DNA of 64,000 bases from Embleya scabrispora. GTDB lineage: Bacteria; Actinomycetota; Actinomycetes; Streptomycetales; Streptomycetaceae. Below the pieces are notes generated by a model. That model searched no databases, was not told the origin of the DNA, and saw only the letters and a program-made list of their open reading frames with translations. Shown here in pieces: positions 1 through 64,000 of the stretch. The translations under genes and the position numbers were made by a program. Each line of letters starts with the position of its first letter. Positions within the stretch are counted from its first letter, which is position 1. Location of the stretch: the NCBI RefSeq assembly GCF_002024165.1, contig NZ_MWQN01000001.1, positions 1,054,001 to 1,118,000 of the forward strand. The letters run 5' to 3'.

Positions 1-1
1 G

Positions 2-2362
2 GGCGTGGGGGTTCGCGCCGACTCGGAGCACGTCGCCGGCGATCCCGCCGCCCTGGGGCCCCGGCTGGTGGAGCGGCTGCGTGGGCTGCCCGGCGTGGCG
101 ACCGTGCGCGGCTCCGTCACCGGGCCCGCCGTGGTGGTCGACCGCGACGGGGACCTTGTCGGTCGGGTGGAGGAGTCCGCCGGTACCAACTACGCGCCCG
201 GGCCCGAGGGTTCCGACCCGCTGTACCGGCTGACCCAGGGCCGCGCGCCGAGCGCCGCCGGCGAGGTCGCCCTGGACGAGGCCGGAGCCCGGGCGGCGGG
301 CTATCGGGTCGGTGATCGGCTGCGCGTGGTCGCCGGCGGCGGCACGATGGACGCCACCCTCGTCGGCACCGTGCACGCCGTCGACGCCCGGATCCGGCTC
401 GGCGCCACCCTCACCCTGTTCGACACCCCCACCGCGCAGCGCCTGTTCGCCGCCCCCGACACCTACGACCTGATCACCGTCGCCGCCCGCCCCGGCACAC
501 CCGACGCCGCGCTCCTGGACGCGGTCCGTCCCCTCGTCCCCGCCGGCGCCGAGGCGGTCACCGGCGCCGCGCTCACCGCCGAGCGCCGCGACCTGGCGTC
601 GGCCGGGACCGCCGGACTGGCCACCGGGCTGCTCGTGTTCGCCGGCGTCGCGCTGTTCGTCGGGACGTTCATCATCACCAACACCTTCACCATGCTGATC
701 GGCCGCCGCACCCGCGAACTCGCGCTGCTGCGCGCGGTCGGCGCCACCCGGCGGCAGGTCACCCGCTCGGTGCGCCTGGAGGCGCTGATCACCGGCCTGG
801 TCGGCGCGCTGCTCGGGCTGCTGCTCGGGGTCGCGCTGGCCGCCGGTCTGCTCGCGCTGCTGCGCGGCACCGACACCGCACCGCCGCGCGGCCCGCTCGT
901 GCTGCGGCCGGGCACGATCCTGTGGTCGCTCGTGGTGGGCATCGGCGTGACCGTCGCCGCCGCGTGGCTGCCCACCCGCAAGGTGGCCCGGATCGCGCCG
1001 ATGGCGGCGCTGCGCGCGAATCCGCCGAGCCCGGCCGGGCTGTTCCGACGCAATCTGGCCGGCCTGCTCCTGATCGGCGTGGGCGTCGCCGGAGGTTATG
1101 CCACGGTCAAGGCCGCCCCGGGCGGCAACGGCGAGCCGGTTTTGGTCACGGTGTGTGGCGTGCTGGCCGTCACCGGCGTGCTGATGCTGATCCCGCTGCT
1201 TTCGGTCGGCGTCATCGGGGTGCTCGCACGGCCGCTGACCCGGGTGTTCGGGGTGACCGGGACGCTGGCGAGCCGCAACGCGCTGCGTGATCCGCGCCGC
1301 ACGGCCGCGACCGCCTCCGCGCTGATGGTCGGCCTGTTCCTGGTCACCGGCCTGACCGTGATCGGCGCTTCGCTCAAGGACAGCCTCGACCACGCCGCGG
1401 CGCGCGGGCTGACCGCCGACTACGCGGTGTCCACCACGCTGCGCGACCCGATGGCCGCCGCGACGGTGGACCGCATCGGCCGATTGCCGCACGTCGAGGC
1501 GGCGAGCGTGTACCGCACCGTGACCGCGCGGATCGGCGACGCCGAGCAGGAGGTCGCCGCGCTGGACCCGGTCGCGGGCCCGAAGGTGATGCGCCTGGAC
1601 TTCGTCGCGGGCGGCCCCGAGGCGCTGGGCACGGACCTGCTCGTGGAGCGGGTCGAGGCCGAGTCGCGGGGGTTGGGCATCGGCGCGACCGTGCCGGTGA
1701 CGTACCCCGACGGCACGTCCGGCACGCTGCGCGTCGGCGGGATCTACCGGGCCAATCCGATCCTGCTCCCCTACCTGGTCTCCACCCGCGTCCTGGACCC
1801 GCACCTCGAACGCCCGATCGGTCGACAGGTGTTCGTCAAGAGCGCGCCGGGCGAGGCGCGGGCCTTGGAGGCGACCCTGAAGGACGCCTTCGGGGCCGAT
1901 CCGGCCCTGCGCGTGCAGTCGAAGGACGAACTGCGCCGGGGTCTGGGCGCGGCCATCGACCTGCTTTTGAACATCGTCTACGGCCTGCTGGCGATGGCCG
2001 TGCTGATCGCGGTCATCGGCATCGTCAACACGCTGGCGATGTCGGTCCTGGAACGCACCCGCGAGATCGGTCTGTTGCGCGCGATCGGCCTGGACGCCCG
2101 CCGGGTGCGCGCGCTGATCCGCCTGGAGGCGGCGCTGATCTCGCTGTTCGGCGCACTGCTCGGGGTCGGGCTCGGCACCACGGTGGGAGTGCTGGCGGTG
2201 CGCGGGATCGACCTGGGCAACGTCCCGCTCGGCGCGACGATCCCGTGGCCGCGGATCGCCCTGTTCGTAGTCGGCGCGCTTGCCGTCGGGCTGCTCGCGG
2301 CCGCCTGGCCCGCGCGGCGCGCGGCGCGCATGTCGGTGCTCGGCGCGCTCGGGTCCGAGTGA
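2..2362 (+). CDS. ABC transporter permease, FtsX/MacB type (5' end outside window)
   Basis: The visible part is about 786 residues and has two FtsX units. Residues about 1-195 are an extracytoplasmic domain. Membrane segments follow at about 205-230, 255-290 and 300-320, with the RTRELALLRAVGATRRQV coupling motif. Two central helices come next, then a second extracytoplasmic domain. The C-terminal FtsX unit carries RTREIGLLRAIGLDARRV and ends in three helices. Such permeases work with a LolD/MacB-like ATPase, which is not in view and is probably upstream. The first possible GTG is at base 5, but the family normally starts with a transmembrane helix that is missing here, so the gene almost certainly begins before the window. 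A two-component pair follows closely and may regulate the transporter. The substrate is unknown. Confidence 0.88.
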   Translation, partial: GVGVRADSEHVAGDPAALGPRLVERLRGLPGVATVRGSVTGPAVVVDRDGDLVGRVEESAGTNYAPGPEGSDPLYRLTQGRAPSAAGEVALDEAGARAAGYRVGDRLRVVAGGGTMDATLVGTVHAVDARIRLGATLTLFDTPTAQRLFAAPDTYDLITVAARPGTPDAALLDAVRPLVPAGAEAVTGAALTAERRDLASAGTAGLATGLLVFAGVALFVGTFIITNTFTMLIGRRTRELALLRAVGATRRQVTRSVRLEALITGLVGALLGLLLGVALAAGLLALLRGTDTAPPRGPLVLRPGTILWSLVVGIGVTVAAAWLPTRKVARIAPMAALRANPPSPAGLFRRNLAGLLLIGVGVAGGYATVKAAPGGNGEPVLVTVCGVLAVTGVLMLIPLLSVGVIGVLARPLTRVFGVTGTLASRNALRDPRRTAATASALMVGLFLVTGLTVIGASLKDSLDHAAARGLTADYAVSTTLRDPMAAATVDRIGRLPHVEAASVYRTVTARIGDAEQEVAALDPVAGPKVMRLDFVAGGPEALGTDLLVERVEAESRGLGIGATVPVTYPDGTSGTLRVGGIYRANPILLPYLVSTRVLDPHLERPIGRQVFVKSAPGEARALEATLKDAFGADPALRVQSKDELRRGLGAAIDLLLNIVYGLLAMAVLIAVIGIVNTLAMSVLERTREIGLLRAIGLDARRVRALIRLEAALISLFGALLGVGLGTTVGVLAVRGIDLGNVPLGATIPWPRIALFVVGALAVGLLAAAWPARRAARMSVLGALGSE

Positions 2363-2447
2363 GGTGCCGGTCCGCTCCGGGCGGCGTCCGTCCCCGACTC
2401 CCGCCGATTGGCCGGACGCCTGGACGGCTGCCGGTACCTTGGCGAAC

Positions 2448-3656
2448 GTGCACCCGCCACCACCCGCGACGATCGCCCGCGCCGTCGTGTTCGACGTCGT
2501 CCTGGCCGGCTCGGTCGCCGTCGTGGCCGGGCTGCTCCGCGCGCTCGGCTCGTTCGACGAGGACGGGTGGCATTCGCCGCATTCGCTGCCGTGGTGGGGC
2601 GTGCTCGTCCAGGTCGCCGCCGGCGCCGCGCTCGTCCAGCGGCGGCGCCGACCGATCGCCTCCGCCGGCGTCGTCTTCGTCCTCTCCTTCGGCGACCCGG
2701 TGCTGGCCGGGCCCTTCGCGGCCTACGCGCTCGGCGCCTACGCCCCGCCCCGGCGCGCCACGTGGGCGCTCGCCGTCGGGCTCGCGGTGACCATGTGCGA
2801 GCCGTGGCGGGCGCAGCCCGGGCCGGACCTGTTCGTGGAGCTCCTGGCCGTCGTCACGCCGCTGCTGCTCGGGAAGTACCTCGCGTCGCGTCGCGGCCTG
2901 ATCCTCGCGCTGGCCGAACGCGCCGAACGGGTCGAGCGCGAACAGGCGGAGCGGGACCGGCAGGCGCGGATCGAGGAACGCCGCCGGTTGGCGGGCGAGA
3001 TGCACGACATGATCACCCACCGGGTCAGCCTGATGGTGCTTCAGGCGGGCGCCCTGCGCACCATCGCCGAACGGGACAACGTGCGCGCGGCCGCCGAGGA
3101 GTTGCGGCTGACGGGCTGTCAGGCGCTGTCGGAGCTGCGTGAGTTGGTGGCCATCCTGCGTGACCCCGACGACCCGACGCCGCCCGGTGCACCCGCGCGG
3201 GGCGGCGAGCCGGCCGGTCTGGACGTGTCCGACCTGGTCGCCGACTCGCGGGCGGCGGGTGTCGAGGTCGACCTGACGGTGAGCGGATCGGCGCCCGCCG
3301 ACCACGCGCCGGCCGCCGTGCGCGGCGCGCGGCGGGTGGTCCAGGAGGCGCTGACGAATGTGCACAAGCACGCGCCCGGCGCGCTCGTGACGGTGGCCGT
3401 GCGGCACGAGCCCGGGGGCATCGCGGTGACCGTCGCCAACACCGCCGGGGTCAGGACCCCCGACGTCGACCTCGGCACGGGCGGCACCGGCCTGCTCGGT
3501 CTGCGCGAACGGATCGAACTGCTCGGCGGCCGCTTCCGGGCCGGGCCGGACGACGCCGGCGGGTTCATCGTCGACGCGCTCATCCCGGTCGGCGAATCCG
3601 CCGGCGCCCCGACCCCTCCCGTCCACCACCCCGTGCCCGACGAAGGTGCCGCATGA
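2448..3656 (+). CDS. Sensor histidine kinase, HisKA_3 (NarL-partner) type
   Basis: A 402-residue membrane kinase starting at GTG 2448; an earlier in-frame start would overlap the permease gene. Four or more hydrophobic segments fill residues about 10-140. A charged linker and the dimerisation box follow, with phosphoacceptor His186 in GEMHDMITHRVS. The C-terminal HATPase_c domain shows GTGGTGLLGLRERIELLGG. The stop overlaps the start of the LuxR-type regulator by 4 bp (ATGA), so the two are translationally coupled. It lies 85 bp after the FtsX permease, a common arrangement for envelope-stress or peptide-antibiotic sensing, but the signal cannot be read from sequence. Confidence 0.92.
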   Translation: MHPPPPATIARAVVFDVVLAGSVAVVAGLLRALGSFDEDGWHSPHSLPWWGVLVQVAAGAALVQRRRRPIASAGVVFVLSFGDPVLAGPFAAYALGAYAPPRRATWALAVGLAVTMCEPWRAQPGPDLFVELLAVVTPLLLGKYLASRRGLILALAERAERVEREQAERDRQARIEERRRLAGEMHDMITHRVSLMVLQAGALRTIAERDNVRAAAEELRLTGCQALSELRELVAILRDPDDPTPPGAPARGGEPAGLDVSDLVADSRAAGVEVDLTVSGSAPADHAPAAVRGARRVVQEALTNVHKHAPGALVTVAVRHEPGGIAVTVANTAGVRTPDVDLGTGGTGLLGLRERIELLGGRFRAGPDDAGGFIVDALIPVGESAGAPTPPVHHPVPDEGAA

Positions 3657-4303
3657 TCCGACTCCTGCTCGTGGACGACGAACGTATGGTGTGCGCGCAC
3701 CTGCGCACCATCCTCGGCGGCGCCGAGGACATCGACATCGTCGGCGAGGCCTACGACGGCGCCGAAGCCCTGGAGCAGGTGGTCCGGCACCGGCCCGACC
3801 TGGTGCTGCTCGACCTGCACATGCCGGGTGTGGACGGGCTGACCGCGCTGCGCCGGATGGTCCGGCTCGACGCGCCGCCCAAGGTCGTCGTGCTGACCAC
3901 GATCGACACCGACGACCACGTGTTGCGGGCGCTGCACACCGGCGCGGTGGGCTTCCTGCTCAAGGACACCCCGCCCGAGGACCTGGTCGCCCTGCTCCGG
4001 GTGGCCGTCGAGGGCAACACCGTGTTGTCCCCGGCCGCGGCCCGCAGCCTGATCGGCGCGAGCGCGGCCCGCGAGACCGCCCGCCGCGAGGCCCGCCACA
4101 CGATCCGCGACCTGACCGAACAGGAGACCCGGATCCTCGCCTGCCTGGGAGAGGGCATGTCCAACGCGCAAATCGCCGCCCGCCTGTACCTCACGGAGCC
4201 GACGGTCAAGGCCTACGTCTCGCGCACCCTGACCAAACTCTCGTGCACCAACCGCACCCAGGCCGGCCTGATCGCCCACAACGCGGGCCTGACCCTCGAC
4301 TGA
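3653..4303 (+). CDS. Response regulator, NarL/LuxR type
   Basis: 216 residues. The receiver domain covers residues 1-120, with acidic pocket D8-D9, phosphoacceptor D54 in LLDLHMPG, and a conserved Lys in LLKDTPPEDL. A LuxR-type helix-turn-helix occupies about 145-210 (LTEQETRILACLGEGMSNAQIAARL...TVKAYVSRTLTKL). It is the cognate partner of the preceding kinase, with ATGA overlap. The adjacent FtsX permease is the obvious candidate target, by context only. Confidence 0.94.
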   Translation: MIRLLLVDDERMVCAHLRTILGGAEDIDIVGEAYDGAEALEQVVRHRPDLVLLDLHMPGVDGLTALRRMVRLDAPPKVVVLTTIDTDDHVLRALHTGAVGFLLKDTPPEDLVALLRVAVEGNTVLSPAAARSLIGASAARETARREARHTIRDLTEQETRILACLGEGMSNAQIAARLYLTEPTVKAYVSRTLTKLSCTNRTQAGLIAHNAGLTLD

Positions 4304-4694
4304 ACCCGCCCCCCGACCGCAGCCGCTGCGCGGAGCGAAGCGGACGGGACGGGCGGGCACACGGGCAGGAGGGGACGCCCGGGCGGAAACCGTGTGCCCG
4401 TGTCGATGCCGCCTACCGGCCGAGGCGATCGGTCACCGCCGGCCCCGAGCCGTCCGCCGCGGCCCGGACCACCAGCCCCGCCACGTCCCTGCCCGGCCGG
4501 TGTCCCGCTCGCGGATGCTCCGGCAGGAAGGTCTCGCCCCTGGTTCGTCTCGAACCGGTGGCCGCCGTCGTCGGCGCGGACCATCCTCTGGCCGGCGCCG
4601 CCGAACCGCGCCCGGCCGACGACCGCCGGCTCGACCACGACCCGTCCCGGGACTGGCTCCCGGGGCCCGACGACAGGTGGGACGACCCGCCTCG
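4304..4694. other. Intergenic stretch, no gene recognised
   Basis: This 391-bp gap lies between two convergent genes. Open frames here translate into Pro/Arg-rich sequence without family features. The only structure noticed is a long-spaced dyad, ACACGGGCA at 4359-4367 and TGCCCGTGT at 4395-4403, enclosing a GC-rich inner palindrome. It may help end transcription from either side. Confidence 0.5.
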
Positions 4695-5258
4695 TCAGGA
4701 CACGAGGTCGCGCCAGAACGGCACCGTCGGCACGGTGTACTCGATGCTGCCGTCCAGGAACTCCGCGGTGAGGTAGTTGGTCAGGTTCGCGCCGTACACC
4801 ACGATGTCGGTCTGCATCATCGACAGCACCGGGTGACCCCACTGGCCCTCGGTCCCGGGCAGGTAGCGGTGGCCGTACACCGGCACCATCCTCGGTACCC
4901 GCGCCAGGTGATACCGCGCCGACTTGAGCGCGTGTTTGAGCTGCGCCGGCCGGGCGCCCCACACGTCCGGCCAGAAGGCGTTGTGCTCGACGTCGAACAG
5001 CACACCCTCGGTGGGCAGGCCCAGTCGGGCCTTCAGGTCGCGCGCGCCGCCGGCGCGCCAATTCGGCCACCCCTTGCCGGTCGGCAGCGCGGCCGACAAC
5101 ATCGCCCTGTGGTCGGCGGAGAAGCGGAATCCGAAGTCCTGCTCCACGGTCTCGAACTCGGCCCCGGTCAGGCCGGGCAGGAGGTCGGCGCCGGTCCGCT
5201 CCAGAAGCAGGCGGAAGTCCCGCTCGGTCGGTCGATCCGGGGACGGTGTGCTGGTCAT
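4695..5258 (-). CDS. SMI1/KNR4 (SUKH)-like protein
   Basis: 187 residues from ATG 5258; a GTG two codons earlier is an alternative. The N-terminal half has the SUKH pattern: an acidic helix, then GAEFETVEQDFGFRFSADHR and a Leu/Ala-rich segment. A Trp-rich core follows (GKGWPNWR, NAFWPDVWG) and then HRYLPGTEGQWGHPVLSMMQTDIVVYG. In other bacteria this superfamily includes immunity proteins of polymorphic toxins and general ligand-binding scaffolds. No toxin gene is adjacent, so the role is open. It is divergent from the giant TPR gene, with a 221-bp shared upstream region. Confidence 0.75.
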   Translation of the reverse strand: MTSTPSPDRPTERDFRLLLERTGADLLPGLTGAEFETVEQDFGFRFSADHRAMLSAALPTGKGWPNWRAGGARDLKARLGLPTEGVLFDVEHNAFWPDVWGARPAQLKHALKSARYHLARVPRMVPVYGHRYLPGTEGQWGHPVLSMMQTDIVVYGANLTNYLTAEFLDGSIEYTVPTVPFWRDLVS

Positions 5259-5407
5259 GGCCACCGAGCGTAGTCGGCGCCGGTCGCCGCGCCGGGACCG
5301 CCGGGGCGGCACGCGGCCGGATTTTATCGGAACCGGCCCGGCAAGCACCTGAAAGTCGGCTGACCGGTGTTCTAGCATGAGCGCTCGATGCTGGGATGAA
5401 GTGCGAA

Positions 5408-5430
5408 TTGAACGGTGCTGGTTGAACGGT
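5408..5430 (+). promoter_or_regulatory. Direct repeat TTGAACGGT x2 upstream of the TPR gene
   Basis: Two identical 9-mers start at 5408 and 5422, 14 bp apart, within the 221-bp divergent region. Either could supply a -35-like TTGAAC. A TAGCAT hexamer at 5373-5378 is a possible -10 for a more distal start. Function is inferred from repetition and position only. Confidence 0.3.
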
Positions 5431-5479
5431 CGGGGGACCCGTTGATCGACGAAGTTCGGCATGCCCCGCGGGCCGCCCG

Positions 5480-8400
5480 ATGACGGTCCCGCTGCTCGCC
5501 GCCGTCGCGGCCCTCCTCGCCCTGGTGGCCGCGCTGATGTGGTTCGGATTCCGGCGCCGGCCCGCCTCCGTGGCGGCGCGCGCCGACACGCTGTTGGCCC
5601 AGGCCGAGGGGGCGCATCGGGCGGGCCGGCTCGCCGCGGCCGATCGCGGCTATCGACGCGTCGCGGACGCGCTCGGCAAACCGGGCGCGCCGACCGGCCT
5701 CGCCGCGACCCGGGGCCGGGCCCTGATCGGCCTCGGCGAGGTGGCGAGCCGCCAGGGGCGCCCGGCCGACGCGCTCGCCGCGTTCCGGGCCGCGTTCGCG
5801 CTGACCACGCTGCCGCCCGGCGCACTGGAGCTGACCGCGGCCGACGCGACCCGGCGGGCCGATCCGGGGCCGCTGGAGATCGCCTTGTGCGTCGACCTGG
5901 TCACCCGCACCGACACCGACCCCGACCATGCCGCCTACGACTTCCTGGAGGCCCGGTGTGTGGTCGCCGCCGGGGCGTCCGAGGCCGAGCTGATCGCGGT
6001 GGAGGCGCTGGCGGCGCGGATCGAGGCGGGCGCGCCGCGGCTGGAGTGGGCGGTGTACGCCCGCGCGTGCGCGCTGCGCGACCTGGGCCGCGGCGCCGAG
6101 GCGATCGCCGCGTTCGAGCGGGCCGACCGGCTGGTGCCGCGCGCGGCCACCGGGTACGAGCTGGGCCGGCTGCACCGCGACGCGGGCCGACCGGACGAGG
6201 CGCTCGCCGCGTTCGAGCGTTCGTTGACCATCGAGCCGGAGCGGCCCGAGGTGCTGTACGCGATGGCGCTGACCCACCTGCGCCGCACGCCCGCCGACAA
6301 GGCGCAGCGCGTCGCCGCCCTGGAGGCCGCCGTCGGCCTGCTCACCCGCACCTGCACGCTCGCCCCCACCCACGCCCAGGCCTGGCTCGGCCTGGGCCGG
6401 GCGCAGCACGCGCTCGGCCACGACGACGCCGCGTTCGAGCCGCTGCGCCGTGCCTGCGAGTTGATGCCCGAACACGTCGACGTGCAGATGGAGTTCGTCG
6501 ACCTGGCACTGGCCCGGGGGCAACGGGCCGCCGCCATCCCGGTGTTGCGCCGCGTGGTGGCCGGCCGGCCCCGGCATGTCGCGGCCAACCTGATCCTGGG
6601 CACGCTCCACGACGAGGACGGCGACTTCGTCGCGGCGGCGCCCTGTTTCGAGCGGGTGGTGGCGGTCGAGCCGGGCCATGCCCGGGCCCGATTCGGCCTG
6701 GGCCGGGCGCTGTTCGAGCAGGGCGAGGCGGGGCGGGCGATCCCGCACCTGGCCGCGGTGCCGGAGCGGGATGCGGCGCAGCACCACCTGTTGGCCCGGG
6801 CGTACAGCGCGGCGGGCGAACCGGCGGCGGCCGACGCGGCGTTCTCGGCCGCGATCGAGGCGGGCGACGACAGCGCGATCGCCCACCACCGGCAGGCCTG
6901 TGTGCGGCTGCGGCGCGAGTTGCGGCAGGACGCGATCGCCTCGTTCTGGCGGGTGTTGGACCGGGCGGACGACGATTCGCCGTTGGTCGCGGAGGCGTTG
7001 CTCTTCCGTGGCATCGCCTATCGCGAGGAGGGCGACCTCGGCGCGGCGCGGGCCGACGCGGACGCCGCGGTGGCCGCCGCGCCGCGCGACGCCCGGGCCC
7101 ACTACGCGCGCGGGCAGTTGGCCGTCGTGGAGGACGAATGGGCCACCGCGAGGGGCGCGTTCGAGACCGCCGTGCGGCTCGACCCGGACTACGCGCCGGC
7201 CCGGTTCGGGCTGGGGTTGGTCCGGGAGCACGCGGGCGAGCACGAGGGCGCGGCGGAGGCGTACGAGCACGGGTTGGCGCGCCGGCCGGACTGGACGCCG
7301 GCCGTGGTGCGCCTGGGGGCGGCCCGGATCGCGGCGGGGCGGATCGCGGACGGCGTCGAGGTGCTGGGGCGGGTGCGCGGCGAGCCGACCGGGTCGGCCC
7401 GCTTCCATCTGGCCCTGGGCTACGCCCGGCAGGGTCGGGTGGAGCGAGCGGACGAGTTGTGGGCCGCGCCGGGCGGGGTCAACGACGCGATACGCGCGCA
7501 CAACGTGGCCACCGCGCGCGATCTGCTGGCCCGGGCGGCGCTGGCCGCCGGGGACCACGCGCTCGCCCGGGAGCACTGGCAGGCCTGTCGGGACGCGTTT
7601 CCCGAGCACGACGGCTACCGGACCGCGCTGGCCGAGACGTTGTTCCGCGAGGGCGCCGAGTTGTTGCGGTTCGGCCGGGACGGGGGCGCGCAGTTGGCCG
7701 CCGCCCGGGATCGGCTGGGCGCGGCGGCGGCGCTGGTCCCGGGTGATCGCCGGGTCCGGCTGCACCTGGCGGTCGCCGCGTTGTACGCGGGCGAGCCGGC
7801 GCTTGCGGTGCGGTTGTCGGCGGCGCTGGATCCGCTGGCCGACCCGCGGGTGGGCCATCTGGCGCCGCTGGCCCGGCTGGCGCTCGGCGCGGGCACGGTG
7901 TCGCTGGGCGCGCTGGTCGAGGCGGAGCCGGCGGCGTGGGCGGTGCGCGGGATGCACGCCGCGCGGGGCCGGCGGTGGGCGGACGCGGCGGAGGCGTACC
8001 GGCAGGCGCTGGTGGTGCCCGGTCCGGTCGAGCCGGAGCCGCGGGCGGCGGTGTGCGAGGCGGCGCGGTGCACGGCTTCGGCGCGGGCGGGGTGTGGGCA
8101 GTGCGGGCGGGCGTATTGCGCCGAACACGGCGTCCTGGGGGCCGCGTTGCCGGCCCGCTGCGGGAGTTGCGTGGATGCGGTCCTGGCGGCGCTGGCGTCC
8201 TGTGCGCACCTGGCGGGCACGGGGGCGGTGGCGGAGGCCGAGGCGACGCGGTGGGCGGGCGACGGTGGGCGGGCGGCCGCGCATCACCTGCTGGCGCTGC
8301 TGCGGGCGCAGCGGGGCGATCACGACGCGGCCCTTGCCGGTCTGGAGCGGTTGTTGGCCGGGCCGATGGCGAGCGACGAGGGCCGGTTGATCGCGGCCCG

Positions 8401-10435
8401 GGTGTATCTGCACCGGGCCGCGGCGCACAGCGAGGACCTGGTCGCCGCGTCGGCGGACGTGGAGCGCGCCGCGCGGCTGGTGCCGGAGTTGCCGGAGGTG
8501 CGCCGGGCCCGACCGCTGCTGCGCTCGTGGCAGGCGCTCGCCCACGCCCTGGCCGGCAGGCACGAGGCGTCGATCGAGATCCGCCTCGAGTCGGAGCGGA
8601 TCGACCCGACGGATGTACGCAACCTGCAATGCCTGGCGCTGTCCGCGCTGCGCGCCGGGCAGGCGGGCGACGCGGGGCACACCACCGGGCTGTGGCGGCT
8701 GGTCTGCGGGACGTGGGCGACGGTGTTGTACAGCCCGAGGTTTTGGATCGACCTGGAGGCGCGGACCGGGCGGGAGATCTCCGCCGAGCAGATCCACACC
8801 GCGCGGCAGGAGCAGATCGAGCGGGTGTGTCGGGAGTTGCGCGAGCGCGCCGCGCACAGCGAGGGCTCGGTGGCCGCGCTGTATCGCAGGCTGGACCGGC
8901 ACTGGGCGTGGGAGGTGGCCGCGACCGAGCGGGTGGCGGCGCTGGATCCGGCGCCGGCGCCGATCGTGTGCGGGCCGCTGTTCCTGGCCCGGGTGGCCGA
9001 TCCGGAACACGGCTCGGACGCGGGTCGGGCGTTGGCCGAGACGGTGCGCGCCGCCGCCGATCCGCACACCGGCGACCTGCTCGGGCCGTTGGGGATGTAC
9101 CACCACCTGATCGACGTGGGCCGCTTCGACGAGGCGGTGGCGGGGCTGACCGGTCTCGCGGGCCTGGCCGGGCCGGACGCGACACCGGGGGTGGCCGCGC
9201 TGTTGGCCCGGGCGCACCTGGTCCGGGCGCGGGATCTGGGCGGGCGCGGGGAGTGGGCGCAGGCGCTGGGGTGTCTGGAGCAGGCCGCGCCGATCCCGGC
9301 GGAGGCGACCGAGTTGGCGGCGGAGGTGGGAATTCGCGCCGCCAAGGCGGTACTCGCCGCCGCGCCGGCCGAAGAGGACGAGGCCGCGCGGCTGTTGGAG
9401 CGCGCGTGGGCGCTGGCTCCCGACGGGCCGGGCCTGCGCGGGGAGTTGGCCGGGGCGTACGCGCGACTGGCCCGGCGGGCGCACGAGGGCAGGCGGCATC
9501 GGGACGCGATCGCGCTGGTGCGGCAGGCGCTGGAGCTGACCCCGGCGGACCCGGCGACCCGGGCGCTGGCGGGCGCCGCGTTGCGCGGGCTGGTGATGGA
9601 GTTGCTGGCGGCCGACACCGCCGCGGCGGCGGCCGAGGCGGTCGGGGCGATGCGCGAGGCGTTCGCGCTGGATCCGGGCGAGGCGAGCCGGATCGGGCTG
9701 ACCAACTCGCTGTTCCTGAGCGCGGAGCGGCTGGCGCTGCGCGGGGGTGCGCGTGAGCGGGCGGTGGCGGCGATGGCCGAGGCCATCGCGCTGGCCGACC
9801 CCGACGGCGGGACCGACTCCGTGGCCGCCGAGGCCCGCCGGCGGGTGGCCGCGCTGCTGGTGGAGACGGCGGGGGCGAGCGAGCGGGACGAGGACTTCGA
9901 CCGGGCGATCACGCTCCTGGAGGAGGCCCGGCACTACGGCGACGACCCGCCCACCCGCCGGGCGCTGGCGTTCAACCACTACTACGCGCGGCACTACGAG
10001 GTCGCGGAGAGGTTGTTGCGGCAGGAGATCGGCGGCGGCCTGGAGATCGACACGCTGCGCGAGGCGTGGGTGGTGGTGGCCGTCGACTGGGGCTACGACC
10101 TGCTGGCCAAGGGCCGTGCGTACGATGCGATCGAGGTGCTGTCGGCGGCGCTGCGCGAGCACGAGGAGCCGAGGCTGCGGGACGCGCTGGTGGCGGTGTA
10201 CCTGGGCGAGGAGCGCTACCAGGACGCGATCCGCACGCTGGAGGCGGTCGAGTCGACCCCGGAGAACACCCGCCTCCTGGCACTCGCGCTGCACAACGAG
10301 GGGGTACGCCAGGCGAACATGGGCCACAACCACACCGCGCTCGTACACCTGGAGCGGGCCCACGAGTACCACCCGACGGACGGCACCCGGGAGATCCTGG
10401 ACGAGGTCCGCTCCCGAATCCACGGTTACTACTGA
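5480..10435 (+). CDS. Giant membrane-anchored TPR protein with internal Cys/His cluster
   Basis: 1651 residues. Residues about 4-24 form a single N-terminal transmembrane helix followed by FRRRP, so the bulk is probably cytoplasmic. The rest is mostly helix-pair repeats with TPR character (for example GYELGRLHRDAGRPDEALAA, AYRQALVVPG) from about 30 to the C-terminus. At residues about 859-900 the repeats are interrupted by a probable zinc-binding module containing CGQCGRAYCAEH and, about 10 residues on, CGSC. It resembles the small treble-clef or B-box class but I could not assign a family. TPR arrays are scaffolds for protein assemblies. A small J-domain-like gene follows 111 bp downstream, suggesting a chaperone-type partnership. 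No enzymatic motif is visible. Confidence 0.85.
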   Translation: MTVPLLAAVAALLALVAALMWFGFRRRPASVAARADTLLAQAEGAHRAGRLAAADRGYRRVADALGKPGAPTGLAATRGRALIGLGEVASRQGRPADALAAFRAAFALTTLPPGALELTAADATRRADPGPLEIALCVDLVTRTDTDPDHAAYDFLEARCVVAAGASEAELIAVEALAARIEAGAPRLEWAVYARACALRDLGRGAEAIAAFERADRLVPRAATGYELGRLHRDAGRPDEALAAFERSLTIEPERPEVLYAMALTHLRRTPADKAQRVAALEAAVGLLTRTCTLAPTHAQAWLGLGRAQHALGHDDAAFEPLRRACELMPEHVDVQMEFVDLALARGQRAAAIPVLRRVVAGRPRHVAANLILGTLHDEDGDFVAAAPCFERVVAVEPGHARARFGLGRALFEQGEAGRAIPHLAAVPERDAAQHHLLARAYSAAGEPAAADAAFSAAIEAGDDSAIAHHRQACVRLRRELRQDAIASFWRVLDRADDDSPLVAEALLFRGIAYREEGDLGAARADADAAVAAAPRDARAHYARGQLAVVEDEWATARGAFETAVRLDPDYAPARFGLGLVREHAGEHEGAAEAYEHGLARRPDWTPAVVRLGAARIAAGRIADGVEVLGRVRGEPTGSARFHLALGYARQGRVERADELWAAPGGVNDAIRAHNVATARDLLARAALAAGDHALAREHWQACRDAFPEHDGYRTALAETLFREGAELLRFGRDGGAQLAAARDRLGAAAALVPGDRRVRLHLAVAALYAGEPALAVRLSAALDPLADPRVGHLAPLARLALGAGTVSLGALVEAEPAAWAVRGMHAARGRRWADAAEAYRQALVVPGPVEPEPRAAVCEAARCTASARAGCGQCGRAYCAEHGVLGAALPARCGSCVDAVLAALASCAHLAGTGAVAEAEATRWAGDGGRAAAHHLLALLRAQRGDHDAALAGLERLLAGPMASDEGRLIAARVYLHRAAAHSEDLVAASADVERAARLVPELPEVRRARPLLRSWQALAHALAGRHEASIEIRLESERIDPTDVRNLQCLALSALRAGQAGDAGHTTGLWRLVCGTWATVLYSPRFWIDLEARTGREISAEQIHTARQEQIERVCRELRERAAHSEGSVAALYRRLDRHWAWEVAATERVAALDPAPAPIVCGPLFLARVADPEHGSDAGRALAETVRAAADPHTGDLLGPLGMYHHLIDVGRFDEAVAGLTGLAGLAGPDATPGVAALLARAHLVRARDLGGRGEWAQALGCLEQAAPIPAEATELAAEVGIRAAKAVLAAAPAEEDEAARLLERAWALAPDGPGLRGELAGAYARLARRAHEGRRHRDAIALVRQALELTPADPATRALAGAALRGLVMELLAADTAAAAAEAVGAMREAFALDPGEASRIGLTNSLFLSAERLALRGGARERAVAAMAEAIALADPDGGTDSVAAEARRRVAALLVETAGASERDEDFDRAITLLEEARHYGDDPPTRRALAFNHYYARHYEVAERLLRQEIGGGLEIDTLREAWVVVAVDWGYDLLAKGRAYDAIEVLSAALREHEEPRLRDALVAVYLGEERYQDAIRTLEAVESTPENTRLLALALHNEGVRQANMGHNHTALVHLERAHEYHPTDGTREILDEVRSRIHGYY

Positions 10436-10546
10436 CACCGCCCGCGCCACGGCGCCCTCGCGCCCCATCGCACGACGAAGCCGCACCGCATCCCACCGAA
10501 ACCACACCCACCGCGCACCGCACCCCGATCCCCCGGAGCCCGGATC

Positions 10547-10969
10547 ATGCCCGCAGCCGAACCCTCGCCGTACGACGTCCTCGGAATCACCCCGGCCGCC
10601 ACGCCACCCGAGGTACACGCCGCCTACGAACGCGCGTTGGCGGCGGCCACGGGCGCCCCCGACCGCGAGGCATGCACCACCGCCTACCTGCACCTGCGCA
10701 ACACCGGCCGCCGCCTGGGCGCCGACATCCTGGAGTACGCCGCCCCCGACCCGTCCACCACGGCCCGCGAGGCATTCGCGGGCGTCGCCGAGCAACGCTT
10801 CCTCCCCCGGGACGCCCCACCCCCACCGATCACGACCCTGGTCGTCCTGCGCCGCTCCACCACCGCCGAAGACCACCGCGAACCCCCGCCCACCGACACG
10901 ACTTTCGCCACCCCGGCCCGCTTCACCGCCACGGCCGACGTATTGCCCCCGGTGGACATCCCCCGCTGA
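10547..10969 (+). CDS. Small J-domain-like protein lacking HPD
   Basis: 140 residues; ATG 10547 is preceded by CCGGAG. The N-terminal 60 residues follow the J-domain pattern: PYDVLGITPAATPPEVHAAYERAL matches helix I and II of DnaJ (YxxLGv...ikkaYr). The HPD tripeptide that stimulates Hsp70 ATPase is absent, with ATGAPDREACTTAY in its place. The C-terminal 70 residues are Pro/Thr-rich with little predicted structure. Because it follows the giant TPR gene in the same direction, the two may act together. It could be a J-like adaptor without co-chaperone activity; the family call rests on helix I-II only. Confidence 0.6.
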   Translation: MPAAEPSPYDVLGITPAATPPEVHAAYERALAAATGAPDREACTTAYLHLRNTGRRLGADILEYAAPDPSTTAREAFAGVAEQRFLPRDAPPPPITTLVVLRRSTTAEDHREPPPTDTTFATPARFTATADVLPPVDIPR

Positions 10970-11164
10970 GCCCATCGGCGCCGACCTCCGCCGCCCTCCC
11001 GCCGCCCCGGCCCCGCACGCCGTCCCGCCGGGGAAGCCGCTTCGCGTTGCGCGTCGTGCCCCGTCCCGACCCCCAAGGGGTGGGATTTCGCGTTCTGATG
11101 GTTGACCTAGTCCACTGTTGTGAGGATGGTGGCAGGCAGTTGTCCGGATCAGGGGAGGGACGCC

Positions 11165-11956
11165 GTGGCCAAGCGGTTCGAGGGACGTAGGGCATTGATC
11201 ACCGGGGCCAGCAGGGGAATCGGGGCGGCGTTGGCGGTGCGGCTCGCGGCCGAGGGAGCCGATGTGGCGGTGACCGCGCGTACCGTGCGGCAGGGGAATC
11301 TGGCGGGGTCGTTGGAGCGGACCGAGACGCTGATCGCCCGGCACGGTCGCCGCACCGCCGTGGTGCCGGCCGACCTGTCCGACGAGACGCAGCGGGCCAG
11401 GATCGTGCCCGCCGCCGAGGAGGGGCTGGGCGGGCCGATCGACATCCTGGTCAACAACGCGGCGATGGCCTCGTACGCCTCGCTTCGGGTGTACCCGCAA
11501 CGCCGCGCCCGGCTGCACTTCGAGGTGAACGTGCTGGCCCCGATGGAGTTGTGTCAGGCCGTGGTGCCGGCCATGGCGACGCGTGGCGAGGGCTGGATCG
11601 TCAACGTGACCAGCGGTACCGCCCGGCCGTGGGCGGGGCCGCCGTTCGATTTGGGGGTGCTCGGGACCAAGAGCGCGGTGTACGGGGCGTCCAAGGCGGC
11701 GCTGAACAGGATCACCAACGCGCTGGCGGCGGAGCTGTACGGGACCGGGATCCGGGTGAACACGATCGAGCCCCGGGCCGCGGTACTCAGCGAGGGCGCC
11801 GAGGAGTTGGTCGGCGGGCAGTTGCGGCCCGATCAGATCGAGACGATGGACCAGATGGTCTCCGCCACGCTGGAGTTGTGCGACGGGCCGGCGGCGCGAA
11901 CCGGCGGCGAGTACGTGAGCCTGGACCTGCTCTCCGAGTTGGGCATCAACGTCTGA
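11165..11956 (+). CDS. Short-chain dehydrogenase/reductase
   Basis: 263 residues from GTG 11165, which has an AGGGGAGGGA ribosome-binding stretch just upstream. The Rossmann NAD(P) motif is TGASRGIG (residues 13-20). NNAAM follows beta-4, and the catalytic YGASK has Tyr173 and Lys177, with a preceding NVTSG Ser. The length is typical of classical SDRs. The substrate is unknown; PRAAV after the catalytic helix fits fatty-acyl or small carbonyl reductases but is not diagnostic. It converges with the PucR-type gene, 31 bp between stops, and does not belong to the proline operon. Confidence 0.9.
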   Translation: MAKRFEGRRALITGASRGIGAALAVRLAAEGADVAVTARTVRQGNLAGSLERTETLIARHGRRTAVVPADLSDETQRARIVPAAEEGLGGPIDILVNNAAMASYASLRVYPQRRARLHFEVNVLAPMELCQAVVPAMATRGEGWIVNVTSGTARPWAGPPFDLGVLGTKSAVYGASKAALNRITNALAAELYGTGIRVNTIEPRAAVLSEGAEELVGGQLRPDQIETMDQMVSATLELCDGPAARTGGEYVSLDLLSELGINV

Positions 11957-11987
11957 ACCGCCTCCGCCGGGCGGCCCGGGCGCCGGG

Positions 11988-13607
11988 TCACCCCGGCAGG
12001 CGCAGCAGGAGCGCGGCGAGCAGGCGGGTCTTCGGGTCGGCCCAGTCCAGGCCGGTCAACTCGCCCGCCCGGCGGATCCGGTAGCGCAGCGTGTTCGGGT
12101 GGATGTGCAGCGCCGCGGCGGCGGCGCGCACATCGCCCAGCGCGTCCAGCCAGGCCAGCACCGAGTCCGCGTACTCCGTGTCGTGCTCGCCGTCGTGCGC
12201 CCGCAGCGCGATCAGGCGCGGGTCGCGGATCTCCCGGTGCTCGGCCAGCAGCGCCTGGACCTCCCCGTGCAGCACCTGCGGACGCACCTGCGACAGCGCC
12301 GCGACCTCGGCCGACACCCCGCCGGTCGCCATCGCGTCCAGGACCCGGTCGGCCGACTCCCGGGCCGCGACGGTACGGGCCAGGCTCGGCGCCGGATCGC
12401 CGACCGCGCCGCGCACCACCAGGTCGAGGTGGCCGTGCGCGGCGGCGGCGATCTCGTGCGCCCAGCCGAGCGCGACCGTCTCGGTCGGCGGCGCGGACAG
12501 CAGCACGTAGACCCTCGGACCCAGCGGCGCGACCCGGGCGTGGCTGTGTCGCGCCGCCGCGTACACCGAGACCAGGTTCGCCAGTTCGGTCCGGGCCAGC
12601 TCCTGCGCCGACTCGTCGGGTACGTCCGCCCGCACCGCGAAGCCGAGCACGAGCACCGGTCGCACCGGGTCCAGGCCGAGTTGCGCGGCGGCGGCCCGAG
12701 CCGCGATCGAGCCGCCGAGCAGGCCGGCCACGCTCTCCCGGGTCGGCCCGGCCTCGGCGGCCGACCTGGCGCGTCGGCGCACCAGATGCAGCGTGGCCAC
12801 CCGCGCCGCGCCGACCAGCACCTCCTCGGCCCGATCGGCGAGCGGCCGGCGGCCCTCCTGGACCCAGATCGTGCCCAGCCACCGCCCACCGGCGTGCACC
12901 CCGACCGCGAGCCGGCGCCGGATGCCCAGGTCGGGCCGCTCCTCCACGGCGACCACCTGCGTGGTGGTGCGCAGCCGGTGGAACACGCCCCAGTCGCGCA
13001 GCCGGGCCATGTACTCCTCCGGCCCCTGCCACCCCAGGATGGACAACCGCCGCAACTCGTCGGCCTCGTCCGGCCCGGTGGCCCGCGAGTAGGCCAGCAC
13101 CCGGTTGGCGCTGTCCTCGATGCTCACCCCGCCGCCGGTGAGCATCGCGGTCGTCTGGGCGAGCGAGAACAGGTCGCCGCCATCGGGCGGTTCGGCGTCG
13201 GGCCGCTCGTCGAGGGCGGCGTGCGCGAGCGCGGCCACCTGTTCCCAGCGGGCCTCGGGGCGCACCGACAGCAGCACCACGCCCGCCGCGTCGGCCACCT
13301 CGCGCAGCGCCGCGCTCTCCCCCTTGACCGCGATCGCCGTCGCGCCGGCCGCGCCCGCCGCCCGCACCGTGCCGGCCGCCGCCCGGCCGCGCAGGCCGAC
13401 CGCGAGCAGCAGATCGCCCGGCATCACGTGCGGCTCCTCCTCCGGATCGAGGATCGACACGTGCCGAACCGCCGCCTCCAGGCCGCCGGCCGCCGCCGCG
13501 ACCCGGATCGGGCCGTCGCCGACCGGGCCGCCGAGGGCGGCGAGCAGTTCGCGCAGCGGGACGGCGGATTCGGGCACGTTCGGCCCCTTCGTGGATTCGG
13601 CAGACAT
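11988..13607 (-). CDS. PucR/CdaR-type transcriptional regulator of proline catabolism
   Basis: 539 residues from ATG 13607. The N-terminal third resembles the PucR sensory domain (VRHVSILDPEEEPHVMPGDLLLAVGLRGR). A GAF-like middle follows, and the C-terminal PucR helix-turn-helix is clear (AAAALHIHPNTLRYRIRRAGELTGLDWADPKTRLLAALLL). It is divergent from pruA and proline dehydrogenase across 141 bp that contain a 20-bp near-palindrome. The arrangement matches proline-responsive regulators controlling put/pru genes in actinomycetes. The inducer is inferred, not shown. Confidence 0.88.
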   Translation of the reverse strand: MSAESTKGPNVPESAVPLRELLAALGGPVGDGPIRVAAAAGGLEAAVRHVSILDPEEEPHVMPGDLLLAVGLRGRAAAGTVRAAGAAGATAIAVKGESAALREVADAAGVVLLSVRPEARWEQVAALAHAALDERPDAEPPDGGDLFSLAQTTAMLTGGGVSIEDSANRVLAYSRATGPDEADELRRLSILGWQGPEEYMARLRDWGVFHRLRTTTQVVAVEERPDLGIRRRLAVGVHAGGRWLGTIWVQEGRRPLADRAEEVLVGAARVATLHLVRRRARSAAEAGPTRESVAGLLGGSIAARAAAAQLGLDPVRPVLVLGFAVRADVPDESAQELARTELANLVSVYAAARHSHARVAPLGPRVYVLLSAPPTETVALGWAHEIAAAAHGHLDLVVRGAVGDPAPSLARTVAARESADRVLDAMATGGVSAEVAALSQVRPQVLHGEVQALLAEHREIRDPRLIALRAHDGEHDTEYADSVLAWLDALGDVRAAAAALHIHPNTLRYRIRRAGELTGLDWADPKTRLLAALLLRLPG

Positions 13608-13636
13608 TGGCCGATGGGCCAAGCGGGGAGTTTCGA

Positions 13637-13656
13637 GTTTAACCGATCGGATAAAC
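13637..13656. promoter_or_regulatory. Near-perfect 20-bp palindrome, candidate PucR operator
   Basis: GTTTAACCGATCGGATAAAC is symmetric around CCGATCGG, with only the sixth pair (A/A) unmatched. It lies 30 bp upstream of the regulator start and 93 bp upstream of the pruA start. This AT-containing island in an otherwise GC-rich intergenic region is the natural candidate for autoregulation and pruA control. Confidence 0.6.
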
Positions 13657-13748
13657 ACCCGACGGCGGTCGCGGCCTACCGTTGAGCGCGAGATCCGTGT
13701 CCGCACACGGCCGCACACCGCCGCAGATCACCGAACAGGAGCGCCGTC

Positions 13749-15377
13749 TTGGACGCTGTGACCCAGGTTCCCGCCCCGGTCAACGAGCCGGTACACGACT
13801 ACGCCCCCGGCACGCCCGCGCGGGCGCGCCTCGAAGCGAAGCTCGCGGAACTGGCCGCGGCCCCGATCGACCTCCCCATGACCATCGGCGGCAAGCGGCG
13901 CATGGGCGCCGGCAAGCGCGAGGACGTGGTCCAGCCGCACAACCACAGCGCGCGCCTGGGCACCTTCGCGCACGCGGACACCGCCGACGCGCAGGACGCC
14001 GTCGACGCGGCCCTCGCCGCCGCGCCGGCCTGGCGGGACCTGTCCTTCGACGACCGCGCGGCGATCTTCCTCAAGGCCGCCGACCTGCTCGCCGGCCCGT
14101 GGCGCGAGACGCTGGCCGCGGCGACCATGCTGGGCCAGGGCAAGAACGCCCAGCAGGCGGAGATCGACTCCTCGTGCGAGCTGATCGACTTCTGGCGCTT
14201 CAACGTGCACTTCGCCCGCCGTGCGCTGGCCGAACAGCCGATCAGCAGCCCGGGCGTGTGGAACCGCACCGACCACCGGCCGCTCGAAGGCTTCGTCTAC
14301 GCGATCACCCCGTTCAACTTCACCGCCATCGCGGGCAACCTGCCCACCGCGCCCGCCCTGATGGGCAACGTCGTGGTCTGGAAGCCGTCGCCGACGCAGA
14401 CCTTCTCGGCCGTACTGCTGATGGAACTGCTCGAAGAGGCCGGGCTGCCCCCGGGCGTGATCAACCTGGTCACCGGCGACGGGATCGCGGTCTCCGAGGT
14501 GGCGCTGCGCCACCCGGACCTGGCGGGCATCCACTTCACCGGCTCCACCGCCACCTTCCAGCACCTGTGGCGCACGGTCGGCGAGAACATCGCGAACTAC
14601 CGCACCTACCCGAGGATCGTCGGCGAGACCGGCGGCAAGGACTTCGTGGTCGCCCACCCCAGCGCCGACCCCGACGTGCTGCGCACCGCCCTCGTTCGCG
14701 GCGCGTTCGAGTACCAGGGCCAGAAGTGCTCGGCCGCCTCGCGCGCCTACATCCCGCGCTCGCTGTGGGAGTCCGACTTCAAGGCCGACTTCCTGGCCAC
14801 CGTCGACGGCCTGTCGATGGGCGACCCGACCGACCTGAGCCACTTCCTGGGCGCGGTGATCGACGAGCGCGCGTTCGCCAAGAACAAGGGCGCGATCGAC
14901 CGGGCGCACGCCGACGAGACGGTGGAGGTCGCGGCCGGCGGGACCTACGACGACAGTGTCGGCTGGTTCGTCCGCCCGACCGTGCTGGTCTCCGCGAACG
15001 CCGACCACGAGATCTTCAAGGACGAGTACTTCGGCCCGATCCTGGCCGTGCACGTGTACGAGGACGACGCCTACGACATGATGCTGGCCCAGATGGAGTC
15101 GGTCTCCGCGTACGGCCTGACCGGCGCGATCATCGCCCGGGACCGCGAGGTCATCGCGCACACCGCGCACGTGTTGCGGTTCGCGGCGGGCAACTTCTAC
15201 ATCAACGACCGACCCACCGGCGCGGTCGTGGGGCAGCAGCCGTTCGGCGGCGGGCGCGCGTCGGGCACCAACGACAAGGCCGGCGCGATGCAGAACCTCA
15301 CCCGCTGGATCAGCTCACGCTCGATCAAGGAGACGTTCGTCCCGGCGACGGACCACCGCTACCCGCACATGGGCTGA
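13749..15377 (+). CDS. pruA: L-glutamate gamma-semialdehyde (P5C) dehydrogenase
   Basis: 542 residues, the usual length of group-1 PruA. It oxidises glutamate semialdehyde, formed from P5C, to glutamate with NAD+. The catalytic Cys327 is in YQGQKCSAASRAY and the general base Glu293 in VGETGGKD. The NAD-binding ITPFNFTAIAGN and the C-terminal GQQPFGGGRASGTNDKAG are both present. The start is TTG 13749 with AGGAG upstream; the MDAVTQVP N-terminus is the form I know from streptomycete homologues. The proline dehydrogenase gene follows after 31 bp, so both steps from proline to glutamate are co-transcribed. Confidence 0.97.
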   Translation: MDAVTQVPAPVNEPVHDYAPGTPARARLEAKLAELAAAPIDLPMTIGGKRRMGAGKREDVVQPHNHSARLGTFAHADTADAQDAVDAALAAAPAWRDLSFDDRAAIFLKAADLLAGPWRETLAAATMLGQGKNAQQAEIDSSCELIDFWRFNVHFARRALAEQPISSPGVWNRTDHRPLEGFVYAITPFNFTAIAGNLPTAPALMGNVVVWKPSPTQTFSAVLLMELLEEAGLPPGVINLVTGDGIAVSEVALRHPDLAGIHFTGSTATFQHLWRTVGENIANYRTYPRIVGETGGKDFVVAHPSADPDVLRTALVRGAFEYQGQKCSAASRAYIPRSLWESDFKADFLATVDGLSMGDPTDLSHFLGAVIDERAFAKNKGAIDRAHADETVEVAAGGTYDDSVGWFVRPTVLVSANADHEIFKDEYFGPILAVHVYEDDAYDMMLAQMESVSAYGLTGAIIARDREVIAHTAHVLRFAAGNFYINDRPTGAVVGQQPFGGGRASGTNDKAGAMQNLTRWISSRSIKETFVPATDHRYPHMG

Positions 15378-15408
15378 CCCCACCCCACCGGTACATCGGG
15401 AGAAGAAG

Positions 15409-16338
15409 ATGCTCCGCAGCCCCATCCTCGCGGCGGCCCGCTCGCCGCGGACCCGCTCCCTGGTCGAGCACCTGCCGCCGACCCGGGCCATCGTGGACCG
15501 CTTCGTCGCGGGCGACGTGCTCGACGACGCCGTCCGGGTCACCCGCGAACTCGTCGGGACCGGGCGCAAGGTGACGCTCGATCACCTCGGCGAGGACACC
15601 ACCGACCGCGCGCAGGCGGACGCCACGGTGGACGCGTACGACGCGCTGCTCGACACGCTCGGCGAGACCGGCCTGGCCCGCGACGCCGAAGTGTCGGTCA
15701 AGCTGTCCGCGGTGGGCCAGTTCCTGCCCGGCATCGGCGAGCGGACCGCGCTGGAGAACGCCCGGCGGATCTGTACCGCCGCCGCGCGGGTGGGCACCAC
15801 GGTCACCCTGGACATGGAGGACCACACCACGACCGACTCGACCCTGGGCATCCTGCGCGAATTGCGCGTGGACTTCCCGTGGGTGGGCGCGGTGCTCCAG
15901 GCCTACCTGCGGCGCACCGAGCAGGACTGCCGGGACCTGGCCTACGAGGGCTCGCGGGTGCGGTTGTGCAAGGGCGCCTATCAGGAGCCGGAGTCGGTCG
16001 CGTTCCAGGACAAGGGCGACGTGGACCGGTCCTACGTGCGCTGCCTGCGGATCCTGATGGAGGGCAAGGGCTACCCGATGGTGGCCTCGCACGACCCGCG
16101 CCTGATCGCCATCGCGAGGCACCTGGCGGATCGGGCGGAGCGGGCGCCCGGCAGCTTCGAGTTCCAGATGCTCTACGGCATCCGCCCCGAGGAGCAGACC
16201 CGGATCGTCGAACAGGGCGATCTGATGCGGATCTACCTTCCCTACGGCGCCGAATGGTACGGCTACTTCATGCGCCGACTCGCCGAACGCCCCGCCAATC
16301 TGACCTTCTTCCTGCGCGCGATGGCCACGAAGAGCTAG
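15409..16338 (+). CDS. Proline dehydrogenase (FAD-dependent, monofunctional)
   Basis: 309 residues forming a TIM-barrel PRODH: TLDMEDHTTTDSTL, VGAVLQAYLRRTEQDC, VRLCKGAYQEP (FAD/substrate Lys and Glu region), and FEFQMLYGIRPE. The C-terminal YGAEWYGYFMRRLAERPAN carries the substrate-carboxylate arginines. It oxidises L-proline to pyrroline-5-carboxylate, passing electrons to quinone. The start ATG 15409 has GGGAGAAG before it. It is the second gene of the pruA operon, closed by a strong hairpin at 16360-16397. Bifunctional PutA fusions of Gram-negatives are split into two genes here. Confidence 0.95.
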   Translation: MLRSPILAAARSPRTRSLVEHLPPTRAIVDRFVAGDVLDDAVRVTRELVGTGRKVTLDHLGEDTTDRAQADATVDAYDALLDTLGETGLARDAEVSVKLSAVGQFLPGIGERTALENARRICTAAARVGTTVTLDMEDHTTTDSTLGILRELRVDFPWVGAVLQAYLRRTEQDCRDLAYEGSRVRLCKGAYQEPESVAFQDKGDVDRSYVRCLRILMEGKGYPMVASHDPRLIAIARHLADRAERAPGSFEFQMLYGIRPEEQTRIVEQGDLMRIYLPYGAEWYGYFMRRLAERPANLTFFLRAMATKS

Positions 16339-16359
16339 GCAGGGCAGGGCAGTTCGCAT

Positions 16360-16397
16360 GGGCGCCGGACGGGAGCGGTTTCTCCCGTCCGGCGCCC
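16360..16397 (+). terminator. Rho-independent-like terminator after the proline operon
   Basis: A perfect 16-bp stem (GGGCGCCGGACGGGAG and its complement) with a 6-nt loop CGGTTT, starting 22 bp after the proline dehydrogenase stop. There is no long T-run, as is common in streptomycetes. Confidence 0.85.
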
Positions 16398-16468
16398 GCT
16401 GTCGTTTCGGTGCGTGCTCGGCATGATCGGTGTGATCGGCGTGCGGGGCACGCTGACAGCATGGGCTC

Positions 16469-16651
16469 ATGAACGCAATGGACTTCGGCGACTTCACGGT
16501 GCGCCGCGCGAAGGAGTCGGACGCGGGCGCGTTGGCCGGGATCGACGTGATCGCGAGCGCGGGTGACGCCGAGCGGCGGGCGAACATCGCCCGAACTGTT
16601 CCACCTCTGCGGTCGGCCGCAGGTCGGACCGACGCATCCATGACCTTGTGA
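16469..16651 (+). pseudogene. N-terminal remnant of a GNAT acetyltransferase
   Basis: A 60-codon frame begins like a GNAT protein (FTVRRAKESDAGALAGIDVIA...GDAERRANIARTV) but ends before the acetyl-CoA-binding motif A. No continuation of the fold is visible in the other two frames downstream. It is probably a decayed gene cut when the neighbouring accessory DNA arrived; expression as a short peptide cannot be excluded. Confidence 0.5.
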
Positions 16652-16734
16652 GCCGTGAGCCGACGCGGGCGGCGTGGGACGGACCTGGCTCTCGCCGTCC
16701 GGCCCTGCCGAGGAACGCGCCTGTCTCGTCGGGG

Positions 16735-17115
16735 TCAGACGGGTCGGGTCATCGGGCCTTCGCGGTACATCTCGGCGGCGAGCGCGGTGGTGATCCTGTC
16801 GCCGAGGGCGCCGTACGCGTATTCGACCATCCACCGGTCACCGTCGTGCCAGATGCGGGTGATGGTGCCGAGGTGGTGACGTCGTTCGTGGTGGTCGACC
16901 TTGCGCCAGAGGTGTTCGCCGACGGCCCATGGGGGTGTGCCGGTCATGATTTCTCCTCGGGTGTGGAATGGGACGACGGGGGCGAGGGCGGGTGCTTCGG
17001 CACGCGCACGGTGCGCGATCATCCGCACGTAGCCCGGGGAGAACCCGGTGGCGCGAGCGATGGTCTCCGTCGATATGCCGAATCGGTGCGCATCGGCAAC
17101 GGCGGCCCGCAGCAC
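16735..17115 (-). CDS. Small unknown protein(s): HTH-like segment plus 70-residue C-terminal part
   Basis: The frame reads as 126 residues from ATG 17115. Residues 1-36 form a helix-turn-helix-like segment (RFGISTETIARATGFSPGYVRMIAHR) similar to small actinobacterial DNA-binding helices. After a linker, residues 57-126 (WAVGEHLWRKVDHHERRHHL, WHDGDRWMVEYAYG) are unfamiliar. ATG 16947 in the same frame has a strong GAGGAG site 5 nt upstream, so the last 70 residues may be made alone. The open frame also extends upstream of 17115 without a good start. Whether this is one protein or two cannot be decided from sequence. Confidence 0.5.
   Translation of the reverse strand: MLRAAVADAHRFGISTETIARATGFSPGYVRMIAHRARAEAPALAPVVPFHTRGEIMTGTPPWAVGEHLWRKVDHHERRHHLGTITRIWHDGDRWMVEYAYGALGDRITTALAAEMYREGPMTRPV
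16953..16958 (-). promoter_or_regulatory. Strong internal ribosome-binding site
   Basis: GAGGAG lies 5 nt before ATG 16947 and is the best Shine-Dalgarno match in this pocket. It argues for independent translation of the 70-residue C-terminal part. Confidence 0.6.
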
Positions 17116-17438
17116 ATCCCCGGCGGCGCGACAGCAGCGGCGGTGGGCACGCTGCCGGCGCAGTGAGGTGGTGGCGGGGTCGGGCCACTGACCCTGAAGG
17201 CGGCCACGGTGCGGGCGGTTGCGGTGAGGCGGGCGAGAAACGGCGGATACACGAAGCTGCTTTCGGCGATGGGTCGGCGGGCGGTTCCACTGGGCCTTGT
17301 CCGGCCGGGCGTGCGGGGGTCTTCAGGCGCCCGGCCGGACAAGGGATCAAGCCCCCGGCCCCGCGGTCGCGCCGGTGGCCGCAGGGCCGGGGGTGCCGCC
17401 CGCAGGAAACAGTCGGAGCGGGCGGCGTCGGGCGTGGC
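17116..17438. other. Intergenic stretch with read-through frame
   Basis: 323 bp. On the minus strand the frame of the HTH-like gene stays open here (..QGQWPDPATTSLRRQRAH..) without a convincing start codon, so the true start could lie inside. Nothing else recognisable was seen. Confidence 0.4.
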
Positions 17439-17678
17439 TCAGCCGCCCGAGTCCAATCCGCGCCCGACCGACGGCGCCGGGAGGGTCCGCATCGGATACA
17501 TCCGCGACTCATGCACCAGAGCGGTCGGTTCCGCCCGCGTGACGTCCAGGGGTTCACGACCGGGCGTGGTGATCCGGATCAGACGAACCTCGTCACCGGA
17601 CGGGGTCACGGCGGTCATGTGGGCCTCCGCCGCACGTGAGGGTGTCAGCGCCGCAATCGGGTGGCGAATTTCTGTCAT
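17439..17678 (-). CDS. Small hypothetical protein divergent from the XRE regulator
   Basis: 79 residues from ATG 17678 (MTEIRHPIAALTPSRAAEAH). The middle (TPSGDEVRLIRITTPGREPLDV) looks like two beta strands; there is no signal peptide or membrane segment. I do not recognise the family. Small genes in this position often accompany XRE-DUF5753/DUF397 pairs. It shares a 152-bp divergent region with that regulator. Confidence 0.6.
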   Translation of the reverse strand: MTEIRHPIAALTPSRAAEAHMTAVTPSGDEVRLIRITTPGREPLDVTRAEPTALVHESRMYPMRTLPAPSVGRGLDSGG

Positions 17679-17719
17679 GGCCACGAGCTTGCCGCCAAGC
17701 ATCTACGGTGGCCAGTAAT

Positions 17720-17743
17720 TGTGCATGCACAGTGCGTATACGC
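17720..17743. promoter_or_regulatory. Two adjacent palindromes, candidate XRE operators
   Basis: TGTGCATGCACA (17720-17731) and GCGTATACGC (17734-17743) are perfect palindromes whose centres are 13 bp apart. They lie between the divergent 79-residue gene and the XRE regulator. Helix-turn-helix dimers of this class bind such sites, so autoregulation is likely. Confidence 0.45.
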
Positions 17744-17830
17744 CCGCCCCACGCAGTCATGCAGCACACGTACACGTTCGTACAGCCAAGACCCTCGCCC
17801 GTACCGGCCCGTACTCCGGAGGCGCAAGTA

Positions 17831-18637
17831 GTGGACGGAAGACCCAACCCGGCCGCAAAGATGTTCGGCGCTCAGCTGCGTCACCTGCGCAGGAGGGCAG
17901 GACTCGACCCCGCCCAGCTCGGCGCCGCAATCGGCAACAGCCGGTTCACCATCGAGTCTTGGGAGCGCGGAGTCCGTACTCCCCACCCGGACACCATCCG
18001 GACGCTCGACGAACTTCTCAACGCCGACGACATGTTGACCGCCGTCATCGAGCAACTTGCGAGCCCGCTGTTCCCGGGCCAGTTCGCCGAGTACGCGGAA
18101 CTGGAAGTCAGTTGTGTCAGTCTCTATTCCTATAACGCGCTCGCCATTCCCGGCCTGCTGCAAACCGAGGATTACGCGCGTGCCGTCATCGGTGCCAGTG
18201 TTCCTCCGTTGGACGACGAGGATGTCGAACGGCTGGTCGCCGCTCGCATCGAACGACAGGTTCTCCTGACCCGCAAGCCGCAGCCGGTGGTGAGCTTCGT
18301 CATCGAGGAGATTGCGATCCGGAGGCCGATCGGCGGAAAACCCGTGCTTCGAGAGCAGTTGAAGCACATCGCCGAAGTGGCCGACATGCGCAATGTGACG
18401 ATCCAGGTGATGCCCATCGACGTCGTCGAGCACAGCGGGCTCGAAGGCCCGATGATTCTGATCCGGACGTACGACGGGCGTGATCTGGTCTACATCGAAG
18501 GGCAGGTCGGCGGCGTATGGGCAACAGACGCCACGCAGGCTGCCATCATCGCGCAGCGGCATGGAAGGATCCAGACGCAGGCCCTTCGGGCAGCGGAGTC
18601 GATCGAACTCATCGAACGGATCACGGGAGACCTATGA
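17831..18637 (+). CDS. XRE-family regulator with DUF5753 domain
   Basis: 268 residues from GTG 17831, with GGAGG 8 nt upstream. The N-terminal helix-turn-helix (about 15-65) reads LRHLRRRAGLDPAQLGAAI...FTIESWERGVRTP. The C-terminal DUF5753 domain begins near 90 with SYNALAIPGLLQTEDYARAV and continues to the end. This is the streptomycete pair in which an XRE protein precedes a small DUF397 protein; the best-known examples are BldB/WhiJ-like developmental modules. The stop overlaps the DUF397 start (ATGA). Confidence 0.93.
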   Translation: MDGRPNPAAKMFGAQLRHLRRRAGLDPAQLGAAIGNSRFTIESWERGVRTPHPDTIRTLDELLNADDMLTAVIEQLASPLFPGQFAEYAELEVSCVSLYSYNALAIPGLLQTEDYARAVIGASVPPLDDEDVERLVAARIERQVLLTRKPQPVVSFVIEEIAIRRPIGGKPVLREQLKHIAEVADMRNVTIQVMPIDVVEHSGLEGPMILIRTYDGRDLVYIEGQVGGVWATDATQAAIIAQRHGRIQTQALRAAESIELIERITGDL

Positions 18638-18822
18638 CCAGGGAGCGCATCGCCACGGGGACGTGGCGGAAGAGTAGCTACAGCGGAAACCAAGGTGGTG
18701 ACTGTGTCGAGGTCGCGCCGTTGACCGGCGCTGTCGGCGTTCGCGACAGCAAGGTCGGTGAATCGCCGATCGTCCGGACCCGCGCTGAAGCATGGGCCGC
18801 GTTCCTCGACTCGCATCGCTGA
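18634..18822 (+). CDS. DUF397 family protein (partner of the XRE regulator)
   Basis: 62 residues with the full family signature: WRKSSYSGNQGGDCVEVAPL, then VGVRDSKVGESPIVRTRAEAWAAFL. Translationally coupled to the XRE gene by ATGA. In characterised pairs the small acidic protein binds or modulates its cognate regulator, giving a module with a toxin-antitoxin-like layout. Confidence 0.93.
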   Translation: MTRERIATGTWRKSSYSGNQGGDCVEVAPLTGAVGVRDSKVGESPIVRTRAEAWAAFLDSHR

Positions 18823-18833
18823 GCGACCCGCGT

Positions 18834-18867
18834 CCGCCCCGCCTTGGATCGACCGGTGGCGGGGCGG
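18834..18867. terminator. Hairpin between convergent DUF397 and MFS genes
   Basis: A perfect 10-bp GC stem (CCGCCCCGCC and its complement) with a 14-nt loop, 12 bp after the DUF397 stop and 50 bp beyond the end of the convergent MFS gene. It can serve both directions. Confidence 0.6.
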
Positions 18868-18917
18868 GTGGTCCTCGACAGCGCGTCCTCACCTGGGCTC
18901 GACCGGCCCACGGCCCC

Positions 18918-20117
18918 TCAGATGGTGGCCCGGTGCTCGTCCCGTGGCGGTGTCGCGGGAGCGAGGGCGCGGGCCGAGGCCCGGGTGCGGCGTACGGCTG
19001 CCAGGTGGTGGAGCAGCGTGGCGGCGGTGAGGATGGCTGCCGGGTAGCCGAGTCGGGGCGGCGTGAGGGCGGGCCACTGTTGGGCCAGGCCGCCGAGGGC
19101 GCCGCCCAACGCGATTCCGGTGTAGATGGCGCAGGAGTTGAGGCCCAGGAGTACCGGTGCGGCCGTGGGGTGCAGGGCGATCAGACGGTGTTGTTGGGGG
19201 ACGACGATGATGCCGACCGCCCCGCCCCAGATCACGGCCCACACCATTGCCCCGGCCAGGGTTTGTACCGCGATGGGCGTCAGGGCCAGGACGACCGTGC
19301 CCAGCGCGAGTGCGACGGTGAGAACTCGCGTGGGGTCACGGCGGTCCACCAGGCGGCCGGCTGTGAGGTTGCCGGCCAGGGTGCCGGTGCCCCAGGCCGT
19401 CAGGATCAGGGTCAGCCGAGCGTCGGAGCCGTTGGTGGCGGCGTCCAGTGCGGGTGCGATGTATGTGTAGAGCGTGTACGAGGCCAGGAACGTCATCGCC
19501 GTGATCGCCAGCAGGCTCAGCACACGACGCTGCCGCAGCGGGCGCAGGCGGTCGGCCAGTGACGCCGCCGGCAGGACCACCTTCGGCACGCCGAGCGCCA
19601 CACCGACCGCGGCGAGCAGGCCGAGTCCGGCTACGGCCCACAGGGTGATGCGCCAGTCGGTGCGGCCGATCAACGTTCCCAGCGGCAGCCCGACGGCGGT
19701 GGCGAGGGTCAGGCCGCCGAGGACGAACGCCAGTGCCCGGCCTCGGCGTTCGGGCTCGACGATGGCGGCGGCCGTACTGGACGCGGTCGAGGTGATCGTG
19801 CCGGCACCGATCGCGGTGAGGACGCGGGCGGCCATGACCACCTCGTAGCCGGTGCCGACCGCGGTGAGGGCGTTGCCGGCGACGAACACGCCGAGTGCGA
19901 CGAGCAGGGCCATACGTCGGTCCAGCGCCCCCGCCACCGCCGCCATGACGGGTGCCGACGCGGCGAGGACCAGGGCGAAGACCGTGACCAACTGCCCGGC
20001 GGCGGGCGTGGAGACGTCCAGATCGTCGGCGATGGACGGGAGCAGACCGGCGATGACGTAGCTGTCGGTGCCGACGGCGAAGGTCGCCAGGGCCAATGGC
20101 GCGAGTCGTTTGAACAT
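18918..20117 (-). CDS. MFS efflux transporter, DHA1 family
   Basis: 399 residues from ATG 20117, about 12 membrane segments. Features are FAVGTDSYVIAGLLPSIADDLDV at the first helix, the A-motif-like ALDRRMALLVALG after helix 2, and the helix-5 GLPLGTLIGRTDWR characteristic of drug/H+ antiporters of the AraJ/Cmx type. The divergent ArsR-family gene and an inverted repeat in the shared region suggest repression relieved by a ligand, probably an exported compound. The substrate is unknown. Confidence 0.9.
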   Translation of the reverse strand: MFKRLAPLALATFAVGTDSYVIAGLLPSIADDLDVSTPAAGQLVTVFALVLAASAPVMAAVAGALDRRMALLVALGVFVAGNALTAVGTGYEVVMAARVLTAIGAGTITSTASSTAAAIVEPERRGRALAFVLGGLTLATAVGLPLGTLIGRTDWRITLWAVAGLGLLAAVGVALGVPKVVLPAASLADRLRPLRQRRVLSLLAITAMTFLASYTLYTYIAPALDAATNGSDARLTLILTAWGTGTLAGNLTAGRLVDRRDPTRVLTVALALGTVVLALTPIAVQTLAGAMVWAVIWGGAVGIIVVPQQHRLIALHPTAAPVLLGLNSCAIYTGIALGGALGGLAQQWPALTPPRLGYPAAILTAATLLHHLAAVRRTRASARALAPATPPRDEHRATI

Positions 20118-20185
20118 GGGGCGGCGCTGCCTTCCGGTGCGGTGCGGCGGATCGCAAGAACTGACGAGTCGGCAGCGTAGGCAAC

Positions 20186-20205
20186 ACATGGATGCTTGTC
20201 CATGT
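20186..20205. promoter_or_regulatory. Inverted repeat ACATGGA-N6-TCCATGT, candidate ArsR operator
   Basis: Perfect 7-bp arms around TGCTTG, in the 177-bp region between the MFS pump and the ArsR-family gene. It is relatively AT-rich for this chromosome. A second, outer ACACA/TGTGT pair flanks it. Confidence 0.55.
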
Positions 20206-20294
20206 ATCAATGTGTCGGATAGGCTCGACCCGACGCGATGAGCGGCAGGGGCAGCGTCGGCGGCAGCGAGAGCGGCACGAGCAGGAGGCGGACG

Positions 20295-20627
20295 ATGCGC
20301 GAGGTGTCACAGCCGACTCGGGAGGCCATCCGGCTCGTGGACGTGTTGCGGGCGCTCGGCGATCCCGTGCGGCTCGAACTCGTGCAGCGGCTCGACCGTA
20401 CGGGCCCGGACAACTGCTCTGCGGCCGGCGAGGAACTCGACGTCCACCAGACGACGTTGTCCCACCACTACCGGGTGCTGCGCGAAGCCGGCGTCACCTG
20501 GACGACCATCGAAGGCCGGACCCGGCTGGTCCGGGTGCGCCGCGACGACCTGGACAATCTCTTCCCCGGGCTCCTCGACTCCGTCCTGGCCGGAGCACGC
20601 CGAAGCCGGCCGACGCCCGACCACTGA
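20295..20627 (+). CDS. ArsR/SmtB-family transcriptional repressor
   Basis: 110 residues from ATG 20295, preceded by AGGAGG. The winged helix covers residues about 10-95 (VDVLRALGDPVRLELVQRL, ELDVHQTTLSHHYRVLREAGV, then the wing TTIEGRTRLVRVRRDDL). The CxC metal-sensing motif of classic ArsR is not apparent at the recognition helix; the only Cys is in PDNCSAAG. A small organic effector is therefore more likely than a metal. Divergent from an MFS pump, its probable target. Confidence 0.9.
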   Translation: MREVSQPTREAIRLVDVLRALGDPVRLELVQRLDRTGPDNCSAAGEELDVHQTTLSHHYRVLREAGVTWTTIEGRTRLVRVRRDDLDNLFPGLLDSVLAGARRSRPTPDH

Positions 20628-20659
20628 CCCGCGACCGGAGGGCCGATCCGGGTGGACCG

Positions 20660-20683
20660 GGTGGACCGGCCCTCCGGTCCACC
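20660..20683. terminator. Hairpin between ArsR and histidine kinase genes
   Basis: A perfect 10-bp stem GGTGGACCGG/CCGGTCCACC with a 4-nt loop, between convergent genes. Confidence 0.6.
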
Positions 20684-20804
20684 ACGTCGTCGAGTTCCAG
20701 GCCGGCGTACAGGCCACGCTGAACGGCTCCGTCAAGGGCGAGGACGAGCCGGAGGGGCGCCACCGAGGCGGTGGGCGCCGGGTCGTCGGTCGAGCCGTCG
20801 AGCG

Positions 20805-22049
20805 TCAGGCCGCCGCCGGCGGGCGCGCGGGCCGGTTCTCCACCTCGGCCCGCAGCAGGAAGCCGCCCGTGCGTACCCGGCCCGTCGTGAGATTCCCCCC
20901 GACCGCGCGCAGCCGCTCGGCCAGGCCCAACAGGCCGTAGCCGCCACCCGCTTCCGCCGCCCAGGCGTCCTTGGCGAAGATCCGCCCGTTGCCGTCGTCC
21001 TCGACTTCCAGCCACGTCTCGCCGAACCGCACCTCGCACCGCCGGGCCCGGCTGTGCTTGATCACGTTGGTCACCCCTTCGCGGAGCACATGGGCGAACA
21101 CGTCGCGCAGTTCGAAACGCACCACGTCGCCCGTCCCGGGCACGGTCGCGGAGATCCCGGCGGCGCGCAGCGCCAGTGCGGCGTTCGCCAACTCGTCGTC
21201 CAGGGACACCGACCGCGTGTCGAAGATCGTGCTGCGGATCTCCCGCATCGCCTTGCGGGACAGTTCCTCGATGTCCCGGACCTCCGTTCGTACGGAGTCC
21301 CGGTCCACGTCGCTCTCCAGCATCCTGCGCGCGACGCCCCCCTTGAGCGCGATCGTGGCCACCGTGTGTCCCAGCACGTCGTGCAGATCCCTGGCCAGCC
21401 GATTCCGCTCGTCCACCACCGACTGGTGGGCAATGACCGCCCGGGCGGCGCTCAACTGCGAGACGACCCGGGCGAGCAGGAACAACGACGAGAACGACAA
21501 CGTCAGCAGCACCAGCAGCCAGGTCCCGTCCCAGTCGACCCGGCCGTCGACCACCCGGGTGGCGATCACCTGGGCCGACGCGACCCCGAGCCCGACCAAT
21601 CGGCTCGCCCGGGCCGGCAGCAGCACGACCGCCGCCACGATCGCGTAGGCGAGGTGGACCAGCATCGTGACATCTCCCGTGACGACCGGCAGGGCCGAAC
21701 CCACCACGAGGAGCCAGCCGACCATCAGGGAACGCCGCCACCGCGATTGCCGCTGCCCGACGTGTGTGACGACCAGGAAGCTCCCCGCGTAGAGCACGAG
21801 ATCCGCGACCAGCAGCGGCCGGCGCAGCCCCGCCGATCTCCCCCCGTCCATGTGCACGGTGACGAGCGGCACCAGGACGATGAGGAGCACCACCAAAACG
21901 TGCCCCCGCAGCCGGGCCGGTCCGGACTGCTGCCACGCTCCCACGCCCTGTCCCTCGACGGGCCACTGCCGAGGTCCGAAGCGCGTCGATTCGACGTTCA
22001 CAAGCCGGCCTTCCGGAAGCGCATGTCCATGATGCGTGTGACGAGCCAT
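20805..22049 (-). CDS. Sensor histidine kinase, HisKA_3 type
   Basis: 414 residues from ATG 22049, with GGGAG before it. Five or six membrane helices occupy about 48-195, with little extracytoplasmic sequence, suggesting a membrane-embedded signal. The dimerisation box has phosphoacceptor His223 in LARDLHDVLGHTVATIALKGG. The ATPase domain shows EGVTNVIKHSRARRCEV and GGGYGLLGLAERLRAVGG. It is the third gene of a DHA2 pump - regulator - kinase run, 50 bp after the regulator. DesK-like architecture. Confidence 0.92.
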   Translation of the reverse strand: MARHTHHGHALPEGRLVNVESTRFGPRQWPVEGQGVGAWQQSGPARLRGHVLVVLLIVLVPLVTVHMDGGRSAGLRRPLLVADLVLYAGSFLVVTHVGQRQSRWRRSLMVGWLLVVGSALPVVTGDVTMLVHLAYAIVAAVVLLPARASRLVGLGVASAQVIATRVVDGRVDWDGTWLLVLLTLSFSSLFLLARVVSQLSAARAVIAHQSVVDERNRLARDLHDVLGHTVATIALKGGVARRMLESDVDRDSVRTEVRDIEELSRKAMREIRSTIFDTRSVSLDDELANAALALRAAGISATVPGTGDVVRFELRDVFAHVLREGVTNVIKHSRARRCEVRFGETWLEVEDDGNGRIFAKDAWAAEAGGGYGLLGLAERLRAVGGNLTTGRVRTGGFLLRAEVENRPARPPAAA

Positions 22050-22099
22050 TGTGCTCCCACCCCCACTCGCCTCTCCCACGTCGCCGTCGGCGCCGCGCC

Positions 22100-22705
22100 T
22101 CAGAGCCAGCCGTATCCCTCCGCGATGCGGGCCGCCTCGGCACGGGTCCTGGCCGTGGTCTTGGCCATCGCGGACGAGACGTGGTTGCGCACGGTCCCCT
22201 CGGACAGGTGCAGCACCTGTGCGATGTCGGTGATCGTGCCGCCGTCGAGGGCCTGGGCGAGTACCTGCCGTTCCCGACCCGTGAGCGGGCTGGTGCCCGA
22301 GTGCCGGGCCTCCGACGCGAGGCCGGGGTCGATGACCCGCAGCCCCGCCGCGGCCCGGCGCACCGCGTCGACGAGGTGTTCGGGCGGCGCGTCCTTGACG
22401 ACGAACCCGACCGCGCCCGCCGCCATGGCCCGGGTCAGGTATCCGGGACGGCCGAACGTCGTGCACACGACGACCTTGCAGGACGGCAGCAGCTCGCCGA
22501 GTTCGGCCGCCGCGGTCAGGCCGTCCTTGCCGGGCATCTGCACGTCCATCAGCGCCACGTCCGGACGGGTACGCAGCGCGGCGGGGCCGACCTCGTCCCC
22601 GCTGCCGACCTCGGCGACGACCTCGATGTCCGACTCCAGACGGAGCATCGAGACGAGTGCACCACGCACCAGGGCCTGATCGTCGGCCAGCAGAACCCTG
22701 ATCAC
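22100..22705 (-). CDS. Response regulator, NarL/LuxR type
   Basis: 201 residues from GTG 22705, with GGAGGAG 8 nt upstream. The receiver has D8-D9, phosphoacceptor D54 in LMDVQMPGKDG, and Lys in VVKDAPPEHL. The LuxR helix-turn-helix is LTGRERQVLAQALDGGTITDIAQVLHLSEGTVRNHVS. The DHA2 pump gene ends 34 bp upstream, so pump, regulator and kinase look like one operon; the pump promoter is a candidate target. Confidence 0.94.
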   Translation of the reverse strand: MIRVLLADDQALVRGALVSMLRLESDIEVVAEVGSGDEVGPAALRTRPDVALMDVQMPGKDGLTAAAELGELLPSCKVVVCTTFGRPGYLTRAMAAGAVGFVVKDAPPEHLVDAVRRAAAGLRVIDPGLASEARHSGTSPLTGRERQVLAQALDGGTITDIAQVLHLSEGTVRNHVSSAMAKTTARTRAEAARIAEGYGWL

Positions 22706-22739
22706 GCGAGTACTCCTCCAACGGTCCGGGCGGCCGGGC

Positions 22740-24584
<1,845 letters not shown>

Positions 24585-24647
24585 TCACCGGTGTGCCGGC
24601 CGCCGACGCGGGGCGGGCGCGGACGTCCCGCGTCGGCGGGTCGGGCA

Positions 24648-24688
24648 CGACGAACGCCCCGCCGCGGGTCACGGCGGGGCGTTCGTCG
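24648..24688. terminator. Strong terminator after the acdH operon
   Basis: A 17-bp uninterrupted stem with a 7-nt loop (CGGGTCA); the core arm is CGAACGCCCCGCCG. It lies 19 bp beyond the acyl-CoA dehydrogenase stop, separating that operon from the DHA2 promoter region. Confidence 0.88.
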
Positions 24689-24707
24689 GATCGAACGGGC
24701 GGTCGGT

Positions 24708-25871
24708 TCAGCGGGGCAGGCCCAACTCCCTCGCGATCAGCATGCGCTGGACCTCGCTGGTGCCCTCGCCGATCTCCAGGATCTTGGCGTCGCGCCAGAA
24801 GCGGGCCACCGGGAACTCGTTCATGAAGCCGTAGCCGCCGTGGATCTGGGTGGCGTCGCGGGCGTTGTCCACCGCGCTCTCCGAGCTGTACAGCTTGGCC
24901 AGCGCGGCCTCCTTCTTGAAGCCCTCGCCGTGCACGAGCAGCGAGGCCGCGTGCCGCCAGCCCAACCGCGAGTTGTGCGCCCGCAGTTCCATGTCGGCGA
25001 GCTTGAACGCGATCGCCTGGTTGGCCCCGATCGGCCGGCCGAACGCCTCGCGCTCACCGGCATAGCGCACCGACTCGTCCACGCAGCCCTGGGCCAACCC
25101 CGTGGCCAGCGCCGCGATGGCGACCCGGCCCTCGTCCAGGATGGACAGGAACTGGGCGTAGCCGCGCCCGCGTTCGCCGAGCAGGTTCTCCGCCGGGACG
25201 CGCACGTCGGTGAACGACAACTCGCGGGTGTCCGAGCAGTTCCAGCCGACCTTGGAGTAGGGCGGTGCGACGGTGAAGCCCTTCGTGCCCGCCGGCACGA
25301 TGATCGTGCTGATCTCCTTGCCGCCGCCGCCCTTGGTACCGGTGACCGCGGTGACCGTGACGAAGCCGGTGATGTCGGTGCCCGAGTTGGTGATGAAGCA
25401 CTTGCCTCCGTTGATCACCCACTCCCCCGTCGCCTCGTCCAGACGGGCCGTGGTGCGGGTGGCGCCCGCGTCGGACCCGCCGCCGGGCTCGGTCAGGCCG
25501 AAGGCGCCCAGCATCTCGCCGCTGGTCAGCTTGGGCAGCCAGGTCTGCTTCTGCTCCTCGGTGCCGAAGCGGTAGATGGGCATCGCGCCCAGCGAGACGG
25601 CCGCCTCCAGGGTGATCGCCACGGAGGAGTCGACGCGGGCCAACTCCTCCAGGACCAGGCCGAGCGCGAGGTAGTCGCCGCCCATGCCGCCGTACTCCTC
25701 CGGGAACGGCAGGCCGAACAGGCCCATCCGGCCCATCTCGCGGATGATCGTGTACGGGAACTCGTGCTTCTCGTACAGGTCGCCGATCGCGGGCGCGATC
25801 ACGTCCTTGGCGAACTCGGCGACGGTGCGACGCAGTTGTTCGTATTCCTCGTCGAGGCGATGGTCCAGCAT
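24708..25871 (-). CDS. acdH: Acyl-CoA dehydrogenase of branched-chain catabolism (AcdH type)
   Basis: 387 residues; FAD-dependent alpha,beta-desaturation of an acyl-CoA. Visible motifs: FGLTEPGGGSDAGATRTTA (flavin/substrate signature), WVINGGKCFITNSGTDI, and the C-terminal ILEIGEGTSEVQR, where Glu369 is the catalytic base. True isovaleryl-CoA dehydrogenases have Ala or Gly at that site and place the base elsewhere, so this enzyme resembles the broader short/branched-chain type. It ends the carboxylase - HMG-CoA lyase - dehydrogenase block, the same order as the S. coelicolor cluster containing acdH. Spacing to hmgL is 114 bp, wider than elsewhere in the operon. Confidence 0.9.
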   Translation of the reverse strand: MLDHRLDEEYEQLRRTVAEFAKDVIAPAIGDLYEKHEFPYTIIREMGRMGLFGLPFPEEYGGMGGDYLALGLVLEELARVDSSVAITLEAAVSLGAMPIYRFGTEEQKQTWLPKLTSGEMLGAFGLTEPGGGSDAGATRTTARLDEATGEWVINGGKCFITNSGTDITGFVTVTAVTGTKGGGGKEISTIIVPAGTKGFTVAPPYSKVGWNCSDTRELSFTDVRVPAENLLGERGRGYAQFLSILDEGRVAIAALATGLAQGCVDESVRYAGEREAFGRPIGANQAIAFKLADMELRAHNSRLGWRHAASLLVHGEGFKKEAALAKLYSSESAVDNARDATQIHGGYGFMNEFPVARFWRDAKILEIGEGTSEVQRMLIARELGLPR

Positions 25872-25985
25872 GATCCGGGCTCCCGGGTTCGGTGGCGGGG
25901 GACGGACCGGGCCGCTCGTGGCGGCGCCGGTGCGTCAGTGATGGTTCGGTCGGCTGCCGGGCGGGCGGTTGCCGGGCGGTTGCGG

Positions 25986-27014
25986 CTACGCGCCCGGGCC
26001 TGCGGCGGAGGTGGTGGCGGGGTCGGTGGTCGGGTCGGCGAGCACGAGGCCGTGCGCGTCCATCCGCTTGCCGATCAGCGCCTGGACCGCGCGCGAGGGG
26101 CTGGGCCGGCCGAGCAGGTCGGCCATCCAGGCGCTGGTGGCCACCAGTGCGCCGAGGTCCACGCCGGTCTCGATGCCGAGGCCGTGCAGCATCCACACCA
26201 GGTCCTCGGTGGCGAGGTTGCCGGTCGCGCTCTCCGCGTACGGGCAACCGCCCAGGCCGCCCGCCGAGGCGTCCACGGTGGTCACCCCGAAGCGCAGCGC
26301 GGCCAGGGTGTTGGCCAGTGCCTGGCCGTAGCTGTCGTGGAAGTGCACGGCGATGCGCGACGCCGGCACGCCCGCCTCGGCGAACGCGGCCAGCAGCGCG
26401 GTGACGTGTCCGGGGGTGGCCACGCCGATCGTGTCGCCCAGGCTGAGCTGCGAACAGCCCATGTCCACCAGGGCCTTGCCGACGCGCACCACCTGGTCGA
26501 GCGGGACGGGCCCCTCCCACGGGTCGCCCCAGCACATGGACAGGTAGCCGCGTGTGTCGATCCCGGCGGCGCCGGCCCGCTCGACCACGGGGGCGAACAT
26601 GGCCAACGACTCGGCCACCGTGCGGTTGAGGTTGCGCCGGGCGAAGGTCTCGGTGGCGCTGCCGAAGACCGCGATGCGGTCGGCGCCCAGCTCGACGGCG
26701 CGGTCGAAGCCGCGGTCGTTGGGCACCAGGACCGGCAGCCGGCGATCGGCGGCGGTGATCTCGGCGTCGGCCCGTACCGCCGCGAACACCTCCCCCGCGT
26801 CGGCGAGTTGGGGAACCCACTTGGGCGGTACGAAGCTGGTCACCTCGATCGTGCCCAGGCCCGCGCGGGCCAGCCGGCGGACGAACTCGATCTTGGCCTC
26901 GGTGGGTACCACGCCGGACTCGTTCTGGAGTCCGTCACGGGCGCCCACCTCGTGGATGAACACCCGCTCCGGCAGCCCGGGTTCGGGGCGCACATCGGGC
27001 AGTCGACGCGTCAT
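25986..27014 (-). CDS. hmgL: Hydroxymethylglutaryl-CoA lyase
   Basis: 342 residues, a TIM-barrel lyase splitting HMG-CoA into acetyl-CoA and acetoacetate, the last step of leucine breakdown. GARDGLQNE (residues 24-32) holds the catalytic Arg26 and metal-ligand Asp27. HFHDSYGQA supplies the metal-binding His pair, and the catalytic Cys is in AGGLGGCPYAESATGN. The start overlaps the carboxylase alpha-subunit stop by 4 bp. The C-terminal tail of about 20 residues is Thr/Ala-rich and not conserved in the family. Confidence 0.95.
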   Translation of the reverse strand: MTRRLPDVRPEPGLPERVFIHEVGARDGLQNESGVVPTEAKIEFVRRLARAGLGTIEVTSFVPPKWVPQLADAGEVFAAVRADAEITAADRRLPVLVPNDRGFDRAVELGADRIAVFGSATETFARRNLNRTVAESLAMFAPVVERAGAAGIDTRGYLSMCWGDPWEGPVPLDQVVRVGKALVDMGCSQLSLGDTIGVATPGHVTALLAAFAEAGVPASRIAVHFHDSYGQALANTLAALRFGVTTVDASAGGLGGCPYAESATGNLATEDLVWMLHGLGIETGVDLGALVATSAWMADLLGRPSPSRAVQALIGKRMDAHGLVLADPTTDPATTSAAGPGA

Positions 27015-29008
27015 CGCCCCGCCGCCTCTCCGTCGGTCCCGCCGGCTTCGGCCTCATTCGCCGCCGCGTCCGGCTCCACCACCGCCAGCGTCTGGTCCAT
27101 CGCCACCGACGCGCCGACCACCGCGCCCAGTTCGGCGACCACACCGGCGAACGGCGCGGTCAACGCGTGTTCCATCTTCATCGCCTCCACCACGACCACG
27201 GTCTGTCCGCGGGCGACCCGGTCACCGACGGCGGCCTTGACCACCGTCACCGTGCCCGGCATCGGCGAGGTCAGCGCACCGGTGTGGGCCGCACCGCCCG
27301 CCGCCTCGGCCCGCACGGTGTCCACCTCGCTCACCCGCCAGGTGTCCGGTCCGTAGGCGAGCCAGCGCACGCCCGACGACTCGGCGGCGTAGTCGAAGCG
27401 CCGGGTCAGCCCGTCGTACGCGACCGAAAGCCCGCCCGGCACCGCCGAGACCGAAGCCGACACCGCCGGTCCGCCGTCGACCGAGACCTCGCCGTCGCGC
27501 ACCCGCACCTCGATCGGCTCGCCCGGCCCGATCCGCAACACGTGCGTGTCCCAGGCCGGTCCGCCCACCCGCCAGCCGGTCTGCGCCGCGAACGGGTCCG
27601 CCCAACCGTCGGCCGGCACCCGCTCGGCGCGGGCCGCGAGGGCCGCGGCCACCGCCACCTCCGGCGGCGCCGGATGCCCGGTCAGCTCATCCGTCCTGGC
27701 CTCCACAAGGCCGGTGTCCAGGTCGCCCGCGAGCACCGCCGAATCGCCCAGCAGGCGGTACAGGAAGCCGAGGTTGGTGGTCACGCCCAACACGCGGGTC
27801 TGGGCGAGTGCCGCCCGCAGTCGGCTGATCGCCGTCGCGCGGTCGTCGCCGTAGGCGATCACCTTGGCCAGCATCGGGTCGTACGAACTGCCGACCTCGC
27901 CGCCCTCGCGCAGCCCGGAGTCGACCCGGACGCCGTCGAGTTCCGGCTCACACACCGTCAACACTCGGCCGCCCGTGGGCAAAAAGCCCCGATCGGGGTC
28001 CTCGGCGTAGATCCGCGCCTCGACCGCGTGCCCGTGCATCGACACGTCCGACTTGCCGATCGCGGCACCTGCGGCGATGCGCAGTTGGCTCTCCACCAGG
28101 TCGACGCGGGTGACCAGTTCGGTCACCGGGTGCTCGACCTGGAGGCGGGTGTTCATCTCCATGAAGTAGAACGAGCCGGGATCCTCCGACGGCACGATGA
28201 ACTCGATCGTGCCGGCGCCCACGTATCCGCAGGCCCGGGCGGCCCGTACGGCGGCGGCGCCCATCGCGGCCCGGGTGTCGGCGTCGAGCAGCGCCGACGG
28301 CGCCTCCTCGATGATCTTCTGGTGCCGGCGCTGCAGGCTGCACTCGCGTTCGCCCAGGTGTACGACCGTGCCGTGGGTGTCCGCGAGCACCTGGATCTCG
28401 ATGTGCCGGGGGCGGTCGATCCAGCGCTCGATCAGCAGCGTGTCGTCGCCGAAGGCGCCCTTGGCCTGGCGCCGGGCCGCGGCGATCTCGTCGGCGAGCA
28501 GCGCGCCGTCGTGCACCAGGCGCATGCCCTTGCCGCCGCCGCCCGCCGACGGCTTGATCAGCACCGGGAAGCCGATCTCCCGGGCGATGTCGGCGAGTTC
28601 GGCGTCGGTCATGCCCGCCGCGCCGCCGCCGGGAACCACCGGGACGCCGTAGGCGGCGACCGTCTCCTTGGCCCGGATCTTGTCGCCCATCAACTCGATC
28701 ACCCCCGCCGGCGGCCCGACGAAGACCAGCCCGGCGCGTGCCACGGCGGCGGCGAACGCGGCGTTCTCGGACAGGAATCCGTAACCGGGGTGAACCGCTC
28801 GGGCCCCGGCGCGCACGGCGGCCGCGACCACCGCGTCCACGTCCAGGTAGCTCGGCACCTCGACCGCGGCATCGGCCTCGCGCACGTGCCGCGCGGCGGC
28901 GTCGCCCGGCCCGTACACGGTGATCGCGCGCACGCCCAGGCGGCGCAGCGTGCGGATCACCCGGACCGCGATCTCGCCTCGGTTGGCGACCAGTACTGCG
29001 TCGAACAC
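27011..29008 (-). CDS. Acyl-CoA carboxylase alpha subunit (biotin carboxylase + BCCP), probably methylcrotonyl-CoA
   Basis: 665 residues. Residues 1-450 are biotin carboxylase (VANRGEIAVRVIRTLRRLG, the glycine-rich SAGGGGKGMRLV ATP loop, ERECSLQRRHQKIIEEAPS, YFMEMNTRLQVEHPVTEL). A linker domain follows, and a biotinyl domain at about 590-645 with biotinylation Lys611 in EAMKMEHAL. Together with the beta subunit it makes 3-methylglutaconyl-CoA from methylcrotonyl-CoA if the pathway assignment is right. Acetyl- or propionyl-CoA activity is possible, and homologues carry acc names. Confidence 0.93.
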   Translation of the reverse strand: MFDAVLVANRGEIAVRVIRTLRRLGVRAITVYGPGDAAARHVREADAAVEVPSYLDVDAVVAAAVRAGARAVHPGYGFLSENAAFAAAVARAGLVFVGPPAGVIELMGDKIRAKETVAAYGVPVVPGGGAAGMTDAELADIAREIGFPVLIKPSAGGGGKGMRLVHDGALLADEIAAARRQAKGAFGDDTLLIERWIDRPRHIEIQVLADTHGTVVHLGERECSLQRRHQKIIEEAPSALLDADTRAAMGAAAVRAARACGYVGAGTIEFIVPSEDPGSFYFMEMNTRLQVEHPVTELVTRVDLVESQLRIAAGAAIGKSDVSMHGHAVEARIYAEDPDRGFLPTGGRVLTVCEPELDGVRVDSGLREGGEVGSSYDPMLAKVIAYGDDRATAISRLRAALAQTRVLGVTTNLGFLYRLLGDSAVLAGDLDTGLVEARTDELTGHPAPPEVAVAAALAARAERVPADGWADPFAAQTGWRVGGPAWDTHVLRIGPGEPIEVRVRDGEVSVDGGPAVSASVSAVPGGLSVAYDGLTRRFDYAAESSGVRWLAYGPDTWRVSEVDTVRAEAAGGAAHTGALTSPMPGTVTVVKAAVGDRVARGQTVVVVEAMKMEHALTAPFAGVVAELGAVVGASVAMDQTLAVVEPDAAANEAEAGGTDGEAAGR

Positions 29009-29020
29009 GTCGTGACCCCT

Positions 29021-30625
29021 CTACATCCGGAACAGACCGAAGCGCGGCTCGGCCAGCGGCGCGTTGGCGCACGCCGTCAGGGCCAGGCCCAACACGGTGC
29101 GGGTGTCGAGGGGGTCGATGATCCCGTCGTCCCACAGGCGTGCGGTCGCGTAATAGGCGTTGCCCTGCCGCTCGTACTGCTCGCGGATCGGCTGCTTGAA
29201 CTCTTCCTCGCCGTCCCAGCTCTCGCCGCGCGCCTCGATCTGGTCGCGCTTGACGGTGGCGAGCACGGTGGCGGCCTGTTCGCCGCCCATCACCGAGATC
29301 TTGGCGGTGGGCCACATCCACAGGAAGCGCGGACTGTAGGCGCGCCCGCACATCGAGTAGTTGCCCGCGCCGTGCGAACCGCCGATCACCACGGTCAGCT
29401 TGGGCACGCGGGTGGTGGCCACCGCGGTGACCATCTTGGCGCCGTGCTTGGCGATGCCGCCGTGCTCGTAGTCCTTGCCGACCATGAAGCCGGTGATGTT
29501 CTGCAGGAACAGCAGTGGGATGCCGCGCTGGTCGCACAGTTCGATGAAGTGCGCGCCCTTGACCGCGGATTCGGCGAACAGGATGCCGTTGTTGGCCACG
29601 ATGCCCACCGGGTGGCCGTGGATCCGGGCGAAGCCGGTGACCAGGGTGGTGCCGTATTCGCCCTTGAACTCGTGGAAGCGCGAGCCGTCGACGATGCGGG
29701 CGATCACCTCGCGCACGTCGTAGGGGGTGCGCGCGTCGGGCGGCACGACCCCGTACAGCCCGGCCGGGTCGACGGCGGGCGGCTCCACTTCGCGTACGTC
29801 CCAGGGCAGTTGCGGCCGGGCGCCGAGGGTGCCGACGATGTCGCGGACGATCCGCAGCGCGTCCTTGTCGTCGGCCGCGAGGTGGTCGACGACGCCGGAG
29901 ATGCGCGCGTGTACGTCGCCGCCGCCCAGTTCCTCGGCGCTGACCACCTCGCCGGTGGCGGCCTTCACCAGCGGCGGGCCGCCGAGGAAGATGGTGCCCT
30001 GGTCACGCACGATCACCGTCTCGTCGCTCATGGCCGGCACGTACGCGCCGCCGGCGGTGCACGAGCCGAGCACGGCGGAGATCTGGGGGATGCCCCGGGC
30101 GCTCATCTGCGCCTGGTTGTAGAAGATGCGCCCGAAGTGGTCCCGGTCCGGGAAGACCTCGTCCTGCATGGGCAGGAACGCGCCGCCGGAGTCGACCAGG
30201 TACAGGCACGGGAGTCGGTTCTCCAGCGCGATCTCCTGGGCCCGCAGGTGCTTCTTGACCGTCATCGGGTAGTAGGTGCCGCCCTTGACCGTCGCGTCGT
30301 TGGCCGCGATCACGCACTCGCGACCGGCGACCCGGCCCACGCCCGCGATGATCCCGGCGGCCGGCGCGTCGCCGCCGTACATCCCGTCGGCGGCCAGCGG
30401 CGCGATCTCCAGGAACGGCGTGCCGGGGTCCAACAGGGTTTCCACCCGGTCGCGCGGGAGCAGTTTGCCCCGCGCGGTATGCCGCTCCCGGGCCCGTTCG
30501 CCGCCGCCCAACGCCGTGGCCGCCAACCGGGCGCGCAGTTCGCCGACCGCGCGTTCGTGGGCGTCCGCGTTGGCCCGGAACGCCTGGGACCCCGGGTCGG
30601 CGGCTGTGCCGAGCACGTTTTCCAT
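29021..30625 (-). CDS. Acyl-CoA carboxylase beta subunit (carboxyltransferase), probably methylcrotonyl-CoA
   Basis: 534 residues with two crotonase-like halves. The N-half has [35 protein letters not shown] and [18 protein letters not shown]. The C-half has [40 protein letters not shown] and [22 protein letters not shown]. The [10 protein letters not shown] segment is typical of methylcrotonyl-CoA carboxylases. It is the first gene of the operon, 12 bp before the alpha subunit, transcribed away from the TetR regulator with operator-like sites just upstream. Confidence 0.94.
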
Positions 30626-30639
30626 GACACCGCCTCGAG

Positions 30640-30680
30640 TTAACCTTCGTTCACCTGCCCCCGAGGTTAACCACGGTTAA
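30640..30680. promoter_or_regulatory. TTAACC/GGTTAA operators between carboxylase and TetR genes
   Basis: TTAACCACGGTTAA at 30667-30680 is a perfect dyad with a 2-bp spacer, overlapping the palindrome GGTTAACC at 30665-30672. A degenerate copy, TTAACCTTCGTTCA, lies at 30640-30653, 27 bp away. A TAGCAT -10 hexamer at 30691-30696 sits one step upstream of the TetR ATG, so the perfect site overlaps that promoter's -35 region. This fits autorepression plus repression of the catabolic operon. Confidence 0.6.
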
Positions 30681-30702
30681 TCCGAGTGTCTAGCATGGAC
30701 AC

Positions 30703-31263
30703 ATGACCGTGAGCCGTCGAGACCAGATCCTGCAGGTGGCCGCCCGGCTGTTCGCCGAGCGCGGCTATCACAGCGTGGGCATGGACGACATCGGCGCGGC
30801 GGTGGGCATCAGCGGCCCCGCGCTGTACAAACACTTCCGGGGCAAGGAGGCGATGCTCACCGAGCTGCTGGTCGACATCAGCGAGCAGCTGCTGGCCCGG
30901 GGCGAGCTGCGGGCGTCGATCGAGGACCCGACGCAGGCGCTGTCGGCGCTGATCGAGGGCCAGGTCGAGTTCGCGCTGCGCCACCCGGACCTGATCACGC
31001 TGCACGACCACGCGCTCAACCAGGTCCCCACGGCCGAGCGACACCGCATCCGCCGCGTCCAGCGCGCCTACGTGGAACTCTGGGTCGAGGTCGCGATGAA
31101 GGCCCACCCCAACCGCTTGGACGACCGAGAGGCCAGAGCCGCAGTACACGCCGCCTTCGGCTTGATCAACTCCACCCCCCACACCCTACGCACCCCCCAA
31201 CGCATCCTGGCCCCCATGCTGACCCGAATGACCCTGGCAGCGTTGGCAGCAGCAACGGCGTAG
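30703..31263 (+). CDS. TetR-family repressor of the leucine/acyl-CoA carboxylase operon
   Basis: 186 residues. The N-terminal helix-turn-helix reads RRDQILQVAARLFAERGYHSVGMDDIGAAVGISGPALYKHFRGKE (residues about 5-50); the rest is an all-helical ligand domain. The putative -10 TAGCAT ends 7 nt before ATG 30703, so the mRNA may be leaderless. It is divergent from the catabolic operon with shared operators. The effector is likely an acyl-CoA intermediate, by analogy with related repressors of acyl-CoA metabolism. Confidence 0.92.
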   Translation: MTVSRRDQILQVAARLFAERGYHSVGMDDIGAAVGISGPALYKHFRGKEAMLTELLVDISEQLLARGELRASIEDPTQALSALIEGQVEFALRHPDLITLHDHALNQVPTAERHRIRRVQRAYVELWVEVAMKAHPNRLDDREARAAVHAAFGLINSTPHTLRTPQRILAPMLTRMTLAALAAATA

Positions 31264-31347
31264 CCTGCCGCGCGACCGCACTCCCGGCCCGCGACCTTCG
31301 ACCGGACCGGTGGCGACAAGCCGTCGACTGCGATACCGGGAGGACGG

Positions 31348-31384
31348 CCGAGGCCCCCGCGCGCTCGGGTCGCGGGGGCCTCGG
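31348..31384. terminator. Bidirectional terminator between TetR and lipoprotein genes
   Basis: A perfect 14-bp stem (CCGAGGCCCCCGCG and complement) with a 9-nt loop between convergent genes. A short GCGAGTGCT tandem repeat follows at about 31388-31415. Confidence 0.85.
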
Positions 31385-31434
31385 GTGTCGCGAGTGCTGC
31401 GAGTGCTGCGAGTTGTCGTGAGCGTCGGAGAGGG

Positions 31435-32064
31435 TCAGACGTTCCACTGACCGGTGTTGGTGGACATCATGCTGATCTGCAACTGGATCGTCGTGATCTT
31501 CGAGTCGGTGGGGACCTCGTAGGTGACGAATCCGAGTCGGCTGCCACCGGGCGGGATGCTCACGCTCGACGGGAACGCGGGGCCGGCGCTGGTCTCACTG
31601 TAGGTGCTGCTGAACTGCTGACCGTCGGCGTCGATCAGATGAGAGCCGTAGTTCGGCGTGTCGGTGATCGGCTGGTCACCGCTGTTGACGATCTTCCACT
31701 GAACCGCGACGTACCGATTACCCGCTTTGGGCTTGAGGTATTGGTTCGACGACGCGGCCGGATCGACGAGCTTCACCAGGGTGACGTCGACCGGGACGCC
31801 CTTGGTGTTCGTCAGGCTGAGCGTGTCGCCGACCTTGGCGGCGGGCGGCGCACTCGGCTTGGCCGAGGTGGGCGCGGTTGTGGCCTGGCCGGCCGGGGCG
31901 GCAACCGTCGGCGACACGGCCCCGCCGGGCGGCTCGGTGACTGACTTGTCGATGATCGTCGGGTTGTTCGCCTTGGTGACGACTTTGTCGTCGCGTCCGT
32001 TGCAGGCAGCGAGCGCGAGCGTGCAGCCGACGGCCAGGACGACGCCGATGGTACGAGTGTGCAT
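31435..32064 (-). CDS. Secreted lipoprotein with DUF4352-like domain
   Basis: 209 residues from ATG 32064. The lipoprotein signal (about 20 residues) ends in LALAAC with lipidated Cys21. A Pro/Ala/Thr-rich spacer of about 60 residues follows (VAAPAGQATTAPTSAKPSAP). The C-terminal 110 residues form an Ig-like beta domain of the DUF4352 type (VGDTLSLTNTKGVPVDVTLV, NRYVAVQWKIVNSGDQPI, IPPGGSRLGFVTYEVP). It is probably anchored to the outer face of the membrane; the role of this family in streptomycetes is undefined. Confidence 0.88.
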   Translation of the reverse strand: MHTRTIGVVLAVGCTLALAACNGRDDKVVTKANNPTIIDKSVTEPPGGAVSPTVAAPAGQATTAPTSAKPSAPPAAKVGDTLSLTNTKGVPVDVTLVKLVDPAASSNQYLKPKAGNRYVAVQWKIVNSGDQPITDTPNYGSHLIDADGQQFSSTYSETSAGPAFPSSVSIPPGGSRLGFVTYEVPTDSKITTIQLQISMMSTNTGQWNV

Positions 32065-32338
32065 GATCCCCCCACAGTTCTGGTCCCGGGAGGCTACGCC
32101 CGGCCGCAACGACGGCGTGGCCGCATTCACACACTCGTGACGTACAGTTCGCGCCGGCCGGAATACTCACGCAACCCGTTCACCCCATCCCAGAAGTCGG
32201 CTCACGCGTATGCCCCAACTGCGGCACCCCACTTCGCGCCGGGTGCGCGGCTTTCACTTCGACGAATGGCCTCACCGACGAGCCGAACCCGAGGCACACT
32301 GAACGTAGCCGGGCCGTGACGCACACCGAAGGATGCCT

Positions 32339-32710
32339 ATGGACGAGCACACCGACGAGCACGCGAGCCAGGACGACGGGCCCGAACCGGACGGGCGGGT
32401 GTTCCGGACGTGGCTGGGTGATGAGCTGATCGAGATCCCGGCCACGATCGCAGGCATCCGCGAGGCCCTTCCGGCGGAGCAGCGCGACGAGTTCACCAAG
32501 GTAATCGAGGACACCCCTGCGCGGGACATGCCCCTGATCATGAACCGGTGGTCACGTCGCACCCGCCCGGAGATCGATGCGGCCACCCGACGCGAGATGG
32601 ACAGGATCGAAGGGCTCGCCCTCGACGCCGAGGCGGACCTGATCATGGGGGAGGATCTGAATGTCGTACAGGATCGCTTTCAGTCCCGAGTGCGAAAGGG
32701 CGGTACGTGA
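32339..32710 (+). CDS. Probable antitoxin of a type II pair (DUF6247-like)
   Basis: 123 residues from ATG 32339 with GAAGGA 5 nt upstream; ATG 32333 is possible. The acidic N-terminus is unstructured. The central block (IPATIAGIREALPAEQRDEFTKVIEDTPARDMPLIMNRW) resembles actinobacterial proteins annotated DUF6247, recalled rather than searched. The C-terminus is charged and helical. The last 50 bp overlap the downstream RelE-like gene in another frame, the coupling expected of toxin-antitoxin pairs. A DNA-binding fold is not obvious. Confidence 0.65.
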   Translation: MDEHTDEHASQDDGPEPDGRVFRTWLGDELIEIPATIAGIREALPAEQRDEFTKVIEDTPARDMPLIMNRWSRRTRPEIDAATRREMDRIEGLALDAEADLIMGEDLNVVQDRFQSRVRKGGT

Positions 32711-32900
32711 CCTGTCCTCACGGCAGCGCGCCGACCTAGACCGAGGGATGGCCGCTGTCGCGAACGACCCCTACGGGTGCGGCAGTTCGCAGACGTACCA
32801 CAAGGACCGGCGCGAGGTGACCTGTGGATCGGTCATCGCCGAGTACATAGTGAGCGCGGGCGTTCTCACCATCACCGTGGTACGGGTGCAAGGGATCTGA
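32661..32900 (+). CDS. RelE/ParE-superfamily toxin-like protein
   Basis: 79 residues with the compact RelE pattern: SYRIAFSPECERAVRDLSSRQRADLDRGMAAVANDPYG, then REVTCGSVIAEYIVSAGVLTITVVRVQGI, where the Tyr and the final beta strands match the family. A GGGGAGG site lies 6 nt before ATG 32661. Members cleave ribosome-bound mRNA or inhibit gyrase. The usual C-terminal basic/His catalytic residues are few here (R and K only), so activity is uncertain. Confidence 0.68.
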   Translation: MSYRIAFSPECERAVRDLSSRQRADLDRGMAAVANDPYGCGSSQTYHKDRREVTCGSVIAEYIVSAGVLTITVVRVQGI

Positions 32901-33247
32901 CGCACAGCGCAAGGAGGCCCGAGCCCACGCAGGGGTCGGGGATTCCGGTACGCACCTACGAGCGCAACTTGTGCCAGGGCGGGGTTCGGAGCCGCCACAA
33001 GCCGGGTGAGCGCCGAGGCGTGCGCGGCCGTCCACGCGAACGGCGGCACCCCAAGGTGCGCACCGCGACGCCGGCCCCGGCCGCACCCTTGGTGTAGGCC
33101 GATACGGGGTTGACCGGGACCCCTGTGGTGATCACGACGCCCGGCGCGTCCTGCCGCAGGATGGACGGGTTCGTGCGGCGCGACAGCATGAGCAACTCAG
33201 CCGTCCTCCCCCGGTCTCCTTCGCCTCCCACTTCTCGCGCCCCTCCC
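32901..33247. other. Intergenic stretch, no gene recognised
   Basis: 347 bp between the toxin-like gene and alkB, which converge. Several short open frames exist in all directions but none has a start with a ribosome-binding site plus a recognisable family. It may be decayed coding DNA. Confidence 0.4.
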
Positions 33248-33907
33248 CTATCGGCCCGTCCTCCGCCCCATCGCCCGAATCGTGATGTTGAGTCGCCCGC
33301 TCGCCAGGCCCGTCGCCGGGTCGCCCGTGCTCGGGCGGATTCTCGGCACGCCGTGGTATGCGAGTCGGGATGGGCCGCCGAAGACGATCAGGTCGCCGCT
33401 GTACAGCTCTACGTCCGTCCATGGGCGGGTGCGGGTCTCGGTGTTGCCGAAGCGGAAGACGCATCTGTCGCCGATGCTCAGCGATACCACCGGGGCCGGC
33501 GACTCCTCGTCCGCGTCGCGATGCAGGCCCATGCTCGCGCCGGCGTCGTAGTGGTTGACCAGGCCGATGTCGTACGGGTCGGACGGGACCGACCCGTACA
33601 CCTCGACGACCGCCCGCCGGGCCAACGCGCCGAGCAGTGCCGGGAACGGCTTGACCGGCGTACCGTCCGGCAGGAACTCGCTGTAGTGGTACGGCTCCCA
33701 GTGCAGCCCGAGGCACACGCTGCGCACGCTCATCACCCCGCCCGAAGGCATCACGGTATGCCGCATGCCGGCCGGCGGCGCGGCCCACGATCGCGCCGCC
33801 GCCACCAACTCCCGCTGCTCGTCCAGGGACAGCCAATCCGGTACGTGCCAGGCCCCGGGCGCGAGTTCGACCCGCTCCCGGGGCACGGGGAAGAGTTCGT
33901 CGGTCAC
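33248..33907 (-). CDS. alkB: AlkB-type 2-oxoglutarate/Fe(II) DNA dealkylase
   Basis: 219 residues. The iron ligands are the His129-x-Asp131 pair (MGLHRDADE) and His185 (LAYHGVPR). The 2-oxoglutarate arginines are in RLNITIR (Arg205, Arg211). The nucleotide-recognition lid is in the first 90 residues ([24 protein letters not shown]). It repairs 1-methyladenine and 3-methylcytosine by oxidative demethylation. The enoyl-CoA hydratase gene ends 28 bp upstream in the same direction, but no functional link is evident. Confidence 0.93.
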
Positions 33908-33935
33908 GTCGTGGCAACTCCCCGTCGGTCCTTGC

Positions 33936-34772
33936 TCATCCGGTGCCGCCCTCGCTCACCCACTTCGGCGCCCGCTTCTCCCGAAACGCCGCCATCCCCT
34001 CCGTCGCGTCGGCCGAGGCGAACAGCTCGGCCGAGCGCCGGGCCAATGCCCGCCCGTCCCGGTCGAATCCGGCCTGGAGCGCGCCGATCGTCAACTTCTT
34101 CGACTCGACCAGCCCCTGCCGCGAGCACAGCCGGAACGACGCGACCAGCGCCGCCACCGCCTCGTCCGCACCCTCGGGGCCGTCCACCGCGCGGGTGAGC
34201 AGGCCGATCCGCTCCGCCTCGGCGCCGTCGAACACATCACCGGTGAGGTAGTACCGCGACACCGAGCGCGGGTCCATCCGCGGCGCGGTGGTCAGCGAGA
34301 TAACCGCCGGGCTGAGCCCGAGTCGCGCCTCGGTGAACGCGAACGTGGCCTGTGCCGGCGCGATCGCCAGGTCCGCCGCGCCGACCAGGCCGATCCCGCC
34401 GGCGCGTGCGTTGCCGCGCAGGTGTGCGACCACCGGCACCGGCACCTCGACCACCAGTCGCAGCAGCGCGAGCAATTGCTCCGCGCCCTGGGCCATCCCC
34501 CCCGCCGCCGCCTCGCGCAGGTCCATGCCCGAACAGAACGTCGGCCCGGTGTGGGTGAGGACCACCGCCCGCACCCGCTCGTCCGCGCCCGCCTCGGCGA
34601 GGTGGTGGCGCAGCCGGGCGACCAGGCGCGCGGACAGCGCGTTGCGGTTGGCGGGCGAGTCGAGGGTGATGGTCGCGATGCCGTCGTCCAAGGTCATCCG
34701 GACCGGATCGTCGGTCGGGTGCGGGCGGTCGGGCTGGTCGTCCAGGCTCGTGCGTACCGGCTCGGGCTCCAC
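33936..34772 (-). CDS. Enoyl-CoA hydratase/isomerase family protein
   Basis: 278 residues from GTG 34772, which has GGAGGT 5 nt upstream. The crotonase fold is clear: [35 protein letters not shown] (first oxyanion-hole loop), and [23 protein letters not shown] (second loop, helix N-terminus). The position of the second catalytic Glu of hydratases is not conserved in an obvious way, so isomerase or other crotonase chemistry is possible. Divergent from the OmpR-type two-component system. Confidence 0.9.
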
Positions 34773-35135
34773 GGTGTACCTCCGGGTTCGGGGCGATCGG
34801 CGCGGGGACTCGGGGGTGGCCCGGACCGCGCGCCCGGTGCCGCGTATGTTGCCGGTCGCGGCACCCGCGTGTGTCGTCGGCCCCCCGCTCGGTCGACCGA
34901 GGACACCACCTCGATCGGCACGCGCGAGGGACCGCCGCGATACCTCGATCCTCACACGCGGGGGTCGGCTTCGATCGAACCGCGTCGCATTCATGTTCCT
35001 TTCATGTCGAGCGCGCACATTGGCACGACACGCTTTGTACCGAGTCCACACGGAGGGTGTCCGCGTGCGACCGTGGGGCGACCCGGAGTAACCGGATCCC
35101 CCGGGATCCGCCGCCGAACGAAGGAGTCGCCCGCC
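34773..35135. other. Divergent regulatory region, 363 bp
   Basis: No gene. It holds the promoters of the enoyl-CoA hydratase gene and the OmpR-type system. The 100 bp before the regulator start are less GC-rich and contain the tandem TTCATGT repeats. Confidence 0.5.
34990..35007 (+). promoter_or_regulatory. Tandem TTCATGT half-sites, candidate response-regulator site
   Basis: TTCATGT starts at 34990 and again at 35001, an 11-bp period of about one helical turn, as OmpR-type dimers bind. It lies 129 bp upstream of the OmpR-type regulator start, suggesting autoregulation. Confidence 0.5.
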
Positions 35136-35879
35136 ATGACGCCCGCCATGACGCCCGCCGCCGACACCGGAACGCCGCCGCACATTCTCGTCGTGGACGA
35201 CGAGCCCGCCGTCCGCGAGGCCCTCGAATCCAGCCTGCGCTTCGAGGGCTACCGGGTCACCCTCGCCGACGAGGGGGTGGCCGCGCTCACCGCGATCGCG
35301 GGCGACGAACCGGACCTGGTGCTGCTCGACGTGCTGATGCCCCGCATGGACGGGCTGACCGCGTGCCGTCGACTGCGCGCCCGGGGCGACACGCTCCCGG
35401 TACTGATGCTCACCGCGCGCGACGCGGTCGGCGACCGGGTCACCGGGCTCGACGCGGGCGCGGACGACTACCTGGTCAAGCCGTTCGAGCTGGACGAGCT
35501 GCTGGCCCGGGTACGCGCGCTGCTGCGCCGCAGCGCGATGGCCGGCACGCGCGAGGAGGCCCGGGACGACGCGCTCGCCTACGCCGATCTGCGGATGGAC
35601 ACCGCCTCGCGCGAGGTCACCCGCGCGGGCCGGACGATCGATCTGACCCGCACCGAGTACACCCTGCTCGAACTGTTGCTCACCCACCCGCGCCAGGTGC
35701 TGACCCGGGAGCAGATCCTGCACAACGTATGGGGGTTCGACTTCGAACCCGCGTCCAATTCGCTCGACGTGTACGTGATGTACCTGCGACGCAAGACCGA
35801 GGCCGGCGGCCTGCCCCGGCTCGTGCACACCGTTCGCGGCGTCGGCTACGTCCTGCGCACCGCGGAGGCGCCGTCCTGA
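35136..35879 (+). CDS. Response regulator, OmpR type
   Basis: 247 residues from ATG 35136 (AAGGAG 9 nt upstream); the N-terminal codons contain a 12-bp duplication (ATGACGCCCGCC twice). The receiver has D21-D22, phosphoacceptor D65 in LLDVLMPR, and Lys in [15 protein letters not shown]. The C-terminal winged helix has [21 protein letters not shown] and [14 protein letters not shown]...VRGVGYVLR. It overlaps the kinase start by one base (TGATG). MprA-like architecture. Confidence 0.95.
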
Positions 35880-37288
35880 TGAGCCGTCACCTGCCGCTGC
35901 GCGCCCGCCTGGCGCTGCTCACCGCGCTCGCCGTCGCCCTCGCGGTCGCGGCGGCGGCGGTGACCTGCTGGGTGCTGACCCGCAATCAGCTGCGCGAACA
36001 GATGGACCGGACCCTGGCCACCACCGGGACACCGTTCCTGAATCCGCGCGGCGGCCAGGCGACGACCATCGCGGACATCTGCCTGCGTCCCGCGCCGCCG
36101 TTCCAGCGCGGCCTGTTGACGTATCAGGTGGTGCGCGGCGACGGCTGGTTCTGCACCCAGCAGGGCAGCAGCGCGGTGCCGGTCAGCCCGGTGCCGGTGA
36201 CCGAGGACGACAAGGCGGTGGCGGCGAACACGTCGGGCACGAAGAAGGTGGTCTTCCACGACGCCACCACCAAGAGCGGGCAGCACGTGCGGGTGATGAC
36301 GCAGCACGTCAGCCGGGACACCGCGGTGTCCGTGTCCCGGCCGCTCGACGAGATCGAAAGTTCGCTGGACAGCCTGGCCACGTGGCTCGTCGCGGTCAGC
36401 GCGATCGGCATCCTGGGCGCCGCCACGCTGGGCCTGCTGGTCGCCCGCGCCGCGCTGAGGCCGGTGGACCGGCTCACCGAGGCGGCCGAACACGTGGCCC
36501 GCACCGAGGACTTGGACACGGTGATCCCGGTCGCGGGCAAGGACGAGATCGCCCGCCTGGGGCGCTCGTTCAACGCGATGACGGCCTCGCTCCAGGCGTC
36601 CCGGCTGCGCCAGCAGCGACTGATCGCCGACGCGGGGCACGAACTGCGCACCCCGCTCACCTCGTTGCGGACCAACACCGACCTGCTGCTGCGCAGCGAA
36701 CAGACCGGGCGCTCGATCCCGCCGGCCGACAAGGAACGCCTGCTGCACAACGTGAAGGCGCAACTGGTCGAACTCTCCGACCTGGTCGGCGATCTGCTGC
36801 TGCTGGCCCGGCCGGACCACGTGGAAGGCCGGCCGCCGGCCGAGGCCGCCGCGCTGCACACCGCGGTCGAACGCGCGGCGGAGCGGGCCCGGTTGCGGGC
36901 CCCCGACGCCCGGATCGTGGTGGACGTCAGCCCCTGGTACGTGCGCGGCGAACCGGCCGCGCTGGAGCGGGCGGTGGTCAACCTGCTGGACAACGCGCTC
37001 AAGTTCGGTGGCCCGGAGGGAGTCGTGACGGTCCGGCTCGCGGACGGCCGCCTGACCGTGCGCGACCACGGCCCGGGCATCGCCGCCGCCGACGCCCCCT
37101 ACGTGTTCGAACGTTTCTGGCGCGCGCCCGCCGCCCGCGGCCTGCCCGGCTCCGGCCTGGGCCTGTCCATCGTCGCCCGCACGGTGGCCGACGGCGGCGG
37201 CACGGTGACCCTGGAACCGGCCGCCGACGGCCCGGGCACGATCGCCAGGATCCACCTGCCGGGCACCCGGGAGACGCCGCCGGGCTGA
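35879..37288 (+). CDS. Sensor histidine kinase, OmpR-partner type (MprB-like)
   Basis: 469 residues. TM1 at about 11-33, an extracytoplasmic sensor of about 135 residues with two cysteines (C68, C92) that could form a disulfide, TM2 at about 168-190, and HAMP (ARAALRPVDRLTEAAEHVART). The phosphoacceptor is His254 in DAGHELRTPLTSLRTN, followed by the N box (NLLDNALKFGG), G1 (VRDHGPGI) and G2 (PGSGLGLSIV). It senses an envelope signal and controls the preceding regulator. Confidence 0.95.
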   Translation: MSRHLPLRARLALLTALAVALAVAAAAVTCWVLTRNQLREQMDRTLATTGTPFLNPRGGQATTIADICLRPAPPFQRGLLTYQVVRGDGWFCTQQGSSAVPVSPVPVTEDDKAVAANTSGTKKVVFHDATTKSGQHVRVMTQHVSRDTAVSVSRPLDEIESSLDSLATWLVAVSAIGILGAATLGLLVARAALRPVDRLTEAAEHVARTEDLDTVIPVAGKDEIARLGRSFNAMTASLQASRLRQQRLIADAGHELRTPLTSLRTNTDLLLRSEQTGRSIPPADKERLLHNVKAQLVELSDLVGDLLLLARPDHVEGRPPAEAAALHTAVERAAERARLRAPDARIVVDVSPWYVRGEPAALERAVVNLLDNALKFGGPEGVVTVRLADGRLTVRDHGPGIAAADAPYVFERFWRAPAARGLPGSGLGLSIVARTVADGGGTVTLEPAADGPGTIARIHLPGTRETPPG

Positions 37289-37307
37289 CCCGGCCTGGAC
37301 ACACCGC

Positions 37308-37340
37308 GGCCCCCGCCCCAAGAAAACCGGGACGGGGGCC
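37308..37340. terminator. Hairpin between kinase and ABM gene
   Basis: GGCCCCCG and CGGGGGCC arms with an inner CCC/GGG pairing and an A-rich loop (AAGAAAAC), between convergent genes. Confidence 0.7.
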
Positions 37341-37357
37341 TCGGGCGACCAGGTGGC

Positions 37358-37666
37358 TCAGCGCTCGTCGGCCGGCGTCAGGTCGCTCTCGTAGTGCACG
37401 ATCGTCGGCGGCACCGCGAAGAACTCGCCGACGATGCCGCGCCACTGGGGGAACAGTTCCGACTCGCGGAAGCCGACCGTGTGCGCCTCCAGCGTCTCCC
37501 AGCCGATCAGCAGCAGGTACGAGGTGGGCGACTCGATCTGGCGCACCAGCCGGGCCCAGCGGAATCCGGCCGACTTCGCGACCACCTCGCGCCCGCGCAG
37601 GAACGCGGCCTCGAATTCGGCCTCGCGGCCGGCGGTGACGGTGATGTCCGCGTGTTCGATGATCAT
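37358..37666 (-). CDS. ABM-superfamily (antibiotic biosynthesis monooxygenase-like) protein
   Basis: 102 residues from ATG 37666 with GGGAG upstream. A ferredoxin-like alpha/beta dimer fold is suggested by IIEHADITVTAGREAEFEAAF, then ESPTSYLLLIGWETLEAHTVGFRESELFPQWRGIV. Members include heme-degrading and quinone-forming monooxygenases as well as non-enzymatic dimers. No catalytic residue is conserved widely enough to assign a reaction. Single gene; neighbours give no clue. Confidence 0.75.
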   Translation of the reverse strand: MIIEHADITVTAGREAEFEAAFLRGREVVAKSAGFRWARLVRQIESPTSYLLLIGWETLEAHTVGFRESELFPQWRGIVGEFFAVPPTIVHYESDLTPADER

Positions 37667-37736
37667 GATGGCTCCCTGCGTCGTCGGATCGGGGTCCGGC
37701 TCGGATTCGGTGTCGGCACGACTCCCGAATTGTGGC

Positions 37737-37771
37737 GAACCGCCCCGGCACGGGCTGCGCCGGGGCGGTTC
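37737..37771. terminator. Hairpin downstream of the VWA operon
   Basis: Perfect 12-bp arms (GAACCGCCCCGG and complement), 11-nt loop. It ends the minus-strand VWA operon after the 14-bp repeat array and stands before the ABM gene. Confidence 0.7.
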
Positions 37772-37793
37772 TCCACGCGGAACCGCGGCCGGG

Positions 37794-37863
37794 GTCACCG
37801 CAAAGGGATCACCGCGAAGGGATCACCGCAAAGGAGTCACCGCCAAGGAGTCACCACGAAGGC
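37794..37863. repeat. Five tandem copies of a 14-bp repeat
   Basis: Consensus RTCACCGCRAAGGR, starting at 37794, 37808, 37822, 37836 and 37850; a partial sixth copy follows. It is non-coding (14 is not a multiple of 3) and lies between the VWA operon's last stop and its terminator hairpin. Confidence 0.85.
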
Positions 37864-37873
37864 ACCACCGGAG

Positions 37874-38671
37874 TCAGCTGAACCAGTGCCGCTTCTTCCG
37901 GGTGAGCTGATAGCCCAGGATCCCGAACACGACCGCGACGAACGTCGCCATCGCGGTCCAGAACCACCGCGCGTTCGGCCCGTCCATCCAGTCCCACTGG
38001 TACCAGTGGTCCTCTTCCTGGTCCCACGCGACCGACCGGGTGTCCGCGGTCTGCCCGCTCTTGAGCACCGCGCCGGCCTTGGTGATCGGTACCAGCGGAT
38101 CGGCCAGCTTGCGGTCCGAGGTCGGCACCTGGTCGTCGCCGTCCTCGGTGTCCACCCGCACCGCCACCTTGACCGCGGCGCCCGCGTCCAGGTCGGGCAC
38201 GTCCATCGCGGCGATCCGGACGAAGTACATCCCGGGCAGCGGGTCGGTGGACCACGGCTCGGCCCAGTCGCGCACCACCCGCGGGACGCACGTGAGCGCG
38301 AGCTTGGTGTCGGTCTTCTGCGCGGTGGCGACCTGCTTGCCCTCGACGCACGGCTGGCGCCGACGCAGGCCGTCGTAGATCTCGATCCGGTAGGTCACCG
38401 GGCCGGTGCGGGCGTTGCCGGACGCCAGGTCCAGATCGACCTTGGCGTGGATCTCCTTGCCCGCCTTGGCCGGGAACTGCCAGTACAGGTATTCACCCTC
38501 GGACGCCGACCAGCGCGCGTCCTCACCGAGCTTGAGCGTGCCCGCGGCCAGGAACGTGGTCCCCGGCGGCACGTCCTGATCGGCCGCCGCCGCGCCCGCG
38601 AACAGCGTCACCCCGACGAACGCCGCGGCGACCGCCGCGAGCGCCCGCCTCATCGTACGGATCGCCGTCAT
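37874..38671 (-). CDS. Secreted, C-terminally membrane-anchored protein coupled to the VWA protein
   Basis: 265 residues. Signal peptide 1-30 (MRRALAAVAAAFVGVTLFAGAAAADQ), an extracytoplasmic beta-rich region (LGEDARWSASEGEYLYWQFP, GPVTYRIEIYDGLRRRQPC, PLPGMYFVRIAAMDV), then one transmembrane helix at about 237-257 and a KKRHWFS cytoplasmic tail. Two Cys near the middle may pair. The ATGA overlap with the VWA gene indicates equimolar translation; both share the signal-ectodomain-helix layout and probably form a complex on the outer face of the membrane. Function unknown. Confidence 0.75.
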   Translation of the reverse strand: MTAIRTMRRALAAVAAAFVGVTLFAGAAAADQDVPPGTTFLAAGTLKLGEDARWSASEGEYLYWQFPAKAGKEIHAKVDLDLASGNARTGPVTYRIEIYDGLRRRQPCVEGKQVATAQKTDTKLALTCVPRVVRDWAEPWSTDPLPGMYFVRIAAMDVPDLDAGAAVKVAVRVDTEDGDDQVPTSDRKLADPLVPITKAGAVLKSGQTADTRSVAWDQEEDHWYQWDWMDGPNARWFWTAMATFVAVVFGILGYQLTRKKRHWFS

Positions 38672-39942
38672 GACATCGCCTTTCCGAGAGCCTTGAACGC
38701 CCGGCGCAGCCAGCCGGCCAACAGGCCCGAGACCAGGCCGAATCCGGCGAGCACGCCCAGGAACACCCAACCCCGGCCCAGGCCGTGCACGTTCGCGGCC
38801 TTGCTGTCGGTGGCCTTGACCAGGTCCACCGTCAACTCCAGCGGCAGACCGGGCTTGGTGGCCACGTTCGGCTGCGCGGCGAACGCGTTGGTGACGACCA
38901 GACAGACCGTCTTCGTCTTCGCGTGGTCGTTGTCCGTCTTGTACGGGTAGCGGAACCCGGCGGACTGGACGTCCGTACGGCCGTTGCCCGCACCGGCGTT
39001 GCCGACCAGTTCGCGGCCGTCCTCGCCGAACGCGGTGACCGTCACGTCGTAGTCGCGCGCCACCTTGCGGTCGGCGCCGACCGTCGCGGTGGCCCGCAAC
39101 TCCTGGTTCGGCTTGACCGGGACCTTGTACCACAGGTGTTGGCCGAACTCCTCGCGGTCGCTGTACACCCCGGGCCCGAGCAGCGGGGCGTCCTGGCAGC
39201 CGTTCGGGCTGCCCTTGACCGGAGCGGGTGTCTCGTCCACCTCGCGCACCGCGCGCTTGACGATCTGCTGGACCTTCTGCGACAACTCGTCGGCGTTCAG
39301 CACCGAGGTGTACGTACCGCCGGTGGCCTCGGCGATGCAGGACAGCTGCCGGCGGGTGTTCTCGTCGGGCACCAGGCCGAGGGTGTCCACCACGAGGTTG
39401 AGGCCGGAGGCGGCCAACTCGCGGGCCACGTCGCACGGGTCGGGCGGCGCGCAGGTCTCCTCGCCGTCGGTGATCAGCACGATGCGCCGGGTACCGGTGC
39501 CGGTGCCCAGGTCCTTGGCGGCCTCGCGCAGGGACAGTGCGATCGGCGTCCAGCCGGTCGGCTGCAACTTGGCGATCTCGTTCTTGATCACGACCTTGTT
39601 GGGCCTGCCGACCGGGGCCAACTGCTGGGTGTCGACGCACCCCTTGGCCTTGTCGTTGCCCGGGTACGTCGCACCCAGCACCCGGACGCCGAAGTCGGCC
39701 GGTTCCGGGACGCCGTCCACGACCTCGTTGAAGGCCTTCTTCGCCGCGTCGATGCGGGTCATCCCGCCGGCGTCGTTGGCCTTCATCGAGCCGCTCACGT
39801 CGAGGATCAACTCGACCTTCGGTGGCGGCGCGGTCGAATTCGTCTCGTCGGCCATCGCGGACGGCGCGGAACCGCCCACGACAGCCAAGGTCGTCAGCAG
39901 GCCGATCAACCCGGCCCCGACCTTTCGCATCTTGATCGTCAC
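38668..39942 (-). CDS. Secreted VWA-domain protein with C-terminal membrane anchor
   Basis: 424 residues. A signal peptide ends near residue 31 (SAMADET). The VWA domain covers about 42-225 with a complete MIDAS: D48-x-S50-x-S52 (LILDVSGSM), the Thr in PTGWTPIALSL and the Asp in VLITDGEETC. A beta-rich domain at 235-380 is similar in style to the partner protein, and the transmembrane helix lies at about 393-412. The intact MIDAS predicts metal-dependent protein binding outside the cell. Coupled to the downstream gene by ATGA. Confidence 0.9.
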   Translation of the reverse strand: MTIKMRKVGAGLIGLLTTLAVVGGSAPSAMADETNSTAPPPKVELILDVSGSMKANDAGGMTRIDAAKKAFNEVVDGVPEPADFGVRVLGATYPGNDKAKGCVDTQQLAPVGRPNKVVIKNEIAKLQPTGWTPIALSLREAAKDLGTGTGTRRIVLITDGEETCAPPDPCDVARELAASGLNLVVDTLGLVPDENTRRQLSCIAEATGGTYTSVLNADELSQKVQQIVKRAVREVDETPAPVKGSPNGCQDAPLLGPGVYSDREEFGQHLWYKVPVKPNQELRATATVGADRKVARDYDVTVTAFGEDGRELVGNAGAGNGRTDVQSAGFRYPYKTDNDHAKTKTVCLVVTNAFAAQPNVATKPGLPLELTVDLVKATDSKAANVHGLGRGWVFLGVLAGFGLVSGLLAGWLRRAFKALGKAMS

Positions 39943-40009
39943 GGGGAGGGATCCTACGGATCATCGGGGCCCGCCGTTTGCCGCACGCGGCAGGTGGATT
40001 GACAACCCG

Positions 40010-42163
40010 TCAGGCGTTTGGTGACGATTCGTCGGTAACGTTCCCTTCCGGCGCGGTCAGGTCGTAGAGGGTGACCCCGTCGACGGTGGTCGCGGTGAAC
40101 GTGCGCTCGACCCAGGTCGCGATCTCCTGCGCGGTGTTGCCGCCGCCCATGCCGCGCATCCCGTCGAGGCCGCCGCCGATGAAGTAGTGGATCCGGCCGT
40201 TTCGCACCAGCTTGCGGAATTCGTCCAGGGTCGGCGACGGGTCGCTGCCGTTGAAGCCGCCGATCGGCATCACCGGGTCGCCGGTGGCCAGTTGATAGCC
40301 GGACGCGCTGTTCGAGCCGACGGAGGCGGCCACCCAGGTGTAGCGGCCGGCGTCGCGCTTCAGCGCCGCGACGACCTCCTTGCCCGGCGTGCTGCCGTTG
40401 AGCAGGCCGCCCATGCCGCCGCCGGGTCGGCGTGCCGTGCCCCCTCCGTCCTGCGGGGCGGTGCCGTCGCCCATGCCCGGGCGTTGCCCGCGGGTACGGC
40501 CGGCGCCGTCGGGCGCTCCGGGGAACACCTGCGCCTCCGCGCCGGGTTGTCCGCCGGGCACCTGACCGCCCGGCGCCTGACCCGGCGGCACGCCCGGGAA
40601 GCCCCGTGGTCCACCAAAGCCCCCCGGCCCGCCCGGAAATCCCCGTCCGAAGCCCGCCCCCGCCGGACCCGCGCTCGGGATCGACCCGCGCTGTGCCGTG
40701 GTCACGGTGGCCCAGGTATAGCCCGCCGGCCCGGCCAGCAACGCCACCGCGGACACCCCGGCCGCCACCGGCGCAAGCCCGCGCAGCGCGGTGAGCGCGA
40801 CGGCGAACACACCCAGGGCGCCGACGACTCCGCCGATCAGCACCGCGTGCCGCAACCACGGGTGCCAGTCCGGCGTACGGCCCAGCAGGTGGTGCGACCA
40901 CCACGCGCTCACCGCCACGGTGAGTGCCGCGACCGCCGCCGCCCGCACCATTCGGCGCCGCTCCCACAACAGCGCCGCGCCCATCGCGACCAGCGCCGCG
41001 ATCGCCGGCGCGAGGGCGATCGTGTAGTAGGCGTGGAAGATGCCCGCCATATAACTGAACGTCAGCCCGGTGCCCAGCAGCCATCCGCCCCACAGCACGA
41101 GCGCCGCCCGGGCGGGATCGGTGCGCGGCGCCCGGCGGGTCGACCACAGGCCCACCACCAGAAGAATCAGCGCGGCAGGCAACAACCACGAGATCTGGCC
41201 GCCCATTTCGGCGCTGAACATCCGGTCCCAGCCGGTGGCTCCCCAGCCGCGGCCCCGGGGCCCGCCGCCGCCCACACTGCCGGTCTCGTCCCCGTTGAGC
41301 CGACCGAGCCCGTTGTAACCCAGCGTCAGTTCGAGGATCGAGTTGTGCTGCGAGCCGCCGATGTAGGGGCGCGAGGATTCCGGCCACAGTTCCACGATCG
41401 CCACCCACCACCCGCCCGCGACCAGCAACGCCAGCCCCGACGAGAGCAGTTGTCGCACCCGTTGCCACCAGCCCACCGGCGCCAGCAGCAGATACACCGC
41501 CGCGAGCACCGGCACGACCAGGAACGCCTGGAGCATCTTGGCCAGGAACCCGACCCCCACACACGCCCCCGCCAGAACCAACCAGCGGGTGGCGCCGCTC
41601 TCCTGCGCACGCAGGACCGCGTACGCGGCGACGGTGAGCAGCAGGACGAGCAGCGCGTCCGGATTGTTGAACCGGAACATCAGCGCCGCGACCGGCGTGA
41701 GCGCCAGCACCGCCCCGCCCAACAGGCCCGCCCAGGCCGGGAATCGGCGACGGATCGCGAGATAGAGCACACCGACCGTGGCCACACCCTCCAGCGCCTG
41801 CGGGATCAGGATGCTCCACGCGTTGACCCCGAAGATCCGGGCGGACAGGCCCATCACCCACAGCGCCGCCGGCGTCTTGTCGACGGTGATCGAGTTGCCC
41901 GCGTCGGAGGAGCCGAAGAAGAACGCCTTCCAGCTCTCCGTGCCCGCCTGAACGGCCGCCGCGTAGAACGAGTTGGCCCACCCGGAAGCACCCAGGCCCC
42001 AGATGTAGAGCGCGCCGGTACCGACGAGCAGCGCGAGCAGCGCGGGGCGCACCCACGGCGCGTCCGCCTCACGTCCGCGCACCAGCCGGGCGTACCAGGG
42101 TCGATCGGCCGCGCCCCCGACTCCGGGAGCGGGGATCGGCAGCGGAACCACCACGGCGGTCAT
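40010..42163 (-). CDS. GT39-like membrane glycosyltransferase (YkcB/ArnT type)
   Basis: 717 residues from ATG 42163. About 11-13 transmembrane helices. Typical features are the ITVDKTPAALWVMGL loop after helix 1, MFRFNNPDALLVLLLTVAAY, and a C-terminal extracytoplasmic domain (TWVAASVGSNSASGYQLATG, VMPIGGFNGSDPSPTLDEF). Between the last helix and this domain is a long Gly/Pro/Phe-rich linker (residues about 500-585). It should use a polyprenyl-phosphate sugar, probably made by the upstream GT2-GtrA protein, with which it overlaps by 4 bp. The acceptor is unknown. Confidence 0.9.
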   Translation of the reverse strand: MTAVVVPLPIPAPGVGGAADRPWYARLVRGREADAPWVRPALLALLVGTGALYIWGLGASGWANSFYAAAVQAGTESWKAFFFGSSDAGNSITVDKTPAALWVMGLSARIFGVNAWSILIPQALEGVATVGVLYLAIRRRFPAWAGLLGGAVLALTPVAALMFRFNNPDALLVLLLTVAAYAVLRAQESGATRWLVLAGACVGVGFLAKMLQAFLVVPVLAAVYLLLAPVGWWQRVRQLLSSGLALLVAGGWWVAIVELWPESSRPYIGGSQHNSILELTLGYNGLGRLNGDETGSVGGGGPRGRGWGATGWDRMFSAEMGGQISWLLPAALILLVVGLWSTRRAPRTDPARAALVLWGGWLLGTGLTFSYMAGIFHAYYTIALAPAIAALVAMGAALLWERRRMVRAAAVAALTVAVSAWWSHHLLGRTPDWHPWLRHAVLIGGVVGALGVFAVALTALRGLAPVAAGVSAVALLAGPAGYTWATVTTAQRGSIPSAGPAGAGFGRGFPGGPGGFGGPRGFPGVPPGQAPGGQVPGGQPGAEAQVFPGAPDGAGRTRGQRPGMGDGTAPQDGGGTARRPGGGMGGLLNGSTPGKEVVAALKRDAGRYTWVAASVGSNSASGYQLATGDPVMPIGGFNGSDPSPTLDEFRKLVRNGRIHYFIGGGLDGMRGMGGGNTAQEIATWVERTFTATTVDGVTLYDLTAPEGNVTDESSPNA

Positions 42164-43467
42164 GCGTCCTCCTCGCGAGACGTGCTCTCGGCGGCGCCCG
42201 CCGACGTGATGGAAATCACCGACACCGTCGGTGCGTTCGGGCCTGTCGTGGCCGCGCCGGCGGGTGGATTCGGCACCGTCGCGCCCGTCGGGCGGCGGGC
42301 GGCGCGAAAGACCCAGACCCGCAGCAGCAGGAAACGCACGATGGTGGCGACCACGCCGGCGCCGACCAGCGCCACCGACTCGACCGTTCGGGACGGACCG
42401 GCCACGGCGGCGTGCAATCCGGCCAACACGGCGCTGCTCACGCCCAGGCCGACGACGAACGCCAGGCCGCCCTGGGCCTGATGGCGCCAGGCACCGGCGC
42501 GCCCGCGTACCCCGAAGGTGAAGCGCCGATTGGCCGCCGTGTTGGCGATCGTGGTGACGCTCAGCGCGAGGGCGTTCGCGGCGAGCGCGCCCAGGCCGTC
42601 CCGAAGCAGCACGTACAGCACCAGGTGGGCCAGCGTGCTGAGTACGCCGATCGTCGCGAAGCGCGGAAGTTGCGCGCGCATCCCGGTGGGCAGCCGCGCC
42701 TCGCGCACCCGGGCCGGGACCGGGACGCGAAACGTGCCGGCCGCGATCCGCCGGGCGACGCGGGCCATGCCGCGCAGATCGTCGATCGCGGTGTGCAGCA
42801 CGTCGACCCGGCTGTCCGGATCGTCGACCCAGTCCACCGGGACCTCGTGGATGCGCAGCCCGTTGCGCTCGGCCAACAACAGGAGTTCGGTGTCGAAGAA
42901 CCACTCCTCGTCGTGCACGTGCGGCAGCAGCGCCTGGGCGACGACCGTGCGGGCGGCCTTGAAGCCGCACTGGGCGTCGGAGAAGCGCGCCGCGAACACC
43001 CCGCGCAGCAGCAGGTTGTACGACCGTGAGACCACCTCGCGGCGCGGCCCGCGCACCACGTCGGCCGACCGGGCGAGGCGGGTGCCGATCGCCAGATCGC
43101 TGTGTCCGGTGACCAACGGCGCCACCAGCGGCAGGAACGCGTCCAGGTCGGTGGACAGATCGACGTCCATGTAGGCCACCACGTCGGCGTCGGACTCGGT
43201 CCAGACCTTGCGCAGCGCGCGGCCGCGGCCCTTGCGGTCCAGGTGGACCGCGCGGACGTGCGGGAGTTCGCGCGCCAACTCGCGCGCCACCGCATGGGTG
43301 CGGTCGGTGCTGGCGTTGTCCGCGACGATGATCCGGAAGGCGTACGGGAAGCCGCGCAGGAGGTAGGCGTGCAGGCGCCGGATGCTCGCGGTCAGCACGT
43401 GCGCCTCGTTGTACACGGGCACCACCACGTCCACGATCCGGGTGCGCGTGGGTGTCGTCAGGCTCAT
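42160..43467 (-). CDS. GT2 polyprenyl-phosphate sugar synthase fused to GtrA-like domain
   Basis: 435 residues. The N-terminal GT2 domain (10-250) has VVPVYNEAHVL, IVADNASTD, the DxD metal site in YMDVDLSTD, SDAQCGFKAARTVVAQALLP and DTELLLLAERNGL, as in dolichyl-phosphate sugar synthases. Residues about 270-400 form four helices of GtrA type (PRFATIGVLSTLAHLVLYVLLRDG, NRRFTFGVRGRAG), which flip or anchor lipid-linked sugars. An unusual Pro/Ala/Thr tail of about 35 residues ends the protein. It makes and translocates the lipid-sugar donor for the next gene. Confidence 0.93.
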   Translation of the reverse strand: MSLTTPTRTRIVDVVVPVYNEAHVLTASIRRLHAYLLRGFPYAFRIIVADNASTDRTHAVARELARELPHVRAVHLDRKGRGRALRKVWTESDADVVAYMDVDLSTDLDAFLPLVAPLVTGHSDLAIGTRLARSADVVRGPRREVVSRSYNLLLRGVFAARFSDAQCGFKAARTVVAQALLPHVHDEEWFFDTELLLLAERNGLRIHEVPVDWVDDPDSRVDVLHTAIDDLRGMARVARRIAAGTFRVPVPARVREARLPTGMRAQLPRFATIGVLSTLAHLVLYVLLRDGLGALAANALALSVTTIANTAANRRFTFGVRGRAGAWRHQAQGGLAFVVGLGVSSAVLAGLHAAVAGPSRTVESVALVGAGVVATIVRFLLLRVWVFRAARRPTGATVPNPPAGAATTGPNAPTVSVISITSAGAAESTSREEDA

Positions 43468-43505
43468 GGTCGGACGGTGTCGCGGCGGCCTGGGAGCCGG
43501 ATGAG

Positions 43506-43533
43506 GCGTTTCTTAAGGTGCGATGAGAAACGC
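43506..43533. promoter_or_regulatory. Inverted repeat GCGTTTCT-N12-AGAAACGC upstream of the glycosylation genes
   Basis: Perfect 8-bp arms, 39 bp before the GT2 start in the 214-bp region divergent from the hydrolase gene. Candidate operator for either gene. Confidence 0.4.
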
Positions 43534-43681
43534 GCGACCGCGAACACGCGGCGGGCCGGACCCGGAAGTGGCCGAGGGGGGCTGGCGCGGGACGTACGTG
43601 GGATGCGAATCTCGCGTACCGAGACGCCTATGCTGCCGATCGGAAGACCGGCACAGCGCGACACAGCGATCCGGAGGTCGA

Positions 43682-44578
43682 ATGAACACCTCGGCGGGCA
43701 GATCAGTCGGCGCGGACTCCCCGCAACCGTTCGTGGAGGCGGCCGAGATTCCGGCCGGCGGCCGGCTCTTCAACGCCCGGGTGGCCGGACCCGCGGCCGG
43801 GCGACCGGTGTTGTTCCTGCACGGCTTCCCGCAGACCTCCGCCTCCTGGACCGCGCAACTCCTGGGCCTGGCCCGGGCCGGCCACCGGGCGATCGCCTTC
43901 GACCAGCGCGGCTACTCACCCGGCGCCCGGCCGCCGCAGGAATCGGCGTACGGGCGCGACGAGTTGGTCGGCGACGTGCTCGCCGTACTGGACGCCCTCG
44001 GCCTGGACCGGGTGGATCTGGTCGGGCACGACTGGGGCGGCGCGCTGGCCTGGCAGGTGGCGGGGCTGGCGCCGGAGCGGTTGCGCACGCTGACGGTGGT
44101 CTCCACGCCGCATCCGGTGGCGCTGGCCTCGGCGGTCCGGGACGAGGCGACGGGCCAGCGCGAACAGTCCTCCTATATCCGGCTGTTCCGCACGCGCGGT
44201 GCGGCCGAGGAGAAGCTGCTCGCCGACGACGCCGCCTATCTGCGCGCGCTGTTCGCCTCGCTGCCCGCCGAGGCCGCCGAACGCTACCTCGCGGTGCTGC
44301 GCGAACCGGGCGCGCTCACGGGCGCGTTGAACTGGTACCGGGCGATCGACCCGAAGGCGCTGCTCGACATCGGCGACATCGACGCCCCGACCCTGTACGT
44401 CTGGAGCGACCGGGACGAGGCGTTCGGCCGCGCCGCCGCCGAGGCCACCGCCGACTCGGTCACCGGCCCGTACCGCTTCGAGGTGCTCGCGGACGTGGAC
44501 CACTGGGTCCCGGAGAACGGCGCGGAGGCCCTGACCGGTCTGCTGCTCGAGCACTTGGCGGCGTTTCCGGCGCGGTGA
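43682..44578 (+). CDS. Alpha/beta hydrolase, epoxide hydrolase-like
   Basis: 298 residues from ATG 43682 with GGAGGT upstream. [10 protein letters not shown] (47-56) forms the oxyanion hole. The nucleophile elbow is VGHDWGG with Asp117 rather than Ser, as in soluble epoxide hydrolases and haloalkane dehalogenases. The acid lies in [12 protein letters not shown] and the base His in [10 protein letters not shown]. The presence of HGFPQ and an Asp nucleophile favours epoxide hydrolysis; the substrate is not evident. Monocistronic. Confidence 0.88.
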
Positions 44579-44606
44579 GGCGACCGTACACACCCGTCGA
44601 CCTCCC

Positions 44607-45116
44607 TCACTCCTCCCACAGGCCCGCCACGGTCAGGCCCGGGTCGATGTCGGCGAGCGCGCCGGCCGGGTCCAGGGTGGGCAGGACGCGGTGGGTCGCG
44701 GCGGCGTGCGCGTAGACCAGCAGCAGGTCCTCGGCGGTCCAGCGGACCGAGGGCCAGACCGGGTCGCGGCCGGGGCACAGTCGGATCAGGCGGGTGTGGA
44801 ACTCGTCGAGCTCGGCCGGGTTGGTGAAGCTCCGGGCGGCCTCGATCGCGTCCCGGTCGGTGCGCAGGAGGGCGTGTGTGGGGATCACGGGGACGCGCAT
44901 CACCGCGTCGGGATCGCCGTCCGACATGCCCATGCCGCGCGCGACACGGTGCAGCGCCGAGGCCATCAACAGCGCGACCAGCAATCCGCTGTCCTCGCGC
45001 ACTCCCCCGGACGGGAAGAACCTCGCGTCCCAAAAGTGTTGTTCGGCGTTCAGATGCTCGCGCACGAGCATGCAGCCGACGCCCACGCAGCTCTGCGGCA
45101 GGGTTCTGGCAGCCAT
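44607..45116 (-). CDS. Hypothetical protein, 169 residues
   Basis: ATG 45116 is the only good start. Mostly helical and soluble, with short conserved-looking pieces: LNAEQHFWDARFFPSGG, DSGLLVALLMASALHRVARGM, and ELDEFHTRLIRLCPGRDPVWPSVRWTAEDLL. No membrane segment, signal or catalytic motif that I recognise. Trp and His contents are high for its size, so a ligand-binding role is possible. Codon usage is like the neighbours. Confidence 0.7.
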   Translation of the reverse strand: MAARTLPQSCVGVGCMLVREHLNAEQHFWDARFFPSGGVREDSGLLVALLMASALHRVARGMGMSDGDPDAVMRVPVIPTHALLRTDRDAIEAARSFTNPAELDEFHTRLIRLCPGRDPVWPSVRWTAEDLLLVYAHAAATHRVLPTLDPAGALADIDPGLTVAGLWEE

Positions 45117-45235
45117 GCCGCTACGGTACGACTCCGGTGGCGCGCCGTGGCGCGGTTTCGGTTATTTACGACAACGGCCTCTTTGTGACGGCGGCATGCC
45201 GTACGACCATCACCTGCGGGCCACCCCCGCTCGGC

Positions 45236-46027
45236 TCAGCCCAGCTGGATCGATCGTTTCGACAGCCCGAACCAGAAGCCGTCGATCACCTGGCGCAGCG
45301 TGTCCAGGTCCTCGTGCCCGGCGCCGAGCGAGACGAACAGCGGGGCCAGGTGCTCGGTGCGCGGGTGGGCCAGGCGCGCGGCCGGCGCCTTGTGCGCGAA
45401 GTCGAGCAGCGCGTCCAGGTCGCCCGCGCGGAACGCCTCGTCGCCCCAGTGGTCGAACTCGGCCGACCACCCGGGCACCGGCGCCTCGGCCCGGGGGTCC
45501 AGGCCGCGCAGGTTGTGCGTGAAGAAGCCGCTGCCGACGATCAGCACCCCCTCGTCGCGCAGATCCGCGAGCCGGCGACCGACCCGGTACAGCTGCACCG
45601 GGTCGAGCGTGGGCAGCGACATCTGCAGGACGGGTACGTCGGCGTCGGGATACATCTCCACCAGCGGTACGTAGGCGCCGTGGTCGAGGCCGCGCTCGGG
45701 CGCGTCCCGCACGTCCGGCCCGAGCAGCGCCCGCACCCGCGCCGCCAGGCCGGGCGCACCGGGGGCCGGGTAGGTGACCCGGTAGTAGTGCTCGGGGAAG
45801 CCGCCGAAGTCGTACACGAGCGGGACGGTGCGCGTGGCCCCCAGCGCGATCGGGGCGTCCTCCCAGTGCGCGGACACCATCAGCACGGCCGTGGGCCGGG
45901 GCAGCTCGGCGGCCCACGCGGCCAGCTGACCGGTCCACAGCGCGTCGTCCGCGAGCGGCGGCGCACCGTGACCGAGATAGACGACGGGCATGCGCGACAC
46001 GGCGGGCCGCGACGAGGTGGTCTCCAT
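45236..46027 (-). CDS. DODA-type extradiol dioxygenase (YgiD/4,5-DOPA dioxygenase family)
   Basis: 263 residues from ATG 46027. Metal ligands are His20 (VVYLGHGAPP) and His54 (MVSAHWED), with the third His in GLDHGAYVPL, the LigB-type arrangement. The core continues with GSGFFTHNL and ends in RTEHLAPLFVSLGAGHED. Ring-opening of catechol-like substrates is the family reaction; the substrate is unknown. Its upstream region, shared with hrpA, contains an unusually AT-rich 30 bp just outside the start codon. Confidence 0.92.
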   Translation of the reverse strand: METTSSRPAVSRMPVVYLGHGAPPLADDALWTGQLAAWAAELPRPTAVLMVSAHWEDAPIALGATRTVPLVYDFGGFPEHYYRVTYPAPGAPGLAARVRALLGPDVRDAPERGLDHGAYVPLVEMYPDADVPVLQMSLPTLDPVQLYRVGRRLADLRDEGVLIVGSGFFTHNLRGLDPRAEAPVPGWSAEFDHWGDEAFRAGDLDALLDFAHKAPAARLAHPRTEHLAPLFVSLGAGHEDLDTLRQVIDGFWFGLSKRSIQLG

Positions 46028-46153
46028 ACGGACAGAATACCAAGTAGTTAGATGTTCAACAATTGATCCGACAGAAGAAATGTCGCTCCGAACGCCGTCG
46101 GGAGTAATCCACTGGCCGTCGCCCCCGGGGTGCCACTTATCCTTGACCCCGTA

Positions 46154-49100
46154 ATGGGAACGCCAGTAGCCACATCTCAGCTCGCCGACCTCCAGGCGCG
46201 CCTGCCCCACCTGATGCTTCGGGATCAGGACCGTCTGCGCCGTCGCCTGGACCGGGCCCGCAAGAGTCGCAAGGGCCCGCAGCAGGTCGCCGAGACCGAG
46301 AGCCTGATCGCCGCGTTCGACGCCGCCGAGACGCGGGTCGCGAACCGGCGCGCCGCCGTGCCCACGATCGGCTATCCCGAGGCGCTGCCGGTCAGTCGCA
46401 AGAAGGACGACATCCTCGCCGCGATCCGCGACCACCAGGTCGTGATCGTCGCGGGCGAGACCGGCTCGGGCAAGACCACCCAGATCCCGAAGATCTGTCT
46501 GGAACTGGGCCGGGGCGTCCAGGGCCTGATCGGGCACACCCAGCCGCGCCGGATCGCCGCGCGCACCGTCGGCGACCGGATCGCCGAGGAACTGGGCGGA
46601 CAACTCGGCGACGTGGTCGGCTACAAGGTCCGCTTCAACGACCAGTCGAGCGATCACACCCTGGTCAAGCTGATGACCGACGGCATCCTGCTCGCCGAGG
46701 TGCAAAACGACCGGTTGCTGCGCCAATACGACACGCTGATCATCGACGAGGCGCACGAGCGCAGCCTCAACATCGACTTCCTGCTCGGCTACCTCAAACA
46801 ACTGCTGCCGCGCCGTCCCGACCTCAAGGTGATCATCACCTCGGCGACGATCGACCCCGAGCGCTTCTCGCAGCACTTCGACGACGCGCCGATCATCGAG
46901 GTCTCCGGCCGTACCTACCCGGTCGAGGTGCGCTATCGCCCGCTGGTCGCGGAGGTCGACGAGGACGAGGACGAGGAGGAGGGCGGCGGCAAACGCCGAC
47001 CCGACGACCGCGACCAGGTCCAGGCGATCAGCGACGCGGTCGACGAACTGCTCGGCGAGGCGTCCGGCGACATCCTGGTCTTCCTCAGCGGCGAGCGGGA
47101 GATCCGCGACACCGCCGAGGCGCTGAACAAACGGCAGCTGCGCAACACCGAGGTGCTGCCCCTGTACGCCCGGCTGTCCGCGGCCGAGCAACATCGGGTC
47201 TTCCAGCAGCACACCGGCCGGCGGATCGTGCTCGCGACCAACGTCGCGGAGACCTCGCTGACCGTGCCGGGCATCAAGTACGTGATCGACCCGGGCACCG
47301 CGCGCATCTCCCGCTACAGCCTGCGCACCAAGGTGCAGCGATTGCCGATCGAGGCCGTATCGCAGGCCTCGGCCAATCAGCGCAAGGGCCGCAGCGGGCG
47401 CACCTCCGACGGCATCTGCATCCGGCTGTACTCCGAGGAGGACTTCGAGTCGCGGCCCGAGTTCACCGATCCGGAGATCCTGCGCACCAACCTGGCCTCG
47501 GTCATCCTGCAGATGACCGCGCTCGGCCTGGGCGACATCGCCGCGTTCCCGTTCGTGGAGCCGCCGGATCGGCGCAACATCAAGGACGGCGTGCAACTGC
47601 TCCAGGAGTTGGGCGCGCTCGACCCCGACGAGCCGGACGTGCGCAAGCGGCTGACCCCGGTCGGGCGCAAGTTGTCCCAGCTGCCGGTGGACCCGCGCCT
47701 GGCCCGGATGATCCTGGAGGCGGACCGCATCGGCGTGGTCCGCGAGGTGCTGATCATCGCCTCCGCGCTGTCCATCCAGGACCCGCGCGAGCGGCCCACC
47801 GAACACCAGCAGCACGCCGACCAGTTGCACGCGCGGTTCGCGGACAAGGAATCCGACTTCCTCGCGTATCTCAACCTGTGGAACTACATCAGGGAACAGC
47901 GCGACGAGCTGTCCTCCAGCCGGTTCCGCAAGATGTGCAAGAGCGAGTTCCTGCACTATCTGCGCATACGCGAATGGCAGGACCTGCACAGCCAGTTGCG
48001 CTCCGCCGCCAAGTCGCTGGGGATCGAGGCGACCGGCGAGCCGAAGGAGCCGAACACCCAGCACATCCACACCGCGATCCTGTCCGGTCTGCTCTCGCAC
48101 ATCGGGCTGATGGACCCCGCCAAGCGCGAGTACGGCGGCGCGCGCGGCACCCGCTTCTCGGTCTTCCCCGGCTCGGCGCTGTTCAAGAAGCCGCCGCGAT
48201 GGGTGATGGCGGCCGAACTCGTCGAGACGTCCCGGCTGTGGGCCCGGATCGCCGGCCGGATCGAGCCGGAGTGGATCGAACCGCTGGCCGGGCACCTGAT
48301 CAAGCGCACCTACAGCGAGCCGCACTGGGAACAGAAGATGGCCGCGGTGATGGCGTTCGAGAAGGTCACGCTCTACGGCGTGCCGATCGTGGCCGCGCGC
48401 AAGGTCGGCTACGGCAAGGTCGATCCGGAGCTGTCGCGCGAACTGTTCATCCGGCACGCCCTGGTGGAGGGCGACTGGCGCACGCACCACAAGTTCTTCG
48501 CGGCCAACCGGCGGCTGCTCGCCGACGTCGAGGAGCTGGAACACCGGGCCCGGCGCCGGGACATCATGGTCGACGACGAGACCCTGTTCGACTTCTACGA
48601 CGAGCGGGTCCCGGCCGACGTGGTCTCCGGGCGGCACTTCGACGCGTGGTGGAAGAAGGCCCACCGCACCGATCCGGACCTGCTGAGCTTCGAGAAGTCG
48701 ATGCTGATCAACGCCAAGGCCGGCGGGATCACCGAGGAGGACTACCCGAACACGTGGGTCGAGGAGGGTCTGGAGCTGGCGCTGACCTACCAGTTCGAGC
48801 CCGGCTCGAACGCCGACGGGGTGACCGCGCACATCCCGGTCGCGGTGCTCAACCAGCTCTCCGGCGAGGGCTTCGAGTGGCAGATCCCGGGGCTGCGCGA
48901 GGAGTTGGTGACCTCCTACATCCGGGCCCTGCCCAAGGGCATCCGGCGCGGCTTCGTGCCGGCGCCGGACTACGCGCGGGCGATCCTGGCCCGGCTCACC
49001 CCGCGCCGGGGCTCCCTGGTGGACGGCCTGGAGCGGGAGTTGAGCCGGATGGCCGGGATGCCGGTCAAGCGGGAGGGCTGGGACCTCGCGAAGGTGCCCG

Positions 49101-50107
49101 AGCATCTGCGGATGACCTTCCGGGTGCTCGACGACGACCGTCGCGTGCTCGCCGAGGGCAAGGACCTCGACGCGCTGAAGCTGAAACTGCGCGAGCGTAT
49201 GCGCGCGGCGGTGTCCGAGGCGGCGAGCACGCTGGACATCGAACGCGCCGGCGTCACCACGTGGGATCTGGGCGAGTTGCCGCGCGTGGTCGAGCAGCGG
49301 CGCGGGCCGCTGGTGGTCAAGGCGTATCCGGCGCTGGTCGACGAGGGCGCCTCGGTGGCGGTGCGGCTGTTCGACAGCGAACCGGAGCAGCTGCGCGCGA
49401 TGCGGGACGGGACGCGGCGCCTGGTGTTGCTCAACGTGCAGTCGCCGGTCAAGCAGATCCAGGGCCGGCTGCCCAACATGGCCAAGCTGACGCTCAGTCA
49501 CAACCCGCACGGGGGCATCGACGCGCTCTTCGAGGACATCCTCGCGTGCGCGGCGGACATGCTGATCCGGGACGCGGGCGGGCCGGTGTGGGACGAGGCG
49601 GGCTTCGTACGGCTGCGCGATCGGGTCAAGGCGGGGCTGCCCCGGCTGACCGAGGACACGGTGGTCAAGGTCGAGCGCATCCTGGGCGCGTCCCACGGCG
49701 TGGCCGGGCGGCTGAAGGCGACCCGCAGTCCGGCACTGGCCCCGGCGCTGGCCGACCTGAAGGCGCAGTACACGGCGCTGGTGCACAAGGGCTTCGTGGC
49801 CGAGGCGGGGTGGCGCCGGCTGCCGGACGTGCACCGCTATCTCCAGGCGATGGAGCGCCGGTTGCAGCGGTTGGAGGCCGACCCGGTGCGAGATCGCGAG
49901 CGCATGCAGAAGGTCCATCAGATCCAGGCGGCTTACCGGGACTTGATGGACCATCAGGCAAAGGGTGCGCCGATTCCGGCCGAGGTGGCGGCGGTGCGCT
50001 GGCAGATCGAGGAGTTGCGGGTGAGCTATTTCGCCCAGTCGCTCGGCACCCCGCAGCCGGTGTCGGACAAGCGGATCCTGAAGACGATCGAGGAACTGCG
50101 CGGGTAG
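46154..50107 (+). CDS. hrpA: ATP-dependent RNA helicase HrpA
   Basis: 1317 residues, full length for HrpA. Walker A GETGSGKTTQ (101-110), DEAH box from Asp198 (IIDEAHERS), SAT motif (ITSATIDP), and motif VI (SQASANQRKGRSGRTSDG). The HA2/OB-fold region and a long C-terminal DUF3418 region (FSVFPGSALFKKPPRWVMAAE; SFEKSMLINAKAG) follow. An acidic insert (DEDEDEEEGGG) sits in the second RecA domain. In E. coli HrpA rescues stalled ribosomes. No ribosome-binding site precedes ATG 46154; a TATCCT hexamer at 46138-46143 suggests a very short leader. Confidence 0.96.
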   Translation: MGTPVATSQLADLQARLPHLMLRDQDRLRRRLDRARKSRKGPQQVAETESLIAAFDAAETRVANRRAAVPTIGYPEALPVSRKKDDILAAIRDHQVVIVAGETGSGKTTQIPKICLELGRGVQGLIGHTQPRRIAARTVGDRIAEELGGQLGDVVGYKVRFNDQSSDHTLVKLMTDGILLAEVQNDRLLRQYDTLIIDEAHERSLNIDFLLGYLKQLLPRRPDLKVIITSATIDPERFSQHFDDAPIIEVSGRTYPVEVRYRPLVAEVDEDEDEEEGGGKRRPDDRDQVQAISDAVDELLGEASGDILVFLSGEREIRDTAEALNKRQLRNTEVLPLYARLSAAEQHRVFQQHTGRRIVLATNVAETSLTVPGIKYVIDPGTARISRYSLRTKVQRLPIEAVSQASANQRKGRSGRTSDGICIRLYSEEDFESRPEFTDPEILRTNLASVILQMTALGLGDIAAFPFVEPPDRRNIKDGVQLLQELGALDPDEPDVRKRLTPVGRKLSQLPVDPRLARMILEADRIGVVREVLIIASALSIQDPRERPTEHQQHADQLHARFADKESDFLAYLNLWNYIREQRDELSSSRFRKMCKSEFLHYLRIREWQDLHSQLRSAAKSLGIEATGEPKEPNTQHIHTAILSGLLSHIGLMDPAKREYGGARGTRFSVFPGSALFKKPPRWVMAAELVETSRLWARIAGRIEPEWIEPLAGHLIKRTYSEPHWEQKMAAVMAFEKVTLYGVPIVAARKVGYGKVDPELSRELFIRHALVEGDWRTHHKFFAANRRLLADVEELEHRARRRDIMVDDETLFDFYDERVPADVVSGRHFDAWWKKAHRTDPDLLSFEKSMLINAKAGGITEEDYPNTWVEEGLELALTYQFEPGSNADGVTAHIPVAVLNQLSGEGFEWQIPGLREELVTSYIRALPKGIRRGFVPAPDYARAILARLTPRRGSLVDGLERELSRMAGMPVKREGWDLAKVPEHLRMTFRVLDDDRRVLAEGKDLDALKLKLRERMRAAVSEAASTLDIERAGVTTWDLGELPRVVEQRRGPLVVKAYPALVDEGASVAVRLFDSEPEQLRAMRDGTRRLVLLNVQSPVKQIQGRLPNMAKLTLSHNPHGGIDALFEDILACAADMLIRDAGGPVWDEAGFVRLRDRVKAGLPRLTEDTVVKVERILGASHGVAGRLKATRSPALAPALADLKAQYTALVHKGFVAEAGWRRLPDVHRYLQAMERRLQRLEADPVRDRERMQKVHQIQAAYRDLMDHQAKGAPIPAEVAAVRWQIEELRVSYFAQSLGTPQPVSDKRILKTIEELRG

Positions 50108-50176
50108 CGGCGGGCGGTGCGGCGGGGCCCGGGGTTCGAGGCCTCGGGCACCGCCGGTCCGCGTTCGGATCCGTGA

Positions 50177-50467
50177 TCAGACCAGGTCGTTCTTGAACAG
50201 GTCGTGGTCGGTCAGCAACTTCTCCAGGCGAGCCTGGTCGACCCGGTTGACCACGGCCTCGCTCTCCTGCCGGTCGCGGACCACCTTGGCGAGGGTGATG
50301 CTGGAGGTCACCACGTAGAGCACGCCGATTCCGAGGAAGGCCCGGATCCAGCGGTCGACCGGGAGGTAGACGATCCCGATCAGGACCGCGCTCACGGACA
50401 CCCCGAAGGACAGTGCGGCCTGGACGAAGAACCCTTGGGTGTTGTTGGTGCGCAGCGGCGAAGTCAT
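50177..50467 (-). CDS. YiaA/YiaB-type inner membrane protein
   Basis: 96 residues from ATG 50467. Two transmembrane helices at about 13-35 and 40-62 (FFVQAALSFGVSVSAVLIGI, RAFLGIGVLYVVTSSITLAK), followed by a soluble tail (VVRDRQESEAVVNRVDQARLEKLLTDHD). Matches the small YiaAB-domain proteins common in streptomycetes, of unknown function. Converges with hrpA. Confidence 0.82.
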   Translation of the reverse strand: MTSPLRTNNTQGFFVQAALSFGVSVSAVLIGIVYLPVDRWIRAFLGIGVLYVVTSSITLAKVVRDRQESEAVVNRVDQARLEKLLTDHDLFKNDLV

Positions 50468-50575
50468 GACAACAGTTTTGGGCCGGGCGGGTGGTGCGCA
50501 CATGAGTAGGTGTACTCAAGTGCCACGACGCGCCGTCCGATCTCGATCGGGTTGTCCTCGCGTGGCCGAAAAGTG

Positions 50576-50610
50576 CCGCGCGAGCCGCCCCTTTCGGGCG
50601 GCTCGCGCGG
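50576..50610 (-). terminator. Terminator after lon
   Basis: A perfect 15-bp stem (CCGCGCGAGCCGCCC and complement) with loop CTTTC, 26 bp beyond the lon stop. Confidence 0.88.
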
Positions 50611-50635
50611 TGGGTCGTCGAGGGGTCGCGGGAGA

Positions 50636-53053
<2,418 letters not shown>

Positions 53054-53085
53054 GTCATGCCCCTTCAGTGGCCACAGTCGAAAAA

Positions 53086-53106
53086 GTTGCGCTGTACCGA
53101 CTCAAG
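53086..53106 (-). promoter_or_regulatory. HAIR-like heat-shock operator of lon
   Basis: Read on the minus strand: CTTGAGT-N7-GCGCAAC. The first half is a perfect HspR consensus half (CTTGAGT); the second matches ACTCAAG at 4 of 7 positions. The TTGAGT of the perfect half may double as a -35 hexamer, which would let HspR block the promoter. Confidence 0.6.
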
Positions 53107-53297
53107 AAACACGAGCCCCTCTTTGTTCCCCCACTCGCCCCGATCCGTGTTCGCCCTGGGCGAAGTTGTTGTCGTGCAGCGCTGAAGGCTGCATGGGTGA
53201 GGTTCACACCCCGGTCGTGGCTGATGGCCGGCCCGCGACCGGTATATGGGCCGAGGTCGACGGCCTGCGGATGTGCGGCGGTGAGGTTGCCGCGACG

Positions 53298-53330
53298 GTT
53301 GACCCTGACGCGGGGTCAACGTCCCAGCAT
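53298..53330 (+). promoter_or_regulatory. MerR-type promoter with perfect 8-bp inverted repeat
   Basis: GTTGACCC-N7-GGGTCAAC (53298-53320) lies between a -35 (TTGACC, 53299-53304) and a -10 (CAGCAT, 53325-53330). The spacing is about 20 bp, longer than the 17 bp of normal promoters and typical of MerR-activated ones. The predicted start site coincides with the ATG of the following gene. Confidence 0.68.
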
Positions 53331-53337
53331 GGCTCGC

Positions 53338-54939
53338 ATGACTGAGAAAACCGATCACTTCACGGTCCACCACGACGGCGTCACGATCCCGGTGTCTCGC
53401 GGCGGCCGGGGACGGCTACTGGTCCTGTGCCCCGGGCTCCTGACGACACAGGCCGATCTGCGCGAGTTGACCGAGCTGCTGCGGCGCGACCACGATGTGG
53501 TGACCTTCGACTTCAGGGGCCATGGGCTCTCCTCGGCCGCCGAACGGTACTCCTTCGAGGCGTTCCTCGGCGATCTCGTCGCCGTGATGGCGGAGCTTGT
53601 GCGCCTCGGCATGTCCTCGGCGCCCGTGCTCGTGGGCCACTCGCTGGGCGCGGACCTGATCGTGCACTACGCCGCCGAGTATCCCGGCGCCGCCGCCGAA
53701 CTCGTTCTGATCGACGGGGCGAACCCGGTGCCCGATCCGTTCATCGGCGAGGCCGATCTGCCGGAGTTCCGCGCAATGGCGGAGGATCTGCGGCACGAGG
53801 CCGAGCGGGCCGAGGGCACACCACGTCAGGTACTGCTCACCGCACAGGACATCCTCGACCTGAATCTCGAGGTGGATGTGGTGCGGTCCGCAATCCTGGA
53901 CCGCTATCGGAAGATCGACCGTCCGATCAGCATGATCATGTCGACCCGGATGGCCGGTGACAGCGGCGAAGGGCGTGCGCCGTGGCGCAATCGGAACTGG
54001 CGTGCCGGCATCGAGCGGCTGGTCCGCGAGCGGCCGCACGTCTCCACGTCCTGGCTCGACGCCGGTCACGGGCTGGTCGTCACCCACGCCCCGGACATCG
54101 CCCGGATCATCCGGAGTACCCAAGGCCCCGCGGGCCAGGCGACTTCGGAAGTCCACGAGACTGATCCGATGTTGACCATCGGCGAGTTGGCGTCGTACGC
54201 CGGGGTGACGGTGCGCGCGGTGCGGCACTATCACGCCAAGGGGCTGCTGCCGGAGCCGGAGCGGGATCACTCCGGCTATCGGAGATACGGCGCCGGCGCC
54301 GTGATCGAGCTGATCAGGATTCGCACCCTCGCCGCGGCCGGAGTCCCACTGGCGCGCGTGCGGGAGCTGCTGGAGGCCGACGAGGAGGAGTTCGCCGCGG
54401 CGGTCGAAGACATCGACAAGCGGCTGCGGGCGGAGATCCGGGAGCGGCAGCGGCACCGCGAGCGGATCGCCCGCCTCGCCGCCGGCGACAACCTGGCGCT
54501 GCCTCCGGAGGTGGTCGCGTTTCTCGACCACCTCCGGAAGCTTGGGGTCGACGCGCGAATCGTCCAGGTCGAGCGCGACGGCTGGATCCCGCTGGCCGCG
54601 CACTCACCCGAGCGGGTCCCGCAGTGGGTGGCACGCAAGCGGGAGCAGATCGCCGATCCACGGCTCATCGACTTCCATCTCACCCTGGGTCGGGCTTTCG
54701 ACGAGGCCGACGACGTACGGCTGGTCGAGCTTGCCGACAAACTGGCCGACTACCTCACGCAGACGGCCGACGAGCAGGGTGAGGACTACGTCGACGATGT
54801 CGATATCGAGCCACCGTTCGCCAAGCTGATGGACACACTGGCGTTCGACAGCACGCCGCCGGCCCGTCGCCTGATCGAGCTGCTGAGGCAGCGAGGCTGG
54901 ACCGGCTGGACCAAGCTCGAACGAACAGTGGGTAGATGA
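53338..54939 (+). CDS. Alpha/beta hydrolase - MerR regulator fusion
   Basis: 533 residues from ATG 53338 (ATG 53329 also possible but overlaps the -10). Residues about 5-265 are an alpha/beta hydrolase: FDFRGHGLSS, nucleophile elbow VGHSLGA with Ser102, and base His244 in LDAGHGLVV. Residues 278-345 are a MerR DNA-binding domain (MLTIGELASYAGVTVRAVRHYHAKGLLPEPERD...YRRYGAGAVIELIRI). A coiled linker and a helical C-terminal domain of about 150 residues follow. There is no stop or separate strong ribosome-binding site at residue 278. The MerR-type promoter upstream implies autoregulation, and the hydrolase fold may be the ligand sensor. Confidence 0.85.
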   Translation: MTEKTDHFTVHHDGVTIPVSRGGRGRLLVLCPGLLTTQADLRELTELLRRDHDVVTFDFRGHGLSSAAERYSFEAFLGDLVAVMAELVRLGMSSAPVLVGHSLGADLIVHYAAEYPGAAAELVLIDGANPVPDPFIGEADLPEFRAMAEDLRHEAERAEGTPRQVLLTAQDILDLNLEVDVVRSAILDRYRKIDRPISMIMSTRMAGDSGEGRAPWRNRNWRAGIERLVRERPHVSTSWLDAGHGLVVTHAPDIARIIRSTQGPAGQATSEVHETDPMLTIGELASYAGVTVRAVRHYHAKGLLPEPERDHSGYRRYGAGAVIELIRIRTLAAAGVPLARVRELLEADEEEFAAAVEDIDKRLRAEIRERQRHRERIARLAAGDNLALPPEVVAFLDHLRKLGVDARIVQVERDGWIPLAAHSPERVPQWVARKREQIADPRLIDFHLTLGRAFDEADDVRLVELADKLADYLTQTADEQGEDYVDDVDIEPPFAKLMDTLAFDSTPPARRLIELLRQRGWTGWTKLERTVGR

Positions 54940-55061
54940 CAAACCCACGACACAACTCGGGATCGAGCCCGTCGTCGGACCGACCGCACACCGGCGGCGA
55001 GTCGTTTGCAGAGAGCCGGGACTGCGGGTCGACGAGCGGCGCGGCGAAGGCGGTCTGTGCG

Positions 55062-55670
55062 CTACTGGTAGCTGTCGTAGGTGGGCTTGCCCTTCGGTCG
55101 GTAGATGCCGAGGACTGTGCCGCTCTTGGTTGTCGAGACGCTGACCGGCTCCAGCGCGGTGGGGATCGCTCCGTCGGCGAAGAGCCGCTTTCCGGTGCCG
55201 ATGATCACCGGGTGGATGGTCAGCCGGTACTCGTCGACCAGGTCGTGCCGCATGAGGGTCTGGGCGAGGTCGCCGCTGCCGACGACGTTGATGTCGCCGC
55301 CCTCGGATGCCTTCAACGCGCGGACGGCGTCGGCGATGTCGCCCTCCAACAGCGCGGAATTCCGCCACTCGACGGACGTCAGGGTCCGAGACGCCACGTA
55401 CTTGCGCGTGCTGTTCATCCGCTCGGTGAACGGGTTGTCGGGATCGGCGGTCGGCCAGTAGGACGCGAAGATGTCGTACGTCTTGCGGCCCAGCAGCATC
55501 GCGTCGGAGTCCTCGTACCATTCGGCGATGCCCGCGCCGACCTCCTCGTCGGACACCGGCTTCTGCCAGCCGCCGTGCTCGAAGCCGCTCTCCGCGTCCT
55601 CGTCCGGACCGCCCGGCGCCTGCATGACGCCGTCGAGCGTCAGGAACGTACAAACGATGATCTTGCGCAT
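55062..55670 (-). CDS. Dihydrofolate reductase family (RibD C-terminal-like) protein
   Basis: 202 residues from ATG 55670 with AGGGAG upstream. It starts with the typical IIVCTFLTLDGVMQAPGG and continues with AMLLGRKTYDIFASYWP, KYVASRTL, INVVGSGDLAQTLMRHDLVDEYRLTIHPVIIGTGKRLF. This is the widespread RibD-C/YyaP family, NADPH-binding; the physiological reaction is usually unassigned. It is transcribed in the same direction as the DUF488 operon and follows it by 80 bp, so it could be co-transcribed. Confidence 0.9.
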   Translation of the reverse strand: MRKIIVCTFLTLDGVMQAPGGPDEDAESGFEHGGWQKPVSDEEVGAGIAEWYEDSDAMLLGRKTYDIFASYWPTADPDNPFTERMNSTRKYVASRTLTSVEWRNSALLEGDIADAVRALKASEGGDINVVGSGDLAQTLMRHDLVDEYRLTIHPVIIGTGKRLFADGAIPTALEPVSVSTTKSGTVLGIYRPKGKPTYDSYQ

Positions 55671-55750
55671 GGTGTGCTCCCTATGTCGTCGACGGGTAGA
55701 CCCCACCACCGCCGAAAACTCATCGCCACACCGGAATCCTCGTGGGCCGC

Positions 55751-56188
55751 TCAGACCAGGTGCTCGATCGTGACGTCGTTCCAATGCCGTGCGAGGTACT
55801 CCGCGACCAGTCGACGGTGGCAGTGGTGCGCCGTTTCCTCACTGCAGAGCAGCACCGCGTTGTCGAGCGCTTCCCGCGGGACGACGTCCTCGATCCGGCG
55901 AACCTTCATCAATCCGAGGAAACGTTCTTCGTAGGCCGCCCAGCCGACACCCTGTTTCTTGTAGGCGTCGAGCATCTCCTGGGTCGGCGCCAACTCGGTA
56001 CGATGGCTGTAGTGCGCACCGCAGAGCGCGCTCAGGAAGTACCTCAGATCGTCACGCTTGGCGAAACCCGACAGCTGCGAGACGTTGTTGAGTCGAACGT
56101 CGACGAGAGCCGTCACGCCGGCTCCCTGCAAAAGTCCGAAGAACTTCTCGGCGGACTTCTTCGTGAACCCGATCGTGTAGAGCTTCAT
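55751..56188 (-). CDS. DUF488 family protein (second copy)
   Basis: 145 residues, starting inside the stop of the first DUF488 gene (ATGA). LYTIGFTKKSAEKFFGLLQGAGVTALVDVR is the characteristic N-terminal half. VLLCSEETAHHCHRRLVAEYL carries the conserved Cys-x-x-Glu and Cys-His-Arg set. The fold looks like a small nucleotide or nucleic-acid enzyme but no activity is known to me. Sequence divergence from the first copy argues for two different functions, or a heterodimer, rather than recent duplication. Confidence 0.88.
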   Translation of the reverse strand: MKLYTIGFTKKSAEKFFGLLQGAGVTALVDVRLNNVSQLSGFAKRDDLRYFLSALCGAHYSHRTELAPTQEMLDAYKKQGVGWAAYEERFLGLMKVRRIEDVVPREALDNAVLLCSEETAHHCHRRLVAEYLARHWNDVTIEHLV

Positions 56189-56775
56189 CGATCCTCGCTG
56201 ACATATGCGATCCGTCGCTCCTGACGCTCGAGAGCCTCCTGGAGGCGCATGGCCGAGGTCCGGAAGAGATCTTCCCGGTCCAGTCCGAATTTGGCCATCA
56301 GGCGCCGCATCGCCGCCTCATGGTCCTCGATATGCCCGTCACCGTGGATGTGTTCGACGGCGATCCCGTGCTCGTCGAGGACTCGCGCGACGAGCACACA
56401 ACGATGACAGTCGAGCGGCTCCTGTTCCGCGCACATGACGGCGATTCGCTCGCTCTGCGAACCCTTCCGCAGACGTTCGACGCCGGTGACGAAATCCGGG
56501 GTCCGGGCCAGCAGGTCATACCGTACCCGTCCATCGACATAGCAGGTGAGGTCTTGGGTGCGTGCACCCAGTTCTTTTCCCAGGAAGACGTACTTGATAT
56601 CGCTGTCGCGCAGGCTGCGCTCGATGGCGTAGCGGTTGAACCGGGGCGTGAATCGGCTGACCGGCACCGACCGCACATCGGCGACTGCCGTGACTCCATG
56701 CTTTTGCAGCAGGCTCAGAAAACCTGAGATGCTGTGTGTGGAGTGGCCGACAGTGAATAGTTTACTGGCTGTCAC
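56185..56775 (-). CDS. DUF488 family protein (first copy)
   Basis: 196 residues: LFTVGHSTHSISGFLSLLQKHGVTAVADVRSVPVSRFTPRFN, YVFLGKELGAR, and VMCAEQEPLDCHRCVLVARVL, giving all DUF488 landmarks, plus a charged 45-residue C-terminal helix absent from the second copy. The 10-bp gap from the upstream OB-like gene and ATGA overlap with the next gene show a tight operon. Base composition is clearly less GC-rich than the surrounding genes. Confidence 0.9.
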   Translation of the reverse strand: MTASKLFTVGHSTHSISGFLSLLQKHGVTAVADVRSVPVSRFTPRFNRYAIERSLRDSDIKYVFLGKELGARTQDLTCYVDGRVRYDLLARTPDFVTGVERLRKGSQSERIAVMCAEQEPLDCHRCVLVARVLDEHGIAVEHIHGDGHIEDHEAAMRRLMAKFGLDREDLFRTSAMRLQEALERQERRIAYVSEDR

Positions 56776-56785
56776 AGCTTGCCGC

Positions 56786-57475
56786 CTACACTTGGATCCG
56801 CGCTCGTTCGATGATGGCTGCCACTAGTTTGTAGGCATGACCTTCGAATGGTTCTCCGAGACTTATCGTGAGGAAGGATTCGCCCAATTCGTGAGTGCCT
56901 TCCGATCGAATCAGATATTCCTGCTCATACGTGGGATCGGTCACTCGTAATATATACGCGTGCCCGGCGTGGGAGAAGCAGGCGCTCAGGGCCTTGCTCG
57001 GATCTCCGAACCTCGCTCTGGGAGTGTTCACTCGTAACGTCAGGTCCGTGACGCGTATCAGCTTGAGCGAGTCCCGCAGAGCAACCGTCTTTTCGGTCGG
57101 GACGCAATCATTGGCGCCGTGGAAGGTACGGGATCCGTTGATCCACAACGTGTCGGGGCGCTGCTCGAGCGTCAGCAGTTCACTCCACCCGATCCGGCCG
57201 GTCCTTCGCCAACGACAGTCGGGGTCGAGGAGCCAGTTCTCGGTCTGGAACCGGTACGGCTGAGGCCGAAGCAGCGACACCGCGACGACATCGAGGACAT
57301 TCGGCTCAGTGCCGTCTCGGTACCGTCGTTCGCGCTCGGAGACCTCGCGTTTCGGGCGGTCGCCGACCGGGCGTATCCACTCCCCCGAGCCGTCGTCGAC
57401 GATGCCCGCCACGCACCGGGCCGAATGCTTGCGGGAATTCGCCAAACATACGAGCGTCTTGTTCGTACGTTCCAC
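56786..57475 (-). CDS. Unknown protein, possibly dual-OB type, in a DUF488 operon
   Basis: 229 residues from GTG 57475 (GGGGGAC upstream). It starts VERTNKTLVCLANSRKHSARCVAGI and is then beta-rich: GEWIRPVGDRPKREVSERER, VLDVVAVSLLRPQPYRFQTENWLL, HAGHAYILRVTDPTYEQEYLI, LGEPFEGHAYKLVAAII. The repeated strand pattern and association with DUF488 recall proteins I have seen described as dual OB-fold, suggesting nucleic-acid or nucleotide binding; this family call is tentative. Codon use is AT-richer than neighbours, including CGTAATATATACGC on the plus strand near 56950, suggesting transfer. Confidence 0.6.
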   Translation of the reverse strand: MERTNKTLVCLANSRKHSARCVAGIVDDGSGEWIRPVGDRPKREVSERERRYRDGTEPNVLDVVAVSLLRPQPYRFQTENWLLDPDCRWRRTGRIGWSELLTLEQRPDTLWINGSRTFHGANDCVPTEKTVALRDSLKLIRVTDLTLRVNTPRARFGDPSKALSACFSHAGHAYILRVTDPTYEQEYLIRSEGTHELGESFLTISLGEPFEGHAYKLVAAIIERARIQV

Positions 57476-57637
57476 GTTCGTCCCCCGATCCGAACGGATT
57501 GTCGGTCGTGCGGATCGTCTCGAAGCCCACGACGGAAGCACAACCCTCGCCCGTTTTTCGAGCAGGCACGAACTCGGCGCACCGTAGGTGCACTTCGCGC
57601 GCACCGCCCACGATCAGGGCTGTCGAACGGTCCGGGG

Positions 57638-57991
57638 TCAGAGGTGGCGGCGGGCGGCTTCGAGGATGGTGTTCGCGGTGGTGTTGAACGCTATGGCCGC
57701 GCCGGGGGCGTGGGTGCGGACGAGGTTGACGGTCTTTTCGAAGAGCGGGAGGAGGTCTTCCGACTTGCGGATGCCGCCGCCGATCAGGACCACGTTCCAG
57801 GCGCGCTCGGTCAGGGCGGCGACGATGGTGGGCTCGGCCGTCTCGTCGGGGCCGAACACGGTCATGGAGGCGTGGATGCCGTGTTCGGCGAAGCGGGCCA
57901 GCTCCGCCTCCAGGACGGCGAACAGGGCCGCGCCGTCGGTGCCGGGGACGATGTGCGGGTCGATGCCGAGAACAAGTACCGAAGAGGTCAT
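57638..57991 (-). CDS. Small conserved hypothetical protein
   Basis: 117 residues from ATG 57991. Alternating alpha/beta pattern (SSVLVLGIDPHIVPGTDGAALF, ASMTVFGPDETAEP, WNVVLIGGGIRKSEDLLPLFE, AIAFNTTANTILEAA) like a flavodoxin- or Rossmann-style half domain; I have seen similar small actinobacterial proteins but know no function. The AFNTTANTI end motif is distinctive. Single gene divergent from the DHA1 pump. Confidence 0.75.
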   Translation of the reverse strand: MTSSVLVLGIDPHIVPGTDGAALFAVLEAELARFAEHGIHASMTVFGPDETAEPTIVAALTERAWNVVLIGGGIRKSEDLLPLFEKTVNLVRTHAPGAAIAFNTTANTILEAARRHL

Positions 57992-58175
57992 GGGGGCAAC
58001 CTACGAAATGGGGTCCGGCGGCCGGAACGGCGGACCCTCGTGGGCCGGTTGGGCTGCGGGCGGCTGACGGCGCCGCGTTGAGGGCGGGTTTCCGCCAGAC
58101 CCGGGGTGGTGGGGGTGGCTGTACTGGACGCACCCCGGGTTCCGGGGCTCCCCCACATCGCCGAAAGGGACATCC

Positions 58176-59405
58176 ATGTCCGTCATCGACCGAGTCGACG
58201 AACGTGCGGCCGCATCGCCCGAGCCCGGGTCGGATCTCGCGCCGCCGCGGCAGTACTGGGCCGCCGTCGTGTGTCTGTTCCTCGGGATCTTCGCGATCGT
58301 GACGACCGAGATTTTGCCGATCGGGTTGTTGACGCCGATCGGGGACGACTTCGGGGTGTCGGACGGGACGGCCGGGTGGTTGATGACCGTGCCCGGGTTC
58401 CTGGCCGCGATCTGTGCGCCGCTGGTGACGGTGTCCACCGGGCGGCTGGATCGGCGGAGCATGCTCGTCGCGCTGATCGTGCTGCTCGCGGTGGCGAACT
58501 TCCTGGCCGCGCTCGCGCCGGCGTTCTGGGTGGTGCTGGTGGCGCGTGCGCTGGTCGGGGTCACCATCGGCGGCTTCTGGTCGATCGGGGCGGGCCTGGC
58601 GCCGCGCCTGGTACGGCCCGAGGCGGTGGGCAGGGCGACCGCCGTCGTCTTCGCCGCGGTGCCGGCCGGCTCCGTACTCGGCCTGCCCGCCGGTACCCAA
58701 CTCGGCGAACACCTCGGCTGGCGCGCCTCGTCCGTGGTCATGGGCGCCCTCGCGCTGGCCGTGTCGATCGCGCTGCTCGTCCTGCTGCCCCCGCTGCCCG
58801 CGACGACCGTGACCCGGGCCCGGGTGCTGCGCGGCCTGTTGCGCGGCGCCGACGTGCGGATCGGCCTCGCCGCCACCGCCCTGGTGGTGATCGCGCACTT
58901 CGGTGCCTACACGTACGTGACGCCCTTCCTCGAGGAGGTCACCCGCGTCGACCGCGGCCGGATCGGCCTGTACCTGCTGGTGTTCGGCGTGGCCGGCATC
59001 GTCGGGAACTTCGTCGCGGGCGCGACCCTGGCCCGCCGCCTGCGCGCCACCTTCGTCGGCTGCGCCGCGCTGATCGCCGCGGCCACCGCGCTCTTCCCGG
59101 TGCTGGGCCGGTGGGACGCGGGCGCGCTCGGCCTGCTCGTGGTGTGGGGGTTGGCCTACGGCGCGGTCCCGGCCTGCTCGCAGACCTGGTTCGCCCGCTG
59201 CGCGCCGGATGCCCCGGAGGCCGCGACGGTGGTGTTCACGTCGTCCTTCCAACTCACCTTCGCCGCCGGCGCCCTCCTGGGCGGCGGCGTCGTGGACGCG
59301 ACGTCCCCCTCGACGGTCATGGTGTGCGCGAGCGCGGTCGCCCTGGCGATGGTCGCCGTCGTCGCGACCCTCGGCGGTCCGGGCCGCGAGAGGGCTTCGA
59401 GGTAG
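58176..59405 (+). CDS. MFS transporter, DHA1 family
   Basis: 409 residues, about 12 helices. FLGIFAIVTTEILPIGLLTPIGDDFGVSDGTAGWLM at helix 1, LDRRSMLVALIVLLAV (motif A), and AAVPAGSVLGLPAGTQLGEHLGWR at helix 5 are as in AraJ/SotB-type sugar or drug exporters. The start ATG 58176 follows GAAAGGGA. First of three genes pointing the same way with gaps of 180 and 66 bp; possibly a weak operon with the FMN reductase and the DHA2 pump. Confidence 0.9.
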   Translation: MSVIDRVDERAAASPEPGSDLAPPRQYWAAVVCLFLGIFAIVTTEILPIGLLTPIGDDFGVSDGTAGWLMTVPGFLAAICAPLVTVSTGRLDRRSMLVALIVLLAVANFLAALAPAFWVVLVARALVGVTIGGFWSIGAGLAPRLVRPEAVGRATAVVFAAVPAGSVLGLPAGTQLGEHLGWRASSVVMGALALAVSIALLVLLPPLPATTVTRARVLRGLLRGADVRIGLAATALVVIAHFGAYTYVTPFLEEVTRVDRGRIGLYLLVFGVAGIVGNFVAGATLARRLRATFVGCAALIAAATALFPVLGRWDAGALGLLVVWGLAYGAVPACSQTWFARCAPDAPEAATVVFTSSFQLTFAAGALLGGGVVDATSPSTVMVCASAVALAMVAVVATLGGPGRERASR

Positions 59406-59584
59406 CCGGGCGGCGGCCCCGAGAACGCGCCGAGAGGGTTCGGGGAAGCGCCGAGAGTTCGGCAAGCCCCGAAAGGGTTCGGGAAAGCGACGGTTGACTT
59501 CAAGCCGACTTGAACTTCTAACGTTTTCCTCGTCGCCCGGAGCAACCGCTTCCGAGGCGCATCCGAACTCTCCTTGGGGAACCC

Positions 59585-60211
59585 ATGACCACGCTCACGC
59601 ACACTGTCGCCGACACCACCGCCGCTGCCGCCGACGGCGACGCGTTCCGGCTCGCCGTCATCGTCGGCAGCACCCGGCAGGGCCGGTTCGCCCCGGTGGT
59701 GTCGAACTGGTTCGCCGGCGCCGCCGAGGAGCACGGCGACTTCGAGGTGGACATCATCGACCTGGCCGAGGACCGCCTGCCCGACGTATGGGCCCCGCTC
59801 AGCGGCGAGCCCGCCGCCGTGGTCGCCCGCGTCGGCGCCCGACTCGCCGCCGCCGACGCCTTCGTCGTGGTCACGCCGGAGTACAACCACAGCTTCCCGG
59901 CCGGACTGAAGAACATGATCGACCTGTTCCGGAACGAGTGGCAGGGCAAGCCCGTCGGCTTCGTGTCCTACGGCGGCATCTCCGGCGGCCTGCGCGCGGT
60001 CGAGCAGCTGCGGCTGGTCTTCGCCGAGCAGCACATGGTCACCACCCGCGACGGGCTCGCCTTCCCGATGGCGTGGGAGAAGTTCGACGCCGACGGCAAG
60101 CCGGTCGACGCGGCCGGGACCGCCGCCGCCGCGAAGGTGATGCTCGACCAGCTCGCCTGGTGGACCGAGACCACGCGGTCGATGCGCGCACGCCGCCCGT
60201 ACGGCGTCTGA
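59585..60211 (+). CDS. NADPH-dependent FMN reductase-like flavoprotein
   Basis: 208 residues. After a 20-residue lead, the flavodoxin-like fold starts with LAVIVGSTRQGRFAPVVSNWF (FMN phosphate loop), continues with VVVTPEYNHSFPAGLKNMIDLF, the family signature, and GFVSYGGISGGLRAVEQLRL. It reduces quinones, azo dyes or metals in characterised relatives. The flanking efflux pumps suggest a detoxification unit for redox-active compounds. A ribosome-binding TTGGGGA lies just upstream of ATG 59585. Confidence 0.93.
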   Translation: MTTLTHTVADTTAAAADGDAFRLAVIVGSTRQGRFAPVVSNWFAGAAEEHGDFEVDIIDLAEDRLPDVWAPLSGEPAAVVARVGARLAAADAFVVVTPEYNHSFPAGLKNMIDLFRNEWQGKPVGFVSYGGISGGLRAVEQLRLVFAEQHMVTTRDGLAFPMAWEKFDADGKPVDAAGTAAAAKVMLDQLAWWTETTRSMRARRPYGV

Positions 60212-60277
60212 CCCCGAGCACCGACGCCGCACCCGCCACCGCGGCGTCCCCACCCCGTCGAACGCCAGGAGCCCGCG

Positions 60278-61792
60278 ATGGCAACGACCACCGCCCCGGC
60301 CGCGAACTCCCCCGCGGCCCCCACCCCCACCGACACCCCGTCCCGCGGCATCGCCGCCATCGCCCTCGTCGTCGTGCTCGGCTCGATCATGTCGGTCCTG
60401 GACGTGACCGTCGTCAACGTCGCGCTCAACCACCTCGCACAGGACTTCGACGCCCCACTGGCCACGATCCAATGGGTCGCGACCGGGTACACCCTCGCCC
60501 TGGCCACGGTCATCCCGACGGCCGCGTGGGCGATGGGCCGCTTCGGCACCAAACGGCTGTACATGTTCTCGATCGCCACCTTCGCCGCCGGATCGATCCT
60601 GGCGGGCCTGGCCTGGTCGGCCGAATCGCTGATCGTCTTCCGGGTCCTGCAGGGCCTCGGCGGCGGCCTGATCATGCCGGTCGGGATGACCATCCTGGCC
60701 CGCGCCTCCGACCCGAGCCGGATGGGCCGCACGATGGCCATTCTGGGCATCCCGGTCCTGATCGGCCCACTGGCCGGCCCGATCCTGGGCGGATGGCTGG
60801 TGGACGACGTCTCGTGGCGCTGGATCTTCTTCATCAACGTGCCGATCGGCGCGATCGCCCTGGGCCTGGCCGCCAAGGTCTTCCCGCGCGACACCGCGCA
60901 ACCGACCCGGCCGCTGGACGTACCCGGACTGCTGATGCTCTCCCCCGGGCTGGCCCTGCTCATCTACGGACTGGCCACCGGCGGCGAGAAGGGCGACTTC
61001 GGCGCCGCCGGGGCGCTGGTGCCGGCCGTGCTCGGTGCGCTCCTGGTGATCGGCTTCGTCGCCCGGGCGTTGCGGGTCGAGCACGCGCTGATCGATCTGC
61101 GACTGTTTCGCAATCGGGCGTTCGTGGCCGCCGCGGGCACGATGTTCCTGTTCGTCTGCGCGTACTTCGGCTCGATGATGCTGGCTCCGCTGTACTACCA
61201 GCTGGTGCGCGGAGAAAGCGCCACCGCCTCCGGGATGCTGGGCGCGCCGCAGGCGCTGGCCACGGCGCTGGCCATGCAGGTGGCCAGTCGGCTCAGCGAC
61301 CGGATCGCGCCGGGGCGGATCGTGTTGATCGGGATCGCGGTCGGCGCGTCCGGGTTCCTCGCGTTCACCACGCAGGTGGCGGCGGATACGCCGTACTGGG
61401 TGCTGATGGCGTGCATGTCGGTGACGGGCGTGGGGGTGGGGATGACGCTGATGCCGACCACCGCCTCGGCGCTGCGCACGATGTCGCACGAGCAGGTCGC
61501 CGTCGCGGGGACGACGTTGACGATCATCCAGCAGGTGTCGGCGGCGATCGGCGGGGCGTTGATGTCGGTGCTGTTGGCCGGCTCGATGCGGGATGGCCTG
61601 CCGGCCGGGCAGGGGGCCGGCGGGCTGGGCGAGCTGCACACGTTGTCGCCGGATGTGGTGGTGGCGGTCGGGCCGGCGTTGGCCGACGCGTTCCAGGGGA
61701 CGTACTGGTGGGCCGTGACGTTGATGGGCCTGGCGCTCCTGCCGGCGCTGTTGATGAGCCGCCGGCAGCCAACGGGGGCGGTCGGCGAGTAG
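60278..61792 (+). CDS. MFS drug efflux transporter, DHA2 (EmrB/QacA) family
   Basis: 504 residues from ATG 60278 (AGGAG upstream), 14 helices. IMSVLDVTVVNVALNHLAQDF, the motif-A variant WAMGRFGTKRLYMFSIATF, RVLQGLGGGLIMPVGMTIL and ILGIPVLIGPLAGPILGGWL (motif C) are typical of EmrB. It is 66 bp after the FMN reductase gene. Downstream lies a repeat-rich region ending in a perfect hairpin. Confidence 0.94.
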   Translation: MATTTAPAANSPAAPTPTDTPSRGIAAIALVVVLGSIMSVLDVTVVNVALNHLAQDFDAPLATIQWVATGYTLALATVIPTAAWAMGRFGTKRLYMFSIATFAAGSILAGLAWSAESLIVFRVLQGLGGGLIMPVGMTILARASDPSRMGRTMAILGIPVLIGPLAGPILGGWLVDDVSWRWIFFINVPIGAIALGLAAKVFPRDTAQPTRPLDVPGLLMLSPGLALLIYGLATGGEKGDFGAAGALVPAVLGALLVIGFVARALRVEHALIDLRLFRNRAFVAAAGTMFLFVCAYFGSMMLAPLYYQLVRGESATASGMLGAPQALATALAMQVASRLSDRIAPGRIVLIGIAVGASGFLAFTTQVAADTPYWVLMACMSVTGVGVGMTLMPTTASALRTMSHEQVAVAGTTLTIIQQVSAAIGGALMSVLLAGSMRDGLPAGQGAGGLGELHTLSPDVVVAVGPALADAFQGTYWWAVTLMGLALLPALLMSRRQPTGAVGE

Positions 61793-61807
61793 GCCGGGAT
61801 CGGGTGG

Positions 61808-61959
61808 GCCGGCCTGCGGCCGGTCCTCAAGCGCCGGACGGGCTGGGGTTGCTCGGGTCGACGAAGTCGATCGCGGGGGCCGGAAGCCCCTGGCCGGCCT
61901 GCGGCCCGCCGGTCCTCAAGCGCCGGACGGGCTGATTGTCCTCAAACGCCGGACGGGCT
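61808..61959. repeat. Three copies of an interspersed intergenic repeat
   Basis: GTCCTCAAGCGCCGGACGGG occurs at about 61823 and 61912, and with one change (AAACGCC) at 61938. The first two copies are preceded by GCCGGCCTGCGGCC. The same core occurs at many gene ends in streptomycetes to my knowledge; here it lies between convergent genes. The last copy forms the left arm of the terminator. Confidence 0.8.
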
Positions 61960-61978
61960 ATATGACCCGTCCGGCGTT
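61945..61978. terminator. Bidirectional terminator built from the repeat
   Basis: Perfect 13-bp arms (AACGCCGGACGGG and complement) with loop CTATATGA, between the DHA2 pump and the convergent HdeD-like gene. Confidence 0.88.
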
Positions 61979-61997
61979 CGGTGTTGTCTGTTGGCCG

Positions 61998-62711
61998 TTA
62001 TTGGTCTTCCGTCGGCTGCTTTGTCATCGTGTCCGGGCCCTTGTACGTGCCCTCCCTCGTGGGGGGCTTTTCGGCCGTCCATTCGGTCGGTGGCGCCGCC
62101 TCGGGGACTTCCGCGTCTCGGACCATGCCTACGATTCGGCGGCCGGTGAGGCCCAGGCTGACCAGGCTCAGGCCGTCGAAGAGCAGGGCCAGGGAGATGA
62201 ACGTGCCGATGGCGTAGCGGCTGCTGCTCGGCCATTCGGCCAGTACCAGCAGGCCCAGGACCAGGTCGACCACGCCGACGCCGATGGTCCAGATCATCTT
62301 GGCCGACATGCTCGCCACGCCGCCGACGATGCGGAACATGCCCGCGCCCAGCAGCAGCAGCGCCACGAACAGGGTGAGCGCCTGGGCCCCCACGTCGGGT
62401 CGGCGCAGCAGCACCACGCCGGCCGCGATGTTCAGCGCCGAGACCGCCACCACGAGCCAGAACGCGTTCTCCTTGCGCGCCTGGATGGCCTGGACGAAGC
62501 CGACCACGCCGCCGATCAGCAGCAGCCAGCCGAACAGCACCATCGTGGTGAGCGTGGCCACGCCCGCGTAGATCAGGCCGACGACCCCGCCGAGCACGAG
62601 GACCACGCCGAGCGCCACGAGCAGACCGAACCCGAACCCCTTACCGCTGCGTCGGTGCCGTCCCGCGCCGGATTCGGCGGAGGGACCGGTGACGCCCTTC
62701 GTGCTCTCCAT
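61998..62711 (-). CDS. HdeD-family (DUF308) membrane protein
   Basis: 237 residues from ATG 62711 with GAGGAGC upstream. After a basic N-terminus, six transmembrane helices in three repeated pairs: FGFGLLVALGVVLVLGGVVGLI, TMVLFGWLLLIGGVVGFVQAI, AFWLVVAVSALNIAAGVVLL, LTLFVALLLLGAGMFRIVGG, and so on. A polar C-terminal tail of about 40 residues follows. HdeD relates to acid stress in E. coli; in actinomycetes the role is unknown. Confidence 0.85.
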   Translation of the reverse strand: MESTKGVTGPSAESGAGRHRRSGKGFGFGLLVALGVVLVLGGVVGLIYAGVATLTTMVLFGWLLLIGGVVGFVQAIQARKENAFWLVVAVSALNIAAGVVLLRRPDVGAQALTLFVALLLLGAGMFRIVGGVASMSAKMIWTIGVGVVDLVLGLLVLAEWPSSSRYAIGTFISLALLFDGLSLVSLGLTGRRIVGMVRDAEVPEAAPPTEWTAEKPPTREGTYKGPDTMTKQPTEDQ

Positions 62712-62851
62712 GGGTGCCGCTCCTCGGATTCCGTCCCGCGCCCGCGAAATCGCGTGCGGGGTACGCCTTCCCACTGGAAAGCGACATATCCGCTCGATCG
62801 GCTGTTCGCATGATCGTCACGGGCCGGTGCGGGCCCTGTGGAGCACGCCGC

Positions 62852-64000
62852 TCAGCGGCCCGCCCCCGGGGGCAGCGACGGCGGCAGCGCGGAGCGCACC
62901 GGGGACAGCGCCGGGGCGAGCGCCGGTCGGGCCGCGGGCATCGGGGTGGCCGTCGCCGTGGTCACCGTGACCCCGCGCACCGCCGGGCCGGGCCGATCCG
63001 TCAGGCCCAGGAAGTGCCGGCGCAGCCGATACTTCTCCACCCGCCCGTTCGGCGTCCGCGGCATCCGGGCCACGATCCGCACGTACGCCGGCCGCATGTA
63101 CGCGGGCAGCGACTGGACGCACCACGCGCGTAGCTCGTCGGGGTCCAGCGGTCGGCCCGGCTCCGGCTCGGCGTACAGCACCACCTCGTCCTCGTCGTCC
63201 CGGTCGGCCGGCACCCCGAAGACCGCGCCGACCGCGATGTCGGGATGCTGGTTGACCAGGTCCTCGATGTGGTACGCCGACACGTTCTCGCCGCGGATCC
63301 GGATCCGGTCCACGACCCGGTCGACGAAGTGCAGCAGCCCGTCCTCCTCGTCGACCACCGCCGCGTCGCCGGTGTGGAACCACAGGTTGCGGGTCGCCTC
63401 GGCGATGCTCAGCGGGTCGCCCACGTACTCCTGGACCAGCAGCCCCGGCAGATGCGGACGCATCGCCAGGTGGCCCACCACCCCGCGCGGCACCGGGCGG
63501 TCGTGCTCGTCCAGGATCGCCACCCGGCTGAACGGCAGCGGCGCGCCCAGGCAACCCCGGCGCACGATCCGCGACGCGGGCAGCACCGGCACACCCAGGC
63601 GGTCGCAGACCCGCTTGACCTCCTTGGCCCCGAGCCCGCGCCGCAGCGCCTCCGGGGTGCCCTCACCGGGCTCGGCGCCGATCAGCACGGCGGCGATCGG
63701 CAGCCCGGTCTCGACCTGCCCGTAGCCCGCCACCACGGTGTCGATGCCGTAGCGGCGCGCGAACGAGTGGTGGATCGCGGGCAGCGGCTGCATCAGCACC
63801 TTGCTCAGCGGGTTGTCCCGCTCGCCGCGCCGCTCGGGCGCGCCGGAGAGCCAGCCCACCATCGTCTCGGTGAGCACCGCGCTGGTGGCCCCCGCGGCCG
63901 TCACCCGGCGCCAGAAGTCGACCGGGTGGAACCGGTCCCACAACGACACCCCCGCGCCCGTCCAGGCCGCCCGGGCCAGCCCGGCGAACGCGCCCTGGAG
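62852..64000 (-). CDS. Acyl-CoA synthetase/AMP-dependent ligase, CaiC-like (5' part outside window)
   Basis: About 380 C-terminal residues are visible; the frame continues past base 64000, so GTG 63949 is not the true start. Features: VVAGYGQVETG in place of the Y-G-x-T-E motif, LWFHTGDAAVVDEEDGLLHFVDRVVDRIRIRGENVSAYHIED (adenylate-binding Asp, hinge Arg), and the C-terminal MPRTPNGRVEKYRLR with the catalytic Lys. An Ala/Pro-rich tail of about 40 residues is unusual. The pattern resembles crotonobetaine/carnitine-type ligases; the substrate is unknown. Confidence 0.9.
   Translation of the reverse strand, partial: LQGAFAGLARAAWTGAGVSLWDRFHPVDFWRRVTAAGATSAVLTETMVGWLSGAPERRGERDNPLSKVLMQPLPAIHHSFARRYGIDTVVAGYGQVETGLPIAAVLIGAEPGEGTPEALRRGLGAKEVKRVCDRLGVPVLPASRIVRRGCLGAPLPFSRVAILDEHDRPVPRGVVGHLAMRPHLPGLLVQEYVGDPLSIAEATRNLWFHTGDAAVVDEEDGLLHFVDRVVDRIRIRGENVSAYHIEDLVNQHPDIAVGAVFGVPADRDDEDEVVLYAEPEPGRPLDPDELRAWCVQSLPAYMRPAYVRIVARMPRTPNGRVEKYRLRRHFLGLTDRPGPAVRGVTVTTATATPMPAARPALAPALSPVRSALPPSLPPGAGR

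Follow-up and report, generated by a model that had tools for sequence, protein, structure and literature searches.

An alpha/beta-hydrolase and a MerR regulator merged into one reading frame in Embleya scabrispora, probably from an autoregulated operon with a predicted leaderless start

The gene described here is best read as an autoregulated enzyme–regulator operon whose two genes, for an alpha/beta-hydrolase and a MerR-type regulator, have been merged into one frame in a single genome, a reading to which we assign a probability of roughly 0.78. It lies in a 64,000-nucleotide stretch of the Embleya scabrispora genome (10.96 Mb, 8 contigs), referred to here as the window, flanked by a divergently oriented lon gene and a gene with a RibD_C domain. 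As a kind of system it is ordinary, with two uncommon features: a predicted leaderless start that stays pinned to the operator across exchanged payloads, and the merger seen here. The architecture, its conservation, the split relatives, the pinned start codon and the remnants of an exporter can all be read from the sequences compared. Neither the operon, nor the payload swap, nor such a fusion is described in the titles and abstract openings listed from the open-licence literature searched.

The frame is free of stops from 53329 to 54939 and encodes 536 amino acids from its first ATG, or 533 from the second, at 53338. Pfam matches over the cut-off are Abhydrolase_1 (residues 30–148), Abhydrolase_6 (31–256), MerR (283–320) and MerR_1 (283–350), with residues counted from 53329; Ser102, Asp126 and His244 are counted from 53338. 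A preliminary description had proposed a single open frame encoding an alpha/beta-hydrolase and then a MerR domain with a helical C-terminus. This is confirmed for the frame from ATG 53338 to the stop at 54939, and the residue numbers of that description match the second ATG, the start favoured by comparison. The features are as follows.

53298–53320, forward strand: operator, a perfect GTTGACCC-N7-GGGTCAAC dyad centred on 53309, 5 bp past the −35 box (exact palindrome; operator in 88 of 95 loci)
53299–53304, forward strand: −35 element TTGACC, within the left dyad arm (sequence and comparison)
53306–53318, forward strand: second, overlapping dyad TGAC-N5-GTCA centred on 53312, 8 bp past the end of the −35 box (symmetry scan)
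53325–53330, forward strand: −10 element CAGCAT after a 20-bp spacer (CAGCAT in 62 of 85 loci)
53338–53340, forward strand: start codon at the predicted, leaderless transcript start (38 or 39 nt from TTGACC in relatives)
53338–54147, forward strand: alpha/beta-hydrolase module (Pfam, alignment and model)
53641–53643, forward strand: Ser102 (alignment)
53713–53715, forward strand: Asp126 (alignment)
54067–54069, forward strand: His244 (alignment)
54148–54168, forward strand: seven-residue linker EVHETDP, in place of a stop codon and intergenic spacer (comparison; low model confidence)
54169–54936, forward strand: MerR regulator module, a separate gene in 92 other loci (Pfam, comparison and model)
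about 54175–54378, forward strand: MerR helix–turn–helix (HTH) (Pfam and model)
about 54481–54936, forward strand: MerR helical C-terminal domain (model)
54937–54939, forward strand: stop codon of the fused frame (open reading frame listing)

Elsewhere in the window, two adjoining DUF488 genes on the reverse strand (55751–56188 and 56185–56775) overlap by a few bases and form an apparent tandem beside a dual-OB-domain gene (56786–57604).

The perfect dyad upstream of the gene and the MerR-type promoter with a spacer of about 20 bp had also been proposed in the preliminary description, and both stand: the palindrome is exact, it overlaps the −35 box, and the spacer measures 20 bp. CAGCAT agrees only at A2 and T6 with TAnnnT, given in the excerpted text of PMC8079986 as the −10 consensus of S. 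lividans, in which 17% of transcripts are leaderless and the mean distance from −10 to start is 6.3 nt. Here 7 nt separate the end of CAGCAT from ATG 53338, which begins 8 nt after its last base. The palindrome is the sole exact copy in the genome, and the 21-bp operator core has no further match there at up to three mismatches. A shuffle test of this pattern alone is weak, with 0.40 matches expected at up to three mismatches and at least one match in 35 of 100 shuffles, which is compatible with a dyad and overlong spacer arising by chance at an ordinary promoter. Such an origin is nevertheless very improbable, given that the operator recurs in 88 of 95 loci, at a fixed spacing and before two unrelated kinds of gene. 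It is this conservation across distinct loci, rather than a shuffle test of one pattern, that supports the predicted operator.

These 95 distinct loci comprise the window, 65 loci and 34 longer stretches from further genomes, less five duplicates; L159 (genome G031, of the same genus as the window) is a duplicate of L063, recorded as Streptomyces sp. SID3343. The operator was located by score in 82 of the loci, and in six exporter loci (L165, L170, L171, L173, L175 and L176) that fell under the score cut-off it was located from the start codon, so that these six are not independent evidence for spacing. The seven loci in which no operator was found include L019 and L063, where the contig starts too close, and L045, which is masked before the gene. 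Setting aside L078, which has an operator and no payload to test, and L021 and L178, which have no start codon at 38 or 39 nt, leaves 85 testable loci. In 83 of these (77 of 79 without the six located from the start) a start codon lies in frame 38 or 39 nt downstream of the first T in TTGACC; in L026 and L041 it is out of frame with the hydrolase. The earlier placement of the predicted transcript start on the ATG itself is thereby made much firmer.

The alternative start at ATG 53329, which overlaps CAGCAT, was considered and rejected: of the 83 loci in which the pinned start works, 28 (23 of the 77) either have no upstream ATG or have it in the wrong frame, and in the other 55 both starts would do. 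ATG 53329 is thus probably not the true start. Because A53338 is the A of the start codon, the mRNA would be leaderless, a prediction that fits both the geometry and its conservation. For mycobacteria, the abstract of PMC4633059 states that a 5′-terminal ATG or GTG is both necessary and sufficient.

The position of the dyad bears on how the regulator might act. Canonical MerR sites have their centre 7–8 bp past the −35 element, which corresponds to offset 14 here (PMC5045206, in excerpt, which also gives spacers of 19–20 bp for MerR promoters); the main centre in the hydrolase clade, at offset 11, is closer to the −35 box. At offset 11 the symmetry reaches 7.05 of 9 pairs in the 61 hydrolase loci and 7.07 in the 15 near exporter loci, compared with 4.90 and 4.27 at offset 14, which makes it the stronger centre in both groups. 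In six distant loci (five exporter, one unassigned) the order is reversed, with 7.67 at offset 14 and 6.33 at offset 11. As the canonical centre is stronger only in these six, simple repression by MerR at the hydrolase-clade dyad is possible. Autoregulation by MerR is likely on this comparative evidence, and we infer that it would proceed by activation through distortion of the DNA.

Comparison with relatives bears on the nature of the fusion. Removing L077 and L078, which carry neither payload, leaves 93 loci, 63 with a hydrolase (window included) and 30 with an exporter; L083 (G010), which is split, and weaker MerR relatives lacking longer flanks are left out of this number. Payload and MerR are split in 92 of the 93, the payload frame stopping before or just inside the MerR gene, and the window alone is fused. 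At the place of the window's Met278 the codon is ATG in 81 loci, GTG in 11 and ACG in one, and GGAG or AGGA occurs within 20 nt before the MerR start in 49 of 63 hydrolase loci and 28 of 30 exporter loci. The preliminary description had read the gene as a one-protein enzyme-sensor, a reading that is not supported as a family trait: the homologues are split, with a separate MerR start at residue 278, and the two-domain order occurs within one gene in this single locus. Since the hydrolase is elsewhere a separate gene beside a MerR with its own start, it is better regarded as the regulated payload, and its assignment as the ligand domain of MerR is rejected.

No second full-length, stop-free match was among the matches listed in searches of 200, 391, 394, 4 and 396 genomes (overlapping draws; E-value cut-offs 1e-30, 1e-60, 1e-60, 1e-15 and 1e-90, respectively), and the two other full-length matches listed (G314 and G762) each contain one internal stop. 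Among four genomes of the same genus, the hydrolase–MerR form is found only in that of the window; G031 has the exporter form, and the remaining two have only weak MerR matches (best E-values 9.5e-18 and 1.8e-17).

At the junction, the window hydrolase reaches GQATS, where close relatives, with this or a similar ending, stop, and then continues through EVHETDP into the MerR methionine. Residues 266–277 fall under a pLDDT of 50 in the model, and the linker should form a flexible or disordered tether. Junctions in the family vary widely. In several relatives the payload stop reaches 7 or 17 nt into the MerR gene, in most overlapping cases the overlap is at most 17 nt, and in other loci the stop lies tens of bases before MerR; L030, in which the hydrolase end is out of frame, and L045, which has a masked run, distort this distance and were set aside. 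With natural wobble this large, an occasional in-frame fusion is to be expected, and by comparison with these relatives the fusion appears to be a loss, in one genome, of the stop between enzyme and regulator. In L063 and L159, of the same genus, the stop of the ABC permease has shifted to overlap the MerR start, another drifting junction. In L023 and L074 the hydrolase is in two frames and the MerR start is intact, through payload decay or sequence error.

One could ask whether the genome really has two genes, the fusion being due to an indel introduced into the spacer during sequencing or assembly. The window spacer aligned to its nearest relatives shows small gaps at the stop codon, and one small indel could suffice. 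However, the nearby hrpA-like and lon frames are full length, and no internal stop was found in the 150 scored of 364 ABC_tran candidates in the same genome, a sample biased to intact ones. The ribosome-binding site differs as well, beyond the reach of one indel at the stop, although weak sites exist in split loci too. On balance we consider an artefact unlikely, and the fused hydrolase–MerR protein may well be made in this genome.

Whether the regulator is also made alone from Met278, by internal initiation, with the fused protein as a side product, is a related question. The ATG and part of its conserved context are kept (GAGACTGATCCGATG), and junctions elsewhere in the family vary freely. 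Yet the commonest form in relatives, GGAG, is CGAG here (54156–54159), and loss of the hydrolase stop leaves no terminating ribosome to re-initiate at MerR. We regard internal initiation as a real possibility, albeit one well short of even odds. The same weak site has a bearing on a third alternative, in which the fusion is a functional and selected one-protein enzyme-regulator whose hydrolase consumes the inducer on the operator-bound protein. The continuous frame and the intact Ser102, His244 and MerR HTH are in keeping with it, and the ribosome-binding site before Met278, at −3.3 (median −7.3), ranks only 83 of 93, as would be the case once separate initiation had ceased to matter. This leans slightly towards a real fusion, but ten unfused loci have still weaker sites and one has an equal site, and a single fused locus among 93 offers no evidence of selection; selection for the fused form is therefore rather doubtful. 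The preferred reading is still that of a two-gene operon merged here by loss of a stop.

That the operator–MerR pair can serve other payloads is apparent from the 30 exporter loci, in which an ABC-2 exporter precedes the same MerR. A permease match is present in all 30 and an ATPase match in 28, the exceptions being L045, which is masked there, and L177; the one pair checked against Pfam, in L039, consists of ABC_tran and ABC2_membrane. An operator was located in 26 of these loci, and 25 of the 26 have the pinned start. Operator, pinned start and 3′ MerR are therefore shared with the hydrolase loci, and the payload is an ATPase and a permease instead.

The hydrolase loci bear traces of this exporter. 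Among 24 long hydrolase leaders (over 30 nt), 11 contain a remnant of the ATPase N-terminus that beat all 300 shuffles, and six more beat all but 1–4 of 300; the other seven (L016, L040, L041, L060, L070, L182 and L184) have little or no ATPase similarity. In-frame remnants of the ABC ATPase start lie between operator and hydrolase at, for example, L025:3836-3916, L031:3896-3958 and L038:3866-3946, and they may be translated, extending the hydrolase at its N-terminus. At the other end, position −15, where the permease stops, is occupied by TAG in 10 of the 63 hydrolase loci, compared with 19 of the 30 exporter loci.

When the MerR tree (92 rows) is rooted at its midpoint, exporter-type rows are the most distant, and nine payload changes are needed, at least two of them forced by well-supported branches; the tree is poorly resolved and midpoint-rooted, so the number and direction of swaps are uncertain. 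In a tree of 60 hydrolase rows, the 11 leaders with a remnant are spread over more than one group, with eight changes, at least three of them forced. Such scatter is as expected for an old, eroding remnant, although repeated capture would give the same pattern. The exporter genes seem to have been replaced by the hydrolase, with the first ATPase codons retained; the exporter would then have come first, a direction that we infer from the same comparisons, and the operator–MerR pair looks older than the hydrolase payload. In L048 a hydrolase–MerR pair lies on a contig labelled as an unlocalized plasmid, which hints at horizontal movement.

The hydrolase module has the alpha/beta-hydrolase fold with a nucleophile elbow and a conserved histidine (model pLDDT 90.4, pTM 0.89). 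It is complete, as first described with Ser102 and His244, and both of these, together with Asp126, are invariant in 32 aligned hydrolases; the module is presumed to be an active enzyme. A fold search gave only broad hydrolase matches, at about 15–22% identity among the best 50 of 1905. The two halves were modelled separately, because a joint alignment of hydrolases and MerR proteins to the fused protein misplaced the hydrolases, and the structure models cover each half alone.

The regulator half belongs to the MerR winged-HTH family by Pfam (PF00376, 55.1 bits against a cut-off of 28.2; PF13411, 50.6 against 21.6), and its promoter, with a 20-bp spacer and a dyad operator in 88 of the 95 loci, has the overlong 19–20-bp arrangement of that family. 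Beyond residue 350, no family in Pfam scores above its cut-off. The model (pLDDT 85.4, pTM 0.53) places further helices after a long coiled-coil-type helix, and the solved structures among the matches align only to the HTH and this helix, 35 profile matches ending at or before position 104. Among the best 50 of 163 fold matches to the model, alignments likewise extend over at most 133 columns, and no relative of the C-terminal domain is present. On the model, then, MerR has a helical C-terminal domain of its own.

Together, these observations suggest how the system might operate. MerR most likely binds at the dyad, across the −35 box and the overlong 20-bp spacer, and would keep the promoter off or poised. 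Binding of a small molecule by the helical C-terminal domain would reshape the DNA and allow RNA polymerase to start at A53338; the hydrolase would then remove or change the inducer, shutting the system off. DNA binding, ligand sensing and feedback are all presumed parts of this scheme. In relatives, MerR would be translated from a separate start codon close to where the hydrolase ends. In the window, where that stop is lost, the ribosome would read through the linker and yield mainly the hydrolase–MerR fusion. In distant relatives the operator and MerR flank an ABC-2 exporter, whose place the hydrolase appears to have taken.

A broader idea, which we hold only tentatively and think unlikely in its full form, is that the leaderless MerR promoter acts as a plug-in slot: operator, pinned start and 3′ MerR stay constant, the payload is exchanged and coding scars are left at both ends, and here enzyme and sensor have merged into a feedback protein which, sitting on its own promoter, may break down the inducer to which it responds.

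These results have several implications. First, the tempting reading of the hydrolase as the MerR sensor is corrected and replaced by a testable one, in which one operator–regulator pair governs either a pump or an enzyme. Second, the remnants would record payload exchange. Third, the loci make a clear comparative case, from sequence alone, for an operator-fixed leaderless start. Finally, should one inducer act on both the pump and the hydrolase loci, either branch could be used to find the ligand of MerR.

Several known systems resemble parts of this one. The hydrolase shares its fold and superfamily Ser/His positions with solved relatives taken by profile at E-values up to 1e-12, namely the putative aryl esterase 4x00 and three Alp1U entries (6kxh, 6kxr and 7clz), at E-values of only 3e-13 to 8e-13. 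The best solved profile relative of the MerR half is TipAL (2vz4, E-value 4.9e-14), which, like BmrR, Mta and BrlR, has the N-terminal winged helix and long dimerisation helix in common with it. Regulators of this multidrug-type MerR family act at promoters with overlong spacers. The present system differs from these four in its helical C-terminal domain, which reached no Pfam cut-off, and in its payload: the regulator presumably shares its transcript with a hydrolase or an ABC-2 exporter. CvkR, as presented in the excerpted text of PMC9938897, is a MerR-type repressor that is likewise tied to leaderless mRNAs, and its motif lies mainly within the 21-nt spacer of one target promoter. It differs in being a small regulator of a CRISPR-associated transposon in cyanobacteria, with another motif and with no enzyme domain in that account.
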